Assembly (NCBI RefSeq): GCF_001646785.1
Contig: NZ_LRRH01000055.1
Location: 1-53,444 of the forward strand
Length of the DNA stretch: 53,444 bases
Direction: 5' to 3'
Source of the DNA: Rhodococcus phenolicus
GTDB taxonomy: Bacteria > Actinomycetota > Actinomycetes > Mycobacteriales > Mycobacteriaceae
The position numbers and the translations under genes were made by a program. Positions 1 through 53,444 of this stretch are shown here, one piece after another. The notes below the pieces were generated by a model, which had not been told where the DNA came from, searched no databases, and saw nothing but the letters and a program-made list of their open reading frames with translations. The stretch's first letter is position 1. The number at the start of each line of letters is the position of its first letter.

Positions 1-87
1 CGCAGAACCCCCACGCCATAGGGTGCCAACCGACGTAAAACGAGGACGTGTCGTCCCGCGTCCGCGCACCCAGTTGGAGATGAGTAC

Positions 88-2935
88 GTGAGTTCCCCCG
101 ACAACGATCCACAGGTCGATCGGCCGACCCCGCCGCCCCGGACCGGCCCCGCCGATCCGCGCCGGCAGCGGGCCCCGGGACCGGGACCGGTCGGGGGATC
201 CGCCCAGGGACGGCCGCTGCCCCCGCAGCCCGGCCAGGGCCGGCCCTACCCCCCGCAGCCTTACCCGGGTCAGCAGGGACAGCCCGGCCCGCGCGCGGGT
301 GGTCAGCCGGGTCAGCAGCCGCCGCGGAACCCGATGCCGCCGCGGAACCCGCAGAACCCTCAGCAGCAGTACCCCCGGAGCGGGCCGATCCCCCAGCAGA
401 ACCCGCGCAGCGGACCGATGCCGCAGCAGTACCCGCGCAGCGGACCCATCCCGCAGCAACGCCCGCAGGGGCAGCCGCAGCAGTTCGCCGGTGCGCAGGG
501 GAATCGTGCACAGTCCGGCCCCCAGCAGCCCGCCGGTGGTGGTCGGCCGCCCGCCGACCGGACGCGGCGCATCCCGCAGCAGGACCCGGACCGGCAGACC
601 ACCGCGAACCGGCAGCCTCCCGCACGTCCCGCGGGTGCCCCACCGGGAGGGCGTCCCCCGACTCCGCCACCGACCGCCCGCGGTGGCGGCAACGGCGGCA
701 ACGGCGGCGGCAAAGGAAAAGGTGGCCGTCGCGCTCGGCCTGATCCTGCCGATCCTCACGTTCATGGTCGCCTACGTCGTCCAGGACGTGCCCCGGCCCG
801 GCGACCTCAAGACCAACCAGGTCGCCACGATCTACGCGTCGGACGGTTCGACGGTCATCACGAAGGTCATCCCGCCCGAAGGGAACCGCACCGAGGTGCG
901 GCTCGACGAGATCCCCGAGCACGTCCGCAACGCCGTGCTCGCCGCCGAGGACCGCGACTTCTACACCAACCCGGGGTTCTCGGTCAGCGGCTTCGCGCGC
1001 GCGGCCCGCGACAACATCCTCGGCCGCGACAGCGCCGGTGGCGGCTCGACCATCACCCAGCAGTACGTCAAGACCGCCCTCGTCGGATCCGAGCGCACGC
1101 TCACCCGGAAGATGAAGGAACTGGTCCTGTCGTCGAAGATGGCCAACCAGTGGTCGAAGGACGACATCCTCGCCGCGTATCTGAACACCATCTACTTCGG
1201 TCGTGGCGCGTACGGCATCGCCGCCGCGTCCAACGCCTACTTCGGTAAGCCGGTCGGTGAGCTGAGTGTCGAGGAAGGTGCCGTGCTGGCGTCGTCGATC
1301 CAGTTGCCGTCGCTGCTCGATCCCGAGCAGAACCCCGACGGCGCGCAGGCGCGCTGGAACTATGTGCTCGACGGCATGGTCACGGCCGGGACGCTCGGCG
1401 CGCAGGACCGGGCGGGTATGAAGTACCCGGCCTACGTGCCGCTCGCCGAACTCGACAACGGCGACCAGACGACCGGCCCGGACGGTCTGCTCAAGAACCA
1501 GGTCCTGCAGGAGCTGTCCGCCGAGGGCATCAACGAGCAGCTCCTCAACACCGAGGGACTCGAGATCACCACGACCATCGACCCGCAGGCGCAGGAAGCG
1601 GCGCTCGACGCGGTCCGCACCACCATGGAGGGCGAACCGGAGGAACTGCGCACCGCCGTGGTGTCCGTGGATCCGCACACCGGTGCCGTCCGCGCGTACT
1701 ACGGCGGCGACAGCGGCATCGGGTTCGATTTCGCGCAGTCCGGCCTGCAGACCGGTTCGTCGTTCAAGGTGTTCGGCCTGGCCGCGAACCTCGATCAGGG
1801 CAAACCGCTGTCGACCACCTACGACAGTGGTCCGCTCACGGTCAACGGCATCTCCATCGGCAACGTCGAAGGCGAACAGTGCGGTCAGTGCACCATCGCC
1901 GAGGCGCTGAAGCGGTCACTGAACACCAGCTTCTACCGGATGATGCTGTCGATGGACAACGGTCCGCAGGCGATCGCGGACATGGCGCACAAGCTCGGCA
2001 TCCCGAAGGAGATCCCGGGTGTCGGGGAAACCCTCACCGAGCCGGAGGGCGCGGGCCCGAACTACGGCATCGTGCTGGGCCAGTACCAGTCCCGTGTCAT
2101 CGACATGGCCTCCGCGTACGCGACCCTCGCCGCGTCCGGCACCTACCACCAGCCGTACTTCGTGCAGAAGGTCGTCACCGCCGACGGCAATGTGCTGCTC
2201 GATCGTGGTGCCCCCGCCGGTGAGAAGGTCGTGGACGACGCGGTGGCCGACAACACCACCGCCGCAATGCAGCCGATCGCCGCGTACTCCAACGGGCACG
2301 CCCTCGCGGGTGGCCGCCCGTCGGCGTCGAAGACCGGCACCGCGCAGCTCGGCGACACCGGATCCAACAAGGACGCCTGGATGGTCGGGTACACGCCGTC
2401 GCTCGCGACGGCGGTGTGGGTCGGCACCGAGCAGGGCCTGCCCCTCGAGAACAGCTGGGGCGGCATGATCTACGGCTCCGGCCTGCCGTCCGACATCTGG
2501 AAGGCGACGATGGACGGCGCGCTCGAGGGCACGGACGTCGAGAAGTTCCCGACTCCGGAGCCGATCGCCGGCATCGCCGGTGTGCCCGCCTTCACCGCCG
2601 AGGTGACGGCCGTGCCGACGACCACCAAGGCGCCGGAGACGAGCCGCACCGTCCCGTCGTTGCCGGAGGTCCCGGAGATCACGACCCGCAATGTCGAGAT
2701 CCTTCCGGGCGTGACGATCCCGCTGCCCGGTGTGGCACCGCAGCAGACGACCACCACCCCGCAGCGACCCGGCCGCGACACGGAGACGACCCCGGAGGAG
2801 GACGCCCCGGGCTACGGAACCGAGGAGGATCCGGGCTTCGGGCAGGACACGGAAGAATCGGTGGAGGAAGCGGTTCCGGCTCCGGGCGGGCAGGTCAACC
2901 AGCAGCAATCGGGCGGCACACTACCCGGAAGGTAA
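88..2935 (+). CDS. ponA: Bifunctional class A penicillin-binding protein, frameshifted as read
   Basis: This is a bifunctional peptidoglycan synthase (GT51 glycosyltransferase plus transpeptidase) anchored in the membrane. The GTG start at 88 has GGAG 9 bases upstream. A Pro/Gln-rich cytoplasmic tail of about 210 residues is read in one frame. The membrane segment (VAVALGLILPIL) and everything after it lie one base over. Dropping one A from AAAA at 717-720 gives KGKVAVALGL and one 948-residue protein. Downstream are the GT51 motifs EDRDFY and GGSTITQQ, then transpeptidase motifs SSFK, SLN and KTGTAQ, and a Thr/Pro/Glu-rich tail. The next gene follows 10 bases later, the same order as M. tuberculosis ponA1-Rv0051. 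The shift is either a sequencing error or real; since all catalytic motifs are intact, an error is more likely. Confidence 0.9.
370..459 (+). repeat. Three 30-bp in-frame repeats in the PonA tail
   Basis: Three consecutive 30-base units (370-399, 400-429, 430-459) each encode a ten-residue unit of the form Y/N-PRSGP-I/M-PQQ. They sit in the Pro/Gln-rich cytoplasmic tail of the penicillin-binding protein. Repeat number probably varies among strains. Confidence 0.85.
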
Positions 2936-2945
2936 CCTCGCCTCC

Positions 2946-4553
2946 GTGAGCGAGAAGGCAGCGACCGGCAGGCCGACGGGTACGAAGGCGAAGGTCGTGT
3001 CGCCGGCTCCGCTCGCACCCGACCTTCGCTCGGCGGACTGGCGCGACACCCCCGGATGGAACGATCCGATGGTGTCGCGCCTGTCCACCGCGATCGGCGG
3101 GCCGGTCGGCCGGTACGCCCTGCTCGGCCGCACCCGCTTCTTCACCCCGCTGCGGGCGCTGCTGCTCCTGGCAGTGGTGTTCCTGGCGTTCGGCTGGTTC
3201 ACCAAGGCCGCATGCATCCAGCAGGCACCGATCGGACCGAACGGCGAACTCGGACTCGACTGGCGCGGCAACCGTCAGTACGTCGCCATGTGTTACTCGG
3301 ATGTGGTGCCGCTCTACGGCGCCGAACGCCTCAACGAAGGCGCGTTCCCATACGCGACGTCGTGGGAAGAACCCGCCGCCGACGGGGGAACCCAGATCCG
3401 CTACATGGAATACCCGGTGGTCGCCGGGCTCTACCAGTACATGTCGATGCGGGTCGCGAAGGCGTGGGATTCCGTGTCGTGGCTGCCCGGTGGTCTCCAG
3501 GTGGCGATCTACTTCAACGTTGTCGCGCTCGGCCTTGCCGCGGCGTGGCTCGTGACGGTGTGGGCGACCGCGCTGTCCGCGGGTCGCCGGATCTGGGATG
3601 CCGCGCTCGTCGCTGCGTCACCGCTGGTGATCGTCCACGCCTTCACCAACTTCGACGCCCTCGCCACCGCCTGCGCGGCCGGTGGTCTGCTCGCCTGGGC
3701 GCGCCGCCGGCCGGTGCTCGCCGGCGTCCTCCTCGGACTCGGTGGCGCCACGAAGCTGTATCCGCTGCTGCTGCTGGGCCCGTTGTTCCTCGTGTGCCTG
3801 CGCGCGGGCAGGATGCGCGCCTTCGGTCGGACCGCGGCAGCGGCTGCCGCGGCGTGGCTGGCGGTGAACCTGCCGATCATGGTGCTGTTCCCGCGCGGAT
3901 GGGCCGAGTTCTTCCGTCTCAACACCGAACGTGGCGCGGACCCCGACTCGATCTACAACGTGGTCCGGTCCCTCACCACCTGGTCCGGTTGGGATCCGGC
4001 GACGTCGAATTCGGTGTCGCTGTTGCTGTTCGCGGCCGCATGCGCGGCGATCGCGTGGCTCGCTCTCACCGCCGCCCGCCGGCCACGGCTCGCCCAGCTG
4101 TGCTTCCTCGTGGTCGCGGCGTTCCTGCTCACCAACAAGGTGTGGAGTCCGCAATATTCGCTGTGGCTCGTGCCGCTCGCGGTGCTCGCGCTGCCTCACC
4201 GCCGGGCACTGCTCGCCTGGATGACGATCGACGCGCTCGTGTGGGTACCGCGCATGTACTACTACCTCGGCACCGCCGACAGGGGGCTGCCCGAACAGTG
4301 GTTCACCGTCACCGTCCTGATCCGGGACGTGGCGGTCGTCGCCCTGTGCGTCGCGGTGATCCGGCAGATCCGGAAACCGGCCGAGGACCTCGTGCGCTAC
4401 GGATTCGTCGACGACCCGATCGGCGGCGTCGCCGATCAGGCTCCGGACGCGTTCCCGAGCTGGTTGCCGCGGATGCTGCGGCCACGGGGCGAGCGCGATT
4501 CACCCGCGAAGTCATCCGAAGGGACGACGCGAACCGCAGGGGTCGCATCCTAA
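2946..4553 (+). CDS. GT87/DUF2029-like polytopic membrane protein
   Basis: A 535-residue polytopic membrane protein resembling the GT87/DUF2029 glycosyltransferases that use polyprenyl-phosphate sugars. It is positionally equivalent to Rv0051 of M. tuberculosis. A soluble N-terminus of about 70 residues is followed by many hydrophobic segments. The loop motifs YMEYPVV, GGATKLYP and NKVWSPQYSLW are typical of the family. The GTG start at 2946 was chosen because GGAAGG lies 13 bases upstream, and the preceding gene ends at 2935. A second, diverged copy lies at 9067-10425. The sugar substrate cannot be told from sequence. Confidence 0.8.
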   Translation: MSEKAATGRPTGTKAKVVSPAPLAPDLRSADWRDTPGWNDPMVSRLSTAIGGPVGRYALLGRTRFFTPLRALLLLAVVFLAFGWFTKAACIQQAPIGPNGELGLDWRGNRQYVAMCYSDVVPLYGAERLNEGAFPYATSWEEPAADGGTQIRYMEYPVVAGLYQYMSMRVAKAWDSVSWLPGGLQVAIYFNVVALGLAAAWLVTVWATALSAGRRIWDAALVAASPLVIVHAFTNFDALATACAAGGLLAWARRRPVLAGVLLGLGGATKLYPLLLLGPLFLVCLRAGRMRAFGRTAAAAAAAWLAVNLPIMVLFPRGWAEFFRLNTERGADPDSIYNVVRSLTTWSGWDPATSNSVSLLLFAAACAAIAWLALTAARRPRLAQLCFLVVAAFLLTNKVWSPQYSLWLVPLAVLALPHRRALLAWMTIDALVWVPRMYYYLGTADRGLPEQWFTVTVLIRDVAVVALCVAVIRQIRKPAEDLVRYGFVDDPIGGVADQAPDAFPSWLPRMLRPRGERDSPAKSSEGTTRTAGVAS

Positions 4554-4579
4554 TCTCGACGAGGATGTGAGGAGGCGCT

Positions 4580-5053
4580 GTGGCAGTGAATCACCGCGGC
4601 TCGTCGGGACGGGCGACGGCCGGATCCGCTCCGTGTGAGCTCGCATGGGCGGTTGCCCGCGGCGACTCGTCGGCGATCCCCGCTCTGCTGCGCGTCCTCC
4701 ACCCACCGGTCGCCGCATATTGCCGCGCCCGCGCCCGCGACGGTGGTATCGCCTTCGCCGACGCCGACCGGCTCGCACTCGACGTGTGCCGGACCGTGCT
4801 CGCCGAACTCTCCTCGTCGACGGGCGCGAATCGGAACTTCACGACCCTCGTCTACGAGATCGCCTCCCGTGCCGTCGAGCGGGTCGTCGCGGCCGGGCAC
4901 GCCCGCACCGCGATCCACCTGCGCAGGGAGGTGCTGATCCTGCGCACCATCGTGGGTCTCGATCCCGAACAGACCGCGACGGTACTGGGCATCAGTCCCG
5001 GCCGGGTCCGGCTGGAACAACACGCGGCGTTGCGGTCCCTGCGTGCGGCATGA
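4580..5053 (+). CDS. Small sigma-70-like (region 4) DNA-binding protein
   Basis: A 157-residue protein with the outline of an ECF sigma factor. The C-terminal half has a region-4-type helix-turn-helix (LDPEQTATVLGISPGRVRLEQHAAL). The N-terminal half, where region 2 should be, is weakly conserved. It starts with GTG behind GAGGAGG, 26 bases after the GT87-like gene, so it may be cotranscribed. No anti-sigma factor gene is adjacent. It may be a diverged sigma factor or only a sigma-like regulator. Confidence 0.65.
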   Translation: MAVNHRGSSGRATAGSAPCELAWAVARGDSSAIPALLRVLHPPVAAYCRARARDGGIAFADADRLALDVCRTVLAELSSSTGANRNFTTLVYEIASRAVERVVAAGHARTAIHLRREVLILRTIVGLDPEQTATVLGISPGRVRLEQHAALRSLRAA

Positions 5054-5197
5054 GAATCCCCGGGCGTTGCGGACACGCGCTGTGACGACGACCTCGTCAT
5101 CACAGGGCCTCGCATCTGCACACAACCGTTAATATCCCAACGTCTCTTTTCGGAAGGTCGGGGGGCCTGCGGCGGTCGGCCGCTCGAGGAGGATTCC

Positions 5198-5473
5198 GTG
5201 TCAGCTGATGCCCTGTCGTCGGTTGCTGCTGTCGTGCACATATCGTCGCGCCCCGCGCTGTCCGCCCGCGAAGTGCAGGTATTACGCGGCTGGCTCCGGT
5301 CCGATTCGAAGACCGACGTCGCTGCCGCCCTGTTCATCTCCGTCGCCACCGTCAACACGCATCTGGCCCGGATACGGGAGAAGTACGTCGCGGCGGGCCG
5401 GCCCGCGGGCACCAAAGCGGCGCTCACCGCCCGGGCCCTGCAGGACGGCTACATCACCCTCGACGAACTGTAG
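5198..5473 (+). CDS. Stand-alone LuxR-type HTH regulator, copy A
   Basis: A 91-residue protein that is almost entirely a LuxR/GerE helix-turn-helix: LSAREVQVL, then ISVATVNTHLARIREKY. It has no receiver or ligand-binding domain. The GTG start has a strong GAGGAGG site. It converges on a paralogue of the same length that ends only 4 bases away. The two share the pattern L(S/T)xREVQVL...VNTHxARIRxKY...TKAALxARALQDGxxTLDE. Target genes are unknown; the sigma-like gene and the STAND NTPase are neighbours. Confidence 0.8.
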   Translation: MSADALSSVAAVVHISSRPALSAREVQVLRGWLRSDSKTDVAAALFISVATVNTHLARIREKYVAAGRPAGTKAALTARALQDGYITLDEL

Positions 5474-5477
5474 GTGG

Positions 5478-5750
5478 CTACCACTCGTCGAGCGTCGTCA
5501 GGCCGTCCTGCAGAGCCCGCGCGAACAGCGCGGCCTTCGTGGGGGCACTGCGACCCACCGACGCGTATTTCAGCCGGATCCGCGCGATGTGGGTGTTGAG
5601 CGTCGACTGGGAGACGAACAACTCCCGCGCCGCCTGAGCCTTCGAATCCGCCGCCAGCCACGTCAGCAGCACCTGCACCTCGCGCGTGCTGAGCAGCGGG
5701 CGGCTCACCAGCGTCGCGCCGGCCGGGGACACGGGTTCGAACGCAATCAT
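5478..5750 (-). CDS. Stand-alone LuxR-type HTH regulator, copy B
   Basis: A 90-residue LuxR/GerE helix-turn-helix protein on the minus strand, paralogous and convergent to the gene at 5198-5473. The HTH reads FVSQSTLNTHIARIRLKYA and the protein ends in LQDGLTTLDEW. The ATG at 5750 is preceded by GGAAGG about 8 bases upstream. The frame stays open far upstream, but that stretch is a low-complexity shadow antisense to the STAND gene. It is divergent from that NTPase gene, so the 196-bp gap between them probably holds both promoters. Confidence 0.78.
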   Translation of the reverse strand: MIAFEPVSPAGATLVSRPLLSTREVQVLLTWLAADSKAQAARELFVSQSTLNTHIARIRLKYASVGRSAPTKAALFARALQDGLTTLDEW

Positions 5751-5875
5751 GGCGCGCCTTCCGGGAAGAAGCCGTAACGGAATGCGGCGCGCGAGCGCCG
5801 AAGAGGACGGCGCGAACGCCGGGGAACCATCCTCACCGCGACCGGTGGTGAACGGAACTACACCCACCGGTCCGA

Positions 5876-5931
5876 TACGGAATCCGTACGGAGAAAACCT
5901 CTTCTGTCCACTCCGATTCTGTCCACTCCGA
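5876..5931 (+). promoter_or_regulatory. Inverted repeat and exact 15-bp tandem duplication before the STAND gene
   Basis: TACGGA-A-TCCGTA (5876-5888) is a perfect inverted repeat. TTCTGTCCACTCCGA occurs twice head-to-tail without a gap at 5902-5916 and 5917-5931, just before GAAAGGA and the ATG at 5947. Both lie in the divergent gap between the LuxR-type gene and the NTPase. An operator is a plausible reading, perhaps for the adjacent LuxR-type proteins, but that is inference. Confidence 0.55.
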
Positions 5932-5946
5932 CCCGAAAGGACTTCG

Positions 5947-7590
5947 ATGCCCCACCCGAGCACGGAACCGCTCGATCCGGGACGGATCGGCTCCCGGGCG
6001 CAGTTCGCCGATGCGCTGACCGAACTCCGCACCCGGGCCGGGTTGTCCGTGCGCGACGTCGTCGCGGCGTCCGGAGCCCTGCACGGCACGGTCGCCGGAT
6101 GGTTCGCCGGCCGGCACCTGCCGACGACAGCGAGCGCTCCCGCTCTCGCCGCAGTGCTCGCCGCGTGCGGGATCGCCGATCCTGCCGACGTCGCCGCGTG
6201 GCAGGCCGCCGCCGGCCGCGCCCGGCAGGCCGCGCGTCGTCGTACCGACCTGACCGCCGTGCCGTACCGGGGATCGGCACCGTTCCGAGAAGCGGACGCC
6301 CCGTGGTTCTTCGGGCGCGACGATCTCACCGCTGAACTACTCGCCCGTGTCCGTGCCGCGACCACCGGAGCCTCCGGCCGGGTGACCCTTGTGATCGGAC
6401 CTTCCGGTGCCGGGAAATCCTCGCTGCTGCGCGCCGGGCTGGCCGCCGCTGCCGCCACCGACGCCGATCTCGCGGCGTGGCGGCCCACCGTCGTCACCCC
6501 GGCGGGCATCGGTGTGCCCGCGCTCGTCGCAGCCCTCACCGGCCCCGGACCGTCGGTGCTCGTCGTCGACCAGTTCGAGGAACTGTGGACGCACTGTGTG
6601 CCCGGCGATCGTGCGGCGGCCCTCGCCGCGCTGGCGGCCGGCCGCGGTGTCGTGGTGGTGCTCGGTTTGCGGGCGGACTTCTGCCCCGCAGCCGCGCGCG
6701 AACCGGTTCTGCTGCCGATCCTCGCGGCGGACCCGCTCGTCGTCGGTCCGCTGAGCGGAGCCGACCTCGAAACCGTCGTCGTCGCACCGGCGGAGAAGGC
6801 CGGTGCCACCGTGTCCGACGACCTGGTCCGCGTTCTGCTCGCCGACCTCACATCGCGCACCGCCCGCACGGCAACGGATCCGGGCACGCTGCCGTGGCTG
6901 TCGCACGCGCTGCTCGGAACCTGGCAGCAGGCTCGTCGCCGCACCCTGACCGTCGCGGATTATCTGGCCACCGGTGGTGTCTCCGGCGCCGTGCAGCAGA
7001 GCGCCGAGGAGGTCTACGCGGAGCTGAGCCCGGAACAGCAGATGCTCGCCCGGCGCATCTTCCTGCGGTTGGTCAACGTCGACGACGAGACCCAGACGCG
7101 GCGCCGCACTCCGCGGAGCGAACTGGTGATCGGCGACAGTGCCCGAGTCGCTTCGGTCGTCGATCGGTTCGTCGCGCGCCGGCTGCTCACCGTCGACGAG
7201 GGCACCGTGCAGTTGTCCCACGAGGTGCTGCTCACCGCATGGGAACGGCTGCGCGAATGGATCGAGTCGGACCGCGCCGCCCTGGGTGTGCACCGACGTC
7301 TGACCCACGCCGCGCGAGTATGGCAGGACAGTGGACGAGACACCGGCGCGCTCCTCGCCGAGGGCCGGTTCGACCTGTTCGAGGAGCGGGCCGGCGATCG
7401 GCGGAATCTCCTCACTCCCCTCGAAATCGAGTTCGTCGAAGCCGGTCTTCGGCATCGCGACCGGACCGCCCGCTCCGAACAGCGCCGGACGAGAATGCTG
7501 CGGGGTCTCCTCGGCGTTCTGTCCGTGGTCGCCGTGACGGCTGCGGCCGCCGCGGTCGCGTCCGTTCCGCAGTCTGCCCGGTCGAGGTGA
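5947..7590 (+). CDS. HTH-STAND NTPase membrane protein lacking WD40 repeats
   Basis: A 547-residue signalling NTPase. An N-terminal HTH resembling the Xre type (about 15-60) is followed by a STAND-type P-loop ATPase. Walker A is GPSGAGKS (151-158) and Walker B is VVDQFEELW (about 206-214). A winged-helix-like region comes next, and one C-terminal membrane segment (LLGVLSVVAVTAAAAAV) ends about ten residues before the stop. Actinobacterial relatives usually continue into a long WD40 propeller after this segment. Here the frame stops and a convergent gene begins 24 bases later. The ATG at 5947 has GAAAGGA 6 bases upstream. It may be a natural short form or a remnant that lost its sensor. Confidence 0.8.
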   Translation: MPHPSTEPLDPGRIGSRAQFADALTELRTRAGLSVRDVVAASGALHGTVAGWFAGRHLPTTASAPALAAVLAACGIADPADVAAWQAAAGRARQAARRRTDLTAVPYRGSAPFREADAPWFFGRDDLTAELLARVRAATTGASGRVTLVIGPSGAGKSSLLRAGLAAAAATDADLAAWRPTVVTPAGIGVPALVAALTGPGPSVLVVDQFEELWTHCVPGDRAAALAALAAGRGVVVVLGLRADFCPAAAREPVLLPILAADPLVVGPLSGADLETVVVAPAEKAGATVSDDLVRVLLADLTSRTARTATDPGTLPWLSHALLGTWQQARRRTLTVADYLATGGVSGAVQQSAEEVYAELSPEQQMLARRIFLRLVNVDDETQTRRRTPRSELVIGDSARVASVVDRFVARRLLTVDEGTVQLSHEVLLTAWERLREWIESDRAALGVHRRLTHAARVWQDSGRDTGALLAEGRFDLFEERAGDRRNLLTPLEIEFVEAGLRHRDRTARSEQRRTRMLRGLLGVLSVVAVTAAAAAVASVPQSARSR

Positions 7591-7614
7591 GTACACGCTG
7601 CCCCACCCGCGGTC

Positions 7615-8028
7615 TCAGACCCGGAGAGACGAGAACGGTTCCAGCGGAATGTTGCGAATCACGAACCAGGACAGGATGATCAGTAGCACGAGCTGGGGAG
7701 CCCGGCGCCACTGATGCCATTGCCGGTAGCGCCGGTCGCGTGCTCGTCCCACGGTCCACACCGCGAACGACCACAGCAGGACCAGCACCGCGAGCACACC
7801 GACTGCGTTGTACCGCAACGCCGACGGGACATCCAGGTGCAGAAGCGAATACAGCATTCGCGACGAGCCGCAGCCGGGGCACCACACGCCGAACAGCGCG
7901 CGGGTCGGGCACGGCGGGATCGGTCCGCCGGGAGTGGTCGGGTCGGCCCACACGACGGCAGCGCACACACACGCGGACACGGCAACCACCCCGGCGGGGG
8001 CGGCGAGCCTGGTCAGTGTGCTGTGCAT
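7615..8028 (-). CDS. DUF2752 membrane protein
   Basis: A 137-residue membrane protein with the DUF2752 signature CPGCGSSR in an extracytoplasmic loop after the first helix, then two more helices. An earlier Cys-Pro (PPCPTR) fits the family's conserved cysteines. It lies 9 bases behind the CD225-like gene at 8038-8427, and the pair is probably one operon. The family's function is not established. Confidence 0.82.
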   Translation of the reverse strand: MHSTLTRLAAPAGVVAVSACVCAAVVWADPTTPGGPIPPCPTRALFGVWCPGCGSSRMLYSLLHLDVPSALRYNAVGVLAVLVLLWSFAVWTVGRARDRRYRQWHQWRRAPQLVLLIILSWFVIRNIPLEPFSSLRV

Positions 8029-8037
8029 GATCGTCCG

Positions 8038-8427
8038 TCAGTAACCCGAGGACGACATCGAGACGATGAAGACGATCACGTAGAACAGGGTGACGGCGAC
8101 CGCGATCACGACGAAGGTGGCCGCCGACCAGACGGCGAACTTCCTGGCGTCGTCGGCCGCTTTGCGGGCGGCGTCGAATCTTCCCTGCGCCCACAGGGAG
8201 TTGACCTGGGATGCTTTCACGATCGACACGATGCCCAGCGGTTGACAGCACATGACCGTCGCGAGGATCCCCCAGACCAGATTGTTCTCCGGAGGCGGAC
8301 CGTACTGGGGTCCGGGTGGGAACTGGGGTCCGGGTGGGTGGTATCCGTAGCCGGCCGGTGTCCCCTGCGGGACGTACTTACCCGGGCCGTCCTGCGGATA
8401 CTGCGGATACTGCGAGTAGTCGGTCAT
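8038..8427 (-). CDS. CD225/dispanin family membrane protein
   Basis: A 129-residue protein with a Pro/Gly/Tyr/Gln-rich cytoplasmic N-terminus (about 1-45) and a two-helix CD225 domain. The diagnostic stretch is WGILATVMCCQPLGIVSI, followed by KASQVNSLWAQGRFDAAR. It is the first gene of a two-gene unit with DUF2752. Bacterial CD225 proteins are uncharacterised; the eukaryotic relatives alter membrane curvature and fusion. Confidence 0.85.
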   Translation of the reverse strand: MTDYSQYPQYPQDGPGKYVPQGTPAGYGYHPPGPQFPPGPQYGPPPENNLVWGILATVMCCQPLGIVSIVKASQVNSLWAQGRFDAARKAADDARKFAVWSAATFVVIAVAVTLFYVIVFIVSMSSSGY

Positions 8428-8473
8428 TCCGTCCTTCGGTCGGTGCCCGTCGGTGGGCGCGGATCTCGCGGGT

Positions 8474-9070
8474 CTAGGAGGGAAGGTCGGCCACCCGGGC
8501 CTCGAGACGAGCGCGGGCGGCGGGCCAGTCGTCGTCGGTCATGGCAAACAACGCGGTGGTTCGCCAGCTTCCGTCGCGGCGGCGGCGATGCTTACGCATC
8601 AACCCCTCGAATTCGGCGCCGAGTTTTGCGATCGCGCCGCGCGAGTGCGCGTTGCGCTCGTCGGTGTGCCATTCCACGCGCACCGCGTCGAGGTCCTCGA
8701 AGGCACGTCGGAGCAACAGCAGCTTCGATTCCGCGTTGATGCCGGTGCCCTGGGCCGACCGCGACAACCAGGTATGGCCGATGACGAGTTTCCGGTGGGC
8801 AGGATCGATCAGGTAGTAGGACGTGGTGCCCACCACCGAGCCGGTGCGGGTGTCGACGACTGCGTACGCCAGCCGATCGGTATCGGCGACCGCGGTGCGC
8901 ACGAACGCCTCGGCGTCGTCGAGGTCCCGGATGACCGCGGAGGTCCATCGGAAGATCGCGTCGGCGTCGTCGACGGCCGCCAGCAGCTGCGGCGCGTGCT
9001 CGGGTGCGAGCGGCTCGAGCCGGACGCGGATGCCTTCCAGTGTGGGTTGCCGATACCAGGATTCGCTCAT
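8474..9070 (-). CDS. GNAT family N-acetyltransferase (RimJ/RimL type)
   Basis: A 198-residue GNAT protein of the RimJ/RimL-like group. It has the substrate-side strand VRLEPLAPEH near the N-terminus and SVVGTTSYYLIDPAHRKLVIGHTWL in the middle. The acyl-CoA loop is diverged (SRSAQGTGINAESKLLLL). The C-terminal NAHSRGAIAKLGAEFEG motif is typical of the family. Its ATG overlaps the stop of the upstream GT87-like gene by 4 bases (ATGA), so the two are translationally coupled. The acceptor substrate is unknown. Confidence 0.85.
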   Translation of the reverse strand: MSESWYRQPTLEGIRVRLEPLAPEHAPQLLAAVDDADAIFRWTSAVIRDLDDAEAFVRTAVADTDRLAYAVVDTRTGSVVGTTSYYLIDPAHRKLVIGHTWLSRSAQGTGINAESKLLLLRRAFEDLDAVRVEWHTDERNAHSRGAIAKLGAEFEGLMRKHRRRRDGSWRTTALFAMTDDDWPAARARLEARVADLPS

Positions 9071-10425
9071 CGGGCACGTCCGGTGGTCGTCATCGGAATC
9101 GGCCTTTCGGGATCCGTCGGGGCGGGAGCGCGCATCCGCAGCGGTGCGCGTGCGAACACGACGAAGAGTACGACCAGCAGGATTGCCCGGCCCCACACAC
9201 CCACCTGGGTGAGCAGCAGTGCCGTGGTCATGTCGCGCTGTCCGCCGGTGGCGGCGAACCAGAGGAAGACTCCGATGCCGATCGCGGCGTCGGCGACCAG
9301 GTACGCGGCGACGAGCGGCCAGCGGATCCGCACCAGCACCAGCAGCGGCAGCAACCACAGCGTGTACTGCGGGGAGTGGACCTTGTGCAACAGCAGGAAT
9401 CCGCACAGCATCGCCGCGCCGACCGCGATCCACGGGTACGTGCCTTCTCGCCGACAGCGGCGCCACCCGATCGCCAGTGCCACCGCGAACGACACGCAGA
9501 TCAGCAGCGGCGACAGGAGGGAGACGAGGCTGTTGTAGGCGGGGGTGACGTCGGTGCCCTCGTAACCGCCGAGGAGCGGTCGCAGCCCCCAGAACCAGAT
9601 CGAGTTGCTCGTCGAGTCCGCCGCGCGGTTGCTCTGGAATTCGAAGGACGCACGCCAGCCCGTGTAGCCGAGCAACGCGAACGGCAGGTTCACGGCGACG
9701 ACGGTCGCGGCGCCCGCGGCCGCGACCGCCACGGCGCCGCGCACGTCGAAGCGAGCAGCCGTCGCGTCACGGCGAGCGTGGTCGCCGCCGGTGAGGACGT
9801 AGGCGACGAGTGTCAGCAGGAAGATCCCCGGATAGAGCTTCAGGCAGAAGCCGATGCCGAGCAGCACCGCGGCGATCATCCCGCGGGTCCGCAGCGACCA
9901 GCGTCTCGTGGCGACGATCGCGACGGCACCCACCACCGTCGCGACCACCGGCAGGTCCCAGTTGAGGAACGCGTAGAGCACGAGCGGGGGCGTCGCCGAC
10001 CACAGCAGCGCGGCCCAGCCGGCGAGCCGGCCCAGCAGCCAGGCGGTGAGCAGACCGAACGGCGCCAGCAACAGTGCCGACCAGAGCAGGAATTCCGCGT
10101 CGTTGTGGGCGGGGACGGCGCCGAGCCACATCAGCACCCCGCTGAGTACGGGGTATTCGACGGTGCCGCCGACGAGGTGGCCGGCGGCGGTGATGTCGCC
10201 GTCCAGGAACGGGAAGCGATGCAGGTTGATGTCCCGCCCGATCCACAGTTGCTGGATGTCGGAGTAGCAGACGTCGGCGTCCTTGATCCTCTCGAAGCGC
10301 AGGGTGCGGCCCAGCTCGTCGAATACCGGTCCGGCACAGCGTGCTTTGTTGAGGTAGCCGAGGACGAGGGTGACGGCGCACACCACGACGGCGACGAGCG
10401 CGGGGGTCCTGGTGCTCGTGCGCAT
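9067..10425 (-). CDS. GT87/DUF2029-like membrane protein, second copy
   Basis: A polytopic membrane protein of about 452 residues, diverged from the one at 2946-4553. Shared landmarks are VEYPVLSG, CLKLYPGIF and HKVHSPQYTLWLLPL. The ATG at 10425 was chosen because AGGGTGAGG lies directly upstream; a GTG at 10434 in the same frame lacks a ribosome binding site. It is transcribed away from rpsF, with about 130 bases between, and overlaps the acetyltransferase gene by 4 bases. Substrate unknown. Confidence 0.78.
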   Translation of the reverse strand: MRTSTRTPALVAVVVCAVTLVLGYLNKARCAGPVFDELGRTLRFERIKDADVCYSDIQQLWIGRDINLHRFPFLDGDITAAGHLVGGTVEYPVLSGVLMWLGAVPAHNDAEFLLWSALLLAPFGLLTAWLLGRLAGWAALLWSATPPLVLYAFLNWDLPVVATVVGAVAIVATRRWSLRTRGMIAAVLLGIGFCLKLYPGIFLLTLVAYVLTGGDHARRDATAARFDVRGAVAVAAAGAATVVAVNLPFALLGYTGWRASFEFQSNRAADSTSNSIWFWGLRPLLGGYEGTDVTPAYNSLVSLLSPLLICVSFAVALAIGWRRCRREGTYPWIAVGAAMLCGFLLLHKVHSPQYTLWLLPLLVLVRIRWPLVAAYLVADAAIGIGVFLWFAATGGQRDMTTALLLTQVGVWGRAILLVVLFVVFARAPLRMRAPAPTDPERPIPMTTTGRAR

Positions 10426-10504
10426 ATTCCTCACCCTAGGTGAATTTCGCTGGTCAGGGCGGGGTCATGTACCCTTCTTGGGTTGCTGACGCAACGACCC
10501 TCCT

Positions 10505-10523
10505 GTCACGGATCGTCCGTGAC
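10505..10523 (+). promoter_or_regulatory. Hairpin in the rpsF leader
   Basis: GTCACGGA-TCG-TCCGTGAC is a perfect 8-bp stem with a three-base loop, 33 bases before rpsF. S6:S18 complexes autoregulate rpsF operons through leader hairpins in several phyla, so this may be such a site. The sequence shows only the stem; the regulatory role is inference. Confidence 0.4.
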
Positions 10524-10555
10524 CGTTCACAGTCCATGGGAGGTGATGAGGTCTT

Positions 10556-10843
10556 ATGCGTCATTACGAATTGATGATCATCCTGGACCCCAGCCTGGAT
10601 GAGCGCACTGTCGCTCCCTCGCTGGAGACGTTCCTCAACGTGATCCGCCAGGAAGGCGGCAAGGTCGACAAGGTCGACGTGTGGGGTAAGCGTCGTCTCG
10701 CGTACGAGATCGCGAAGAACAGCGAAGGCATCTACGCGGTGATCGACATCAGCGCGACGCCTGCTGCCGTTGCGGAGCTGGATCGCCAGCTCGGCCTGAA
10801 CGAGTCGGTGCTCCGCACCAAGGTTCTGCGCAACGACAAGTGA
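10556..10843 (+). CDS. rpsF: 30S ribosomal protein S6
   Basis: Ribosomal protein S6 (95 residues), which binds the 16S rRNA central domain with S18. The sequence [19 protein letters not shown] at the N-terminus, [13 protein letters not shown] in the middle and [12 protein letters not shown] at the end are diagnostic. The ATG at 10556 follows GGGAGGTGATGAG. It is first in the rpsF-ssb-rpsR-rplI operon. Confidence 0.98.
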
Positions 10844-10907
10844 TCCTGTCGGCGCCTGACCGTAGGCTCGGGCGCATCAGGACTCCACACACAGCAGGAG
10901 GAACCAC

Positions 10908-11426
10908 ATGGCAGGCGATACCGTCATCACCGTGGTCGGCAATCTGACCGCCGATCCCGAACTGCGTTTCACCCCGGCGGGTGCCGCGGTCGCGAACTTC
11001 ACCGTCGCGTCCACGCCCCGCGTCTTCGACCGTCAGTCCAACGAATGGAAGGACGGCGAGGCTCTGTTCCTGCGCTGCAACATCTGGCGTGAGGCAGCGG
11101 AGAACGTGGCCGAGAGCTTGACCCGCGGCTCGCGCGTGATCGTGCAGGGCCGGCTCAAGCAGCGCAGCTACGAGACGCGTGAAGGCGAGAAGCGCACTGT
11201 CGTGGAGCTCGAGGTCGACGAGATCGGCCCCTCGCTGCGCTACGCGACGGCCAAGGTCACCAAGGCCGGTCGTGGTGGTGGCGGCGGTGGCTTCGGTGGT
11301 TCCTCCGGCGGATCGGGCGGCGGGCGTGCAAGCGCCGGCGCGAACACCGGCGGCGACGACCCGTGGGGCAGCGCTCCGCAGGCCGGCTCGTTCGGTGGTC
11401 CCGGGGACGACGAGCCCCCGTTCTGA
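10908..11426 (+). CDS. ssb: Single-stranded DNA-binding protein
   Basis: SSB (172 residues), which coats single-stranded DNA during replication, repair and recombination. The OB fold covers about residues 1-115 ([28 protein letters not shown]). A Gly-rich linker follows, ending in the acidic tip DDEPPF that recruits partner proteins. The ATG at 10908 has AGGAGG 9 bases upstream. It lies between rpsF and rpsR, the usual order. Confidence 0.97.
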
Positions 11427-11468
11427 TCCGACCTCGATCGGAACATCCAGAAATTACGGAGAAAGACC

Positions 11469-11711
11469 ATGCCTAAGCCGCCTGCGCGCGACAAGGTTTT
11501 GAAGAAGAAGGTCTGCACCTTCTGCAAGGAAAAGAACGTGCAGATCGACTACAAGGACACGACGCTGCTGCGCAAGTACGTCAGCGATCGCGGCAAGATC
11601 CGTGCTCGCCGCGTCACCGGCAACTGCGTGCAGCACCAGCGTGACGTCGCTGTTGCTGTCAAGAACTCTCGTGAGGTCGCGCTGCTTCCTTACGTTTCGA
11701 CGGCTCGCTGA
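11469..11711 (+). CDS. rpsR: 30S ribosomal protein S18
   Basis: Ribosomal protein S18 (80 residues), partner of S6. It contains [18 protein letters not shown] and [17 protein letters not shown], typical of S18. The CxxC (CTFC) keeps the zinc-ribbon-type cysteines, so this looks like the zinc-binding (C+) form. The ATG follows ACGGAGAAAGACC. rplI follows after 16 bases. Confidence 0.97.
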
Positions 11712-11727
11712 GGAAAGGGAGGAACCG

Positions 11728-12183
11728 ATGAAGCTCATTCTCACTGCTGACGTTGACAACCTCGGTGCGCCTGGCGACACCGTCGAGGTCAAGGACGGCT
11801 ACGGCCGCAACTACCTGCTGCCCCGCGGCCTGGCGATCGTCGCCACCCGCGGTGCCCAGAAGCAGGTCGAGGGCATCCGCCGTGCTCAGGAAGCGCGCGC
11901 TGTGCGCGGCCTGGATCACGCCAAGGAGCTCAAGGAGGCCATCGAGGGCCTCGAGAGCGTCTCGCTGAGCGTCAAGACCGCCGGCGACTCGGGCAAGCTG
12001 TTCGGCTCGGTCACCGCCGCCGACGTTGCCGGTGCCATCAAGGCTGCCGGTGGCCCGGTCGTCGACAAGCGCATCGTCGAGCTGCCCAAGGCTCACATCA
12101 AGGCGACGGGCAAGCACATCGTCGTCGTGAAGCTGCACCCGGACGTCACCGCGAAGTTCACCCTGAACGTCGTCGGCGCCTGA
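11728..12183 (+). CDS. rplI: 50S ribosomal protein L9
   Basis: Ribosomal protein L9 (151 residues): N-terminal rRNA-binding domain [19 protein letters not shown] with [15 protein letters not shown], a long connecting helix and the C-terminal domain. The ATG at 11728 has GGGAGG upstream and agrees with the family N-terminus; the frame is open further upstream but antisense-like. It is the last gene of the operon; a strong hairpin follows within 15 bases. Confidence 0.97.
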
Positions 12184-12197
12184 TTCCGGCTCCCGGA

Positions 12198-12226
12198 GAG
12201 CCCCACGCACCTGGTGCGTGGGGCTC
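12198..12226 (+). terminator. Hairpin terminator after rplI
   Basis: GAGCCCCACGCAC pairs perfectly with GTGCGTGGGGCTC across a CTG loop (13-bp stem), followed by TTCGTCGTCT. It begins 15 bases after the rplI stop and should end the ribosomal operon. Confidence 0.9.
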
Positions 12227-12234
12227 TTCGTCGT

Positions 12235-12481
12235 CTATCCACAGGGCTGTGGATAGCGAGGTCACAATGTGACCTGAGACATATCGTTTCGGGAACGAAG
12301 CAGCGAACACGCCCGGTGCGCGACACGCCGAAATCGTTGTTGTACACAGGTGTGAAAGGCGATTTTCTGCGTCTGAACTGGGCAAACATGAAGTGTGAGA
12401 TGTGTTGTCCCCAGTTTGTCCACAGTAGGTGCACAAGCGTGGCCTCCCATTTCCACATTTCATCCACAGATGTGTGCACAA
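12235..12481 (+). promoter_or_regulatory. Cluster of DnaA-box-like sites upstream of dnaB
   Basis: The 446-base gap between rplI and dnaB holds no gene but many 9-mers close to the actinobacterial DnaA box TTGTCCACA. There is an exact copy at 12416-12424. Near matches are TTGTCCCCA (12405-12413), TTGTACACA (12340-12348), TCATCCACA (12460-12468) and, on the minus strand, TTGTGCACA (12473-12481). CTATCCACAG-GG-CTGTGGATAG (12235-12256) places two near-boxes face to face. The 12330-12470 part is AT-richer than its surroundings. DnaA-controlled dnaB transcription is a reasonable inference; dnaA and dnaN are absent, so this is not oriC itself. Confidence 0.6.
12259..12275 (+). promoter_or_regulatory. 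Perfect palindrome AGGTCACA-A-TGTGACCT
   Basis: Two 8-base arms separated by one base, just downstream of the face-to-face DnaA-like boxes. The size suits a dimeric regulator; the protein is not identifiable from this window. Confidence 0.55.
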
Positions 12482-12629
12482 CCCGATTTGGATCGGCGCG
12501 GCGAAGTCCCTAACGTCGAGCGCGCCTGCACCCTCGATGTCGGTGGGGGCGAGTAGAACGTGGGTACGGACATGCGCGTCGACCACGCCCTACCGAACGT
12601 GGAACGCGGATGGGGAAGGATGGCATCGC

Positions 12630-14828
12630 GTGGCTGTAGTGGACGATCGAGGCCATTCCGACTACAACGATCCGCCGGAGGAACCGGGCGGAGACTTCGG
12701 CCGGCAACCTCCGCAGGACATGGTGGCCGAGCAGTCCGTGCTCGGCGGCATGCTGCTCAGCAAGGACGCCATCGCCGACGTCCTCGAGGTACTGCGCCCC
12801 GGCGACTTCTACCGTCCCGCCCACCAGGTCGTCTACGACTCGATCCTCGACCTCTACAGCCGCGGTGAACCGGCCGACCCGGTGACGGTGTCCGCCGAAC
12901 TGGACCGCCGCGGCGAACTCAAGCGCCTCGGCGGTGCCGCCTACCTGGTCACGCTCACCCAGACGGTACCCACGGCCGCCAACGCCGGCTACTACGCCGA
13001 GATCGTCGCCGAGAAAGCCGTGCTGCGCCGCCTCGTCGAAGCGGGCACCCGCATCGTCCAGTACGGCTACGCGGGCGCCGAAGGCCAGGACGTCGCCGAG
13101 GTCGTCGACCGCGCCCAGGCCGAGATCTTCGATGTCGCCGAGCGCCGCACCACCGAGGACTTCGTTCCGCTCGAGGAACTGCTCCAGCCGACGATGGACG
13201 AGATCGACTCCATCGCGAGCCGCGGCGGTATCTCCCTCGGTGTTCCCACCGGATTCGCCGAACTCGACGAACTCACCAACGGCCTGCACGCCGGCCAGAT
13301 GATCATCGTGGCCGCGCGCCCCGGTGTCGGTAAGGCACTCGCCCTCGACACTCCCCTGCCCACCCCCGACGGGTGGACGACGATGGGCGAGGTCGCGGTG
13401 GGCGACCTGCTGCTCGACGCTCACGGCGCCCCCACCCGCGTCGTCGCCGCCACCCCCGTCATGACCGGTCGGCCGTGCTACGACGTCGAGTTCTCCGACG
13501 GCACCGTCGTCGTCGCCGACGAACAACACCAATGGCGGACGGTCGCCGGGATCCGTACCACCGGCGAGCTCGCCGCGACCGTCGCGGACGGTCACGTCGT
13601 CGCGAACAGCGCGGCGCTGCAACTCCCGGAGGCGGACCTGCCGGTCGCGCCGTTCACGCTCGGCGCGTGGCTCGGCGGCCCGTCCGAGGACCCGGACCTG
13701 CACATGCGGATGGAAGGCGAAGGCGACTTCGCCGAGGAGCTGATGACGCTCGGCGCCCACATCCCCGAGATCTACCTGCGCGCCTCCGAACGGCAGCGTC
13801 GCGACCTGCTCGCCGGGGTCCTCGACGCCGGCGGCACCGTCCTCGCGGACGGCACCGTGCGCTTCGAGACCGACTGCCCGCGCCTCCTCCACGGCATCGC
13901 CGAACTGATCGCCGGTCTCGGCTACACCCGCACCGTCGACGCGGGCTCGGTGGTCTTCTCCGCCGACGACGACGTGTTCGTGCTGCCCAGTAAGGCATTG
14001 CAGCACAAAGAGAACCGGCTCGCGGTCGCGCAGGAACGCCGCATCGTCGCGGTACGGCGGGTCGCGTCGGTGCCGGTGCGATGCGTCGAGGTCGACGGCG
14101 AACACCTGTACCTCGCGGGCCGATCGATGATCCCCACCCACAATTCGACGCTCAGCATGGACTTCATGCGGTCGTGCTCCATCAAGCACGGCATGGCGTC
14201 GGTCATCTTCTCCCTGGAGATGGGCAAGACGGAGATCGTCATGCGTCTGCTCTCCGCCGAAGCGAAGATCAAGCTCGGCGACATGAGGTCAGGCCGCATG
14301 ACCGACGACGACTGGACCCGCCTCGCCCGGCGGATGAGCGAGATCAGCGAGGCCCCGCTGTTCATCGACGACTCCCCCAACCTGACGATGATGGAGATCC
14401 GCGCAAAAGCACGGCGGCTCAAGCAGAAACACGACATACGCCTCATCGTCATCGACTACCTCCAGCTGATGTCGTCCGGCAAGAAGGTCGAATCGCGCCA
14501 GCAGGAAGTCTCCGAATTCTCGCGTAGCCTCAAGCTTCTCGCGAAGGAACTCGAAGTTCCCGTCGTCGCGGTGTGTCAGCTCAACCGTGGTCCTGAGCAG
14601 CGCACCGACAAGAAACCGCAGGTCTCCGACCTTCGCGAGTCGGGATCGCTCGAGCAGGACGCCGACATGGTCATCCTGCTGCACCGCCCCGACGCATTCG
14701 AACGCGACGACCCGCGTGGCGGCGAAGCCGACCTCATCGTCGGCAAGCACCGTAACGGTCCGACGGCCACGATCACCGTCGCGCACCAGCTGCACCTGTC
14801 GCGGTTCGTGGATATGGCGCGGGGATAG
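12630..14828 (+). CDS. dnaB: Replicative DNA helicase DnaB with intein
   Basis: Hexameric replicative helicase. The 732-residue precursor contains a 270-residue intein (residues 236-505); splicing would leave 462 residues. The N-terminal domain shows QPPQDMVAEQSVLGGMLL. The RecA-like domain has ARPGVGK, interrupted by the intein exactly before the Ser-Thr of Walker A, then LIVIDYLQLM (Walker B) and VCQLNRGPEQR. The GTG at 12630 (VAVVDDRG) is chosen because GGGGAAGGA lies about 10 bases upstream and it matches the mycobacterial N-terminus; the open frame further upstream covers the promoter region. The intein is described separately. Confidence 0.97.
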   Translation: MAVVDDRGHSDYNDPPEEPGGDFGRQPPQDMVAEQSVLGGMLLSKDAIADVLEVLRPGDFYRPAHQVVYDSILDLYSRGEPADPVTVSAELDRRGELKRLGGAAYLVTLTQTVPTAANAGYYAEIVAEKAVLRRLVEAGTRIVQYGYAGAEGQDVAEVVDRAQAEIFDVAERRTTEDFVPLEELLQPTMDEIDSIASRGGISLGVPTGFAELDELTNGLHAGQMIIVAARPGVGKALALDTPLPTPDGWTTMGEVAVGDLLLDAHGAPTRVVAATPVMTGRPCYDVEFSDGTVVVADEQHQWRTVAGIRTTGELAATVADGHVVANSAALQLPEADLPVAPFTLGAWLGGPSEDPDLHMRMEGEGDFAEELMTLGAHIPEIYLRASERQRRDLLAGVLDAGGTVLADGTVRFETDCPRLLHGIAELIAGLGYTRTVDAGSVVFSADDDVFVLPSKALQHKENRLAVAQERRIVAVRRVASVPVRCVEVDGEHLYLAGRSMIPTHNSTLSMDFMRSCSIKHGMASVIFSLEMGKTEIVMRLLSAEAKIKLGDMRSGRMTDDDWTRLARRMSEISEAPLFIDDSPNLTMMEIRAKARRLKQKHDIRLIVIDYLQLMSSGKKVESRQQEVSEFSRSLKLLAKELEVPVVAVCQLNRGPEQRTDKKPQVSDLRESGSLEQDADMVILLHRPDAFERDDPRGGEADLIVGKHRNGPTATITVAHQLHLSRFVDMARG
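13335..14144 (+). other. Class 3 intein in DnaB Walker A, endonuclease degenerate
   Basis: An intein of 270 residues sits between ...PGVGK and STLSM. It begins with Ala (ALALDTPLPTPDGW), not Cys or Ser, and ends MIPTHN before Ser+1. The class 3 signature is complete: Trp67 after block B His65 (DEQHQW), Cys250 in block F (VPVRCVEV) and Thr268 in block G (IPTHN). Only scraps of a LAGLIDADG endonuclease remain: LGAWLGG (109-115) and LLAGVLDAGG (158-167), both lacking the expected acidic residue. Mycobacterial DnaB inteins at this site are, from memory, around 400 residues, so this one looks internally deleted but splicing-competent. Confidence 0.9.
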
Positions 14829-14894
14829 CGGCGCGCCTTCGCTGCTGCTCCTGAGTCCCTCATCATCGGATTCAACCGATAGGCACCTGAAATC

Positions 14895-14930
14895 GTGGTT
14901 GGTGTGCAGATATATCCGTACACCAACCAC
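14895..14930 (+). terminator. Stem-loop downstream of dnaB
   Basis: GTGGTTGGTGT and ACACCAACCAC form a perfect 11-bp stem around a 14-base loop containing ATATAT, with AAAT/ATTT able to extend it and a short T-run after it. It starts 66 bases past the dnaB stop. A terminator is the simplest reading; a regulator site is possible. The rest of 14,829-15,058 shows no gene. Confidence 0.6.
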
Positions 14931-14990
14931 AATTTTCGTCGTGCATGCACGGTGGCTGGCGGCCGGTCGGATCGGTCAGCAGAAAAATGG

Positions 14991-15021
14991 TTGGACGGGC
15001 TTCGGCTCGGATTGATAGCGT
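14991..15021 (+). promoter_or_regulatory. Candidate promoter for the small ORF and hydrolase
   Basis: TTGGAC (14991-14996) and TAGCGT (15016-15021) are separated by 19 bases and lie 37 bases before the small ORF at 15059. The match to actinobacterial housekeeping promoters is moderate only. Confidence 0.3.
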
Positions 15022-15058
15022 GCCCGAGACCGTGACATCACGCGAGGAGGTGAGACCC

Positions 15059-15109
15059 ATGTACGCAACAACCATGTGGGTGCTCCCACTCGTGTTCGCG
15101 GTCGGGTGA
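15059..15109 (+). CDS. 16-residue upstream ORF (possible leader peptide)
   Basis: ATG at 15059 follows the very strong site GAGGAGGTGAGACCC and opens a 16-codon frame, MYATTMWVLPLVFAVG, which is hydrophobic after Met6. It ends 58 bases before the alpha/beta hydrolase start. A small hairpin, GTGGG-TGCT-CCCAC, lies inside it (15076-15089). It may be a regulatory leader peptide or a tiny membrane peptide. No amino-acid run suggests a classic attenuator. Confidence 0.45.
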   Translation: MYATTMWVLPLVFAVG

Positions 15110-15167
15110 CCGATGTAGGTGTCGCCGGGAGCGCCTGATCAAAGGGCACTCTCCGAAAGGCTGCACC

Positions 15168-15929
15168 ATGCATTTCATCTCCGAGACATCGTCGAACGGT
15201 GTCGTCGAACGTCATTTCACTCTCGACGGGATCACCGGCGTGCTGTGGACGCCCGCGTCCGGAACCGCCGGCGCACCACTGCTCCTGTCCGGGCACTCCG
15301 GCGGCATGCACAAGAAAGCGCCCGGGCTGGTCGCCGACGCGTTCCGCAACGTCACCACCCACGGGTTCACTGTCGCCGCCATCGACGCTCCCGGACACGG
15401 TGACCGGCCGCGCAACCCCCAGGACCAACAGTGGTCCGATGCGATCCATCGTGCCCGGAGAGAGGGCAAACCGATCGCCCCGGTCGTCATCGACTACAAC
15501 TGGTCGTTGGCGGGTCGTGCGGTGCCGGAATGGCAGGCGACCCTGGACGCTCTGCAGGCACTACCCGAGATCGGCATCGAAGCTCCGATCGGCTACGGCG
15601 GTGTGAACCTCGGTGTCGTGACGGGACTGAGGTTGGCGGCGGTCGAACCGAGGATCGCTGCTGTGAGCTTCGGCGGAGTTTTCGTGGACGATGCCCTGAT
15701 CGAGGTGGCGAGGAGGATCACCATCCCGATCGAGTACCGGATTCCTTGGGACGAAAAGGAATTCGACAACGAGTCCGCAGTCGCATTGTTCGATGCCTTC
15801 GCCTCGAAGGAGAAGACACTTCACGCGTACCCGGGCAGGCACAATCAGGTGCCGGTCTACGAGCGTGGCGGCTCGGCCCGGTTCTTCGCCCACCACCTCG
15901 GGCGGGACACCGACACGGTTTCGGGCTGA
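15168..15929 (+). CDS. Alpha/beta hydrolase-fold protein with Asn at the nucleophile site
   Basis: A 253-residue alpha/beta-hydrolase-fold protein. It shows LLLSGHSGGMHK (oxyanion region), VAAIDAPGHGDRP and GRHNQVP near the C-terminus, where His225 would be the catalytic histidine. The nucleophile elbow, normally G-x-S-x-G, reads G-V-N147-L-G, so the catalytic Ser is replaced by Asn. The ATG at 15168 has GAAAGG upstream. A perfect 16-bp hairpin follows the stop. It could be a binding or scaffold protein, or could use unusual chemistry; a single sequencing error (AGC to AAC) would also explain the Asn. Confidence 0.8.
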   Translation: MHFISETSSNGVVERHFTLDGITGVLWTPASGTAGAPLLLSGHSGGMHKKAPGLVADAFRNVTTHGFTVAAIDAPGHGDRPRNPQDQQWSDAIHRARREGKPIAPVVIDYNWSLAGRAVPEWQATLDALQALPEIGIEAPIGYGGVNLGVVTGLRLAAVEPRIAAVSFGGVFVDDALIEVARRITIPIEYRIPWDEKEFDNESAVALFDAFASKEKTLHAYPGRHNQVPVYERGGSARFFAHHLGRDTDTVSG

Positions 15930-15935
15930 CGTGAC

Positions 15936-15973
15936 CGGTATCGGCGTCCGGCCCGCGCCGGACGCCGATACCG
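15936..15973 (+). terminator. Perfect 16-bp hairpin after the hydrolase gene
   Basis: CGGTATCGGCGTCCGG pairs with CCGGACGCCGATACCG around a six-base loop, 7 bases after the stop codon. There is no U-tract, which is common for actinobacterial terminators. Confidence 0.85.
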
Positions 15974-16120
15974 CCATTGCCGGGATCGTCCGGTCAGGGG
16001 CAGCGCACGGCACGTCTCCGGCCGCCCTCTTTCGCGATGAGTTCAACAGTGGTCTGCTGGACAGGTCATCACCCGGCCTCCGGGACGGGAGCGGATCAGT
16101 GAATCATCGAGGTATACGCC

Positions 16121-16600
16121 ATGACCACGATCCATCTTCATCGGACGACCACCGCGACACCCGAGCAATTCATCGCCGGCCTCACCGACTTCGGGCCCGG
16201 CCGCAAGGAACTCTTCGCCAACAGTGCGGACAACTACCTCGAGGTGCACCACGAAGGCCCCCACGATGCCGATGTCACCGAGGGCTCGATGGGCATCTGG
16301 GAACGGCTGCACTACGACTGGAGCGACCCCCACCATGTCGTGATGACCACCACGGACTCGAATATGTGGGGTGGGGCGTCGAGCCACACCTACACTCTGA
16401 CACCGCAGCCCAACGGAAAGACCGAGGTGGACGTCGTTGTGGTCCGCGACGGCAAGAACCTCAAAGGGCGGGTTCTCGCGGGTGTTCTCGGAGTGTTCGG
16501 AACCCGCTTTCTGGGAAAGCAATTCGAGAAGTCCGTGGAGGCCATCGAAGCGCGCACCGACGGTCCGACCGGCCCGGAAGTGCAGGGAACGGGAGGCTGA
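16121..16600 (+). CDS. SRPBCC (START-like) family protein
   Basis: A 159-residue protein with the SRPBCC outline: an N-terminal strand with TATPEQFIAGLTDF, a central sheet (GSMGIWERLHYDWSDPHHVVMTTTDS, TEVDVVVVRDGKN) and a C-terminal amphipathic helix (FLGKQFEKSVEAIEA). Such folds bind hydrophobic ligands. The ATG at 16121 has no strong ribosome binding site. It faces the exporter gene, with a palindrome between them. No specific function can be assigned. Confidence 0.7.
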   Translation: MTTIHLHRTTTATPEQFIAGLTDFGPGRKELFANSADNYLEVHHEGPHDADVTEGSMGIWERLHYDWSDPHHVVMTTTDSNMWGGASSHTYTLTPQPNGKTEVDVVVVRDGKNLKGRVLAGVLGVFGTRFLGKQFEKSVEAIEARTDGPTGPEVQGTGG

Positions 16601-16643
16601 TGCGAAGGGCGGCAACAGTACCCGCGACAGCCCCCGCCCGGGA

Positions 16644-16659
16644 CCGGCCCCGGGGCCGG
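16644..16659. terminator. Palindrome between convergent genes
   Basis: CCGGCCCCGGGGCCGG is a perfect 16-base palindrome in the 92-bp gap between two convergent genes. It could terminate in both directions; no U-tract is present. Confidence 0.4.
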
Positions 16660-16692
16660 CACGACGCTCGCCGATGCCCCGAGGCTACCGGC

Positions 16693-18174
16693 TCAGCCGG
16701 CGACCTCGGCTTTGTCGGCATCGGACTCCGGTGCCGAGTCCTGTTGCGATCCTTGCCCGACGAACAGGGCCGAGGCGACGACGCCGATGAGAAGGATCGC
16801 CCCGGGCAGGAGCATCGACTGCGCCAGTGCCGTACTGAAGTTGTCCGCAATCTGTTCGGGGATCTTGCCCATCGCGCTCCCCCCGCCCTCGCCGACCTGG
16901 GCGTTGCCGAGCCCTTGCGCGGCCATGCGTGACGCGATCAGCGCGCTGATCGCGGCGCTGCCCAGGACCGAACCGATCTGCCGAGTGGTGTTGTAGACGC
17001 CCGCACCGGCACCCGCCTGATGGACCGGCAGGTTGCGGGTCGCCGTCGATGCCAGCGGTGCCCAGATGCACGAGTTGGACAGGCCCGCGACGCCGGCCAC
17101 GATCAGGAACAGCACGATCGAACTGTCGGGCGTCATCAATGCAGAGAAGGCGAAGACGGTCACCGCGAAGACCGTGAACCCGATGGTGGGCAGCACTCGG
17201 GGCGGCATCCGGTCGGAGATCTTTCCGATCAGCGGTGCGGTCAGACCGGTCACGATCGCCATCGGCGCGAAGACCAGGGCGGCCTGCGTCGGTGTGTATT
17301 CCCGCACCGCTTCCAGATAGAAGTACGCGGGCACCATGAGTGAGGTCACGGCGGCACCCATCGCTGCGATCGCGATACTCGACATCGAGAAGTTCCGGTC
17401 GCGGAACAGGCTCAGCGGCAAGAGAGGTTCGCGCTTGCTGCGTGCCTGGTTGACGACGAACAAGACCAGCACCGCGATGCCGAGGATGATCATCACCCAG
17501 GTCCAGACATCCCAGTCACGGGTGTTGCCCTCCTGGATTCCGAAGACGAGCAGGAAGATTCCGATGCCGCTCAGTGCCACGCCGACGACGTCGAACTTGT
17601 GTCGATGCGTCTCGAGATCGGGCACCAGCCACGCCGCGAGAACGAAGGCCACGATGCCGATCGGGACGTTGATGTAGAAGATCCAGTTCCAGCCCTGCCA
17701 GTCCACCAGCACGCCACCGAGGATCGGCCCGACCAGGGTGGCGAGGCCGGCGACACCGCCCCACAGGCCCATGGCCGCACCGCGCCTGTCCGGCGGGAAG
17801 GTGCGGGTGATGACCGCCATCGTCTGCGGCGTCATCAGTGCAGCACCGAATCCCTGGGCTGCTCGGGCGGCGATCAGCATTTCGATCGTGCCCGACGTCG
17901 CGCACCACAGCGACGCGAGGGTGAACACCAGCAGACCCGCCAGGTAAACCCGTTTGGGCCCGAACCGGTCGCCGAGTCGGCCGGTGAACAGGAGTGGCAC
18001 GGCATAGGTCAGCAGATATGCGCTGGTGACCCAGATGACCTTGTTGATGTCGGTGTTCAGGCTCGTCATGATGGCGGGGTTGGCCACTGCAACGATGGTC
18101 ATGTCCAGCAGGATCATGAAGAACCCGACCACCAGCGCAGTGAGCGCAAGCCACGGATTTCGTTGGTGTGTCAT
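16693..18174 (-). CDS. DHA2 (EmrB/QacA) family MFS exporter
   Basis: A 493-residue proton-driven drug exporter of the 14-helix DHA2 group. The first helix carries LDMTIVAVANPAI (motif D1), motif A is GRLGDRFGPKRVYL, and motif C is GPILGGVLVDWQGWNWIFYINVPIG. The ATG at 18174 was chosen because AGGAACGGAAACC precedes it. A padR gene lies 81 bases upstream on the same strand, the usual arrangement for a PadR-repressed exporter. Substrates cannot be told from sequence. Confidence 0.92.
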   Translation of the reverse strand: MTHQRNPWLALTALVVGFFMILLDMTIVAVANPAIMTSLNTDINKVIWVTSAYLLTYAVPLLFTGRLGDRFGPKRVYLAGLLVFTLASLWCATSGTIEMLIAARAAQGFGAALMTPQTMAVITRTFPPDRRGAAMGLWGGVAGLATLVGPILGGVLVDWQGWNWIFYINVPIGIVAFVLAAWLVPDLETHRHKFDVVGVALSGIGIFLLVFGIQEGNTRDWDVWTWVMIILGIAVLVLFVVNQARSKREPLLPLSLFRDRNFSMSSIAIAAMGAAVTSLMVPAYFYLEAVREYTPTQAALVFAPMAIVTGLTAPLIGKISDRMPPRVLPTIGFTVFAVTVFAFSALMTPDSSIVLFLIVAGVAGLSNSCIWAPLASTATRNLPVHQAGAGAGVYNTTRQIGSVLGSAAISALIASRMAAQGLGNAQVGEGGGSAMGKIPEQIADNFSTALAQSMLLPGAILLIGVVASALFVGQGSQQDSAPESDADKAEVAG

Positions 18175-18255
18175 GGTTTCCGTTCCTCGTCCGAACAGCG
18201 ATCGTTCCGTCGACGAATCATGTGGGTTTCTTCGGCGCTGTCGATCTCGCATTCG

Positions 18256-18954
18256 TCAACCGTTCTGGCCGACCGTGTCGCCCTTCCGTAGTGCGTCGAG
18301 GGTCTCGGCGGTCAGCGCAGCTCCCCAATCGTGGCCGAGATCTCGTGCTTCGCCGGAGAGGCAGGGCGCCGCGCCGGCGTCTTCCTCCCATTGCAGCGAA
18401 CCGTCGCGGAGATCCTGGACCAGACCGTCCAGCCACTCCAGGTCGTGAGCGGTCTGACTGCGGAGATACTCCAGGGAGATCCAGTAGCGGCGGGGTACGC
18501 CCTTGCCTGTCGCCCATTCGCGGATGACGTCGAGCTCCTCGACGTTGTCGCGTAGCTGCGTGATGCGTTCGCCGAGCAGGGCGATCACCTCGTCGGCGGG
18601 CAGGTTGTGCGCCTCTGCCAGCGCGAGGGGGAAGATCGGGTACTCGCGAACGGGTCGGCGAAGGATTTCGGCGATGCGCGTCCGCACTGCGGCGGTTCCG
18701 GCCGGCGTGATCCTGTATGTGGTTCGCTCCGGTCTGTTGCCCGCTCGCTCGATACCCGTTTCCTGCACCAGGTTTCGATCCGCGAGACGGGACACCGTGT
18801 GATAGAGCGAGCCGGCCCGCAACTTGACCAGGTTGTCTTCGCGACGTTGCAACAGTAGTTGGTACATCTCGTAGGGATGCATCGGGCGTTCTTCCAGCAG
18901 CGCCAGCACCGCGATGGCCATCGGCGTCAGTGTGGGATCGGCCTGCGTGGGCAC
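18256..18954 (-). CDS. PadR family transcriptional regulator
   Basis: A 232-residue PadR repressor. The winged HTH (LTPMAIAVLALLEERPMHPYEMYQLL, then GSLYHTVSRLADRNLV and RTTYRITPAGT) is N-terminal and a helical dimerisation domain follows. The GTG at 18954 is preferred over one 33 bases further out because GGGAGG lies 8 bases before it. It precedes the DHA2 exporter and probably represses it and itself. An inverted repeat upstream (19009-19045) is the candidate operator. Confidence 0.88.
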   Translation of the reverse strand: MPTQADPTLTPMAIAVLALLEERPMHPYEMYQLLLQRREDNLVKLRAGSLYHTVSRLADRNLVQETGIERAGNRPERTTYRITPAGTAAVRTRIAEILRRPVREYPIFPLALAEAHNLPADEVIALLGERITQLRDNVEELDVIREWATGKGVPRRYWISLEYLRSQTAHDLEWLDGLVQDLRDGSLQWEEDAGAAPCLSGEARDLGHDWGAALTAETLDALRKGDTVGQNG

Positions 18955-19008
18955 CGGGTGTGTCCTCCCTTCGTGTCCGCCGTGCACATGCGGCGCGGTC
19001 GGGCGACA

Positions 19009-19045
19009 TTCCGCAAATACTCCACGCCGAATATACGGTGCGGAA
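19009..19045. promoter_or_regulatory. Inverted repeat upstream of padR
   Basis: TTCCGCA and TGCGGAA are spaced by 23 bases that include AATACT and ATATAC. The element lies 55 bases before the padR start, where an autorepression site would be expected. Confidence 0.4.
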
Positions 19046-19219
19046 CGTGCAGTGGCAATGGATCGGGGGAGGTGAGGTGATCACAGCGCCGTTCGGCCCC
19101 ATACGAAATCGACAGATGGAATGATCTTCCGTGGCATCCCGCGTCCATCGGATGCCGCTGTTCGTGACCCACCCGGCAATTGTTTCCGCATGTGAGGAAC
19201 TCACGAAGGGATCGGATCG

Positions 19220-19669
19220 ATGGCGACGAACACCGGTGACGAAACGAGTTTCACCGACGCCGAGCGCGCCGCGATGAAGCAGCGTGCGGCCGAACTACGT
19301 GAGCAGGGCCGCAGCGGCAAGGGGGCGGCGAAGCGGGAGCGCGAGGCGCAGGCGTGCGTCGACGCGATCGCCGCGCTGACGGGCACCGACAAGCAGATCG
19401 CCGAGCGCCTGCACGCTGTCGTGACCGAGGAGGCTCCACACCTCGACCCGAAGACCTGGTACGGCTTCCCGTCCTACGCCCGCGACGGCAAGGTGGTCGT
19501 CTTCTACCAGCCCGCGTCGAAGTTCGACACCCGCTACGGCTCGATCGGCTTCAACGAGGACGCCCTCCTCGACGACGGGTCGTTCTGGGCCACGGCGTTC
19601 GCGGTGCTCGAAGTGACCGACGAGATCGAGAAGCGGCTGCGCGAGCTTGTGCGCAAGGCTGCGGGATAG
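19220..19669 (+). CDS. DUF1801 (YdhG-like) family protein
   Basis: A 149-residue protein with a charged helical N-terminus (ERAAMKQRAAELREQGR and KREREAQ, about 15-50) and a C-terminal DUF1801-like domain (HLDPKTWYGFPSYARDGKVVVFYQPASKFDTRYGSIGF, in shorter conserved blocks). The family includes the Bacillus Fra/YdhG iron chaperone. The ATG at 19220 has GAAGGGATCG upstream. No iron gene is adjacent, so the role is open. Confidence 0.75.
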   Translation: MATNTGDETSFTDAERAAMKQRAAELREQGRSGKGAAKREREAQACVDAIAALTGTDKQIAERLHAVVTEEAPHLDPKTWYGFPSYARDGKVVVFYQPASKFDTRYGSIGFNEDALLDDGSFWATAFAVLEVTDEIEKRLRELVRKAAG

Positions 19670-19751
19670 GCCGCCTCCTCACGGGTGCCGCAGCAGCGGC
19701 CCGGGCCCGAAACCACCCATGTCGGGCAGGCCGCAGCGGTACGGTCCACGG

Positions 19752-20210
19752 ATGACGCCATTCACCCGCGGTCTCGTCGGGGTCGTCGCAGTGGCCGCGA
19801 TCGCCGGATCCGCGCCCGGGGTTGCCGGTGCCACGCCGTCGTCGGGTATCTCTGCAGTGACCCTGGCCGAATGGGAGATCCCTGCCGGCCTGTTGCCGTT
19901 CGTGCCGGAGGGCGCCCACATCGTCGTTCGCGAGATCACCCTCGCGCCCGGCGGGACCACCGGCTGGCACTTCCACCACGGGAACGTGTACGCCCTGGTC
20001 CGGTCGGGAACGCTGACCCATCCCGGTCCGGATTGTGTCCCGGACCTCTACCGCGCCGGCGACATCATCGGAGAGCCGCCCGGGCACGCAAATACGCACG
20101 AGGGCAACAACTTCGGCACCGAGCCGGTGGTCCTCGATGTTCTGTACGTCCTTCCCTCCGGCGATCCGTTGTCGGAGGACGCTTCCGCGCCGGAGTGCGC
20201 CGGAGGGTAG
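19752..20210 (+). CDS. Secreted cupin-domain protein
   Basis: A 152-residue protein with a Sec signal peptide (hydrophobic LVGVVAVAAIAGS; cleavage likely after VAGA or GATP around residue 27). A cupin barrel follows: GGTTGWHFHHGNVYALVRSG with metal-ligand-type His residues, and later GEPPGHANTHEG. Exported single-domain cupins of this sort are common and mostly uncharacterised. The ATG follows a weak site. Confidence 0.75.
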   Translation: MTPFTRGLVGVVAVAAIAGSAPGVAGATPSSGISAVTLAEWEIPAGLLPFVPEGAHIVVREITLAPGGTTGWHFHHGNVYALVRSGTLTHPGPDCVPDLYRAGDIIGEPPGHANTHEGNNFGTEPVVLDVLYVLPSGDPLSEDASAPECAGG

Positions 20211-20231
20211 TCACCGTCCGGCGCTCCGGCG
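20188..20231 (+). terminator. Imperfect hairpin at the end of the cupin gene
   Basis: CGCCGGAG-TG-CGCCGG can pair with CCGGCGCTCCGGCG across a 14-base loop that includes the stop codon, leaving a TG bulge. It may be a terminator. Confidence 0.35.
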
Positions 20232-20337
20232 TCGATGGGGTGCGCAACGACGACGGTTGCCACCGGCGGTCCGCTGCCGCTGCCACCGGTGACCTGCCAT
20301 ATCGTGATGAGAAGGCACGCGAGACGAAAGGCATGCG

Positions 20338-20949
20338 GTGACGTTCATCAAGATGTGTGGGCTGCGCGACGAAGCGGCGGTGGATCTGGCCGTCGAACTC
20401 GGTGTCGACGCAGTCGGTTTCGTGTTCGCCGAGAGCCCTCGTCGTGTGTCTGCGGAGCAGGCGGCGCACCTGCGCTCGCGGGTTCCCGCCGGTGTTCTCG
20501 CGGTCGGGGTGTACGTGCGGATGCCGCTCGCCGAGATCATCGAGACAGCGAAAGCCGCGAATCTCGATCATGTTCAGGTGCACGACCTGCATTCGGGGGA
20601 CGACGTGCGGGCGTTGCACGACGCCGGACTGACCGTGATCCGTGCCGTGAACACCGGCGGTGCCGAGGCGCTCACCGAGGACTTCGGCGCCGATCTGCTG
20701 CTGGTCGACGGCGCGGTCGCCGGCGCCGGAGTCACGTGGGACTGGCAGGACCGCAGCGCCCTGCCGTCCGGTCGCTGGATCCTCGCCGGTGGTCTGAACC
20801 CGGGCAATGTGGCGCGAGCGGTCAGGACGTCGGGTGCGTGGGGTGTGGATGTGTCCAGCGGCATCGAGTCGAGCCGCGGCGTCAAGGACCCTGACCAGAT
20901 GCGGGCGTTCGCGGATGCGGTGCGCGGGAGCGGCCCGGCCGAAACATAG
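20338..20949 (+). CDS. trpF: Phosphoribosylanthranilate isomerase-like protein, stand-alone
   Basis: A 203-residue TIM-barrel protein of the TrpF family, which converts phosphoribosylanthranilate to CdRP in tryptophan synthesis. The general base Cys7 (KMCG), Asp124 (LLLVDG) and the C-terminal signature GVDVSSGIESSRGVKD are present. The usual QLHG strand is changed to QVHD. The GTG at 20338 has GAAAGG 6 bases upstream. No trp gene is nearby. Most actinobacteria use PriA for this step and lack TrpF, so the gene is either a genuine extra isomerase or a re-purposed relative. Confidence 0.75.
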   Translation: MTFIKMCGLRDEAAVDLAVELGVDAVGFVFAESPRRVSAEQAAHLRSRVPAGVLAVGVYVRMPLAEIIETAKAANLDHVQVHDLHSGDDVRALHDAGLTVIRAVNTGGAEALTEDFGADLLLVDGAVAGAGVTWDWQDRSALPSGRWILAGGLNPGNVARAVRTSGAWGVDVSSGIESSRGVKDPDQMRAFADAVRGSGPAET

Positions 20950-20969
20950 GGCGAACCGCGCGTCCGGCG

Positions 20970-21923
20970 TCAGTGCGCGGCGGCGCTCTTCTTCCGCTTC
21001 GGAATCAGGTGCACGATCAGCACGACGATCGCACCGAGGACGAGGCCGACGAGCGCAGACGCCACAGTCCCCGCGGTCCACGACAGGACACCACCGAAGC
21101 CGCCGCTCACGAGTTCGCCGAACCAGTGCTCGAGATCGTGGAGGACATCGGCCGGCCAGTGGAACCCGGCCTCGCCGACGTTGACGATCAGGATGTGCCC
21201 ACCGACCCACAGCATCGCGGCGATCCCCACGACGGTCAGCACCGACATCACCTTGGGCATCGCGGCGACGAGGCCGCGGCCGATCTTCTGGCTGAACCGT
21301 GACTCGCGCCCCGCGAGCGCCAGGCCCACGTCGTCCATCTTCACGATCAACGCGACCACTCCGTACACCAGGGCGGTGATGAGGAACGCGACGACGATGA
21401 GCACCGCCAGTCGGGTGAGGAACGGTTCGTCCTCGACCGAGGACAGGGAGATCACCATGATCTCGGCGGACAGGATCAGGTCGGTGCGGATCGCGCCGTT
21501 GACCATCGACTTCTCGAACTCGGGGCCGCCACGCCGGGCGGTCGCGTCCGCATCGTCGTGGTGACCGCCCGTGAGTGCTTCATAGACCTTCTCGGCCCCC
21601 TCGAAGCACAGGAACAGACCACCGGCGATCAACAGGTACGGCAGCGCCTGGGGCAGGAACTGGCTCAGGATCATCGCCACCGGCAGGATGATCAGGAGCT
21701 TGTTGCGAATCGACCCGATCGCGATCTTGCGGATGATCGGCAGCTCGCGGTCGGGGGTGAATCCGTCCACGTAGCGCGGGGTGACGGCAGTGTCGTCGAC
21801 GACCACACCCGCGGCCTTCACACTGGCCCTACCGGCTGCGGCGCCGATGTCGTCGATGGATGCCGCGGCTGCCTTCGCGAGTGCCGCGACGTCGTCCAGC
21901 AGGGCGACGAGACCACCAGCCAC
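20970..21923 (-). CDS. DUF808 (YedI-like) membrane protein
   Basis: A 317-residue integral membrane protein of the DUF808 family. The soluble N-terminus (GGLVALLDDVAALAKAAAAS, then KAAGVVVDDTAVTPRYVDG) is typical of the family, followed by about six hydrophobic segments and a basic tail (IPKRKKS). The GTG at 21923 has GGGAGG 5 bases upstream, which settles the start. It converges on the trpF-like gene. Function unknown. Confidence 0.85.
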   Translation of the reverse strand: MAGGLVALLDDVAALAKAAAASIDDIGAAAGRASVKAAGVVVDDTAVTPRYVDGFTPDRELPIIRKIAIGSIRNKLLIILPVAMILSQFLPQALPYLLIAGGLFLCFEGAEKVYEALTGGHHDDADATARRGGPEFEKSMVNGAIRTDLILSAEIMVISLSSVEDEPFLTRLAVLIVVAFLITALVYGVVALIVKMDDVGLALAGRESRFSQKIGRGLVAAMPKVMSVLTVVGIAAMLWVGGHILIVNVGEAGFHWPADVLHDLEHWFGELVSGGFGGVLSWTAGTVASALVGLVLGAIVVLIVHLIPKRKKSAAAH

Positions 21924-22027
21924 GGGAACCTCCCAATTTCGGCTGTGCCGAGCCGAGCGCGACACGCGGTTTTTGCGGGTCGACTCGAACGGTACCGAAT
22001 CCGCGGGTGCGGGCACCAACGAGCCCG

Positions 22028-23116
22028 CTACCGGGCGCGCTTCCCGACGAGATCCAGCGTGCCCAGGTCCCGGATCGCCTCGCAGCCGCGTTCCAGCATC
22101 ACCACCATCATCTCGTCACCGCGTTCGGTCGTCGTCGCGAACGCGGTGCCCAGGGTCGCGAGCAGCGGTATCTGCAGCATGCCGAACCGGTAGTCGTCCC
22201 AGCACATCGCGCGGGAATATCCGCTCACCCCGAACCGGAGCAACGCCTCGTGATAGGTGGCGACGAGATCGGCCTCGGCGGCGCGCCGGGCATCCGGGAG
22301 CATGCCGGTTCCGATGAAGTAGGCGAGGTCGCGTGCGGCCAATCCGACGCCCATGGTCTGCCAGTCGACCACACCGACCGTGTCCGTGCCGACGTCGAAC
22401 AGCAGGTTGTCCAGGCGGTAGTCGCCGTGCATCAACGCATACCGCTCGGGTCCTGCGAGCAGCCACGGCGTCACGAGCTGCATCGCCGCGCCCAGGGTGT
22501 CGCGGGTGGATGCATCCAGCCGGGACCCGAGCTTGTCCAGGACGATGTCGACGGCCGTGCGGCAGATCTCCCCGAGACCTTCGGATGCGTCGAGATCGCC
22601 GGGTTTGGGCATGGCGCACTCGGTGAGATCGAGCCAGCGCGCGTCGCACCAGCTGGGTCCGTGCAGGCCCGCCAACGCCGTGACCGCCAGTTCGGCGTCG
22701 TGGACGGTGCATCCGGCGAGCTGGTCGCCCTGGGTGGCGGGATGGAGATCGTCGAGCAGCAGAGCGAAGTCCGTACCGTCCTCGCTGATATCGCAGTAAT
22801 AGCAGTGCGGCACCGGGACTTTCACAAATGCCGAGGCTTTCCGGTAGAACGCGACTTCGCTGATGTAGCCCAACGCCACGCCACCGCGTACCGAGTCGTC
22901 CTGGGCCGGAAGCTTGAGCACGAAGGTCGCGGGTAGTCCCGGGTCGTCGACGGTGTAGCGGGGCGTGATCCGGTAGGTGGCACCGGTCTGGCCGGTGCCG
23001 ACCGCGTGGATGTCGACGTCGGCGACGGTGACCTGTGCGCCGGTGGTGCTCAATACGGCGGACAACCACGCTGCGGTGACATCGGACGGGCGGCGGGGAA
23101 TTTGCTCGGACATCAT
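22028..23116 (-). CDS. Phosphotransferase (APH / ecdysteroid-kinase-like) family protein
   Basis: A 362-residue kinase-fold protein. It has an N-lobe lysine (TFVLKLP), the catalytic loop MHGDYRLDNLLF and the DFG-equivalent VVDWQ, as in aminoglycoside phosphotransferases and the ecdysteroid-kinase-like group. Two adjacent ATG codons follow GGGGAG; the first is used. It lies 43 bases downstream of an F420-dependent LLM oxidoreductase gene on the same strand, probably one operon. The substrate is likely a small metabolite alcohol, not necessarily an antibiotic. Confidence 0.8.
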   Translation of the reverse strand: MMSEQIPRRPSDVTAAWLSAVLSTTGAQVTVADVDIHAVGTGQTGATYRITPRYTVDDPGLPATFVLKLPAQDDSVRGGVALGYISEVAFYRKASAFVKVPVPHCYYCDISEDGTDFALLLDDLHPATQGDQLAGCTVHDAELAVTALAGLHGPSWCDARWLDLTECAMPKPGDLDASEGLGEICRTAVDIVLDKLGSRLDASTRDTLGAAMQLVTPWLLAGPERYALMHGDYRLDNLLFDVGTDTVGVVDWQTMGVGLAARDLAYFIGTGMLPDARRAAEADLVATYHEALLRFGVSGYSRAMCWDDYRFGMLQIPLLATLGTAFATTTERGDEMMVVMLERGCEAIRDLGTLDLVGKRAR

Positions 23117-23159
23117 CGTGCTCCCCGTTCCCGGGATCGATCGATCACAGGTCTGCGAG

Positions 23160-24227
23160 TCACGGGAGCACCTCGTCGTTCGTACGATAGGCGGTGGCGA
23201 TCGGTTCCAGTTCGTCGGGGGTGCATCCGTGCAGGATCACGGCGTCGGCACCGAAGTCGAACTCGCGGCGGATCCGCTGGACGCACTGCGCAGCCGATCC
23301 GGTGGCCGCGGGCTCGAGCCATTCGTCCGGAAGCAGCGTCGCGATGTGCTCGATCTGGTCGGCGGAGGCCTTGTGGTCGATTCCACCGGGGATCGAGAGC
23401 ACCACCGGGTCCTGCCGGAATCGTTGCAGCACAGCGGGATCCCAGTTGTTCGTCTTCACCAGCAGATCACCGTAGCCCTGCAGGTACGTGGCGAGCCGCG
23501 CCACCGTCTTCTTCAATCGCACTTCTTCGGGCAGGTGGTCGCCGACGGTCGCGAAGCACGACCACACCCGGACGTCGCCGGGATCGCGGCCCGCCTGTTC
23601 GGCGGCCTTCTTCACGATCGCCACCGAGCGTTGCAGTGTGTCGGGGGTGAAGTAGGTGTGCAGGATGACGTCGTCGAACGCCCGGCCCCCCAGTGCGAGT
23701 GAACGGGGCCCGAACGCCACCAGGCCGAGGCGGATGTCCTCGTCGAATTCCGGATCGAGGAACAGCAACGGATATCGTCCGATCGGACCGTCGTGACCGG
23801 CGATGACCTCACCGCGCCAGAGCCGGCGCATGACCTGTGCGAAATCCTCCATCTGTGCGGTCGTCACCGCCGGCACTCCGAACGCGGAATACAGGGCCGC
23901 GACGCCGCGTCCGATTCCGAGTGTGAAGCGGCCGCCGGAAAGCCGGTGCATCGTGGTCGCCCACGAGGCGGTGATCAGGGGATGCCGCGTGTTGTGGTTG
24001 GTTGCTGCGGTGGCGATCTGCATGCGGTCGGTGACCGCGCACGCCGCGCCGACCAGCGACGCGGCCTCTTTGATGTTCCAGCGTTCGGAGACGAATGCGG
24101 TGCCGAAGCCGAGTTCCTCCCCGCGGCGGGCTTCGTCGACCAGAGTTCTCGGCCCGTCCCCGCCGGCTCCCGCCAGCAGGTAGTAGCCCAGTTCGTCGAG
24201 CGTACGCTGACCCCTGTCCACAGGCAT
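23160..24227 (-). CDS. LLM class F420-dependent oxidoreductase
   Basis: A 355-residue luciferase-like (LLM) flavin/F420 oxidoreductase with the TIM-barrel marks LGFGTAFVSERWNIKEAAS, QIATAATNHNTRHP and SGGRFTLGIGRG. It resembles the mycobacterial F420-dependent subgroup. The ATG at 24227 (MPVDRGQR) is chosen because CGGGAGG lies upstream; a more distal ATG at 24260 has no ribosome binding site. It is transcribed together with the phosphotransferase gene. Substrate unknown. Confidence 0.82.
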   Translation of the reverse strand: MPVDRGQRTLDELGYYLLAGAGGDGPRTLVDEARRGEELGFGTAFVSERWNIKEAASLVGAACAVTDRMQIATAATNHNTRHPLITASWATTMHRLSGGRFTLGIGRGVAALYSAFGVPAVTTAQMEDFAQVMRRLWRGEVIAGHDGPIGRYPLLFLDPEFDEDIRLGLVAFGPRSLALGGRAFDDVILHTYFTPDTLQRSVAIVKKAAEQAGRDPGDVRVWSCFATVGDHLPEEVRLKKTVARLATYLQGYGDLLVKTNNWDPAVLQRFRQDPVVLSIPGGIDHKASADQIEHIATLLPDEWLEPAATGSAAQCVQRIRREFDFGADAVILHGCTPDELEPIATAYRTNDEVLP

Positions 24228-24363
24228 TGCGATGAGCCTCCCGTATGAAGTACCGCTCATACTGCATCGACGACCGACATGCCTACCGTAAGCCTGTCTG
24301 TTCCCCGATGAAGAAGGTAGGTGTCGCGCATCGGAAATGGCAAGAGGCGAACGTCGGCCGGTT

Positions 24364-25053
24364 TCAGCGCGTCGCTCGGCCCGGTGGCGGGACCTCCAGC
24401 ATGGGTACCAGGAATCTGCGAGCGATCGCGGTCAGTGCGGCGTCGTCGTCGAGATCGACGATGCGACTGGGAAAGGCGAGGAACGACCCGGTGATGCGGA
24501 CCATCATCTCTGCCACCAGATCCACGTCGAGATCCACCGAGACCGTGCCGGACGCCTGCTCGCGCCGTAGCTGACCGGCAACGAATGTCTGTACTGCCGA
24601 GAGCATTTCACCGTCGGCGCCGATGATGGAGCCGGCGAACGAGGTGGGATCGGTTTCGATCAGTCCCGCGACGAGCGGATTCGTGCGGATCGTCCGCAGT
24701 GAGCTCACGAAGCCGAGCGTCACGCGGTCGGCCACGGTGGGTGCACCGGCGACCTCCTCGATGAACCGGGTGAAGTACCGGCTGAACTCCCGCATGATCA
24801 CCTGGTCGACGAGCGCTTCCTTGGTGTCGAATTTGCGGTAGATCGTGATGCGGGAGAGATTGGCGCGTTTGGCGACCTCCTCCATCGTCGACCGTTGGAT
24901 GCCCATCCGGCAGAACTGCTCGTAGGCGGCGTCGAGGAGACGGGTGCGCGTCGCGTCGGTGTCGTCGGTGTTCTCGACAGCGTCGTTGTACGCGCGTTCG
25001 AGAAGCGACGTCGATCTACACAATCCGGATCGGGCCGACGGCATGGGTTCCAC
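24364..25053 (-). CDS. TetR family regulator divergent from lcp
   Basis: A 229-residue TetR-type repressor. The HTH lies at about 35-80 (TRTRLLDAAYEQFCRMGIQRSTMEEVAKRANLSRITIYRKF, in the standard arrangement). The ligand domain is C-terminal. The GTG at 25053 has AGGAGG 5 bases upstream. It is divergent from the latex-clearing-protein-like gene with 147 bases between. TetR regulators (LcpR) control lcp in Gordonia and Streptomyces, so this is the obvious candidate, though it may also act on the downstream LLM gene. Confidence 0.85.
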   Translation of the reverse strand: MEPMPSARSGLCRSTSLLERAYNDAVENTDDTDATRTRLLDAAYEQFCRMGIQRSTMEEVAKRANLSRITIYRKFDTKEALVDQVIMREFSRYFTRFIEEVAGAPTVADRVTLGFVSSLRTIRTNPLVAGLIETDPTSFAGSIIGADGEMLSAVQTFVAGQLRREQASGTVSVDLDVDLVAEMMVRITGSFLAFPSRIVDLDDDAALTAIARRFLVPMLEVPPPGRATR

Positions 25054-25200
25054 GAATACCTCCTGTGCTTGTTCCGTACCAGGGTGACGCTTCGGGACGG
25101 ATTCCGTGAATCTTCCGTGAGGATCGTGGTGATGTGCTCTGATGTTACATAGTTACCTAGACTGTTTCATTGCATCATCGAGCCCAATACAGGGGGGCGG
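25054..25200. promoter_or_regulatory. Divergent tetR-lcp intergenic region
   Basis: 147 bases with both promoters. TTCCGTGA occurs twice in direct orientation (25102-25109 and 25113-25120, 11-bp period), and GTTAC twice (25144-25148 and 25152-25156) within an AT-rich stretch. These are candidate operator or promoter elements; no perfect TetR palindrome is obvious. Confidence 0.4.
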
Positions 25201-26427
25201 ATGTCAGATCTGAGCAGGCGGAACGTGTTGAAGGCCGGAGGGGCGCTCGCGGCGCTAGGCGCCGTCGCTGCGGCGTCCCCGGCGCAGGCACTTCCGTGGA
25301 GGTGGTCGCCGGCCGGGTCCATTCCCGGCGCCGGCAGCGGAGCGGATCCGCGACAGGTGTGGGACACGGAAGCCGACCCGCTGGTCGCGTCGCTCTTCGA
25401 GCGCGGCGAGGTCGAACGCGCGAACGGCCTGTTGCGCGAGTGGAAGAAGAACGGGCAGCCTCTACCCGCGGGGCTACCCCCCGACCTTCACGACTTCCTG
25501 GAGCGCCATCGGCAGCTTCCGGCGTGGGCGGACCCGCAGAAGCTCGAAACCGCGGTACGGTTCAACGAGAAGCGGGGACTCTATCTCGGTGTCCTCTACG
25601 GGTTCGCCAGCGGCATGATGAGCACCGTCATCCCGAAGGAAGCAGTCGCCGTCTACTACTCCAAGGGCGGCGCCGACATGAAGCGCCGGATCTCGCGAAC
25701 AGCGAAGCTGGGATACGACATCGGTTCGCGCAATGCGTATCTGCCCGACGGCGAGATGATCGTGACTGGCCTGAAGACTCGTCTCGCCCACGCCGGTGTG
25801 CGGCACCTGCTGCCGCAGTCGGCGCACTGGACGGGAGCGGCACCCGAGGGCCGTCCCATCAGCCAGCACGACATCATGGTCACCTGGCACAGCCTGCCCA
25901 CCTCGGTGATGCGGGTACTGCGGGCATGGAAGGTGCCGATCGCTGCGGACGAGAGCGAGGGTTTCCTCCATTCGTGGCAGGTCAGCGCGCACATGCTCGG
26001 AGTCGAGGACCAGTACATCCCGGCGACCTGGGCCGACGCCGAATCGCAGGCCACCCAGGTGCTCGACCCGATCCTGGCGCCGACGCCGGAGGGACTGAAG
26101 CTGGCCGACATGCTTCTCGATCTCGGTAAGGGGCTGGACTTCACGCTCTTGAGCCGCCCGATCCTGGGGGCACTGACACGATTCGTGCTCGGCGACAGGG
26201 TCGCCGATTGGCTTCAGATTCCCCGTGAGCCGGTGTGGGGGACGTTGCTGAACGTCGGATGGGGTCCGTTCATCGCGGTGCGCGAGGGCCTGCTGCCGTT
26301 GCCGCTCGCCCCGGAGGCGTACTGGTCCTTCGACGAGCTGCTGCGTCAGTTCGTGTTGCTGTACATGTCGGAACTGAAGACGATCAGCATCGAGATCCCG
26401 ACGTTCAACAACCCGAACTACCCCTGA
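25201..26427 (+). CDS. lcp: Latex clearing protein (rubber oxygenase), DUF2236 family
   Basis: A 408-residue exported haem oxygenase. Lcp proteins cleave cis-1,4-polyisoprene (natural rubber) outside the cell. A twin-arginine signal (SRRNVLKAGGALAALGA, likely cut after SPAQA) is followed by the DUF2236 domain, with blocks RGLYLGVLYGFASGMMSTVI, DIGSRNAYLPDG, KTRLAHAGVRHLLPQSAHW, DIMVTWHSLPT and SWQVSAHMLG matching what I recall of Streptomyces K30 and Rhodococcus Lcp. Length also matches (about 407). The ATG at 25201 follows AGGGGGGCGG. A TetR gene is divergent. A general DUF2236 oxygenase is the alternative. Confidence 0.88.
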   Translation: MSDLSRRNVLKAGGALAALGAVAAASPAQALPWRWSPAGSIPGAGSGADPRQVWDTEADPLVASLFERGEVERANGLLREWKKNGQPLPAGLPPDLHDFLERHRQLPAWADPQKLETAVRFNEKRGLYLGVLYGFASGMMSTVIPKEAVAVYYSKGGADMKRRISRTAKLGYDIGSRNAYLPDGEMIVTGLKTRLAHAGVRHLLPQSAHWTGAAPEGRPISQHDIMVTWHSLPTSVMRVLRAWKVPIAADESEGFLHSWQVSAHMLGVEDQYIPATWADAESQATQVLDPILAPTPEGLKLADMLLDLGKGLDFTLLSRPILGALTRFVLGDRVADWLQIPREPVWGTLLNVGWGPFIAVREGLLPLPLAPEAYWSFDELLRQFVLLYMSELKTISIEIPTFNNPNYP

Positions 26428-26448
26428 CGGTCGGATCCGCCACGGCAC

Positions 26449-27987
26449 CTACCACGTATCGACGACGCCGCCGCTCCCGGTGATCTCCCCTCCGTGAGCG
26501 GCTGCGTCCACCAACTGAGCTATGAGGGAACGGGTTTCGGCGGGATCGATCACGTCGTCGATCTCGAAGTATCGAGCCGCGTTGAGCCCCGTCGAGTTGG
26601 CGCGCAGCATCTCGGTCAGCAGCCGGACCCGTTCCTCGCGTTCGTCGTCGTCCGCGATCGCCTCGAGTTCGGCGCGCGTCGAGAGCCGCACCGCGCCTTC
26701 GAGTCCCATCGCGCCCATGGTCGCGCCGGGCCACGCGACCGTCATCAACGGCGAGTGGGTGCTACCGGCCAGCATGGCCTGGGCTCCGAGCCCGTAAGCG
26801 CGTCTGAGAATCACACCGATGAACGGCACCCGGATACGTGCGGCGGCAACCAGCAGGCGGGACGCGTGCCGGACCAGCCCGGTGCGTTCCGCATCCGGAC
26901 CGACCATGATGCCCGGGGTGTCCACGAGGGAGATCACCGGGAATCCGTATGCGTCGCACAGCTGCAGGAACCGCGCCGCCTTGTCGCTGCCGTCGGACGT
27001 GATCGCCCCGGCCGTGTGGCGCGAATCGTTGGCGAGGATCCCGACCGTTCGGCCCTCGATCCGCCCGAGCGCGGTGCACAACTCCGGTGCGAATCCGGGC
27101 CGCAACACGGTGACGGAATCCTCATCGCACAGGGTTTCGACGACGGGCACGACATCGAAGGTCGTGCGCTCGTGTTCGGGCACGAGGTCGCGAAGGGTGG
27201 ATTGATCTGCGATGGACCAGGATTCGGATCTGCCGAGGAAGTAGCCCAGCAGGTGGCAGGCCATCTCCGCGGCGTCCTCGGAATCGTCCACCGCGACGTC
27301 GACCACGCCGTTCTCGATCATCACGTCGAGCGGCCCGATATCCGCGGCCGCGACCTCACCCAGTCCTCCACCGGAGATCATCGCCGGGCCGCCCATGCCC
27401 AGCGAGGCGCGGGGCGTCGCGACGATGAGATCGGCGCAACCGGCGATGACGGCGTTCCCGGCGAAGCAGTTGTCGTCGACGACGGCGATACGCGGTACCC
27501 GGCCGGACAGCGCGGCCCACGCGGCGAACGTCGTCACGTCCAGCGCCGACACCAACGGCAGATCCGTGTCACCGGGGCGGCCCCCGCCGCCGGACGCGAC
27601 GAACACCGTGGGCAGACCGAGCCGGCCGATGACGTCGAGCAGACGGTCGGTCTTGCGGTGCCCGCGCATCCCCTGGGTACCGGCCATGACGAGATAGTCG
27701 TAGGACAGCACCGCGCACGAGCGCCCGTCGATCGTGGCCACACCCCCGACGATGCCGTCCGCGACCGTGCGGTCGAGCAGTTCGTTCGTGCTGCGGCGGG
27801 ACTCCTGTGCCGCGGTGACGAACCGTCCGTACTCGACGAAGCTGCCCGGATCCACGATGCGGGCGATGTGTTCGCGGGCGGAGGTCCCGCCACGGGCATG
27901 GAGTTTCTCGAGGGCATCCGGTCTCGCGGAGTCCTCGGTGAGGGCGCGGCGGGCGAGAACGTCCAGGAGGTCGGCGCGGATCGTCAT
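26449..27987 (-). CDS. Acyl-CoA carboxylase beta (carboxyltransferase) subunit
   Basis: A 512-residue carboxyltransferase of the propionyl/acyl-CoA carboxylase beta family, which moves carboxyl from biotin to an acyl-CoA. Both crotonase-like halves are present: GGGGRPGD and SLGMGGPAMISGGGLG in the first, then VDTPGIMVGPDAERTG and TVAWPGATMGAMGLEGAV in the second. No biotin-carboxylase (alpha) gene is in the window, so the partner is elsewhere. The ATG at 27987 has no ribosome binding site, but TATTGT lies about 10 bases before it, which fits a leaderless transcript. It converges on lcp. Confidence 0.88.
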   Translation of the reverse strand: MTIRADLLDVLARRALTEDSARPDALEKLHARGGTSAREHIARIVDPGSFVEYGRFVTAAQESRRSTNELLDRTVADGIVGGVATIDGRSCAVLSYDYLVMAGTQGMRGHRKTDRLLDVIGRLGLPTVFVASGGGGRPGDTDLPLVSALDVTTFAAWAALSGRVPRIAVVDDNCFAGNAVIAGCADLIVATPRASLGMGGPAMISGGGLGEVAAADIGPLDVMIENGVVDVAVDDSEDAAEMACHLLGYFLGRSESWSIADQSTLRDLVPEHERTTFDVVPVVETLCDEDSVTVLRPGFAPELCTALGRIEGRTVGILANDSRHTAGAITSDGSDKAARFLQLCDAYGFPVISLVDTPGIMVGPDAERTGLVRHASRLLVAAARIRVPFIGVILRRAYGLGAQAMLAGSTHSPLMTVAWPGATMGAMGLEGAVRLSTRAELEAIADDDEREERVRLLTEMLRANSTGLNAARYFEIDDVIDPAETRSLIAQLVDAAAHGGEITGSGGVVDTW

Positions 27988-28040
27988 GTCGACACAATAG
28001 AAACCGGTGTGCGGATGCCCAACCCCTGCCCGTCTCGGGG

Positions 28041-28652
28041 TCAGGCCCCGGACATACGCGTCCGCAGCAGGCCGACACCGTCCCCGTCCAGTTCGGCCGA
28101 CACGGCGGCGCGGCCCACCATGGCCAGTGCGAGCACCTCCCCGGTGCCCCGGACGACGGGCCCGTCGCCTCGTTCCCAGGTCATGTCCGTGGCCACCAGC
28201 CGCAGCCCATCGGTGTAACGGGAGGGGCGGGCGAACGGATCTGGATGGTCGAGCACCGTGCGGAGACGGTCGGCGTCGATCGTGCGCGGCAGCCCCAGTG
28301 GACGACGGATGTCCTGTTGGTGCACAACGTGATCGGCGAGGGTCAACTGCGGGAACCAGCGGGTGAACCAGCTTCCCGAGATCGAGGTCGCCAGTCCCTC
28401 GACGAGCCGGTCGACGGGTACGGTACGTGCTTCCTCGACATAGTGCCGGTTGAGCCGGTCCACAGACGGATGTCGCAATCCGGCCAGGAGGTAGCGGTGC
28501 ATCGGCACGGCGTCGATCGACAGGTGGCCGGCGACGTCCCGCACCGACCAGCCCGCGCACAGCGACGGTGTGTCCCATTGTTCCGGCGTCAGCGAGCGAA
28601 GCAGATCGACGAGCTCGGCGCGTTCGGCAATGATGTGCTGACGGGTGTTCAC
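28041..28652 (-). CDS. Maleylpyruvate isomerase-like (mycothiol-dependent, DinB fold) protein
   Basis: A 203-residue protein of the TIGR03083/MDMPI-N group. The N-terminal helix has RAELVDLLRSLTPEQWDTPSLCAGWSVRDVAGHL in family order, including the C-x-GW-x-V-x-D-x-x-x-H pattern that carries the metal-binding His. A later HVVHQQDIRR supplies two more ligand-type His residues. Such proteins are mycothiol-dependent transferases or isomerases. GTG start. Its promoter gap contains ACATGTC and GACATGT arms 24 bases apart. Confidence 0.8.
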   Translation of the reverse strand: MNTRQHIIAERAELVDLLRSLTPEQWDTPSLCAGWSVRDVAGHLSIDAVPMHRYLLAGLRHPSVDRLNRHYVEEARTVPVDRLVEGLATSISGSWFTRWFPQLTLADHVVHQQDIRRPLGLPRTIDADRLRTVLDHPDPFARPSRYTDGLRLVATDMTWERGDGPVVRGTGEVLALAMVGRAAVSAELDGDGVGLLRTRMSGA

Positions 28653-28726
28653 AGATACACCCCACTACATGTCTGCCGCTGCCGTGGGCGTTGCTATGAC
28701 ATGTCACAGGGCGCGGACCCGAATCG

Positions 28727-29236
28727 TCAGCTCTTCTTCTTGTTGTCCTTCTTCGCCTGCCGGCGTGCCCCGGCCGAGATGCTCGATGCCTCGTACTTCT
28801 TGCGGCCGGACGATTCCCGTGTCGTATCGACACGGATTTTCCCCGGCGACTTCACCTTGCCCCGACCCGCGGCGCCGTTGCCCGCGACGGGGGAGTCGAC
28901 CCGGGCGAGGGCCAGTCGTTCCTGCTTGAGCGCTTCGGCGGACTGGCGGGCCACCGCACCCAGCCGCCGGCTGACCCGGGCCAGCGCCTCCTCGAAGACC
29001 TCGGCCTTGCCGGCGTTGCGCTGATTCGCCGACCGCCCCGTGGCCCGGGATTTCTTCTTGTCGACCTTCTCGGCACCGGCCCGGCGATACAACTTCACGT
29101 ACTTGTTGCGAGCCCGGCGAATCCGGCTGTGGAGATCGATCAGGGCGTCCTCGTCGAGATCCGCCATCTGCGCCTTCTTGGTTTCCCGTACGAGAACGAA
29201 TTCGTCCTCGGACAGCGAGTTCTCCAGCTTGCTCAT
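28727..29236 (-). CDS. Lysine/arginine-rich basic protein of unknown function
   Basis: A 169-residue, strongly basic protein. The first half looks helical (LSEDEFVLVRETKKAQMADL, IDLHSRIRRARNKYVKLYRR). The second half is rich in Lys, Arg, Gly and Ala and ends RRQAKKDNKKKS. The composition suggests nucleic-acid binding, possibly a histone-like or ribosome-associated protein. The ATG at 29236 has GGAG 7 bases upstream; a codon 15 bases further out is less likely. I do not recognise a named family. Confidence 0.65.
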   Translation of the reverse strand: MSKLENSLSEDEFVLVRETKKAQMADLDEDALIDLHSRIRRARNKYVKLYRRAGAEKVDKKKSRATGRSANQRNAGKAEVFEEALARVSRRLGAVARQSAEALKQERLALARVDSPVAGNGAAGRGKVKSPGKIRVDTTRESSGRKKYEASSISAGARRQAKKDNKKKS

Positions 29237-29410
29237 ACCTACTCCGATCATCTCGAAGGGTGGATGGTGTCAGCATCGTATCCCGCAGTCGCGCAGCCCC
29301 GGACGCACTTCCGCGGGCTCGTATCCGCAGGTTGCCGCCCGGAGAGGCCACCGACGGGCTACCGTACCGGGAGGTCGCACCACACATCCGGACCTGCGAG
29401 GGGCAGCGAG

Positions 29411-29593
29411 ATGGAGATGGACGAACAGTTGCACGAGCTGGCGTGGCAGCTCAGTGAGGCCGGGCACGACTGGGCGGCGGTGGCCGACGAACTCGGCTGC
29501 GACGCGACGCTCGCGCAGGCCATGGCCGAGCGATATCGGGTCGACACCGATGCGCGGGCCCAGGAAGCCCAGTTCCGCCTCTTCGACGTGTGA
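29411..29593 (+). CDS. Small acidic hypothetical protein
   Basis: A 60-residue protein (MEMDEQLHELAWQLSEAG...) with an HTH-like helix pair (HDWAAVADELGCDATLAQAMAERY). GAGGGGCAGCGAG precedes the ATG. It ends 47 bases before the FhuF-like gene and may be cotranscribed with it. No family recognised. Confidence 0.55.
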   Translation: MEMDEQLHELAWQLSEAGHDWAAVADELGCDATLAQAMAERYRVDTDARAQEAQFRLFDV

Positions 29594-29640
29594 CACCGCG
29601 CCAGGGCTATCGTGTTCGGGACCCGACACGGAGATCGAAC

Positions 29641-30288
29641 ATGCCCCGCCCCGACGCACCCACGACCCTCGGCCGCCTCGCCGCCCACGGTTCCTACTTC
29701 ACGGTGGGTACCGGACCGGTGCCGCCCGGGACATGGCAGCCGACGGCGACGCTGCGCGAGCGCGCGATCCGGAACGGGCTCGCCGCTGCCACCGCCGATC
29801 GGATGGGGGTCACCGAAGCCCGTGTCGCCGCGTCGACGGTGTTCTCCGGCTACGCGGCGCGGTTGTGGTCGATCGCGGTCGGCTCGACGGTGGTGGCCGG
29901 CCGCTGCGTGAGTCTCGGTGCCGAGGAACTGTTGTGGCGCAGCGAATCCGGCACGTTGCACCTGCACATCGAGCGTCCCCGTTTCGGGAATCCTGCGGCC
30001 ACGGAGGTCCTGGAAGGTCAGCTCGCACCGCTGATCGAGGCGTGGAGCGACACCGTTGCGCCCGGACTGTCGTGGGGGAACGCGGCGTCGGCCCTGCGCG
30101 GCACCGGCAGCGTTCTCGGGCCGGCCGCGGACACGGTGGTCGCGGCACTGTTCCGGGACGAGCGCCTGAGCTCCGCGCTGGACCCGGCCACCGGGCGCCG
30201 GCGCAGCTGCTGCCTGTTCTACCGCACCCCGTCCGGCGGCGTGTGCGGTGATTGCCCCTTTCCGTCGGCGCCTTCGTCCCGGGGATGA
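29641..30288 (+). CDS. FhuF-like 2Fe-2S ferric reductase domain protein
   Basis: A 215-residue protein whose C-terminus carries the FhuF-type 2Fe-2S cysteines, [20 protein letters not shown] (C-C-x10-C-x2-C). The N-terminal part is the helical FhuF-like domain. FhuF reduces ferric siderophores to release iron in the cytoplasm. The ATG at 29641 has GGAG 7 bases upstream. No siderophore genes are nearby. Confidence 0.82.
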
Positions 30289-30373
30289 ACCTCATCGGGT
30301 CCGGACGACGGGGCCTCGGGATCCGACGGGGCCTGGGAATCACGGCTGGGCCGTGTTCCAAAAGTCGGCTGCC

Positions 30374-30611
30374 TCAGAGCCACTGACCGATCGCAGCTGC
30401 CTGGACGGTGGCCGGGTACCGCACCGCAAGTTTGTCGTAGCGCGTGGGCCACCGCCCGAAACTGCTCGAGTTGGTTGATCCCGCACTCGACCGCATGCCG
30501 ATGCCGGTACACGTCCCGATCGAACGTCGGAGGTCGCCCACCACCGGAACCTCGGCGGTGGTGGGCGAGTTGGTCGGGCGGTTCGCGCAAGAACTGAAGC
30601 CTTGCCCGCCG
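30374..30611 (-). mobile_element. IS5-family transposase remnant (3' end, frameshifted)
   Basis: On the minus strand the end of an IS5-type (IS427-like) DDE transposase can be read: [19 protein letters not shown], then [17 protein letters not shown] in one frame and [15 protein letters not shown] in the next. The shift is one extra base in the GGG at 30445-30447. The upstream catalytic part is missing and no intact terminal inverted repeats were found. The rest of 30,289-30,765 contains no recognisable gene. Confidence 0.8.
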
Positions 30612-30765
30612 AAACAACGAAGTCGCCTCGAGCAGCGGTGATGTCGGGTGCGGGCTGCGACGCGTGCAGGATGCAATGCCGAGTGCGACCTCCGGCCTCC
30701 TGGTTCTGCCGCGCAGCCCGGTGCGAAGCACTCGACGTCCCGTGGTCGGGAGGTCTCGCGATCGC

Positions 30766-31278
30766 TCAGACCTCGCCGTCGAGGGTCAGCACAACCAGCG
30801 GCATGGGCCGGTCGATCTTGGACTGGAAGTCCGCCAGCAGGGGGTTGGCGGCCAGCACCCAGGTCGCGAACTCGTCGTAGTCCGCGCCTTCGAGCACCTT
30901 GCCGGTCGCCCGGTAGGTCTTGTCCCGGAGCTCGACAGTAACCTGCGGATTCGCCTTGATGTTGTACCACCAGGCCGGGTACTTGTCCTCGATGAACGAG
31001 CTCACGAACATGATTTCGTCCCGGTACAGAGGTCCCAGCGGAGTTGTGTGCCGCTTGCCGCTCCTGGCACCGGTGGTGGTGAGCAGGATGAGGTCCCCGC
31101 CCGCGTAAGCACCGCCTACCTTGCCCGAGTTCTCCCGGAACTCCTTGATCACATCATCGTTCCAGTTGGCGATGCTGCCCTGCTGGTCCCAAGCCTGGTT
31201 CCACGGCGCATCGGGATCGTTGTAGTCGGTGATTTCGGTCTGATTCGGCTGTCCCGCAGTCGAGTAGGTTTCGCTCAT
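30766..31278 (-). CDS. F420-dependent nitroreductase/quinone reductase (DDN family)
   Basis: A 170-residue protein of the deazaflavin-dependent nitroreductase (Ddn) family. The diagnostic blocks are [39 protein letters not shown] and a C-terminal [14 protein letters not shown]. Members reduce quinones or nitro compounds with F420H2 at the membrane. No ribosome binding site precedes the ATG at 31278, so translation may be leaderless. It lies between two transposase remnants and may have been brought in with them. Confidence 0.88.
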
Positions 31279-31296
31279 GATTCGAGTGTGCCGCGG

Positions 31297-31443
31297 ATAT
31301 AGGACAGCTGCCGTCCTGAATTGTGGTGGCTGACGATCTCGTCGCCGGTCGTTCACGCGCGGCGCCCCCACCGACACCGCGCCCGCCGCAGTCACGACCT
31401 CACGTTCAGCGTGGTAACCGTCGCGGACCCTCGAGCGATGCCG
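31297..31443 (-). mobile_element. IS256-family transposase remnant
   Basis: About 49 codons on the minus strand match the conserved N-terminal block of one IS256 subgroup: RVRDGYHAEREVVTAAGAV, then SVGAPRVNDRRRD and FRTAAVLY (relatives read RNGYH-x-x-REV-x-TAAGAVEV-x-APRVNDKR). The frame runs into the F420-reductase gene start, and no other part of the transposase is present. Assignment is from remembered motifs. Confidence 0.72.
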
Positions 31444-31587
31444 GTTCGGCCACCGGGGGATCCGCCGATCGGGCTGAGTCCCGGTCCACCCCGTGTGGGA
31501 CTCGGGTAGCCATTGCAGCATGCCCGGGGACAGCGGGAACTGTCGATCACGCTCTGCCGGTCATATCTCTTGGCCACCAACACATTA

Positions 31588-31608
31588 TCGACCAATCCTG
31601 CTGGTCGA
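31588..31608. promoter_or_regulatory. Inverted repeat in the MFS upstream region
   Basis: TCGACCA and TGGTCGA, 7 bases apart, lie in an AT-richer patch. The stretch 31,444-31,862 has no supported gene. A possible promoter, TTCAAC (31747-31752) and TAGAGT (31771-31776) with an 18-base spacer, lies downstream of this repeat. Confidence 0.4.
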
Positions 31609-31798
31609 GGGTTTGTTTGCGACACGCTCACGATCGGCTCCGTATTTCGCAACAGCCCCCTGTGTGCAGGCGAAACAACCACATCTCGTTCTGAACATGG
31701 TCCGCTGGGTGGGAATCCGGCATCAAGGCGAGCTCCACCCGAGCGTTTCAACCTCGGGTGAACTCTGCTGTAGAGTGGTCGGGTTGATTCTGGGTCAG

Positions 31799-31845
31799 GC
31801 ACGGCGGGAGGCAGGGACGCCGTGCGCTTCTTTCTGCATGCAGAA
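31799..31845 (+). promoter_or_regulatory. Hairpin and palindrome in the MFS gene leader
   Basis: GCACGGCG pairs with CGCCGTGC over an 11-base loop (31799-31825), followed by GCTTCTTTC and then by the perfect 14-base palindrome TTCTGCATGCAGAA (31832-31845), just before the ribosome binding site GAAAGG. The order hairpin, pyrimidine run, second hairpin suggests attenuation or a regulator site. Confidence 0.45.
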
Positions 31846-31862
31846 GGTTCCGAAAGGTACTG

Positions 31863-33155
31863 ATGACCCACAACTCCAACACCTCTCATTTTCGCGCCAT
31901 GCATGATCTCGTCGGATCGGCCTACTTTCCGGTATCGGCGTTGGCTCGTCTCCCGCTGTCCATGCTTGTCATGGGTGTCCTGACCTATGTCGTCGCATCG
32001 ACCTCCGATTTCGCCTCGGCGGGCATCGCAGCCGCGGTCACCGGAGTGGGTGTCGCTGTAGGTGCCCCGCTGTCCGGAATCGCCTCGGACCGCTGGGGTC
32101 AGCGGCCGACGCTCCTCGTCTCGACCGCGGTATACGTGCTGGCGGTGATCGCTGTACTCGTCGCGGGGGACCCGAGCGGCGATGCTCCGGCGTTGTCGCC
32201 GGATCTGCTCGCAGCGGCATTCGCCGCCGGCATCGTGGTGCCCCAGTGTGGCCCGATGACTCGCGTGCGGTGGATCCGTGGGTTGTCGAGTCGCGGCTCG
32301 GGACACGCTGTCGCGGTTGCTCAAGGCTTCGAGGGCACGATGGACGAGCTCGGATTCGTTCTCGGACCGGCGGCCGTCGGCATCGTTGCTGCGCTCTTCG
32401 GTGCTGCAGTACCGCTGTATGTGCTCATCGCGCTCACGGTGATCGTGGTTCCTTGGTTTGCGCTGCACCCCAGTGCGCAGTTCGCAGCACCCGCCGACGG
32501 TGCCGATTCTCTGCGTGAGAGGGAGTTCTCCTCCGAACCCGCGAGGGTGTCATGGGCTCCGGTATCTGTCCTTCTCCTGGGGATGCTCGGCATCGGAACC
32601 ATTTTCGGCTCGCTGGCCACCACCACCGCGGTCTTCGCCGATGAGACCGGTCACCCGGGGAGCGGGGGCCTGATCTACGCCGCGCTCGGTTTGACCTCCG
32701 GCGCAGCCGCATTGAGTGTGTCTCGGTGGAGTGAACGGCTGACCGCGTCGGCGCGGTGGAGTGCGTGTGCCGTCATGCTGGTCGCTGCTCTGGCGTTGAT
32801 GTGGTTGCCGAGCGTTCCGTGGCAGATGGTAGTCGTCCTGCTGTTCGTCGGCGCGCCGATCGGGCCGATCCTTGTGACGATCTTCAAGGTCGCCGGCGAT
32901 CACACGCCGGCGCGACGTCTCGGATTCATCATGACCCTGCTCAGTGCCGGAATCACCCTGGGCACCTCGATCGGAAACTGGGTCGGTGGGGAGGTTGCGA
33001 ACGCGGGCGGTCACTCGGCCGCAATCTGGGTGGCCTTCGGCGCGGGTGTGTCGCTGCTGGTCTGCGGCGTGTTGTTCACCGTCGTTCGATTCGAGCCGGT
33101 GAGCCGTGCATCTGCACGGCCTGCGGCACAGGATGTGCTCGAACCGCTCGGCTGA
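31863..33155 (+). CDS. MFS transporter
   Basis: A 430-residue major facilitator protein with about 12 helices in two halves. Motif A is GIASDRWGQRPTLL, between helices 2 and 3. A charged central loop (about 200-225, ADSLREREFSSEPAR) separates the halves. The ATG at 31863 has GAAAGG 5 bases upstream. The leader is structured, and transposon remnants lie upstream. It converges on the kdp operon. Substrate unknown. Confidence 0.85.
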   Translation: MTHNSNTSHFRAMHDLVGSAYFPVSALARLPLSMLVMGVLTYVVASTSDFASAGIAAAVTGVGVAVGAPLSGIASDRWGQRPTLLVSTAVYVLAVIAVLVAGDPSGDAPALSPDLLAAAFAAGIVVPQCGPMTRVRWIRGLSSRGSGHAVAVAQGFEGTMDELGFVLGPAAVGIVAALFGAAVPLYVLIALTVIVVPWFALHPSAQFAAPADGADSLREREFSSEPARVSWAPVSVLLLGMLGIGTIFGSLATTTAVFADETGHPGSGGLIYAALGLTSGAAALSVSRWSERLTASARWSACAVMLVAALALMWLPSVPWQMVVVLLFVGAPIGPILVTIFKVAGDHTPARRLGFIMTLLSAGITLGTSIGNWVGGEVANAGGHSAAIWVAFGAGVSLLVCGVLFTVVRFEPVSRASARPAAQDVLEPLG

Positions 33156-33180
33156 ACCACTCCTGTGGGCGAGAACACGA

Positions 33181-33315
33181 TCAGGACCCGCTGTCGGTCG
33201 GCAAGTGCCGGAAATCCTCGAAAACCGCCCCGGCGACGATGCCGTAGGCGATCGACAGGAACAGCGAATGCGTGACACAGAACAGAAGGAAGGTGCGGAC
33301 CTGCGGCTGCAGCAC
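33181..33315 (-). CDS. Small membrane protein overlapping the end of kdpE
   Basis: A GTG that shares one base with the kdpE stop (TAGTG, 33313-33317) opens a 44-codon frame. It encodes LQPQVRTF, a hydrophobic helix (LLFCVTHSLFLSIAYGIVAG), then AVFEDFRHLPTDSGS. The overlap is typical of translational coupling, so it may be the last gene of the kdp operon. I know no named family. Chance is possible, as the frame is short. Confidence 0.45.
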   Translation of the reverse strand: MLQPQVRTFLLFCVTHSLFLSIAYGIVAGAVFEDFRHLPTDSGS

Positions 33316-33995
33316 TAGGGCTCGAACCGGTAGCCGCGTCCCGCTTCGGTGATCAGATGCCGGGGACGTGCCGGTTCGGGTTCGAGCTTGTGGCGCAGTT
33401 GCGCGAGATAGATACGGAGATAGTGCGTTTGATCGACATAGGTGGGACCCCACAACTCGGTCAGCAACTCTCGTTGCCCGACGAGCTTGCCGCGGTTGCG
33501 GACCAGCATTTCGAGCATCCCCCACTCCGTCGGTGTCAGATGCACCGGCGCGCCGTCCCGGGTGACCTTCTTCGCCGCGAGATCGACGACGAAATCGTCC
33601 GTCTCGACAACGGGGTCGGACGAATCCGGTACCGCGGTCCCGCGGCGGACGGCCGCCCGGATACGCGCGAGGAACTCCTCCATCCCGAACGGCTTCGTCA
33701 CGTAGTCGTCGGCGCCGGTATCGAGCGCGGCGACCTTGTCGGCCGAGTCGGTCCGTGCGGACAGCACGATCACCGGGGCGGTGCACCAGCCCTTCAACCC
33801 CGCCAGCACCTCGATGCCGTCGAGATCGGGCAACCCCAGATCCAGCACGATCACATCGGGGTGCCGCTGCGCGGCCGCGCGCAGGGCCCCTGCACCGTCG
33901 GCGGCGGTGATCACCTCGTAGCCGCGGGCCGTGAGGTTGATGCGCAACGCCCGCAGGATCTGTGGTTCGTCGTCGACGACGAGGATGCGGGTCAC
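33315..33995 (-). CDS. kdpE: Two-component response regulator KdpE
   Basis: OmpR-family response regulator (226 residues) that activates kdp expression. The receiver has acidic residues VVDDE, phospho-acceptor Asp52 (IVLDLGLPD) and Lys101 (VTKPFG). The C-terminal winged helix shows HLTPTEWGMLEMLVRNRGKLV and THYLRIYLAQLRHKLE. The GTG start overlaps the kdpD stop by 4 bases (GTGA). It is the last assigned kdp gene, perhaps followed by a coupled small membrane protein. Confidence 0.96.
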   Translation of the reverse strand: MTRILVVDDEPQILRALRINLTARGYEVITAADGAGALRAAAQRHPDVIVLDLGLPDLDGIEVLAGLKGWCTAPVIVLSARTDSADKVAALDTGADDYVTKPFGMEEFLARIRAAVRRGTAVPDSSDPVVETDDFVVDLAAKKVTRDGAPVHLTPTEWGMLEMLVRNRGKLVGQRELLTELWGPTYVDQTHYLRIYLAQLRHKLEPEPARPRHLITEAGRGYRFEP

Positions 33996-36514
33996 GGGTG
34001 TTCCTTCGCGGGCGCGGCGAGTTCGACGATCACGGTGGTACCGCCGCCGGGGGTGTCGGCGGTTGCGATGGTACCGCCCATCGCCTCGACGAATCCGCGA
34101 GCGACGGTCAGTCCCAGCCCCGCGCCACCGGTGGTGTGCCGGTCGCCGGTGCGGGGAAACGTGGCGAAGACATCGTCCTCGTGCTCGAGCCCCGGACCGG
34201 AATCGGCGACGGTGATGGTGACGCGTTCGTTCGTGGTGTCCGCCTCGACGCGGATCGGTCCGGTCGGGGCGTAGCGCAACGCGTTGTCGAGCAGGTTGGC
34301 CAGGACCCGTTCCAGGAGAGCGGCGTCCGCGTCGGCCATGATGTCGGCGACGTCGATTTCGACCCTTTCGCGGATGGCGCGGACGACCTCGGGGCCCCCA
34401 CCGGACAGTCCGGCGAGCGCGCCGTGCACGACCTCGTCGAGATAGACGGGCGCCGGGACCGGTGTGACCACCCCGGCGGCGAGCCGGGACGAGTCGAGGA
34501 GGTTCGCCACCAGCCGGGTGAGCTGATCGGTGGACTCCTCGATGGTCGCGAGCAGTTCCGCGGTGTCCTCGGCGGAGAACTCGATGTCCGTGCTGCGCAG
34601 GCTCGACACCGAGGCCTTGACGGCTGCGAGCGGGGTGCGCAGGTCGTGGCCGACGGCGGAGAGCAGCAGCCGCCGCATCCTGTCGGTCTCGCTCAGGGCG
34701 GAGGCGCGGGCGGCTTCGGCGGCGAGTTCCTGTTGCCGGACCAGCGCGGCGGCCTGACCTGCCACGGCGGTGAGGACCCGGCGGTCCCGGGCGTGGAGCC
34801 GAGGTCCGCCGAGAAGAAGGGTGTAGGGGCTGCCTTCCACATCGCAGACGGTATCGGCGGCCTCGGGAGTCGTCGGTGGCACCGAACCGGCGGTTCCCAG
34901 CACGATCGGTGGACCGCTGTCGGCGCGGACCAGGCTCACCCCACGCTGCGTGTACGTTTCCCGGACCTTCTCGAGCAGGCGCGGGACATCCGCACCGCGC
35001 AGCACGGCCCCGGCGAACATCGCGAGCAACTCCGCTTCCCGGGACGCCAGCCGGGCTTCGCGGCTGCGCGCGGCCGCGGCATCGACGAGTGCGGCGACCG
35101 CGACGGCGATCACGAGCAGCACCACGGTGGTGACGAAATTGTCCGGTTGCGCGATGGTGAAGCTGTAGAGCGGCTCGGTGAAGAAGAAGTTGAGCAGCAG
35201 CCCGGACAACAGTGCCGCCACGATCGCCGGGCCGATGCCGCCGAACAACGCCACGGCCAGGACGACGACGAAGAACAGGGCGTTCTGCCCGGCGACGCCG
35301 GTGAGCCGATCGACCCCGGCGAGGAGGCCGGTGGCGCCGAGCGGAATGAGGAACGCGGCGATCCACGACTGCACCCGCCGGTCGCGCCGGCCACCCAGCG
35401 CCACCCGGGGTGGGGCAGCGGTGTGCTCGTGGGTGACCATGTGCACGTCGATCTTCCCGGATTCGCGGACCACGGCCGTGCCGATGCCTTCGTCGACGAT
35501 CCGCGCCCACCGTGATCGCCGTGACGTGCCGATCACCAGCTGCGTCGCGTTGACCTCCCGCGCAAAATCCAGCAACGCGCCGGGTACGTCGTCTCCGACC
35601 ACGCTGTGGATACTGGCACCCAGGCTCGTCGCCAGCGCCCGTACCGGCCCCATTCGCGGCGCGGCCACCCCCGCCAGCCCGTCACCGCGCACCACGTGCA
35701 CGACCAGCAGCTCGGCGCTGGCCTTGGCCGCGATCCGGCTGGCTCGTCGCACCAGCGTGTCCGATTCCGGTCCGCCGGTCACCGCGACGACCACGCGCTC
35801 GCGGGCCTCCCACGTCGCGGTGATCGCGTGCTCACCGCGGTACTTGGCCAGCGCGACATCGACCTGGTCGGCGAGCCATAGCAACGCGATCTCCCGCAGC
35901 GCGGTCAGGTTGCCTTCCCGGAAGTAGTTCCGCAGCGCGGCGTCGACCTTCTCAGGGGCGTAAACGTTGCCGTGCGCAAGCCGCCGCTGCAACGCCTGCG
36001 GGGTGATGTCGACCAGTTCGACCTGCTCGGCGCGGCGCACCACCTCATCGGGGATCGTCTCGCGCTGCACCACCCCGGTGATCTGCTCGACCACGTCGTT
36101 GAGCGAGGCGAGATGCTGGATGTTGACCGTCGAGAGCACGTCGATCCCGGCGTCGAGGAGTTCGTCGACGTCCTGCCAGCGCTTCTCGTTCCGGCTGCCC
36201 GGCACGTTGGAGTGTGCGAGTTCGTCGACCAGCGCGACCGCCGGCCTGCGAGCCAGCACGGCATCGAGGTCCAGTTCCTCGAACGTCGTGCCCCGGTACT
36301 CGATCCGCTGCGGCGGAACGACTTCCAGGCCGCCGAGCTGCTCCGCTGTGCGAGTGCGCCCGTGGGTGTCCACGATCGCGACGACGACGTCGGCACCGCG
36401 GGCGATGCGCCGGTGGGCCTCGCCCAGCATCGCGTAGGTCTTGCCCGCACCCGGGGCGGCACCGAGGTAGATCCGCAGCTTTCCGCGCCGGGGCGGCAAA
36501 CCGGTAACACCCAT
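33992..36514 (-). CDS. kdpD: Sensor histidine kinase KdpD
   Basis: Potassium/turgor sensor kinase (840 residues). The N-terminal KdpD domain has Walker A GAAPGAGKT (18-26) and ALVDELAHSNVPGSRNEKRW. A universal-stress-like domain follows, then four membrane helices (from IAAFLIPLGATGLLAG), a GAF-like region, HisKA with SAVGHDLRTPL, and the HATPase with NLLDNALRYAP and GAGLGLTVARGF. The ATG at 36514 is preferred because AGGAGA lies just before it; a GTG at 36526 overlapping the kdpC stop is the alternative. It phosphorylates KdpE. Confidence 0.96.
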   Translation of the reverse strand: MGVTGLPPRRGKLRIYLGAAPGAGKTYAMLGEAHRRIARGADVVVAIVDTHGRTRTAEQLGGLEVVPPQRIEYRGTTFEELDLDAVLARRPAVALVDELAHSNVPGSRNEKRWQDVDELLDAGIDVLSTVNIQHLASLNDVVEQITGVVQRETIPDEVVRRAEQVELVDITPQALQRRLAHGNVYAPEKVDAALRNYFREGNLTALREIALLWLADQVDVALAKYRGEHAITATWEARERVVVAVTGGPESDTLVRRASRIAAKASAELLVVHVVRGDGLAGVAAPRMGPVRALATSLGASIHSVVGDDVPGALLDFAREVNATQLVIGTSRRSRWARIVDEGIGTAVVRESGKIDVHMVTHEHTAAPPRVALGGRRDRRVQSWIAAFLIPLGATGLLAGVDRLTGVAGQNALFFVVVLAVALFGGIGPAIVAALLSGLLLNFFFTEPLYSFTIAQPDNFVTTVVLLVIAVAVAALVDAAAARSREARLASREAELLAMFAGAVLRGADVPRLLEKVRETYTQRGVSLVRADSGPPIVLGTAGSVPPTTPEAADTVCDVEGSPYTLLLGGPRLHARDRRVLTAVAGQAAALVRQQELAAEAARASALSETDRMRRLLLSAVGHDLRTPLAAVKASVSSLRSTDIEFSAEDTAELLATIEESTDQLTRLVANLLDSSRLAAGVVTPVPAPVYLDEVVHGALAGLSGGGPEVVRAIRERVEIDVADIMADADAALLERVLANLLDNALRYAPTGPIRVEADTTNERVTITVADSGPGLEHEDDVFATFPRTGDRHTTGGAGLGLTVARGFVEAMGGTIATADTPGGGTTVIVELAAPAKEHP

Positions 36515-36522
36515 CTGTCTCC

Positions 36523-37179
36523 TCACGAACCGGTCGGTACGGCTGCCCCACCCTGGCAGCCGGGTGCCGTCAAGCCTAGTGCCACATTCAGTTCCGGCAC
36601 GTTCACACGCTCGACGCCGAGGAACCCGAGTTGCCTTCCCTCGGTGTGTTCGGCGACCAGTTCCCGGACCCGGTCCTCGCTCGTGCCGGTTTCCCGTGCG
36701 ACCCGCGGCACCTGCAATTCGGCGTAGGCGGGGGAGATGTGCGGGTCGATTCCGGACCCGGAGCCGGTGACCGCGTCGACCGGTACCCGATCGGGGGTGA
36801 CCTGTTCGCGTGCCGCGATCGCGGCACGACGCGCGTCGACGAAACCGGCGAGCACCTCGCTGCTCGGTCCCTGGTTGGACGGCAGAGCCGCCGCCGGGTC
36901 GCCCGGGGTGAAGGGGTCGTCGTCGGCGACGGACCCGACCACGCGCGGATGGAAGAAGGGGTCGGGTTGCCCGGGTGCGACCTGCGGGTCCACGCCGACC
37001 AGTCGGCTACCGACGACGCAGCCGTGCGCGTCGGTCAGCTCCGAACCCTCTGCAGTCGCGGTGCCCATCCGGCTCACCGCCCACACCGCCGCCGGATAGG
37101 CGACACCGGCGATGACGGTGAGCGCGATCAGCACGAGGAATCCCACGCGGAGCTGGCGGAGAAAATTCATCGAATACAT
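36523..37179 (-). CDS. kdpC: Potassium-transporting ATPase subunit KdpC
   Basis: KdpC (218 residues) has a single N-terminal helix (FLVLIALTVIAGVAYPAAVWAV) and a periplasmic-side domain with GSRLVGVD, PDPFFHPR, GSGSGIDPHISPAYAELQVPRVA and a QLGFLGVERVNVPELN tail, all family hallmarks. It stabilises the KdpFABC complex. It starts 6 bases after kdpB and overlaps the possible GTG of kdpD. Confidence 0.96.
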   Translation of the reverse strand: MYSMNFLRQLRVGFLVLIALTVIAGVAYPAAVWAVSRMGTATAEGSELTDAHGCVVGSRLVGVDPQVAPGQPDPFFHPRVVGSVADDDPFTPGDPAAALPSNQGPSSEVLAGFVDARRAAIAAREQVTPDRVPVDAVTGSGSGIDPHISPAYAELQVPRVARETGTSEDRVRELVAEHTEGRQLGFLGVERVNVPELNVALGLTAPGCQGGAAVPTGS

Positions 37180-37185
37180 TGCGCG

Positions 37186-39285
37186 TTACCCCATTCCAGG
37201 GATGAGTCGGACGACGAGGTCGATCAGCCAGATACCGATGAAAGGTGTGACGACACCACCGAGTCCGTACACGAGCAGGTTGCGTCCCAGCAGTGACGAC
37301 GCGCTCGCCGGGCGATAGCGAACACCCTTGAGCGCCAACGGGATCAACGCCACGATCACGAGTGCGTTGAAGATCACCGCCGAGAGGATCGCGGACTGCG
37401 GCGTCGCCAGGCCCATGATGTTCAGTCCTGCCAGCTGCGGGTAGATACCGCTGAACAGCGCTGGAAGGATCGCGAAGTACTTCGCCAGGTCGTTCGCGAG
37501 CGAGAAGGTGGTCAGGGCGCCGCGGGTGATCAACAACTGTTTGCCGATCTCGACGATCTCGATCAGCTTGGTCGGATCGGAATCGAGGTCGACCATGTTG
37601 CCGGCTTCCTTCGCGGCCGAGGTCCCGGTGTTCATCGCGACCCCGACGTCCGCCTGCGCGAGCGCGGGGGCGTCGTTGGTGCCGTCGCCGGTCATCGCGA
37701 CCAGCCGCCCGCCCTGCTGTTCGGCACGGATCAGCGCCAGCTTGTCCTCCGGGGTCGCCTCGGCCAGGAAGTCGTCCACTCCGGCCTCGCCGGCGATCGC
37801 CTTCGCCGTCAGCGGATTGTCACCGGTGATCATCACCGTGCGTATCCCCATCGCCCGCAGCTGCGCGAATCGTTCGGCCATACCGGGTTTGACGACGTCG
37901 GAGAGTTCCACGACACCGAGAACAGTTGCTGCTCCAGCGGAACCACGGGCGACCACGAGAGGAGTCCCGCCGCGCCGGGCGATGTCGGTGACGAGGTCGG
38001 TGACAGCTCCCGGCATCTCGACGTCGTGGTCCTGCATCCAGCGCGCGACCGCGTCGGCGGCGCCCTTGCGGATCCGGATCGGTGTGCTGTCGGCAGGGTC
38101 CACGGTGTCGAGCCCGCTCATCCGGGTCTGAGCGGTGAACGGGACGAACTCGGCGGAACGCTCGGCAGCCGACGGGCTGGGGTCCAGGTGGTAGCGCTCG
38201 GCGCACAGTTCGACGATGCTGCGGCCCTCCGGGGTGCCGTCCGCGAGACTGGACAGGCGTGCGGCAGCGGCGAGTTCGCTGTCGGCGACACCGGGTGCGG
38301 CGTGGAGCGCGGTGGCCCGGCGGTTGCCGAAGGTGATGGTGCCGGTCTTGTCCAGCAGCAGCGTGTCGATATCGCCTGCCGCCTCGACGGCGCGCCCGGA
38401 CATCGCCAGTACGTTGCGCTGGACCAGCCGGTCCATCCCGGCGATGCCGATCGCCGAGAGCAGCGCCCCGATCGTCGTCGGGATCAGGCACACCAGGAGG
38501 GCGATCAGTTCCACCGGTCCCTGTTCGGCACCGGCATACGCGCTCATCGGCCCGACCGCGACGACCGCGAGCACGAAGATGATCGTCAGTGCCGCGAGCA
38601 GGATGTTCAGGGCGATCTCGTTGGGTGTCTTGCGGCGGGCCGCGCCCTCGACGAGCGAGATCATCCGGTCGACGAACGTTTTCCCCGGCGGGGCGGTGAT
38701 CTGCACGACGATGCGATCGGACAGCACCGTGGTGCCCCCGGTCACGGCGCAGCGATCGCCCCCGGACTCGCGGATCACCGGTGCGGATTCGCCGGTGACG
38801 GCGGACTCGTCGACGGTCGCGACTCCGTCGATCACGTCGCCGTCACCGGGGATCACCTGGCCGGCCTCGACCACCACCAGATCCCCGACCTGCAGCTCGG
38901 TGGCAGGCACGGACACTTCGTGTCCGGAGTCGGTGACCCGGCGGGCGACGGTGTCCTGCTTGGCCTGCCGCAGGCTGGCGGCCTGTGCCTTGCCGCGACC
39001 CTCGGCGACGGACTCGGCGAGATTGGCGAACAGCACGGTGAACCACAGCCAGGCCGTGATCGACCAGGCGAACACGGTGGGTTCGAGGACCGCCGCGACA
39101 GTGGCGACGGCCGAGCCGACGAGCACGACGAACATCACCGGGTTCCGCGCCACGTGGCGCGGATCGAGTTTGCGGAACGCGCCCGGCAACGAATCCGCCA
39201 GCTGACGCGTACTGAACGCCCCACCCGCCACGCGGTGTGGACGGGTCGACGTGATCTCCCCGCCGGGACGAATGTCGAGGGTCAA
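37186..39285 (-). CDS. kdpB: Potassium-transporting P-type ATPase subunit KdpB
   Basis: Catalytic P-type ATPase of the Kdp pump (699 residues). It has TGES (164-167; the Ser there is the inhibitory phosphorylation site in E. coli), the phosphorylation motif DKTGT (Asp312), a KGA nucleotide motif ([10 protein letters not shown]) and [18 protein letters not shown]. The best start is TTG at 39285 with GGAG 8 bases upstream; the residues after it (TLDIRPGG) have no nearer ATG or GTG before conserved sequence. 58 bases separate it from kdpA. Confidence 0.96.
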
Positions 39286-39343
39286 CGAAGTATCTCCGTG
39301 ATCTGCGCCGCGAGGCGGCGGAACGAATGGTGGTGGCGGGCGG

Positions 39344-41044
39344 TCACTGAAGCGCCTCCGCGATCGGTCCCAGCGCCAGCGCCGGGAAGAAGGTCAGGGC
39401 CGCCACGAGGACGGTCGTGCCGGTCAGCAGACCCGCGAACGCGACACCCGTGGTGGGGAGTGTTCCCGCTCCGGCGGGGGTGCGACGCTGGGCCGCGAGG
39501 GAGCCGGCCAGGGCCAGGACGAACACGATCGGCAGGAACCGGCCGAGCAGCATGCACATGCCGAGGGACGACTGGAACCAGTCGCTGGTGACGGTGAGCC
39601 CGCCGAAGGCGCTGCCGTTGTTGTTCGACGCCGAGGCGAACGCGTACAGCACCTCGGAGAATCCGTGGATGGCGCCCGGCGTTCCGGGATCGCCGGAGTT
39701 GCCCAGGTAGCCGGTGGTCGATGACAGGATCACAGTGATCGCGGTGCCGGTCAGCACGAGCGCCGGCATCACCAGCACGCTGAGCGCCGCGAGCGTGATC
39801 TCGCGCCTGCCGAGCTTCTTGCCCAGGAACTCCGGTGTGCGGCCGACGAGGAGACCGCCGACGAACACCGCGATGATCGCGAGCACGAGCATGCCGTACA
39901 GGCCGGTGCCCACGCCGCCCGGCGCGATCTCGCCGAGCAGCATGTTCAGCAGCACGGCACCACCTCCGAGTGGGGACATGCTGTCGTGCGCGGAGTTCAC
40001 GGCGCCGGTGCTCGTGCCCGTGGTCGCGACGGCGAACAGCGCCGAACCCGGGATACCGAACCGGACCTCCTTGCCTTCCATCATCGCGCCGGCGGCGTTC
40101 GCCGCGACCCCCCGGACTCCGGACTCGGCGGCCAGCGTCACGGCCAGCAGGGTGCCGAACAGGGCGGTCATCACGGCGAGAACGGTCAGGCCCTGCTTGC
40201 GGTTGCCGATCATGGTGCCGAAGGTGCGGGTCAACGCGACCGGGATGAGCAGGATCGCGAGGATCTCCACGATGTTGCTGATCGGCGTCGGATTCTCGAA
40301 CGGGTGGGCCGAGTTCGCGGCCAGGATGCCACCGCCGTTGGTGCCGAGTTCCTTGATCGCCTCCTGCGACGCCACCGGGGCCAGCGCGGTGGTGAGCGCC
40401 TGCCCGTCGAGCCCGGTTGCGGTGAAACTGCTGCGGTACGACTGGATCACGCCCTGGCTCAGCAGGATCAGCGCGATCACGAATGCGAGGGGCAGCAGGA
40501 TCCGCAGGGTACCGCGGACGAGATCGACCCAGAAGTTGCCGATCTCACCGCCGCGACCGACCCGGACGAGACCGCGGATCAGAGCCACGGCCACACCCAT
40601 CCCGACTGCAGCGGACACGAAGTTCTGCACCGCGAGCCCCGCGGACTGGGTGAGGTGGCTCATCGTCGTCTCGGGGACGTAGGACTGCCAGTTGGTGTTG
40701 GCGACGAACGAGATCGCGGTGTTGAACGCGACTGCGGGACTGACCCCGCCGAGCCCGTTGCCGAGGGGGAGGACACCCTGGATACGTTGGAGCAGATACA
40801 GGAACAACGCGCTCGCCAGCGAGAAGCCGAGCACACTGACGGCGTAGCCGAACCAGGTCTGCTCGGATCGGGGATCGATTCGGCACAGCCGGTAGATCAG
40901 CGACTCGATCCGCAGGTCCTTCCACCGTGTGCCGGAGTCGGTGGTGTACACCCGCGCCATGTAGTCGCCGAGTGGAACGTATGCCAATGCGAGGACCGCG
41001 ACCACCAGCGCGATCTGTAGTCCCGCAGCAACAGCAGGATTCAT
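39344..41044 (-). CDS. kdpA: Potassium-transporting ATPase subunit KdpA
   Basis: K+-translocating subunit (566 residues) of the superfamily of K+ transporters. The four selectivity-filter segments are visible: [22 protein letters not shown] and [11 protein letters not shown] start at 41044, 7 bases after the kdpF stop. With KdpB, KdpC and KdpF it forms a high-affinity pump used at low external potassium. Confidence 0.97.
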
Positions 41045-41051
41045 CCGATTC

Positions 41052-41150
41052 TCAGAACCTCTCCGGATCGAGCAGAGCCACCAGCAGATACACGACCAGT
41101 GCCACCGCGATCACCACGAGCGCGACGCTCGCGATCCCGGCCCACGTCAC
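41052..41150 (-). CDS. kdpF: Potassium-transporting ATPase subunit KdpF
   Basis: A 32-residue single-helix subunit: TWAGIASVALVVIAVALVVY, then LLVALLDPERF; the LL-x-PERF ending is typical of KdpF. It begins with a GTG that overlaps the stop of a preceding small ORF by 4 bases, and ends 7 bases before kdpA. It stabilises the Kdp complex. Confidence 0.9.
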   Translation of the reverse strand: MTWAGIASVALVVIAVALVVYLLVALLDPERF

Positions 41151-41242
41151 CGTTGCCCACCCCTGGAATGCAGCACGCGCAGGATCAGCGTGCACAATCC
41201 GAACCCTGCGAGGATCAGCACCACAAATGCGGTGTCGGCCAT
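41147..41242 (-). CDS. Small membrane protein preceding kdpF
   Basis: A 31-residue protein (MADTAFVVLILAGFGLC, then TLILRVLHSRGGQR) with one helix and a basic tail. The ATG at 41242 has AAGGGAAGACGAG upstream, and its stop overlaps the kdpF GTG (GTGA). It looks like a first KdpF-like component; comparable tiny ORFs occur before kdpF in other actinobacteria. Translation is supported by the ribosome site and the coupling. Confidence 0.65.
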   Translation of the reverse strand: MADTAFVVLILAGFGLCTLILRVLHSRGGQR

Positions 41243-41271
41243 CTCGTCTTCCCTTGCTGTAGAAAAGAATC

Positions 41272-41289
41272 CGGCGCCGGACGGCGCCG
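41272..41289. promoter_or_regulatory. Inverted repeat in the kdp leader
   Basis: CGGCGCC-GGAC-GGCGCCG lies 30 bases upstream of the first kdp ORF. In RNA it would make a tight hairpin; as DNA it could be an operator. The 274-base divergent gap 41,243-41,516 shows no other feature that I can support. Confidence 0.4.
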
Positions 41290-41516
41290 CATCACACAGT
41301 TGCACCGTTCGGGACGATTCGCCCGGATCCATGCGAAATCCTGACGCCCGCAGCTGCTGTCCTTACGAATTCCTTGCACAGGGTGTAAGCAATCCGTCAA
41401 GCTTCCGCGGCCGCGCGTAGGGAAAACGTCACGACGTGCCGTCAGCGCCGGCCGGAGCGGTAGAGGTGGAAGTGGAACCTGCACTGGGCAGGCCCACGCA
41501 TCGAGGAGAGTGCGCC

Positions 41517-41963
41517 ATGTTCGACCGCCGGCACCTGTTCGCCCGCCCCTTGCCGCAGCACAACGTCTGGCTCGATGTGTCCGACCTCGCGGCGGACCCC
41601 GATGCACTCGACACCGCCGTCGACCGCGTCCTGCAGCAGCCACGACTGCGCCTGGCGGGGGCGAGCTGTGCCCTCGGCGCCCGGGACGAGGGAGCCCGCT
41701 GCGCGGAGGCGTGCATCGACCGCGCGATCGCTGCGATGGCGCAGATCCGCCGCCGTCGCGGTGTGACCCTCACCCAGTTGGCCGTTGCGGTCGCCGGCGG
41801 GACGGATCCGGGCGTGAGCATCGAGAGTTGCCTCGACGACGCGTGTGCCCGGCACCGCTATCCGCGCCCGACGACCACGCTCCTCTTCCGCACCGCTCCC
41901 GCCGGGCGGTATCCGGCGGGCACGCTCGGCGCCGTTCCCGGCGCTGCGGTCGAGCTCTCGTGA
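41517..41963 (+). CDS. Hypothetical protein divergent from kdp
   Basis: A 148-residue soluble protein, MFDRRHLFARPLPQHNVWLD at the start and VDRVLQQPRLRLAGASC in the middle. Five Cys are scattered (SCALGARDEGARCAEACIDR, ESCLDDACARHR). The ATG at 41517 has GAGGAG 7 bases upstream. The next gene overlaps its stop by 4 bases. Divergence from kdp may mean shared control. No family recognised. Confidence 0.6.
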   Translation: MFDRRHLFARPLPQHNVWLDVSDLAADPDALDTAVDRVLQQPRLRLAGASCALGARDEGARCAEACIDRAIAAMAQIRRRRGVTLTQLAVAVAGGTDPGVSIESCLDDACARHRYPRPTTTLLFRTAPAGRYPAGTLGAVPGAAVELS

Positions 41964-42250
41964 CCGGCGCAGCCGTCCGCGCAGGGACGTTCACCCCCGA
42001 GCAGGATCCGATCTCGTCGCAGCCCGCCGACCGGGTTCAGGCCGGAATCTTCCTGAGCCTGCTCGAGCGCGAATTCGAGCAGGTCACCGGCAGGATCGAA
42101 TTCGCCGAACGCTGCGCGTCCGCCGAACACGGGAACGGATTCCCCGTCAGTGCACAGCGATTCGAGGACGAGGTGCGCCTCCTGTGGGCCACCCTCGCCG
42201 AGCTTCACCGGATGATCACAGCCCTGAGAGGGTTCGCAGGCCGGACCTGA
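41960..42250 (+). CDS. Hypothetical protein coupled to the preceding gene
   Basis: A 96-residue protein starting at a GTG that overlaps the previous stop (GTGA). It is predicted helical (RVQAGIFLSLLEREFEQVTGRIEFAERCAS, FEDEVRLLWATLAELHRMITALR). Together with the gene before it, it forms a two-gene unit facing away from kdp. Function unknown. Confidence 0.55.
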   Translation: MTGAAVRAGTFTPEQDPISSQPADRVQAGIFLSLLEREFEQVTGRIEFAERCASAEHGNGFPVSAQRFEDEVRLLWATLAELHRMITALRGFAGRT

Positions 42251-42256
42251 GGCCGC

Positions 42257-42544
42257 TCAGCCACCGGGAGCATGCGTCGCGATGAACACGAGGAAGACGA
42301 CGAACAGCGCCGTGGTGCCCAGGGCGAGACCCGTGATCGCTTCGCGGTGATTCGACGCGAGCCCCCGGTCCGCGCGGTTGAAACCGACCCATCCGCACGT
42401 CACCGCCACGATCCCGGTGGGAACGGTGACGAGATCACCGATGATCGGAACGAACGCGAACACCAGCGCGACGATGCCCGTGATCAGGGCGATGCTGCCG
42501 ACGCCGTTGCGGTACGACGACTGCGGGGGACGCTTCGGCGGCAT
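42257..42544 (-). CDS. Small DUF4190-like membrane protein
   Basis: A 95-residue protein with a short charged N-terminus and two to three helices (GSIALITGIVALVFAFVPIIG, TVPTGIVAVTCGWVGF, ITGLALGTTALFVVFLVFIA), resembling DUF4190-type proteins. GGGAG lies 6 bases before the ATG at 42544. It converges on the gene pair before it. Confidence 0.6.
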   Translation of the reverse strand: MPPKRPPQSSYRNGVGSIALITGIVALVFAFVPIIGDLVTVPTGIVAVTCGWVGFNRADRGLASNHREAITGLALGTTALFVVFLVFIATHAPGG

Positions 42545-42644
42545 CTCGGGCTCCCGGGTACGAACGGACACGCGTGTCCGTTCATGATGCCGTGCCGCGG
42601 CGTGCGATGCCGCACGAGCGCCCGAACACACCGCAGCCGACACG

Positions 42645-44240
42645 CTAGTCGACAAGCGCGTGCGCGATCATCCCGCGAATCCGGCCGCGCAGACGCCCGG
42701 TGACGCCGTGATCGGCAAGAGCGGCGGCGGCGGCATGCGCGCCGCACATGCCGTGCACACCGCCACCGGGATGCGTCGCCGCCCCGGCGAGATAGACGCG
42801 GTCGACCGGTGTCCGTGGCCCTGCGAGACCGGGAATCGGCCGGAACACCAGTTGCTGGTGCAACTGTGCCGTGCCGCCGTTGACCGCACCACCGACCAGG
42901 TTGGCGTCGGCGCGCTCGAGGTCGCCGGGTAGTTGCACACTGCGGTGCACGACACCGGCGAGTGCGCCCGGGGCGTACTCCTCGATCACCGCGTCCATTC
43001 GCTGGGCGAGGACCGTCGCGGCGTCGTCGTCGGACACGTCCCGCGGGAGATGCGTGTATGCCCAGGCACTCTCGGTTCCTGCCGGTGATCTGGTGGGATC
43101 GGCGGTCGTCATCTGACCGACGATCACGAACGGGGAGCGCGGTACCGTGCCCGTGCCGAGGTCCGCTCCCCACTGGACCAGCCCGTTGCCGTCGGCCCCG
43201 AGATGCACGGTGCCCGCACTCCGCAGGCTCGGCGACCGCCACGGAATCGGCTGGGACATGGCGTAGTTCACCTTCACCACCGAGGTGTCCCAGTCGAATC
43301 GTTTCACGTCCTCCCGGACACGGTGCGGGAGGATCTCCGGGGAGAGGAGATGCCCGTACAGTGAGGTCGCGGCCACGTCGGCCAACACGGCCCGCCGCGC
43401 GGTGATGCGCTCTCCGCCGGTGGTGCGCACGATCGTCGTGGTGCCGCTGGGCTCGATGCGCTCGACGTTCCGGCCGCATCGCAGTTCGGCGCCGGCGCTG
43501 GTCGCACGCCGCACGAGCGCGGCGGTCAGCTCGCCCGCGCCGCCCGTCGGAACGGGAAACCCGACGTCCTGGGCGACCATCGTCAGCAGGTAGCCCATCA
43601 GGCCGCTGCCGGCGGCGTCGACCGGAATGTCGGCGTGCGCGGCATTGCCCTGGAGCAACAGTCCGGCACTCTCACCGGTGAACAGCTCGTGCGCCATCCG
43701 CCGCACCGGCAGGGCCAGCATCCGGGCGAACCGGAGGGCCTCGCCGGCGCCGAGGCGGCGCAGTGCCGTGAGCGGACTCCGGATCGGCGGGAACGGCCCG
43801 AGCAGCATCCGCAGGAACGGCTCGCGGATCGTGGACCACTGCTCGTGCAGGCGCATCCACGCGTCCCCGTCGCCGGCGCATCGACGCTCGAGGTCGTGCG
43901 CCGTGTCCTGTGCTGTGGCCCGCAGCGTCACCGCGTCCTCGTCCTCGGGAGCGCGCGGATGGCCGAACGCAGCGGGGGACCGCGACCACACCAGACCGTG
44001 GGCGGGCAGGTCCAGCTCGGCGAAGACCGGAGAGACGGCAGCCAGCGGGTAGAAGGCGCTGAAGAGATCGGCACGGTAACCGGAGTGCAGTTCCGCGGTG
44101 CGGACCGCACCACCCGGTTCGGGTTGGGCCTCGAGGACGAGCACGTCCCATCCCGCGTCCGCGAGCAGGGCAGCCGCGGTCAGCCCGTTCGGGCCGGCCC
44201 CGACGACGATCGCGTCGACCTGCTCACCGACAGCGCTCAC
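42645..44240 (-). CDS. FAD-dependent oxidoreductase, phytoene-desaturase (CrtI) like
   Basis: A 531-residue flavoprotein of the phytoene dehydrogenase/CrtI-like family. The FAD dinucleotide fold is VVGAGPNGLTAAALLADAG with VLVLEAQPEPGGAVRT. The C-terminal cofactor motif is VYLAGAATHPGGGVHGMCGAHAA. The GTG at 44240 overlaps the SRPBCC stop (GTGA). It is last in an operon with an SRPBCC protein and an epimerase. No carotenoid synthase is nearby, so the substrate may be another lipid or isoprenoid. Confidence 0.88.
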   Translation of the reverse strand: MSAVGEQVDAIVVGAGPNGLTAAALLADAGWDVLVLEAQPEPGGAVRTAELHSGYRADLFSAFYPLAAVSPVFAELDLPAHGLVWSRSPAAFGHPRAPEDEDAVTLRATAQDTAHDLERRCAGDGDAWMRLHEQWSTIREPFLRMLLGPFPPIRSPLTALRRLGAGEALRFARMLALPVRRMAHELFTGESAGLLLQGNAAHADIPVDAAGSGLMGYLLTMVAQDVGFPVPTGGAGELTAALVRRATSAGAELRCGRNVERIEPSGTTTIVRTTGGERITARRAVLADVAATSLYGHLLSPEILPHRVREDVKRFDWDTSVVKVNYAMSQPIPWRSPSLRSAGTVHLGADGNGLVQWGADLGTGTVPRSPFVIVGQMTTADPTRSPAGTESAWAYTHLPRDVSDDDAATVLAQRMDAVIEEYAPGALAGVVHRSVQLPGDLERADANLVGGAVNGGTAQLHQQLVFRPIPGLAGPRTPVDRVYLAGAATHPGGGVHGMCGAHAAAAALADHGVTGRLRGRIRGMIAHALVD

Positions 44241-44704
44241 ACTTCACCTGCCGTGCCCGCCGTCGGGTCGGTCGCGTGCTCGGCGATCAACGACAGGCGG
44301 CGCAGGCACTCGCGGTTGCGTGGACGAACCGCCCAATCCTGGACGATGTCGGGAATCCACGACGCAGGGCGGCTGACCGCGTGCTCGAGCATCTCGATTT
44401 CGCACCCGCCGTCACGTTCGGTGAACCGGATGCGGATCTCTGCAGCGCCGAACGGCCAGGCCCGCGCGTGCAGAACGAGTTCGGACCGCGGAACGGCACG
44501 GACGACTTCGGTCGAATCGTGCAACAGCCCGGGCCACAGACCCACCGAATGGTGGATGCGCGTTCCCACCTCGGGCCAGCCGTCGTCGACGGCCCGCACC
44601 CGTGCGGCACCGACCACCCAGGCGGGAAAAGTCCATCCGTCGGCGAGTACCTCCCACACCCGGTCGCAGCTCACCCTGGTCTTCCAGACCACCGCTTTTC
44701 TCAT
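44237..44704 (-). CDS. SRPBCC family protein
   Basis: A 155-residue polyketide-cyclase/START-like protein: WEVLADGWTFPAWVVGAARVR at the N-terminus, GTRIHHSVGLWPGLLHDSTEV and FTERDGGCEIEMLEHAVSRPASW in the sheet, then a C-terminal helix (RNRECLRRLSLIAEH). It probably binds a hydrophobic substrate for the neighbouring oxidoreductase, to which it is coupled by a 4-base overlap. Confidence 0.8.
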   Translation of the reverse strand: MRKAVVWKTRVSCDRVWEVLADGWTFPAWVVGAARVRAVDDGWPEVGTRIHHSVGLWPGLLHDSTEVVRAVPRSELVLHARAWPFGAAEIRIRFTERDGGCEIEMLEHAVSRPASWIPDIVQDWAVRPRNRECLRRLSLIAEHATDPTAGTAGEV

Positions 44705-44738
44705 CGTCCTACCTCTTTCCGACGAATGGTGCGGGCAG

Positions 44739-45818
44739 TCACGGCACCGGTCGCCGTCCGACCGTACCGCCGGCGACGACAGCGGCGACCGTTTCCCGTG
44801 GGCTGCGGGCTCCGAGTACCGGCCCCGTTCCGCTCGCACCCGAGCGCATACCCTCGATGGTCTCGCGCCACACCTCCCGGCCGGGAACGACGGGAGACCA
44901 GCCGAGTTTCTGCCCGGCACGGCCGCAGTCGAGGAGCGGGGTGTCGTACATGAGGTCGATCCAACCCCCGTGCACCGGTTGCAGGTGCAGCTGCCAGGTG
45001 ACCTGTGCGAGGAAGCGCAGGGTGCGGCGCGACACCGGCCACGGCCGGGTCCCGAGGGACTCGACGACGTCCGTCGTGCGGACCGCGTCGGTGGCGGCCA
45101 GGTTCACCGATCCGGCGCCGGGGGCGAGGAGAGCGTGCTCGACTGCGGCGGCCACGTCCGTCGCGTGCACGGCGGGGAGTGCGACGGACGGATCGAGAGG
45201 CAGGACGGGCAGGTGACGCAGCGCCGCTGCCGGCATCCACGCCGGCAGCGCGTACCGGCGCAGCGCCGCTCCGGCAGCGGTCTGCCCGATCAGGCCCGGC
45301 CTCAGCACGGTGACTTCGGGTGCCCCGGCCGTGCTCGCGACCGCGGCGACGATCCTCTCCGCCGTGACCTTGTCCATGCTGTATTGCGACGTGGGAACCC
45401 CTGTCGCCGGCCATGATTCGTCTACCTGCCGGCCGTGCGCCCCGGGTGCGTAGACGGCGGCCGACGACATGTGCACGAGATGAGGGACACCCGCTCGTGC
45501 CGCGGCGACTGTCACCGCGCGAGTGCCGTCGATCGCGGTGCGCCGCAGCAGGTCCGCTCGATGCGACGGCTGGAATCCCCACGCGAGGTGGACGACGGCG
45601 TCGGCGGTGTCGAAGACCCGGCACAACATCTCCTCTGCGCCGGAATCTCCCACATCGATCGCATGCCAGCATGCATGTCGATACGGCCGGACCGCAGGCG
45701 GGACCCGGCGCGCGACAGCGACGATCTCGTACGCGTCGCGCTCGGTGGACAATCGCGTGAGGAGTGCGCTTCCCACGTTGCCGCTGGCGCCGGTGACGAC
45801 GATACGGAGCGGTGCCAT
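44739..45818 (-). CDS. NAD-dependent epimerase/dehydratase (extended SDR)
   Basis: A 359-residue extended short-chain dehydrogenase. The Rossmann motif is VTGASGNVGSAL (8-19), then DVGDSGAEEMLC, VVHLAW and the active site SSAAVYAP with YSMDK. First of three genes; 34 bases separate it from the SRPBCC gene. The ATG at 45818 was chosen over a TTG at 45851, though neither has a strong ribosome site. It faces the NorD/NorQ operon across a regulatory gap. Confidence 0.83.
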   Translation of the reverse strand: MAPLRIVVTGASGNVGSALLTRLSTERDAYEIVAVARRVPPAVRPYRHACWHAIDVGDSGAEEMLCRVFDTADAVVHLAWGFQPSHRADLLRRTAIDGTRAVTVAAARAGVPHLVHMSSAAVYAPGAHGRQVDESWPATGVPTSQYSMDKVTAERIVAAVASTAGAPEVTVLRPGLIGQTAAGAALRRYALPAWMPAAALRHLPVLPLDPSVALPAVHATDVAAAVEHALLAPGAGSVNLAATDAVRTTDVVESLGTRPWPVSRRTLRFLAQVTWQLHLQPVHGGWIDLMYDTPLLDCGRAGQKLGWSPVVPGREVWRETIEGMRSGASGTGPVLGARSPRETVAAVVAGGTVGRRPVP

Positions 45819-45880
45819 TCCACGGAGGTACCCGCGGCGCCGCCGTTCCAACCCGTTCCGGACCTCCGGCCGGGAAGATG

Positions 45881-45894
45881 TTGACTTCAGTCAA
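45881..45894. promoter_or_regulatory. FNR/Dnr-type box TTGAC-TTCA-GTCAA
   Basis: A perfect match to the CRP/FNR-superfamily palindrome TTGA(C/T)-N4-(G/A)TCAA, 62 bases before the epimerase start. Between it and the second box are GTCACAAAAATTG and GTCACAGAAATTG, a direct repeat 30 bp apart (45913 and 45943), and AGAAATT-GACG-AATTTCT (45949-45966). The whole gap is AT-richer than its surroundings. Confidence 0.6.
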
Positions 45895-46011
45895 TCAAAA
45901 CTGCGTCCATCTGTCACAAAAATTGTGCCGCTCTAATGGATCCGTCACAGAAATTGACGAATTTCTGCAGCGAGTCGGCGTCATCGAGCCTAGCGTCCCT
46001 CCGGTCATGAA

Positions 46012-46025
46012 TTGACTCGAGTCAG
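46012..46025. promoter_or_regulatory. Second FNR/Dnr-type box TTGAC-TCGA-GTCAG
   Basis: This matches the box at 45881 in nine of ten defined positions and has a perfect TGACTCGAGTCA core. It lies 39 bases before the first gene of the NorD/NorQ operon. The protein that binds both is not in the window. Confidence 0.55.
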
Positions 46026-46063
46026 TCCTGGGCGGGACCGCCCGCCCGAGTGGAGGTGGAACG

Positions 46064-46162
46064 ATGTGGCTCGACATTCTGCGGCTGATCGTGGCGTGGG
46101 GCTCGATGGGCGCGGTCATCGCGTTCTGGTACTGGGTGTTCTCCAACATCGGAACCTTCTAG
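46064..46162 (+). CDS. 32-residue membrane protein, first gene of NorD/NorQ operon
   Basis: ATG at 46064 behind the excellent site GGAGGTGGAACG encodes MWLDILRLIVAWGSMGAVIA followed by FWYWVFSNIGTF, a single Trp-rich helix. It ends 43 bases before the NorD-like gene. The strong ribosome site and the hydrophobic product argue that it is real, perhaps a small subunit of the membrane complex encoded downstream. Confidence 0.65.
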   Translation: MWLDILRLIVAWGSMGAVIAFWYWVFSNIGTF

Positions 46163-46205
46163 GGACGGCCGGGGTGGACACAGGATCCGGTGGAAGAGCC
46201 GGCAC

Positions 46206-47735
46206 ATGAGTGCGGTGGGTGTCTCACCGCGGACGATCGAGCGGACCTGTGCCCTGACCGCGGTGGCGTTCTCCGAAGGGCGGAGACGCGATGCGCGTCT
46301 CGTATCCGGTGACCGGCGCAGCTTCGGCCTGACCGGCACGCTGCGGGTGGTTCACGTTCCGTACCCGCCTCCCGTGCCCGACTGGCGTGTCCGGACGCTG
46401 ACGTGCGGTGTGGCACTGCAATGTGCACCGTCGAAGGACCGGATCGCCCGGTATCCGTTGCACGAGCTGTCGGCCCGCGAGCGCGCGGCGCTCACCGTCG
46501 TGGAAGGCAACGTCGCGCTGGGGTGGGTGAGCACCCGTTGGCCGGGGTTGTTGCCGGACCTGATCCGGGTGCTTCCTGGGCTCGAACCGATCGACGGGGA
46601 CACCGACAGCGCCGACATGCTGCGGATGACCGACACGCTGGTGCGGTCGCGTGAACCGATCACGCCGCATCCGGTTCTCGGCCGCCTGCCGCTGACGGAA
46701 CGGCCTCGTACCGGCCTGGGTGCCGCGGTCCGGCGCATGTACGGACGGATGCCGTGGACCTCCCTCCGGTCCGATTCGGTGCGCCTGATGTCCATCCCGG
46801 TCGGTGGTGAGGGTGGTGTCCGCAACCCGAATCTGCCGCCACCGAGCAGGCCGGAGGACGAGGAGATCGAGATCCGGCCGGACGAACGGATCGGTATTCC
46901 GTACCCGGAGTGGAACGCATGGCGTGAGGCCTTTCTGCCCGATCACGTGGCGGTGCTGGAAACCCGGGCACCGGCCGGATCCGCCGTGCCGATTCCGGTC
47001 GTCACCGACGTGCGCCGCTGGTTCGAGCGAAACACCCACCGTGCCATGACAAATCGTCTCGAGGATGGCTCGGACCTGGACATCGACGCGTACCTCGACC
47101 ATCACGTCGACACGATCACCGGGCACGCGTCCGACCCCCGGATCTTCCGTGACCTGCTCCCGAGTTCCCGCGACGTCACCACTGCGCTGCTGCTCGACGG
47201 CAGCTCGTCCCTCGGCGTTCACCGCGGCACGGTGTTCGCACTGGAACTCGCGTGCGCCGACGCGCTGTCCCACGCGATGATGCTCGCCCGCGAACGTCAC
47301 GGGATCTTCGTGTTCAGTGGCAATACCCGGCATCGCGTGGAAGTGCTCTGCCTCAAGGACTTCGACGACCGGCACCTCGTCGTGCCGAGCACGTCGGGTC
47401 TGAGGACCGGGGGGTACACCCGGCTCGGGGCACCGCTCCGGCACCTGACCCGCCGGTTGCTCGAACGGCCGTCGGAACGGCGGCTGCTGCTCGTCATCGG
47501 AGACGGCTTGATGTCCGACGAAGGGTACGAAGGCCGATACGCCTGGGCCGACGTCGCCCACGCGGTGGGGGAAGCCGAGGAGGCAGGAGTGTGCATGTAC
47601 TACATCGGAGTCGGCCCGGCACGGGTCGATCCGCTGCCGGAGGTGTTCGGGCCCGGCCGGTCCCAGCGCATCCAGCGGGTCGAGGACCTCCCGCGGGTGC
47701 TCGCCCACGTGCATCGGGAACTGGTGACGGCATGA
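46206..47735 (+). CDS. NorD-like VWA-domain protein
   Basis: A 509-residue protein of the NorD/CoxE type. The C-terminal von Willebrand A domain has a MIDAS motif DGSSS (331-335), then FVFSGNTRHRVEV, SGLRTGGYTRLGAPLRHLTRRL and LLLVIGDG, as in NorD of nitric oxide reductase clusters. NorD works with the AAA ATPase NorQ to insert non-haem iron into NorB. The ATG at 46206 has GGAAGAG upstream. Its stop overlaps the NorQ-like start (ATGA). No norB or norC is present, so the client enzyme may differ. Confidence 0.88.
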   Translation: MSAVGVSPRTIERTCALTAVAFSEGRRRDARLVSGDRRSFGLTGTLRVVHVPYPPPVPDWRVRTLTCGVALQCAPSKDRIARYPLHELSARERAALTVVEGNVALGWVSTRWPGLLPDLIRVLPGLEPIDGDTDSADMLRMTDTLVRSREPITPHPVLGRLPLTERPRTGLGAAVRRMYGRMPWTSLRSDSVRLMSIPVGGEGGVRNPNLPPPSRPEDEEIEIRPDERIGIPYPEWNAWREAFLPDHVAVLETRAPAGSAVPIPVVTDVRRWFERNTHRAMTNRLEDGSDLDIDAYLDHHVDTITGHASDPRIFRDLLPSSRDVTTALLLDGSSSLGVHRGTVFALELACADALSHAMMLARERHGIFVFSGNTRHRVEVLCLKDFDDRHLVVPSTSGLRTGGYTRLGAPLRHLTRRLLERPSERRLLLVIGDGLMSDEGYEGRYAWADVAHAVGEAEEAGVCMYYIGVGPARVDPLPEVFGPGRSQRIQRVEDLPRVLAHVHRELVTA

Positions 47736-48556
47736 ACGACAAGGCCCTGTACTACGCGTCCGGCAACGAAGTGGAACTCTTCGAACATTCGTTCCGGCAA
47801 CGGCTTCCGGTGATGCTGACCGGACCGACGGGTTGCGGCAAGACTCGCTTCGTCGAGCACATGGGCGGACTTCTCGGCCGGCCAGTCGTCACCGTCGGCT
47901 GCCACGACGACCTCACCAGTTCCGACCTGGTGGGCAGGTTCATGGTGTCCGGCGGTGATGTCGTGTGGCTCGACGGGCCGTTGACGAAGGCGGTCAGGGA
48001 CGGCGCGATCTGCTACCTCGACGAAGTGGTCGAGGCCCGCCACGATTCGCTGGCCGTCCTGCACTCGCTGACCGACCATCGCCGCACCCTCTATCTCGAC
48101 CGGGCGGGCGAGGTGGTGCCGGCCCCGGCTTCCTTCATGCTGGTGTGTTCCTACAACCCGGCCTATCGGAGCTCGCTCAAGGAACTGAAACCGTCCTTCC
48201 GGCAGCGCTTCGTCACGCTGCCGCTGGGGTACCTGCCACCCGAGCGGGAGGCCGACGTGCTCGTTGCCGAAACCGGCGTCGACCGTGCCGTCGCCGAACG
48301 GCTCGTCGCGTGCGCGGTGAGCATCCGCACGGCCGACGACGTCTTCCACTTCGAACCGCCGTCCACCCGGGTGCTCGTCACCGCGGCGCTGCTCGTCGTC
48401 GCCGGTTCGAGCGAGATCGACGCCGCCGAAGCGTCGATCCTCGCGCCGCTGAGCACCGACGGGGCGATCACCGGGGGCCTGCGGGAGGTCGCCGCCGCGA
48501 CACTGCTCGCCGCGGACGAACCGAACATCCGCCCCGAACCGAAGGAGACCCGATGA
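47732..48556 (+). CDS. NorQ/CbbQ-type MoxR AAA+ ATPase
   Basis: A 274-residue AAA+ ATPase of the MoxR group, close to NorQ: GNEVELFEHSFRQRLPVML, Walker A GPTGCGKT (31-38), CHDDLTSSDLVGRF, Walker B CYLDE (Asp97, Glu98) and SYNPAYRSSLKELKPSFRQRF. Such ATPases with a VWA partner remodel and metallate enzymes. Overlaps by 4 bases on both sides tie it tightly to the NorD-like and 43-residue membrane protein genes. Confidence 0.92.
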   Translation: MNDKALYYASGNEVELFEHSFRQRLPVMLTGPTGCGKTRFVEHMGGLLGRPVVTVGCHDDLTSSDLVGRFMVSGGDVVWLDGPLTKAVRDGAICYLDEVVEARHDSLAVLHSLTDHRRTLYLDRAGEVVPAPASFMLVCSYNPAYRSSLKELKPSFRQRFVTLPLGYLPPEREADVLVAETGVDRAVAERLVACAVSIRTADDVFHFEPPSTRVLVTAALLVVAGSSEIDAAEASILAPLSTDGAITGGLREVAAATLLAADEPNIRPEPKETR

Positions 48557-48684
48557 ACGAGCAGGACCGGCGCCGCAGACGCGGCCTCATCGCGTTCCAG
48601 ATCTTCGCGTACGGATTCCTACTGTCGCAGTTCCTGATACAGCTGTACATGTCGGTGGTGCGCGGCTGGTGGGGGGCACCGTGA
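48553..48684 (+). CDS. 43-residue membrane protein
   Basis: MNEQDRRRRRGLIAFQIFAY, then GFLLSQFLIQLYMSVVRGWW and GAP: a very basic N-terminus, one helix and a Trp-rich end. GAAGGAGA lies 5 bases before the ATG. It overlaps both neighbours by 4 bases, which is good evidence of real translation. Probably a small subunit or assembly factor. Confidence 0.75.
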   Translation: MNEQDRRRRRGLIAFQIFAYGFLLSQFLIQLYMSVVRGWWGAP

Positions 48685-49394
48685 ATCTTCCCGCCTTCAC
48701 CCGGCGACGCGCCGACACCACGCCCGGAGCGGGGTACGACGAACACCAGGAGGAGTCCCGTCGCGCGCAACGCGCCGCCGACCACTGGCTGACGGCCGGA
48801 ACACTGCTCATGGGTACTCTCGTGCTGGGCATCGTCGGCCTGCCGATCTTCCTGCGCGGTGTGTGGCTGCAACGCCGGGCACAACGGTCCGGGTTGTCGG
48901 TGCGGCCCGTGATCGTCACGCTCATCGGCTATCTCGTCATCCTCGACGCGGCGCTCAACAGCATCGGGTGGGCCCTGGACCTGGTCGCGAACCACACCCT
49001 GATCAACCGGGTGGTCCTCACCGCGTGGGGCAACATGTTCGACGCCGGGTACTTCTGGCACTACAACGAACTGTGGATCGGTGGTGCGGCCGGGCCGGGG
49101 GAGAAAGGCTGGGAGGTCGCCCTGATGCTCACGGTGTTCCCCATGCGGATCGCCGCGGCCATCGCGTTCCTCCAGATGAAGCGGTGGGGACACCAGTGGA
49201 TGATCGTCACCTGCTGGATGGGACTCGTCATCTGGGTCGGCTACACGTTCAACATGACCATGTATGCCGACGTCCGGTACGACGGGGTGGTGCTGCCCGT
49301 GATCGGCTGGTGGCTGTACGACATCTTCTACATCACCCCGTTCCTGGCGATTCCGTACCTGCACACCGTCAATCGAGAGATCTTCTCCGACTGA
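48681..49394 (+). CDS. Five-helix membrane protein of unknown family
   Basis: A 237-residue membrane protein. After a charged N-terminus (about 1-35) come five likely helices (from TLLMGTLVLGIVGLPIFL, VTLIGYLVILDAALNSIGW, ALMLTVFPMRIAAAIAFL, MIVTCWMGLVIWVGYTF and VLPVIGWWLYDIFYITPFL). The loop before helix 3, FDAGYFWHYNELW, and later NMTMYADVRYD hold His, Glu, Asp and Tyr that could bind metal. It starts with a GTG overlapping the previous stop (GTGA). It could be the client of the NorQ/NorD pair; I do not recognise the family. Confidence 0.7.
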   Translation: MNLPAFTRRRADTTPGAGYDEHQEESRRAQRAADHWLTAGTLLMGTLVLGIVGLPIFLRGVWLQRRAQRSGLSVRPVIVTLIGYLVILDAALNSIGWALDLVANHTLINRVVLTAWGNMFDAGYFWHYNELWIGGAAGPGEKGWEVALMLTVFPMRIAAAIAFLQMKRWGHQWMIVTCWMGLVIWVGYTFNMTMYADVRYDGVVLPVIGWWLYDIFYITPFLAIPYLHTVNREIFSD

Positions 49395-49430
49395 GATGTG
49401 TCCCGAGCCGGACGCAGAAGGGAGAACCCC

Positions 49431-49823
49431 GTGAAGAAGACCGAATCGGACGGCAAGGTCGCGGACGACCTGCCACTCGGCACCACGCCCGCATTCGCAC
49501 GGATGCACAAGTGGATCAAGCGCGGTGTGTTCGTGTGCCTGTTCGCGCTCGTCGTGGAGGGCGCCTTCACGGTACCGGCGCTCGCGATCTGGTACGGCTG
49601 GCCGCAACTGTCGTTCCAGGAGATCTGCAGCGAACTCATGAAGGTCCGCTACTCGGACGACACGATGGAATGCGAGTACCCCTATCCGCTGTTCGGGCCG
49701 CCCGAGGGCGCGGCGGGGAAGGACACCGCCGAGGACGAGTGGGGGATCCAGCCCACGCCCGGATGGGACCGCATCGGCTTCCGTGAACTCGTCCACAATC
49801 GGGACGAGCGGGAGGGGCGTTAG
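49431..49823 (+). CDS. Single-helix membrane protein ending the NorD/NorQ operon
   Basis: A 130-residue protein: charged N-terminus, one helix ([20 protein letters not shown]) and an extracytoplasmic part with [20 protein letters not shown] (two Cys) and a Trp/Pro-rich end. The GTG at 49431 has AAGGGAG 7 bases upstream. 36 bases separate it from the five-helix gene. It faces the tandem repeat. Probably a partner of that protein. Confidence 0.68.
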
Positions 49824-49861
49824 AAACGGGTGGGCTCCCGGCCGGAGTCCGGCCGGGGGCC

Positions 49862-49981
49862 ACCGAGCGATCAGCGCGCGGTGGTGCCGAGCGATCAGCT
49901 CGCGGTGGTGCCGAGTGATCAGCTCGCGGTGGTGCCGAGCGATCAGCTCGCGGTGGTGCCGAGCGATCAGCTCGCAGCGGC
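49862..49981. repeat. Five 24-bp tandem repeats between convergent genes
   Basis: Five head-to-tail copies (49862, 49886, 49910, 49934, 49958) of GCCGAGCGATCAGCTCG + CGGTGGT. Copies 2 and 4 are identical, copy 3 has one change, and copies 1 and 5 have a few. Each holds CGAGC-GATCA-GCTCG, a small hairpin. The last copy contains the stop codon of the aldolase gene, so the array seems to be an expansion of that gene's 3' end. Confidence 0.92.
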
Positions 49982-50977
49982 GACGAGGTCGAGCGCGATG
50001 TCGACGATCATGTCCTCCTGGCCGCCGACGAGCTGGCGGCGACCGACCTCGAGCAGGATGGTGCGGACGTCGATGCCGTACCGCTCGGAGGCGGCTTCGG
50101 CGTGACGGAGGAAGCTCGAGTACACGCCGGCGTAGCCGAGCGTGAGGGTCTCGCGGTCCACGCGCACCGGCCGGTCCTGCAGCGGGCGGACGATGTCGTC
50201 GGCGGCGTCCTGCAGCGCGAACAGGTCGGAGCCGTGCTCCCAGCCGTTGATGTTCGCGACCGCGATGAACGGTTCGATCGGGCAGTTGCCGGCGCCTGCA
50301 CCGTGTCCGGCGAGGGACGCGTCCACACGGTAGACGCCCTCCTCGACGGCGACGACCGAGTTGGCCACCGACAGCGAGAGGTTCTCGTGGGCGTGGATGC
50401 CGATCTCGGTGCCCTCGTCGAGAACGTCACGGTAGGCGCGGATGCGGTCGCGGACACCGTTCATGGTGAGGCGGCCACCCGAGTCGGTGACGTACACGCA
50501 GTGCGCGCCATACGATTCCATGAGTTTGGCCTGCTCGGCGAGCTTGGCCGGCTCGGCGAGGTGGCTCATCATGAGGAAGCCGGAGACGTCCATGCCGAGT
50601 TCACGTGCGGTGGCGATGTGCTGGGCGGACACGTCGGCCTCGGTGCAGTGCGTCGCGACGCGGACCGAGCGCACACCCAGGTCGTAGGCGTGGCGCAGTT
50701 CGGCGATCGTGCCGACGCCGGGGAGCAGCAGCGTCGTGAGCCGTGCGTTCTCGATGTTGGCCGCGGCGGCCTCGATCCACTCCCAGTCGGTGTTGCTGCC
50801 GGGGCCGTAGTTCACCGAGCCGCCGGCGAGGCCGTCACCGTGGGCGACCTCGATGGCGTCGACACCGGCGGCGTCGAGCGCGGCGACGATGCGTCCGACG
50901 TCTTCGGGGGAGATGCGGTGACGGATGGCGTGCATGCCGTCACGGAGGGTGACGTCCTGGATGAAGAGCTTGGTCAT
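49967..50977 (-). CDS. 4-hydroxy-2-oxovalerate aldolase
   Basis: Class II pyruvate aldolase (336 residues) that splits 4-hydroxy-2-oxo acids into pyruvate and an aldehyde; equivalents are HsaF, BphI and DmpG. It shows TLRDGMHA (metal Asp13), [21 protein letters not shown] and HAHEN (His195, His197). It forms a channelling complex with the acetaldehyde dehydrogenase encoded just upstream, which it overlaps by 4 bases (ATGA). Last gene of a three-gene operon. Confidence 0.93.
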
Positions 50978-51948
50978 GCGGACACCTCGGAGTTCGGGCG
51001 GATGGCCATGCGCTCGGCCGCACGCAGCGCCGCCGAGGTCATGATGTCGAGATTGCCTGCGTACGCGGGCAGGTAGTGGGCCGCGCCCTCGACTTCCAGG
51101 AACACCGAAACCTGGTGCGTCACGGGGGCGTCGCCTGCGAGGGTGTGAACCGGCCGGTCCTCGGGGACCGGGGTGATCTGCACTTCCTGCTTGAGGCGGT
51201 AGCCGGGAACGTAGGTCGCGACCTTGGCGACCATGTCCTTGACGGAGGTGCGGATGCGCTCGTGCGTCTCCTCGGACGGATCGCCGATGAGGCAGAACAC
51301 GGTGTCGCGCATGATCAGCGGCGGCTCGGCAGGGTTGAGGATGATGATCGCCTTGCCGCGGCCGGCGCCGCCGACCTTCTCGATCGCGTGGGACGTGGTC
51401 TCGGTGAACTCGTCGATGTTCGCGCGCGTGCCGGGGCCGGCGGACTTCGACGAGATCGACGCGACGATCTCGGCGTACGGGACCGGGGTGACGGTCGAGA
51501 CGGCGGAGACGATCGGGATGGTGGCCTGGCCGCCGCACGTGACCATGTTGACGTTGTGCGCCGACAGGTGCTCGTCCAGGTTCACCGCGGGCACCACGAA
51601 CGGGCCGATGGCGGCGGGGGTGAGATCGACGAGCAGCTTGCCCAGCGGAGCGAGCTTCTCGGCGTTGGCGACGTGGGCCTTGGCGCTCGTGGCGTCGAAG
51701 ACGATTCCGATCTCGTCGAAATTGTCCATGGCGATGAGGCCGTCGACGCCCTCGTGGGTGGTGGGCACACCCAGGCGCTTCGCGCGGGCGAGACCGTCGG
51801 ATTCGGGGTCGATACCGACCATCGCACCCATTTCGAGCGTGTCGCTCAGGCGGATCACCTTGATCATCAGGTCGGTGCCGATGTTGCCCGAGCCGATGAT
51901 GGCGACCTTGGTCTTCTTGCCGGCCGGTGCCGGGGTCGTGTCAGTCAC
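50974..51948 (-). CDS. Acetaldehyde dehydrogenase (acylating)
   Basis: Acylating aldehyde dehydrogenase (324 residues) that turns acetaldehyde or propanal from the aldolase into acyl-CoA; equivalents are HsaG, BphJ and DmpF. Rossmann motif [11 protein letters not shown] and catalytic Cys138 (MVTCGGQAT) are present. The GTG at 51948 has GAAGGAGG upstream and overlaps the hydratase stop (GTGA). The order hydratase-dehydrogenase-aldolase is that of hsaE-hsaG-hsaF in M. tuberculosis cholesterol degradation. Confidence 0.93.
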
Positions 51949-52757
51949 TGTTCCTCCTTCGAGAACGTCGCGGTCACCGAGCCGAGGCCGGTGATGTCGG
52001 CACGGACGACGTCGCCTGCGGCGAGCGGCGCCATGGGGCCGAGTGCACCGGAGAGGACGACCTGTCCGGCGCGCAGGGGTTCGCCGAACTCGCGTGCGGT
52101 GCGCGCGAGCCAGGACAGGGCGTTGAGGGGGTCGCCGAGGCATGCCGCACCGTTGCCGGTGGACACGGTCTCGCCGTTGATCGACATGGTCATCTCGGTT
52201 TCGATGGGCTCGAATTCGTCGAGTGTGACCTGCCGGGCGCCGAGTACGTAGACGCCGCTCGATGCGTTGTCGGCGACCGTGTCGGCGAACTTGATGTCCC
52301 AGTCGGCGACGCGGCTGTCGACGATCTCGAGGGCGGCGACGGCATAGGCGACCGCGCCGCGGACCTGCTCGACGTCGAGGGGTCCGTCGGCCAGGTCCTG
52401 CGAGAGCACGAACGCGACCTCGGCCTCGGCCTTCGGCTGCAGCAGCCGCGAGATCGGAATGACGGTGTCCTCGTCGTAGACCATGTCGTCGAACAGGACG
52501 CCGAAGTCGGGGCGGTCGACGCCGAGCTGCGCCTGGACGGCGGGGGAGGTCAGGCCGATCTTGCGGCCGACGACCGTCGCGCCGGCCGCGAGCTTCGCGT
52601 CCGTGAGGTGCTTCTGCACCTCGTAGGCGACCGCGATGTCGGTCGCGCCGATGAGGTCACGGATGGGTGCGCAGGGCACCCCGGTGGCCGCGGCGGTCAG
52701 CAGCCGCTCTGCGGCCTCGCCGATCGCGGCGGTGTCGGTTTCGATTCTCTGCGACAT
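51945..52757 (-). CDS. 2-keto-4-pentenoate hydratase
   Basis: A 270-residue hydratase of the MhpD/HsaE/BphH family, which hydrates 2-hydroxypenta-2,4-dienoate-type products of meta-cleavage. Motifs: [43 protein letters not shown] and [26 protein letters not shown] in blocks. The first gene of the operon; the ATG at 52757 has only a weak ribosome site. Whether the pathway serves steroid rings or aromatic compounds cannot be decided here. Confidence 0.92.
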
Positions 52758-52834
52758 GTCTCTCAGCCTGAGGGGTATACGGCCCGGGGAACAGTGCGGC
52801 GTACCGGTGAGTGGAATGGTCACCCGATACGGTG

Positions 52835-52884
52835 GTTGACACGTCAACTTGAGCTCCGTACCGTTTGGTTGAAGCATCAACCAA
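52835..52884. promoter_or_regulatory. Two matched palindromes GTTGA-N4-TCAAC
   Basis: GTTGA-CACG-TCAAC (52835-52848, within GTTGAC-AC-GTCAAC) and TTGGTTGA-AGCA-TCAACCAA (52865-52884) share half-sites and spacing, with centres about 33 bp (three helical turns) apart. They lie between the divergent hydratase and DoxX genes and are good operator candidates. Confidence 0.65.
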
Positions 52885-52931
52885 CCTGGGGCGTGTGCGC
52901 CCGCACCGAGTCCGTCTCGAAAGGTTCTCCC

Positions 52932-53390
52932 GTGAACAATCCCGCTGTCCGCAACACCGGAATTCTCCTCGCCCGGCTCGGGCTCGGCGTCATCTTCCTC
53001 GCGCACGGCCTGCAGAAGGTCACGTCCTGGGGGTACTCCGGCACCAAGGCGGGATTCGAGGGCATGGGTGCCCCGGTCCCGGCCGTGTCGGCGTTCCTCG
53101 CCACCTGGATCGAGGTCCTCGGCGGCAGCGCGCTGATCGTCGGCGTGCTCACCCCGATCGTCGGCGGTCTGCTGTTCCTCAACATGGTCGGCGCGCTGTT
53201 CATCACCCACATCGGCAACGGCCTGTGGGTGTCCGACGGCGGATACGAACTGGTTCTCGCGCTGGCCGCCGGTGCGCTGCTGCTCGCGGTCGTCGGTGCC
53301 GGGAAGTTCAGTGTCGACGCACTCCTCGGCGGAAAGCTGCCGGCCTGGATGACCGCAGCGCCCGAGCCTGCACTCACTCCCGCGCGCTGA
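52932..53390 (+). CDS. DoxX family membrane protein
   Basis: A 152-residue four-helix DoxX protein: LLARLGLGVIFLAHGLQKV, then FLATWIEVLGGSALIVGVLTPI and LFLNMVGALFITH. Family members are membrane redox or stress proteins, often next to catabolic genes. The GTG at 52932 has GAAAGG upstream. Divergent from the meta-cleavage operon and probably controlled by the same two palindromes. The last 54 bases of the window show no feature. Confidence 0.85.
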   Translation: MNNPAVRNTGILLARLGLGVIFLAHGLQKVTSWGYSGTKAGFEGMGAPVPAVSAFLATWIEVLGGSALIVGVLTPIVGGLLFLNMVGALFITHIGNGLWVSDGGYELVLALAAGALLLAVVGAGKFSVDALLGGKLPAWMTAAPEPALTPAR

Positions 53391-53444
53391 CGTTGTCCTC
53401 CCGCGCGCTCGCGACCGCCGCCCCCGGTGATGGGTGCCTCTCTG

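Follow-up and report, generated by a model that had tools for sequence, protein, structure and literature searches.

NorQ and NorD constitute a protein-remodelling machine that is best known for inserting iron into another enzyme, and CbbQ/CbbO, a pair of the same general type, frees the jammed active site of Rubisco. To our knowledge, the established clients of NorQ/NorD-type machines are very few. The EXPERA family, which includes the sterol isomerase EBP and TMEM97 (the sigma-2 receptor), has a topology of five helices with the N-terminus outside and the C-terminus inside; the catalytic residues of EBP are His76, Glu80, Asp108, and Glu122, and we know of no metal requirement in either EBP or TMEM97. 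In the norCBQDEF cluster of cNOR, small membrane genes, norE and norF, lie beside norCB, and the linker of NorD is required for cNOR, according to a report that also terms CbbQO a highly homologous complex with activase function (PMC13036017). For EBP, polar residues are described at positions 76, 80, 108, and 111 (PMC4263179).

Gene organization

The window, that is, the whole stretch of 53,444 nucleotides of Rhodococcus phenolicus DNA analysed here, carries an operon of six genes on the + strand (46064-49823) in the order m32, norD, norQ, m43, tm237, and p130. The m32 ORF (46064..46162) is preceded by GGAGG and encodes a one-helix protein of 32 aa with a conserved FWYW...GTF end, followed by a NorD-like VWA protein of 509 aa (46206..47735), a NorQ-like MoxR AAA+ ATPase of 274 aa (47732..48556), and m43 (48553..48684), a one-helix protein of 43 aa with a basic N-terminus. 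The last two genes both start with GTG and encode tm237, a five-helix membrane protein of 237 aa (48681..49394), and p130, a one-helix protein of 130 aa (49431..49823). The ORF coordinates bear out the initial annotation in its gene sizes and in its three 4-base overlaps (norD/norQ, norQ/m43, and m43/tm237), and we agree that none of the six genes encodes a known client. Neither a reductase nor a ferredoxin gene was found within the operon by ORF and domain reading, and scans for sigma-70 promoters and terminators between 45800 and 50000 found nothing. P450, SDR, AMP-ligase, and kinase-like genes occur as neighbours of related loci, as seen in a scan of 131 of 189 neighbours chosen from 45 loci. 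Among the open-access PMC papers listed, none was found on the six-gene operon or on AveC with NorQ.

Upstream of m32 lies a palindrome, TTGACTTCAGTCAA (45881..45894), with a second copy, TTGACTCGAGTCAG (46012..46025), about 40 bp before the gene. The pattern TTGACTNNAGTCA has 3 matches in the window against 0.01 expected, two of which are the two strands of the 45881..45894 site, and TTGACTNNAGTCA[AG] is present in 45/80 related loci (the best 80 of 314), compared with a mean of 0.05 and a maximum of 3 loci for permuted-arm controls. Judging from sequence, the palindrome is probably the operator of a TetR-family regulator; in the form TTGACTNNAGTCAA, it is a candidate target of a TetR homologue. 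For the TetR homologue at G000:C199 (53%), the 19 kb fetched contained no such palindrome.

The NorQ/NorD pair

Both chaperones are true homologues of the cNOR proteins. In a Pfam domain search, NorQ matches AAA_5 (119.6 bits, 1.3e-34; cut-off 22) and CbbQ_C (69 bits, 4e-19; cut-off 20.6), the latter being the sole CbbQ_C match in the genome, and its closest solved relative is NorQ 9qh4 (5.8e-78), with CbbQ 6l1q at 1.5e-69. Residues 230-508 of NorD align with 353-645 of the solved NorD 9qhd_G (6.9e-34), and this C-terminal VWA half keeps the DxSxS motif as DGSSS, whereas residues 1-229 remain unaligned and the protein is about 130 aa shorter (509 aa versus 638-646 aa for cNOR NorD). The domains and the solved relatives agree with the assignment to a NorQ/NorD-type pair made initially. 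As in cNOR, the client would be a membrane complex with co-encoded small membrane proteins, but the operon lacks norB and norC, and the presumed client is tm237/p130/m32/m43. The common AAA+/VWA architecture and the CbbQ_C domain are shared with CbbQ/CbbO and other MoxR-VWA pairs, from which the present pair differs in that its presumed client sits in the membrane.

Conservation and co-occurrence

The four-protein membrane set is conserved in Nocardia, mycobacteria, and relatives, and is common in the first two. Among loci L002-L081, the top-ranking 80 of 314 confirmed loci and therefore the closer relatives, all six genes are present in 76/80, m32, m43, and p130 are each present in 79/80, and tm237 has at least two copies in 51/80. 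Counting NorD only at E 1e-60 or stronger, one close NorD was found in 50/50 genomes with tm237 (the match in G036 spans only residues 10-354) versus 0/30 genomes taken as lacking tm237, a non-random choice in which the listing shows no match for G210 and G294, and the other 28 (G612-G623 and G645-G660) are absent from the 50 positives, their inclusion in the tm237 search being judged from handle numbers. The pair and the membrane genes therefore belong together, as first proposed, and relatives carrying the pair without the membrane genes, which the initial annotation had named as evidence against its reading, did not appear among these controls. The pair may also serve membrane sets in trans.

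Proteins of the size of m32 and m43 are often overlooked by gene callers. Between copies of m32 and m43, the third codon position varies most (0.37 and 0.40, versus 0.15-0.25 at positions 1 and 2), which, together with their presence in 79/80 loci each, indicates real genes rather than chance ORFs. A 46-aa homologue of m32 from another class ends in NWMMSHFGTF.

The membrane proteins and their possible relatives

By hydropathy, tm237 has five hydrophobic segments, consistent with the five helices noted before, and m32, m43, and p130 have one each. p130 is a one-helix protein as annotated, with three Cys rather than two: C36 within the helix, and C66 and C81 after it, each conserved in at least 95% of 80 aligned rows (best 80 of 314). 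The tail carrying C66 and C81 presumably lies outside the membrane; the sidedness of tm237 itself is a by-eye reading of basic loops only.

In tm237, the residues D89, N93, W97, D100, H105, D121, E141, D197, and R199 are invariant, and acidic ones among them fall in membrane segments. The His/Glu/Tyr loop (FWHYNELW) put forward initially as a metal site fares differently: one homologue, which belongs to another class and is linked to NorQ/NorD, has D/A in place of H127/E130, and a homologue without a nearby NorQ/NorD pair has N/R. Because the two residues are not kept in these distant homologues, WHYNELW was dropped as a general metal site; of the earlier interpretation, the linkage of the pair to the membrane genes stands.

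No solved relative of tm237 was found by sequence search, a distant homologue gave only a lipoprotein match (E 0.16) against solved structures, and a first model (27 sequences, pLDDT 68.7) gave no useful fold match among the matches listed. A better predicted model is most similar to EBP/TMEM97, which tentatively suggests an EXPERA-like fold; a match to a known non-metal family, seen at the outset as counting against a metal enzyme, has to this extent been found. At the sequence level, PF05241 (EXPERA) matches 0/27 A1 members at E<=1 and reaches 19.3 bits, under the 25.7 cut-off, with one homologue only (L093/L089), and profile-profile comparison with a bacterial EBP-like family (A7) was not significant. 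At a single offset, EBP positions 76, 80, 108, and 111 resemble D89, N93, D121, and Y124 of tm237 in spacing, a match that is not significant, given that random placement attains it in ~7% of trials and the unrelated offset 87 scores equally high; by eye, E141 may pair with EBP Glu122 after an insertion. Unlike EXPERA proteins, tm237 has presumed partners and an accompanying NorQ/NorD pair.

AveC-like proteins (PF17198) offer another comparison. NorQ lies beside 6/9 close AveC-like loci (fetched flank about 1.5 kb), representing a second NorQ in mycobacteria, and locus L023 has both NorQ and NorD. Between tm237 and AveC profiles there is weak similarity over 48-50 columns (P 0.008-0.018; reversed controls 0.09-0.30), whereas global alignment gave nothing, PF17198 matched neither tm237 of the window nor A1 members at E<=1, and no match to m32, m43, or p130 at E<=1e-4 was found in the fetched flanks of AveC loci from the genome search. 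The AveC-like proteins are a separate sequence family, and a relation to tm237 may be taken as a lead only.

Possible functions of the membrane complex

Since its own copy of NorQ/NorD travels with the four membrane proteins, the set may be an undescribed NorQ/NorD-activated membrane enzyme. We see about an even chance that tm237, as catalytic core, forms a four-subunit membrane enzyme with m32, m43, and p130 that is activated by the dedicated pair, likely through metal insertion. NorQ would form an ATP-driven ring, in which NorD would dock via its VWA domain and grip the membrane complex from the cytosol; ATP turnover would then open the complex and so allow completion of a pocket, a step that most likely consists in inserting a metal ion. 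This pocket, comprising the invariant residues of tm237, would lie near the outer membrane face in the EXPERA-like bundle and be covered by the Cys tail of p130, the substrate would probably be a polycyclic isoprenoid, steroid, or other lipid-like molecule, and a TetR-type repressor would control the operon. A broader reading, which we find rather unlikely, is a new class of metal-dependent membrane enzymes in Actinomycetota acting on steroid- or terpenoid-like substrates, in which an EXPERA-type (sterol-isomerase-like) pocket serves as metal site, charged by the dedicated NorQ/NorD and held by the two microproteins, and AveC-like proteins with their own NorQ form a second, parallel branch.

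A serious alternative, though less probable than the four-subunit metal enzyme, is that NorQ/NorD remodels its client without metal, either assembling the small subunits or freeing a jammed site, and that the complex is a metal-free EXPERA-type isomerase of steroid or terpenoid rings. The EBP/TMEM97-like predicted fold with the sub-threshold PF05241 match, the EBP-like spacing (PMC4263179), the activase function of the highly homologous CbbQO (PMC13036017), and the loss of the His/Glu loop point this way, whereas EBP His76/Glu80 would be Asp/Asn in tm237 if the spacing alignment is right, the spacing match is not significant, and the nearest solved relatives of the pair are those of cNOR. That the complex is instead a transporter, lipid carrier, or sensor whose state is set by NorQ/NorD appears improbable: TMEM97 is known as a receptor and the operon has no reductase or ferredoxin gene, but both the neighbouring P450, SDR, AMP-ligase, and kinase-like genes and the invariant acidic residues in the membrane segments suit catalysis better. 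Least of all would we expect the pair to serve a nitric oxide reductase or other enzyme elsewhere, its position being incidental; although it is named for that role and small membrane genes accompany norCB (PMC13036017), the genome has only two heme-copper oxidase subunit I (COX1-family) matches, one of which was classified, as aa3-type, and the co-occurrence of NorD with tm237 (50/50 versus 0/30) led us to consider this very unlikely.

Implications

As a compact, closely paired actinobacterial client, the membrane set could serve to probe how MoxR-VWA pairs recognize their clients and whether a metal is always inserted. Although the complex is widespread in mycobacteria and Nocardia, no family model describes it. 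Should the EXPERA-like fold prove correct, the fold of sterol isomerases would be linked to a multi-subunit system of bacteria that probably acts in lipid metabolism.

Operon organization and the NorQ/NorD pair

In the window, one contig of a 6.28-Mb source genome in 232 contigs, six forward-strand genes encode a 32-aa membrane protein (m32, 46064-46162), the VWA protein NorD (46206-47735, 509 aa), the MoxR AAA+ ATPase NorQ (47732-48556, 274 aa), and membrane proteins of 43 aa (m43, 48553-48684), 237 aa (tm237, 48681-49394), and 130 aa (p130, 49431-49823), with 4-base overlaps at three junctions. By hydropathy, tm237 has five hydrophobic segments (35-65, 69-103, 143-166, 174-192, and 203-222), and m32, m43, and p130 have one each; no family model for these membrane proteins was found in Pfam or NCBIfam. 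The initial annotation described the operon correctly overall, except that p130 contains three Cys, one inside the helix, rather than two.

NorQ exceeds the Pfam cut-offs for AAA_5 (1.3e-34) and CbbQ_C (4e-19), has NorQ proteins as its best solved relatives (9qh4, 5.8e-78), and accounts for the sole CbbQ_C match in the source genome. Residues 230-508 of NorD, in which the DxSxS motif is conserved, align to 353-645 of solved NorD (6.9e-34); the N-terminal part is shorter than in solved NorD and unaligned to it. The source genome has two matches to heme-copper oxidase subunit I, the one classified being aa3-type.

Distribution and co-occurrence

tm237 is found in 50 of 401 genomes of the family, representing 7 of 31 genera. 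In a search with the window NorD at E<=1e-60, all 50 of these genomes carry a single match, one of them partial, and none is present in 30 genomes, not randomly drawn, that were presumed to lack tm237; the proposed association of NorQ/NorD with an orphan membrane complex is thereby upheld. When one genome per species was scanned, 314 stretches were confirmed to encode a tm237 relative; the best 80 (L002-L081) come from Nocardia, Mycobacterium, Mycolicibacterium, Mycolicibacter (n = 2), Gordonia (n = 1), and Aldersonia (n = 1). Counted singly, m32, m43, and p130 are each present in 79/80 of these loci, and norD, norQ, and the complete six-gene set each in 76/80. The operon of the window was probably acquired, judging from its sequence relationships, because tm237 is absent from all 17 same-genus relatives and the closest proteins among the best 80 of 314 loci are from Nocardia (87-92%).

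At least two tm237 genes occur in 51/80 of the best loci, and the extra copy lies upstream of m32 in seven of eight two-copy loci inspected (L011, L012, L023, L033, L036, L057, and L066; the exception is L052). One locus, L029, has tm237 alone on a 6.6-kb contig, and three others (L007, L008, and L035) encode the four membrane proteins but not NorD or NorQ. Nocardia bovistercoris NEAU-351 lacks the pair at L007 and L035 yet has it at L028, and N. aurea SYSU K10002 lacks it at L008 yet has it at L025. Further modules without the pair are found at L120, L121, L122, L129, and L130, and L124 holds two modules, one lacking the pair; an extra module copy in L128 retains a norQ remnant between m32 and m43 (6639-6869; 77 aligned residues, 66%). 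These loci are read as one norD/norQ pair serving several module copies and having been lost from redundant ones. Together with the co-occurrence of NorD and tm237, this makes the m32-m43-tm237-p130 module the likely client of NorQ/NorD.

Distant homologs and conserved residues

Of 296 genomes searched across the phylum with a sequence profile, six encode tm237, the source genome included. Only G181 lies outside the class of the window (E 1.4e-62), and it is the only one of 249 genomes of its own class with tm237. Its locus encodes, in order, an 86-aa protein whose tail carries two Cys, a 46-aa m32 homolog ending in NWMMSHFGTF, a p130-like helix protein, tm237, norD, norQ, and an APH/EcKL-type kinase, with identities to the window proteins of 39% (tm237), 36% (norD), and 55% (norQ). 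The locus adjoins genes named from sequence by eye as Mce/YrbE-type, P450, and Baeyer-Villiger-type monooxygenase. A second distant homolog (36%), on a Mycobacterium branderi plasmid, has two small helix ORFs upstream, read by eye, and neighboring acyl-CoA dehydrogenase, thiolase, mycofactocin-coupled SDR, aldehyde dehydrogenase, and Rieske genes; norD/norQ are not among the annotated genes within 24.7 kb.

Both distant proteins keep D89, N93, W97, D100, D121, E141, K142, R156, K167, and R199. Both lack H127 and E130, and the His/Glu-rich loop noted initially (FWHYNELW) is not supported as a general metal site. H105 and D197 are present in the NorQ/NorD-linked G181 protein and absent from that of M. 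branderi, a hint only, with one protein each.

Genomic neighborhood and regulation

Among 131 neighbor proteins scanned are TetR regulators (39), short-chain dehydrogenases (15), P450s (13), DAP_DH_C (9), APH (8), EcKL (7), epimerases (5), and AMP-ligases (3). The nearest solved relatives of one neighbor P450 include CYP125-type enzymes and steroid C26-monooxygenases, as well as CftA and P450cin. On sequence grounds, these families and P450 relatives point to lipid, steroid, or terpenoid chemistry, with no named substrate. Divergent from the operon in the window are epimerase/3beta-HSD-like, polyketide-cyclase-like (just under cut-off), and FAD oxidoreductase genes. Convergent to it are meta-cleavage type genes (49967-52736) for 4-hydroxy-2-oxovalerate aldolase, acetylating acetaldehyde dehydrogenase, and a 2-keto-4-pentenoate hydratase-like protein; between p130 and the aldolase gene lies a tandem array (49863-49975; 24-base unit, 4.7 copies, 96% matches). 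The window also carries kdpA, kdpB, kdpC, and the kdpD sensor kinase (33992-41044).

TTGACTNNAGTCA palindromes lie at 45881 and 46012 (0.01 expected in the window). The form TTGACTNNAGTCA[AG] occurs in 45/80 best loci, against a mean of 0.05 and a maximum of 3 for permuted-arm controls, and a looser form in 52/80. A TetR-family gene, its family assigned from one representative scanned, is present in 73/84 clustered sequences. Elsewhere, at L152 (G000:C199, 6196-9397), a TetR 53% identical to an operon-linked Nocardia TetR adjoins a COX3/NorE-like gene (PF00510, 8.7e-15), a gene for a 97-aa helix protein, NorF/COX4-like by eye, and one for a 250-aa membrane protein that matches nothing in Pfam.

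A second NorQ, 48-51% identical to that of the window, adjoins AveC-like membrane proteins (PF17198) at L023 (12433-16706, M. asiaticum), L099, L100, L101, L103, L108, and L109, and NorQ lies within the fetched flank at 6/9 close AveC-like loci. L023 continues with NorD and an epimerase, immediately adjacent to p130 of the tm237 system. The AveC-like gene L099 (G134:C1:3282162-3282863), which has a NorQ neighbor, is ~1 kb from L139 (G134:C1:3283907-3284653), encoding a mycobacterial protein resembling the sterol isomerase EBP; 4/7 scanned members of the L139 family match PF05241 weakly.

Possible metal insertion or remodeling of the proposed membrane complex

In the cytochrome c nitric oxide reductase (cNOR), according to PMC13036017, FeB insertion requires NorQ and NorD, and in the mechanism proposed there NorQ rotates the NorD VWA domain, stretching the linker and opening the client. 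By homology to the cNOR pair, NorQ/NorD would grip the m32-m43-tm237-p130 complex from the cytosol. The tentative EBP-like predicted fold of tm237 speaks for remodeling of the complex without metal. By analogy, metal insertion is slightly favored over such remodeling, because the nearest NorQ/NorD relatives insert metal and because several invariant residues (D, E, and H) are predicted to lie within or close to the outer helix ends. A description of this operon was not found in the open-access PMC literature searched, and the m32-m43-tm237-p130 complex is likely a new client of the MoxR-VWA chaperone machinery.
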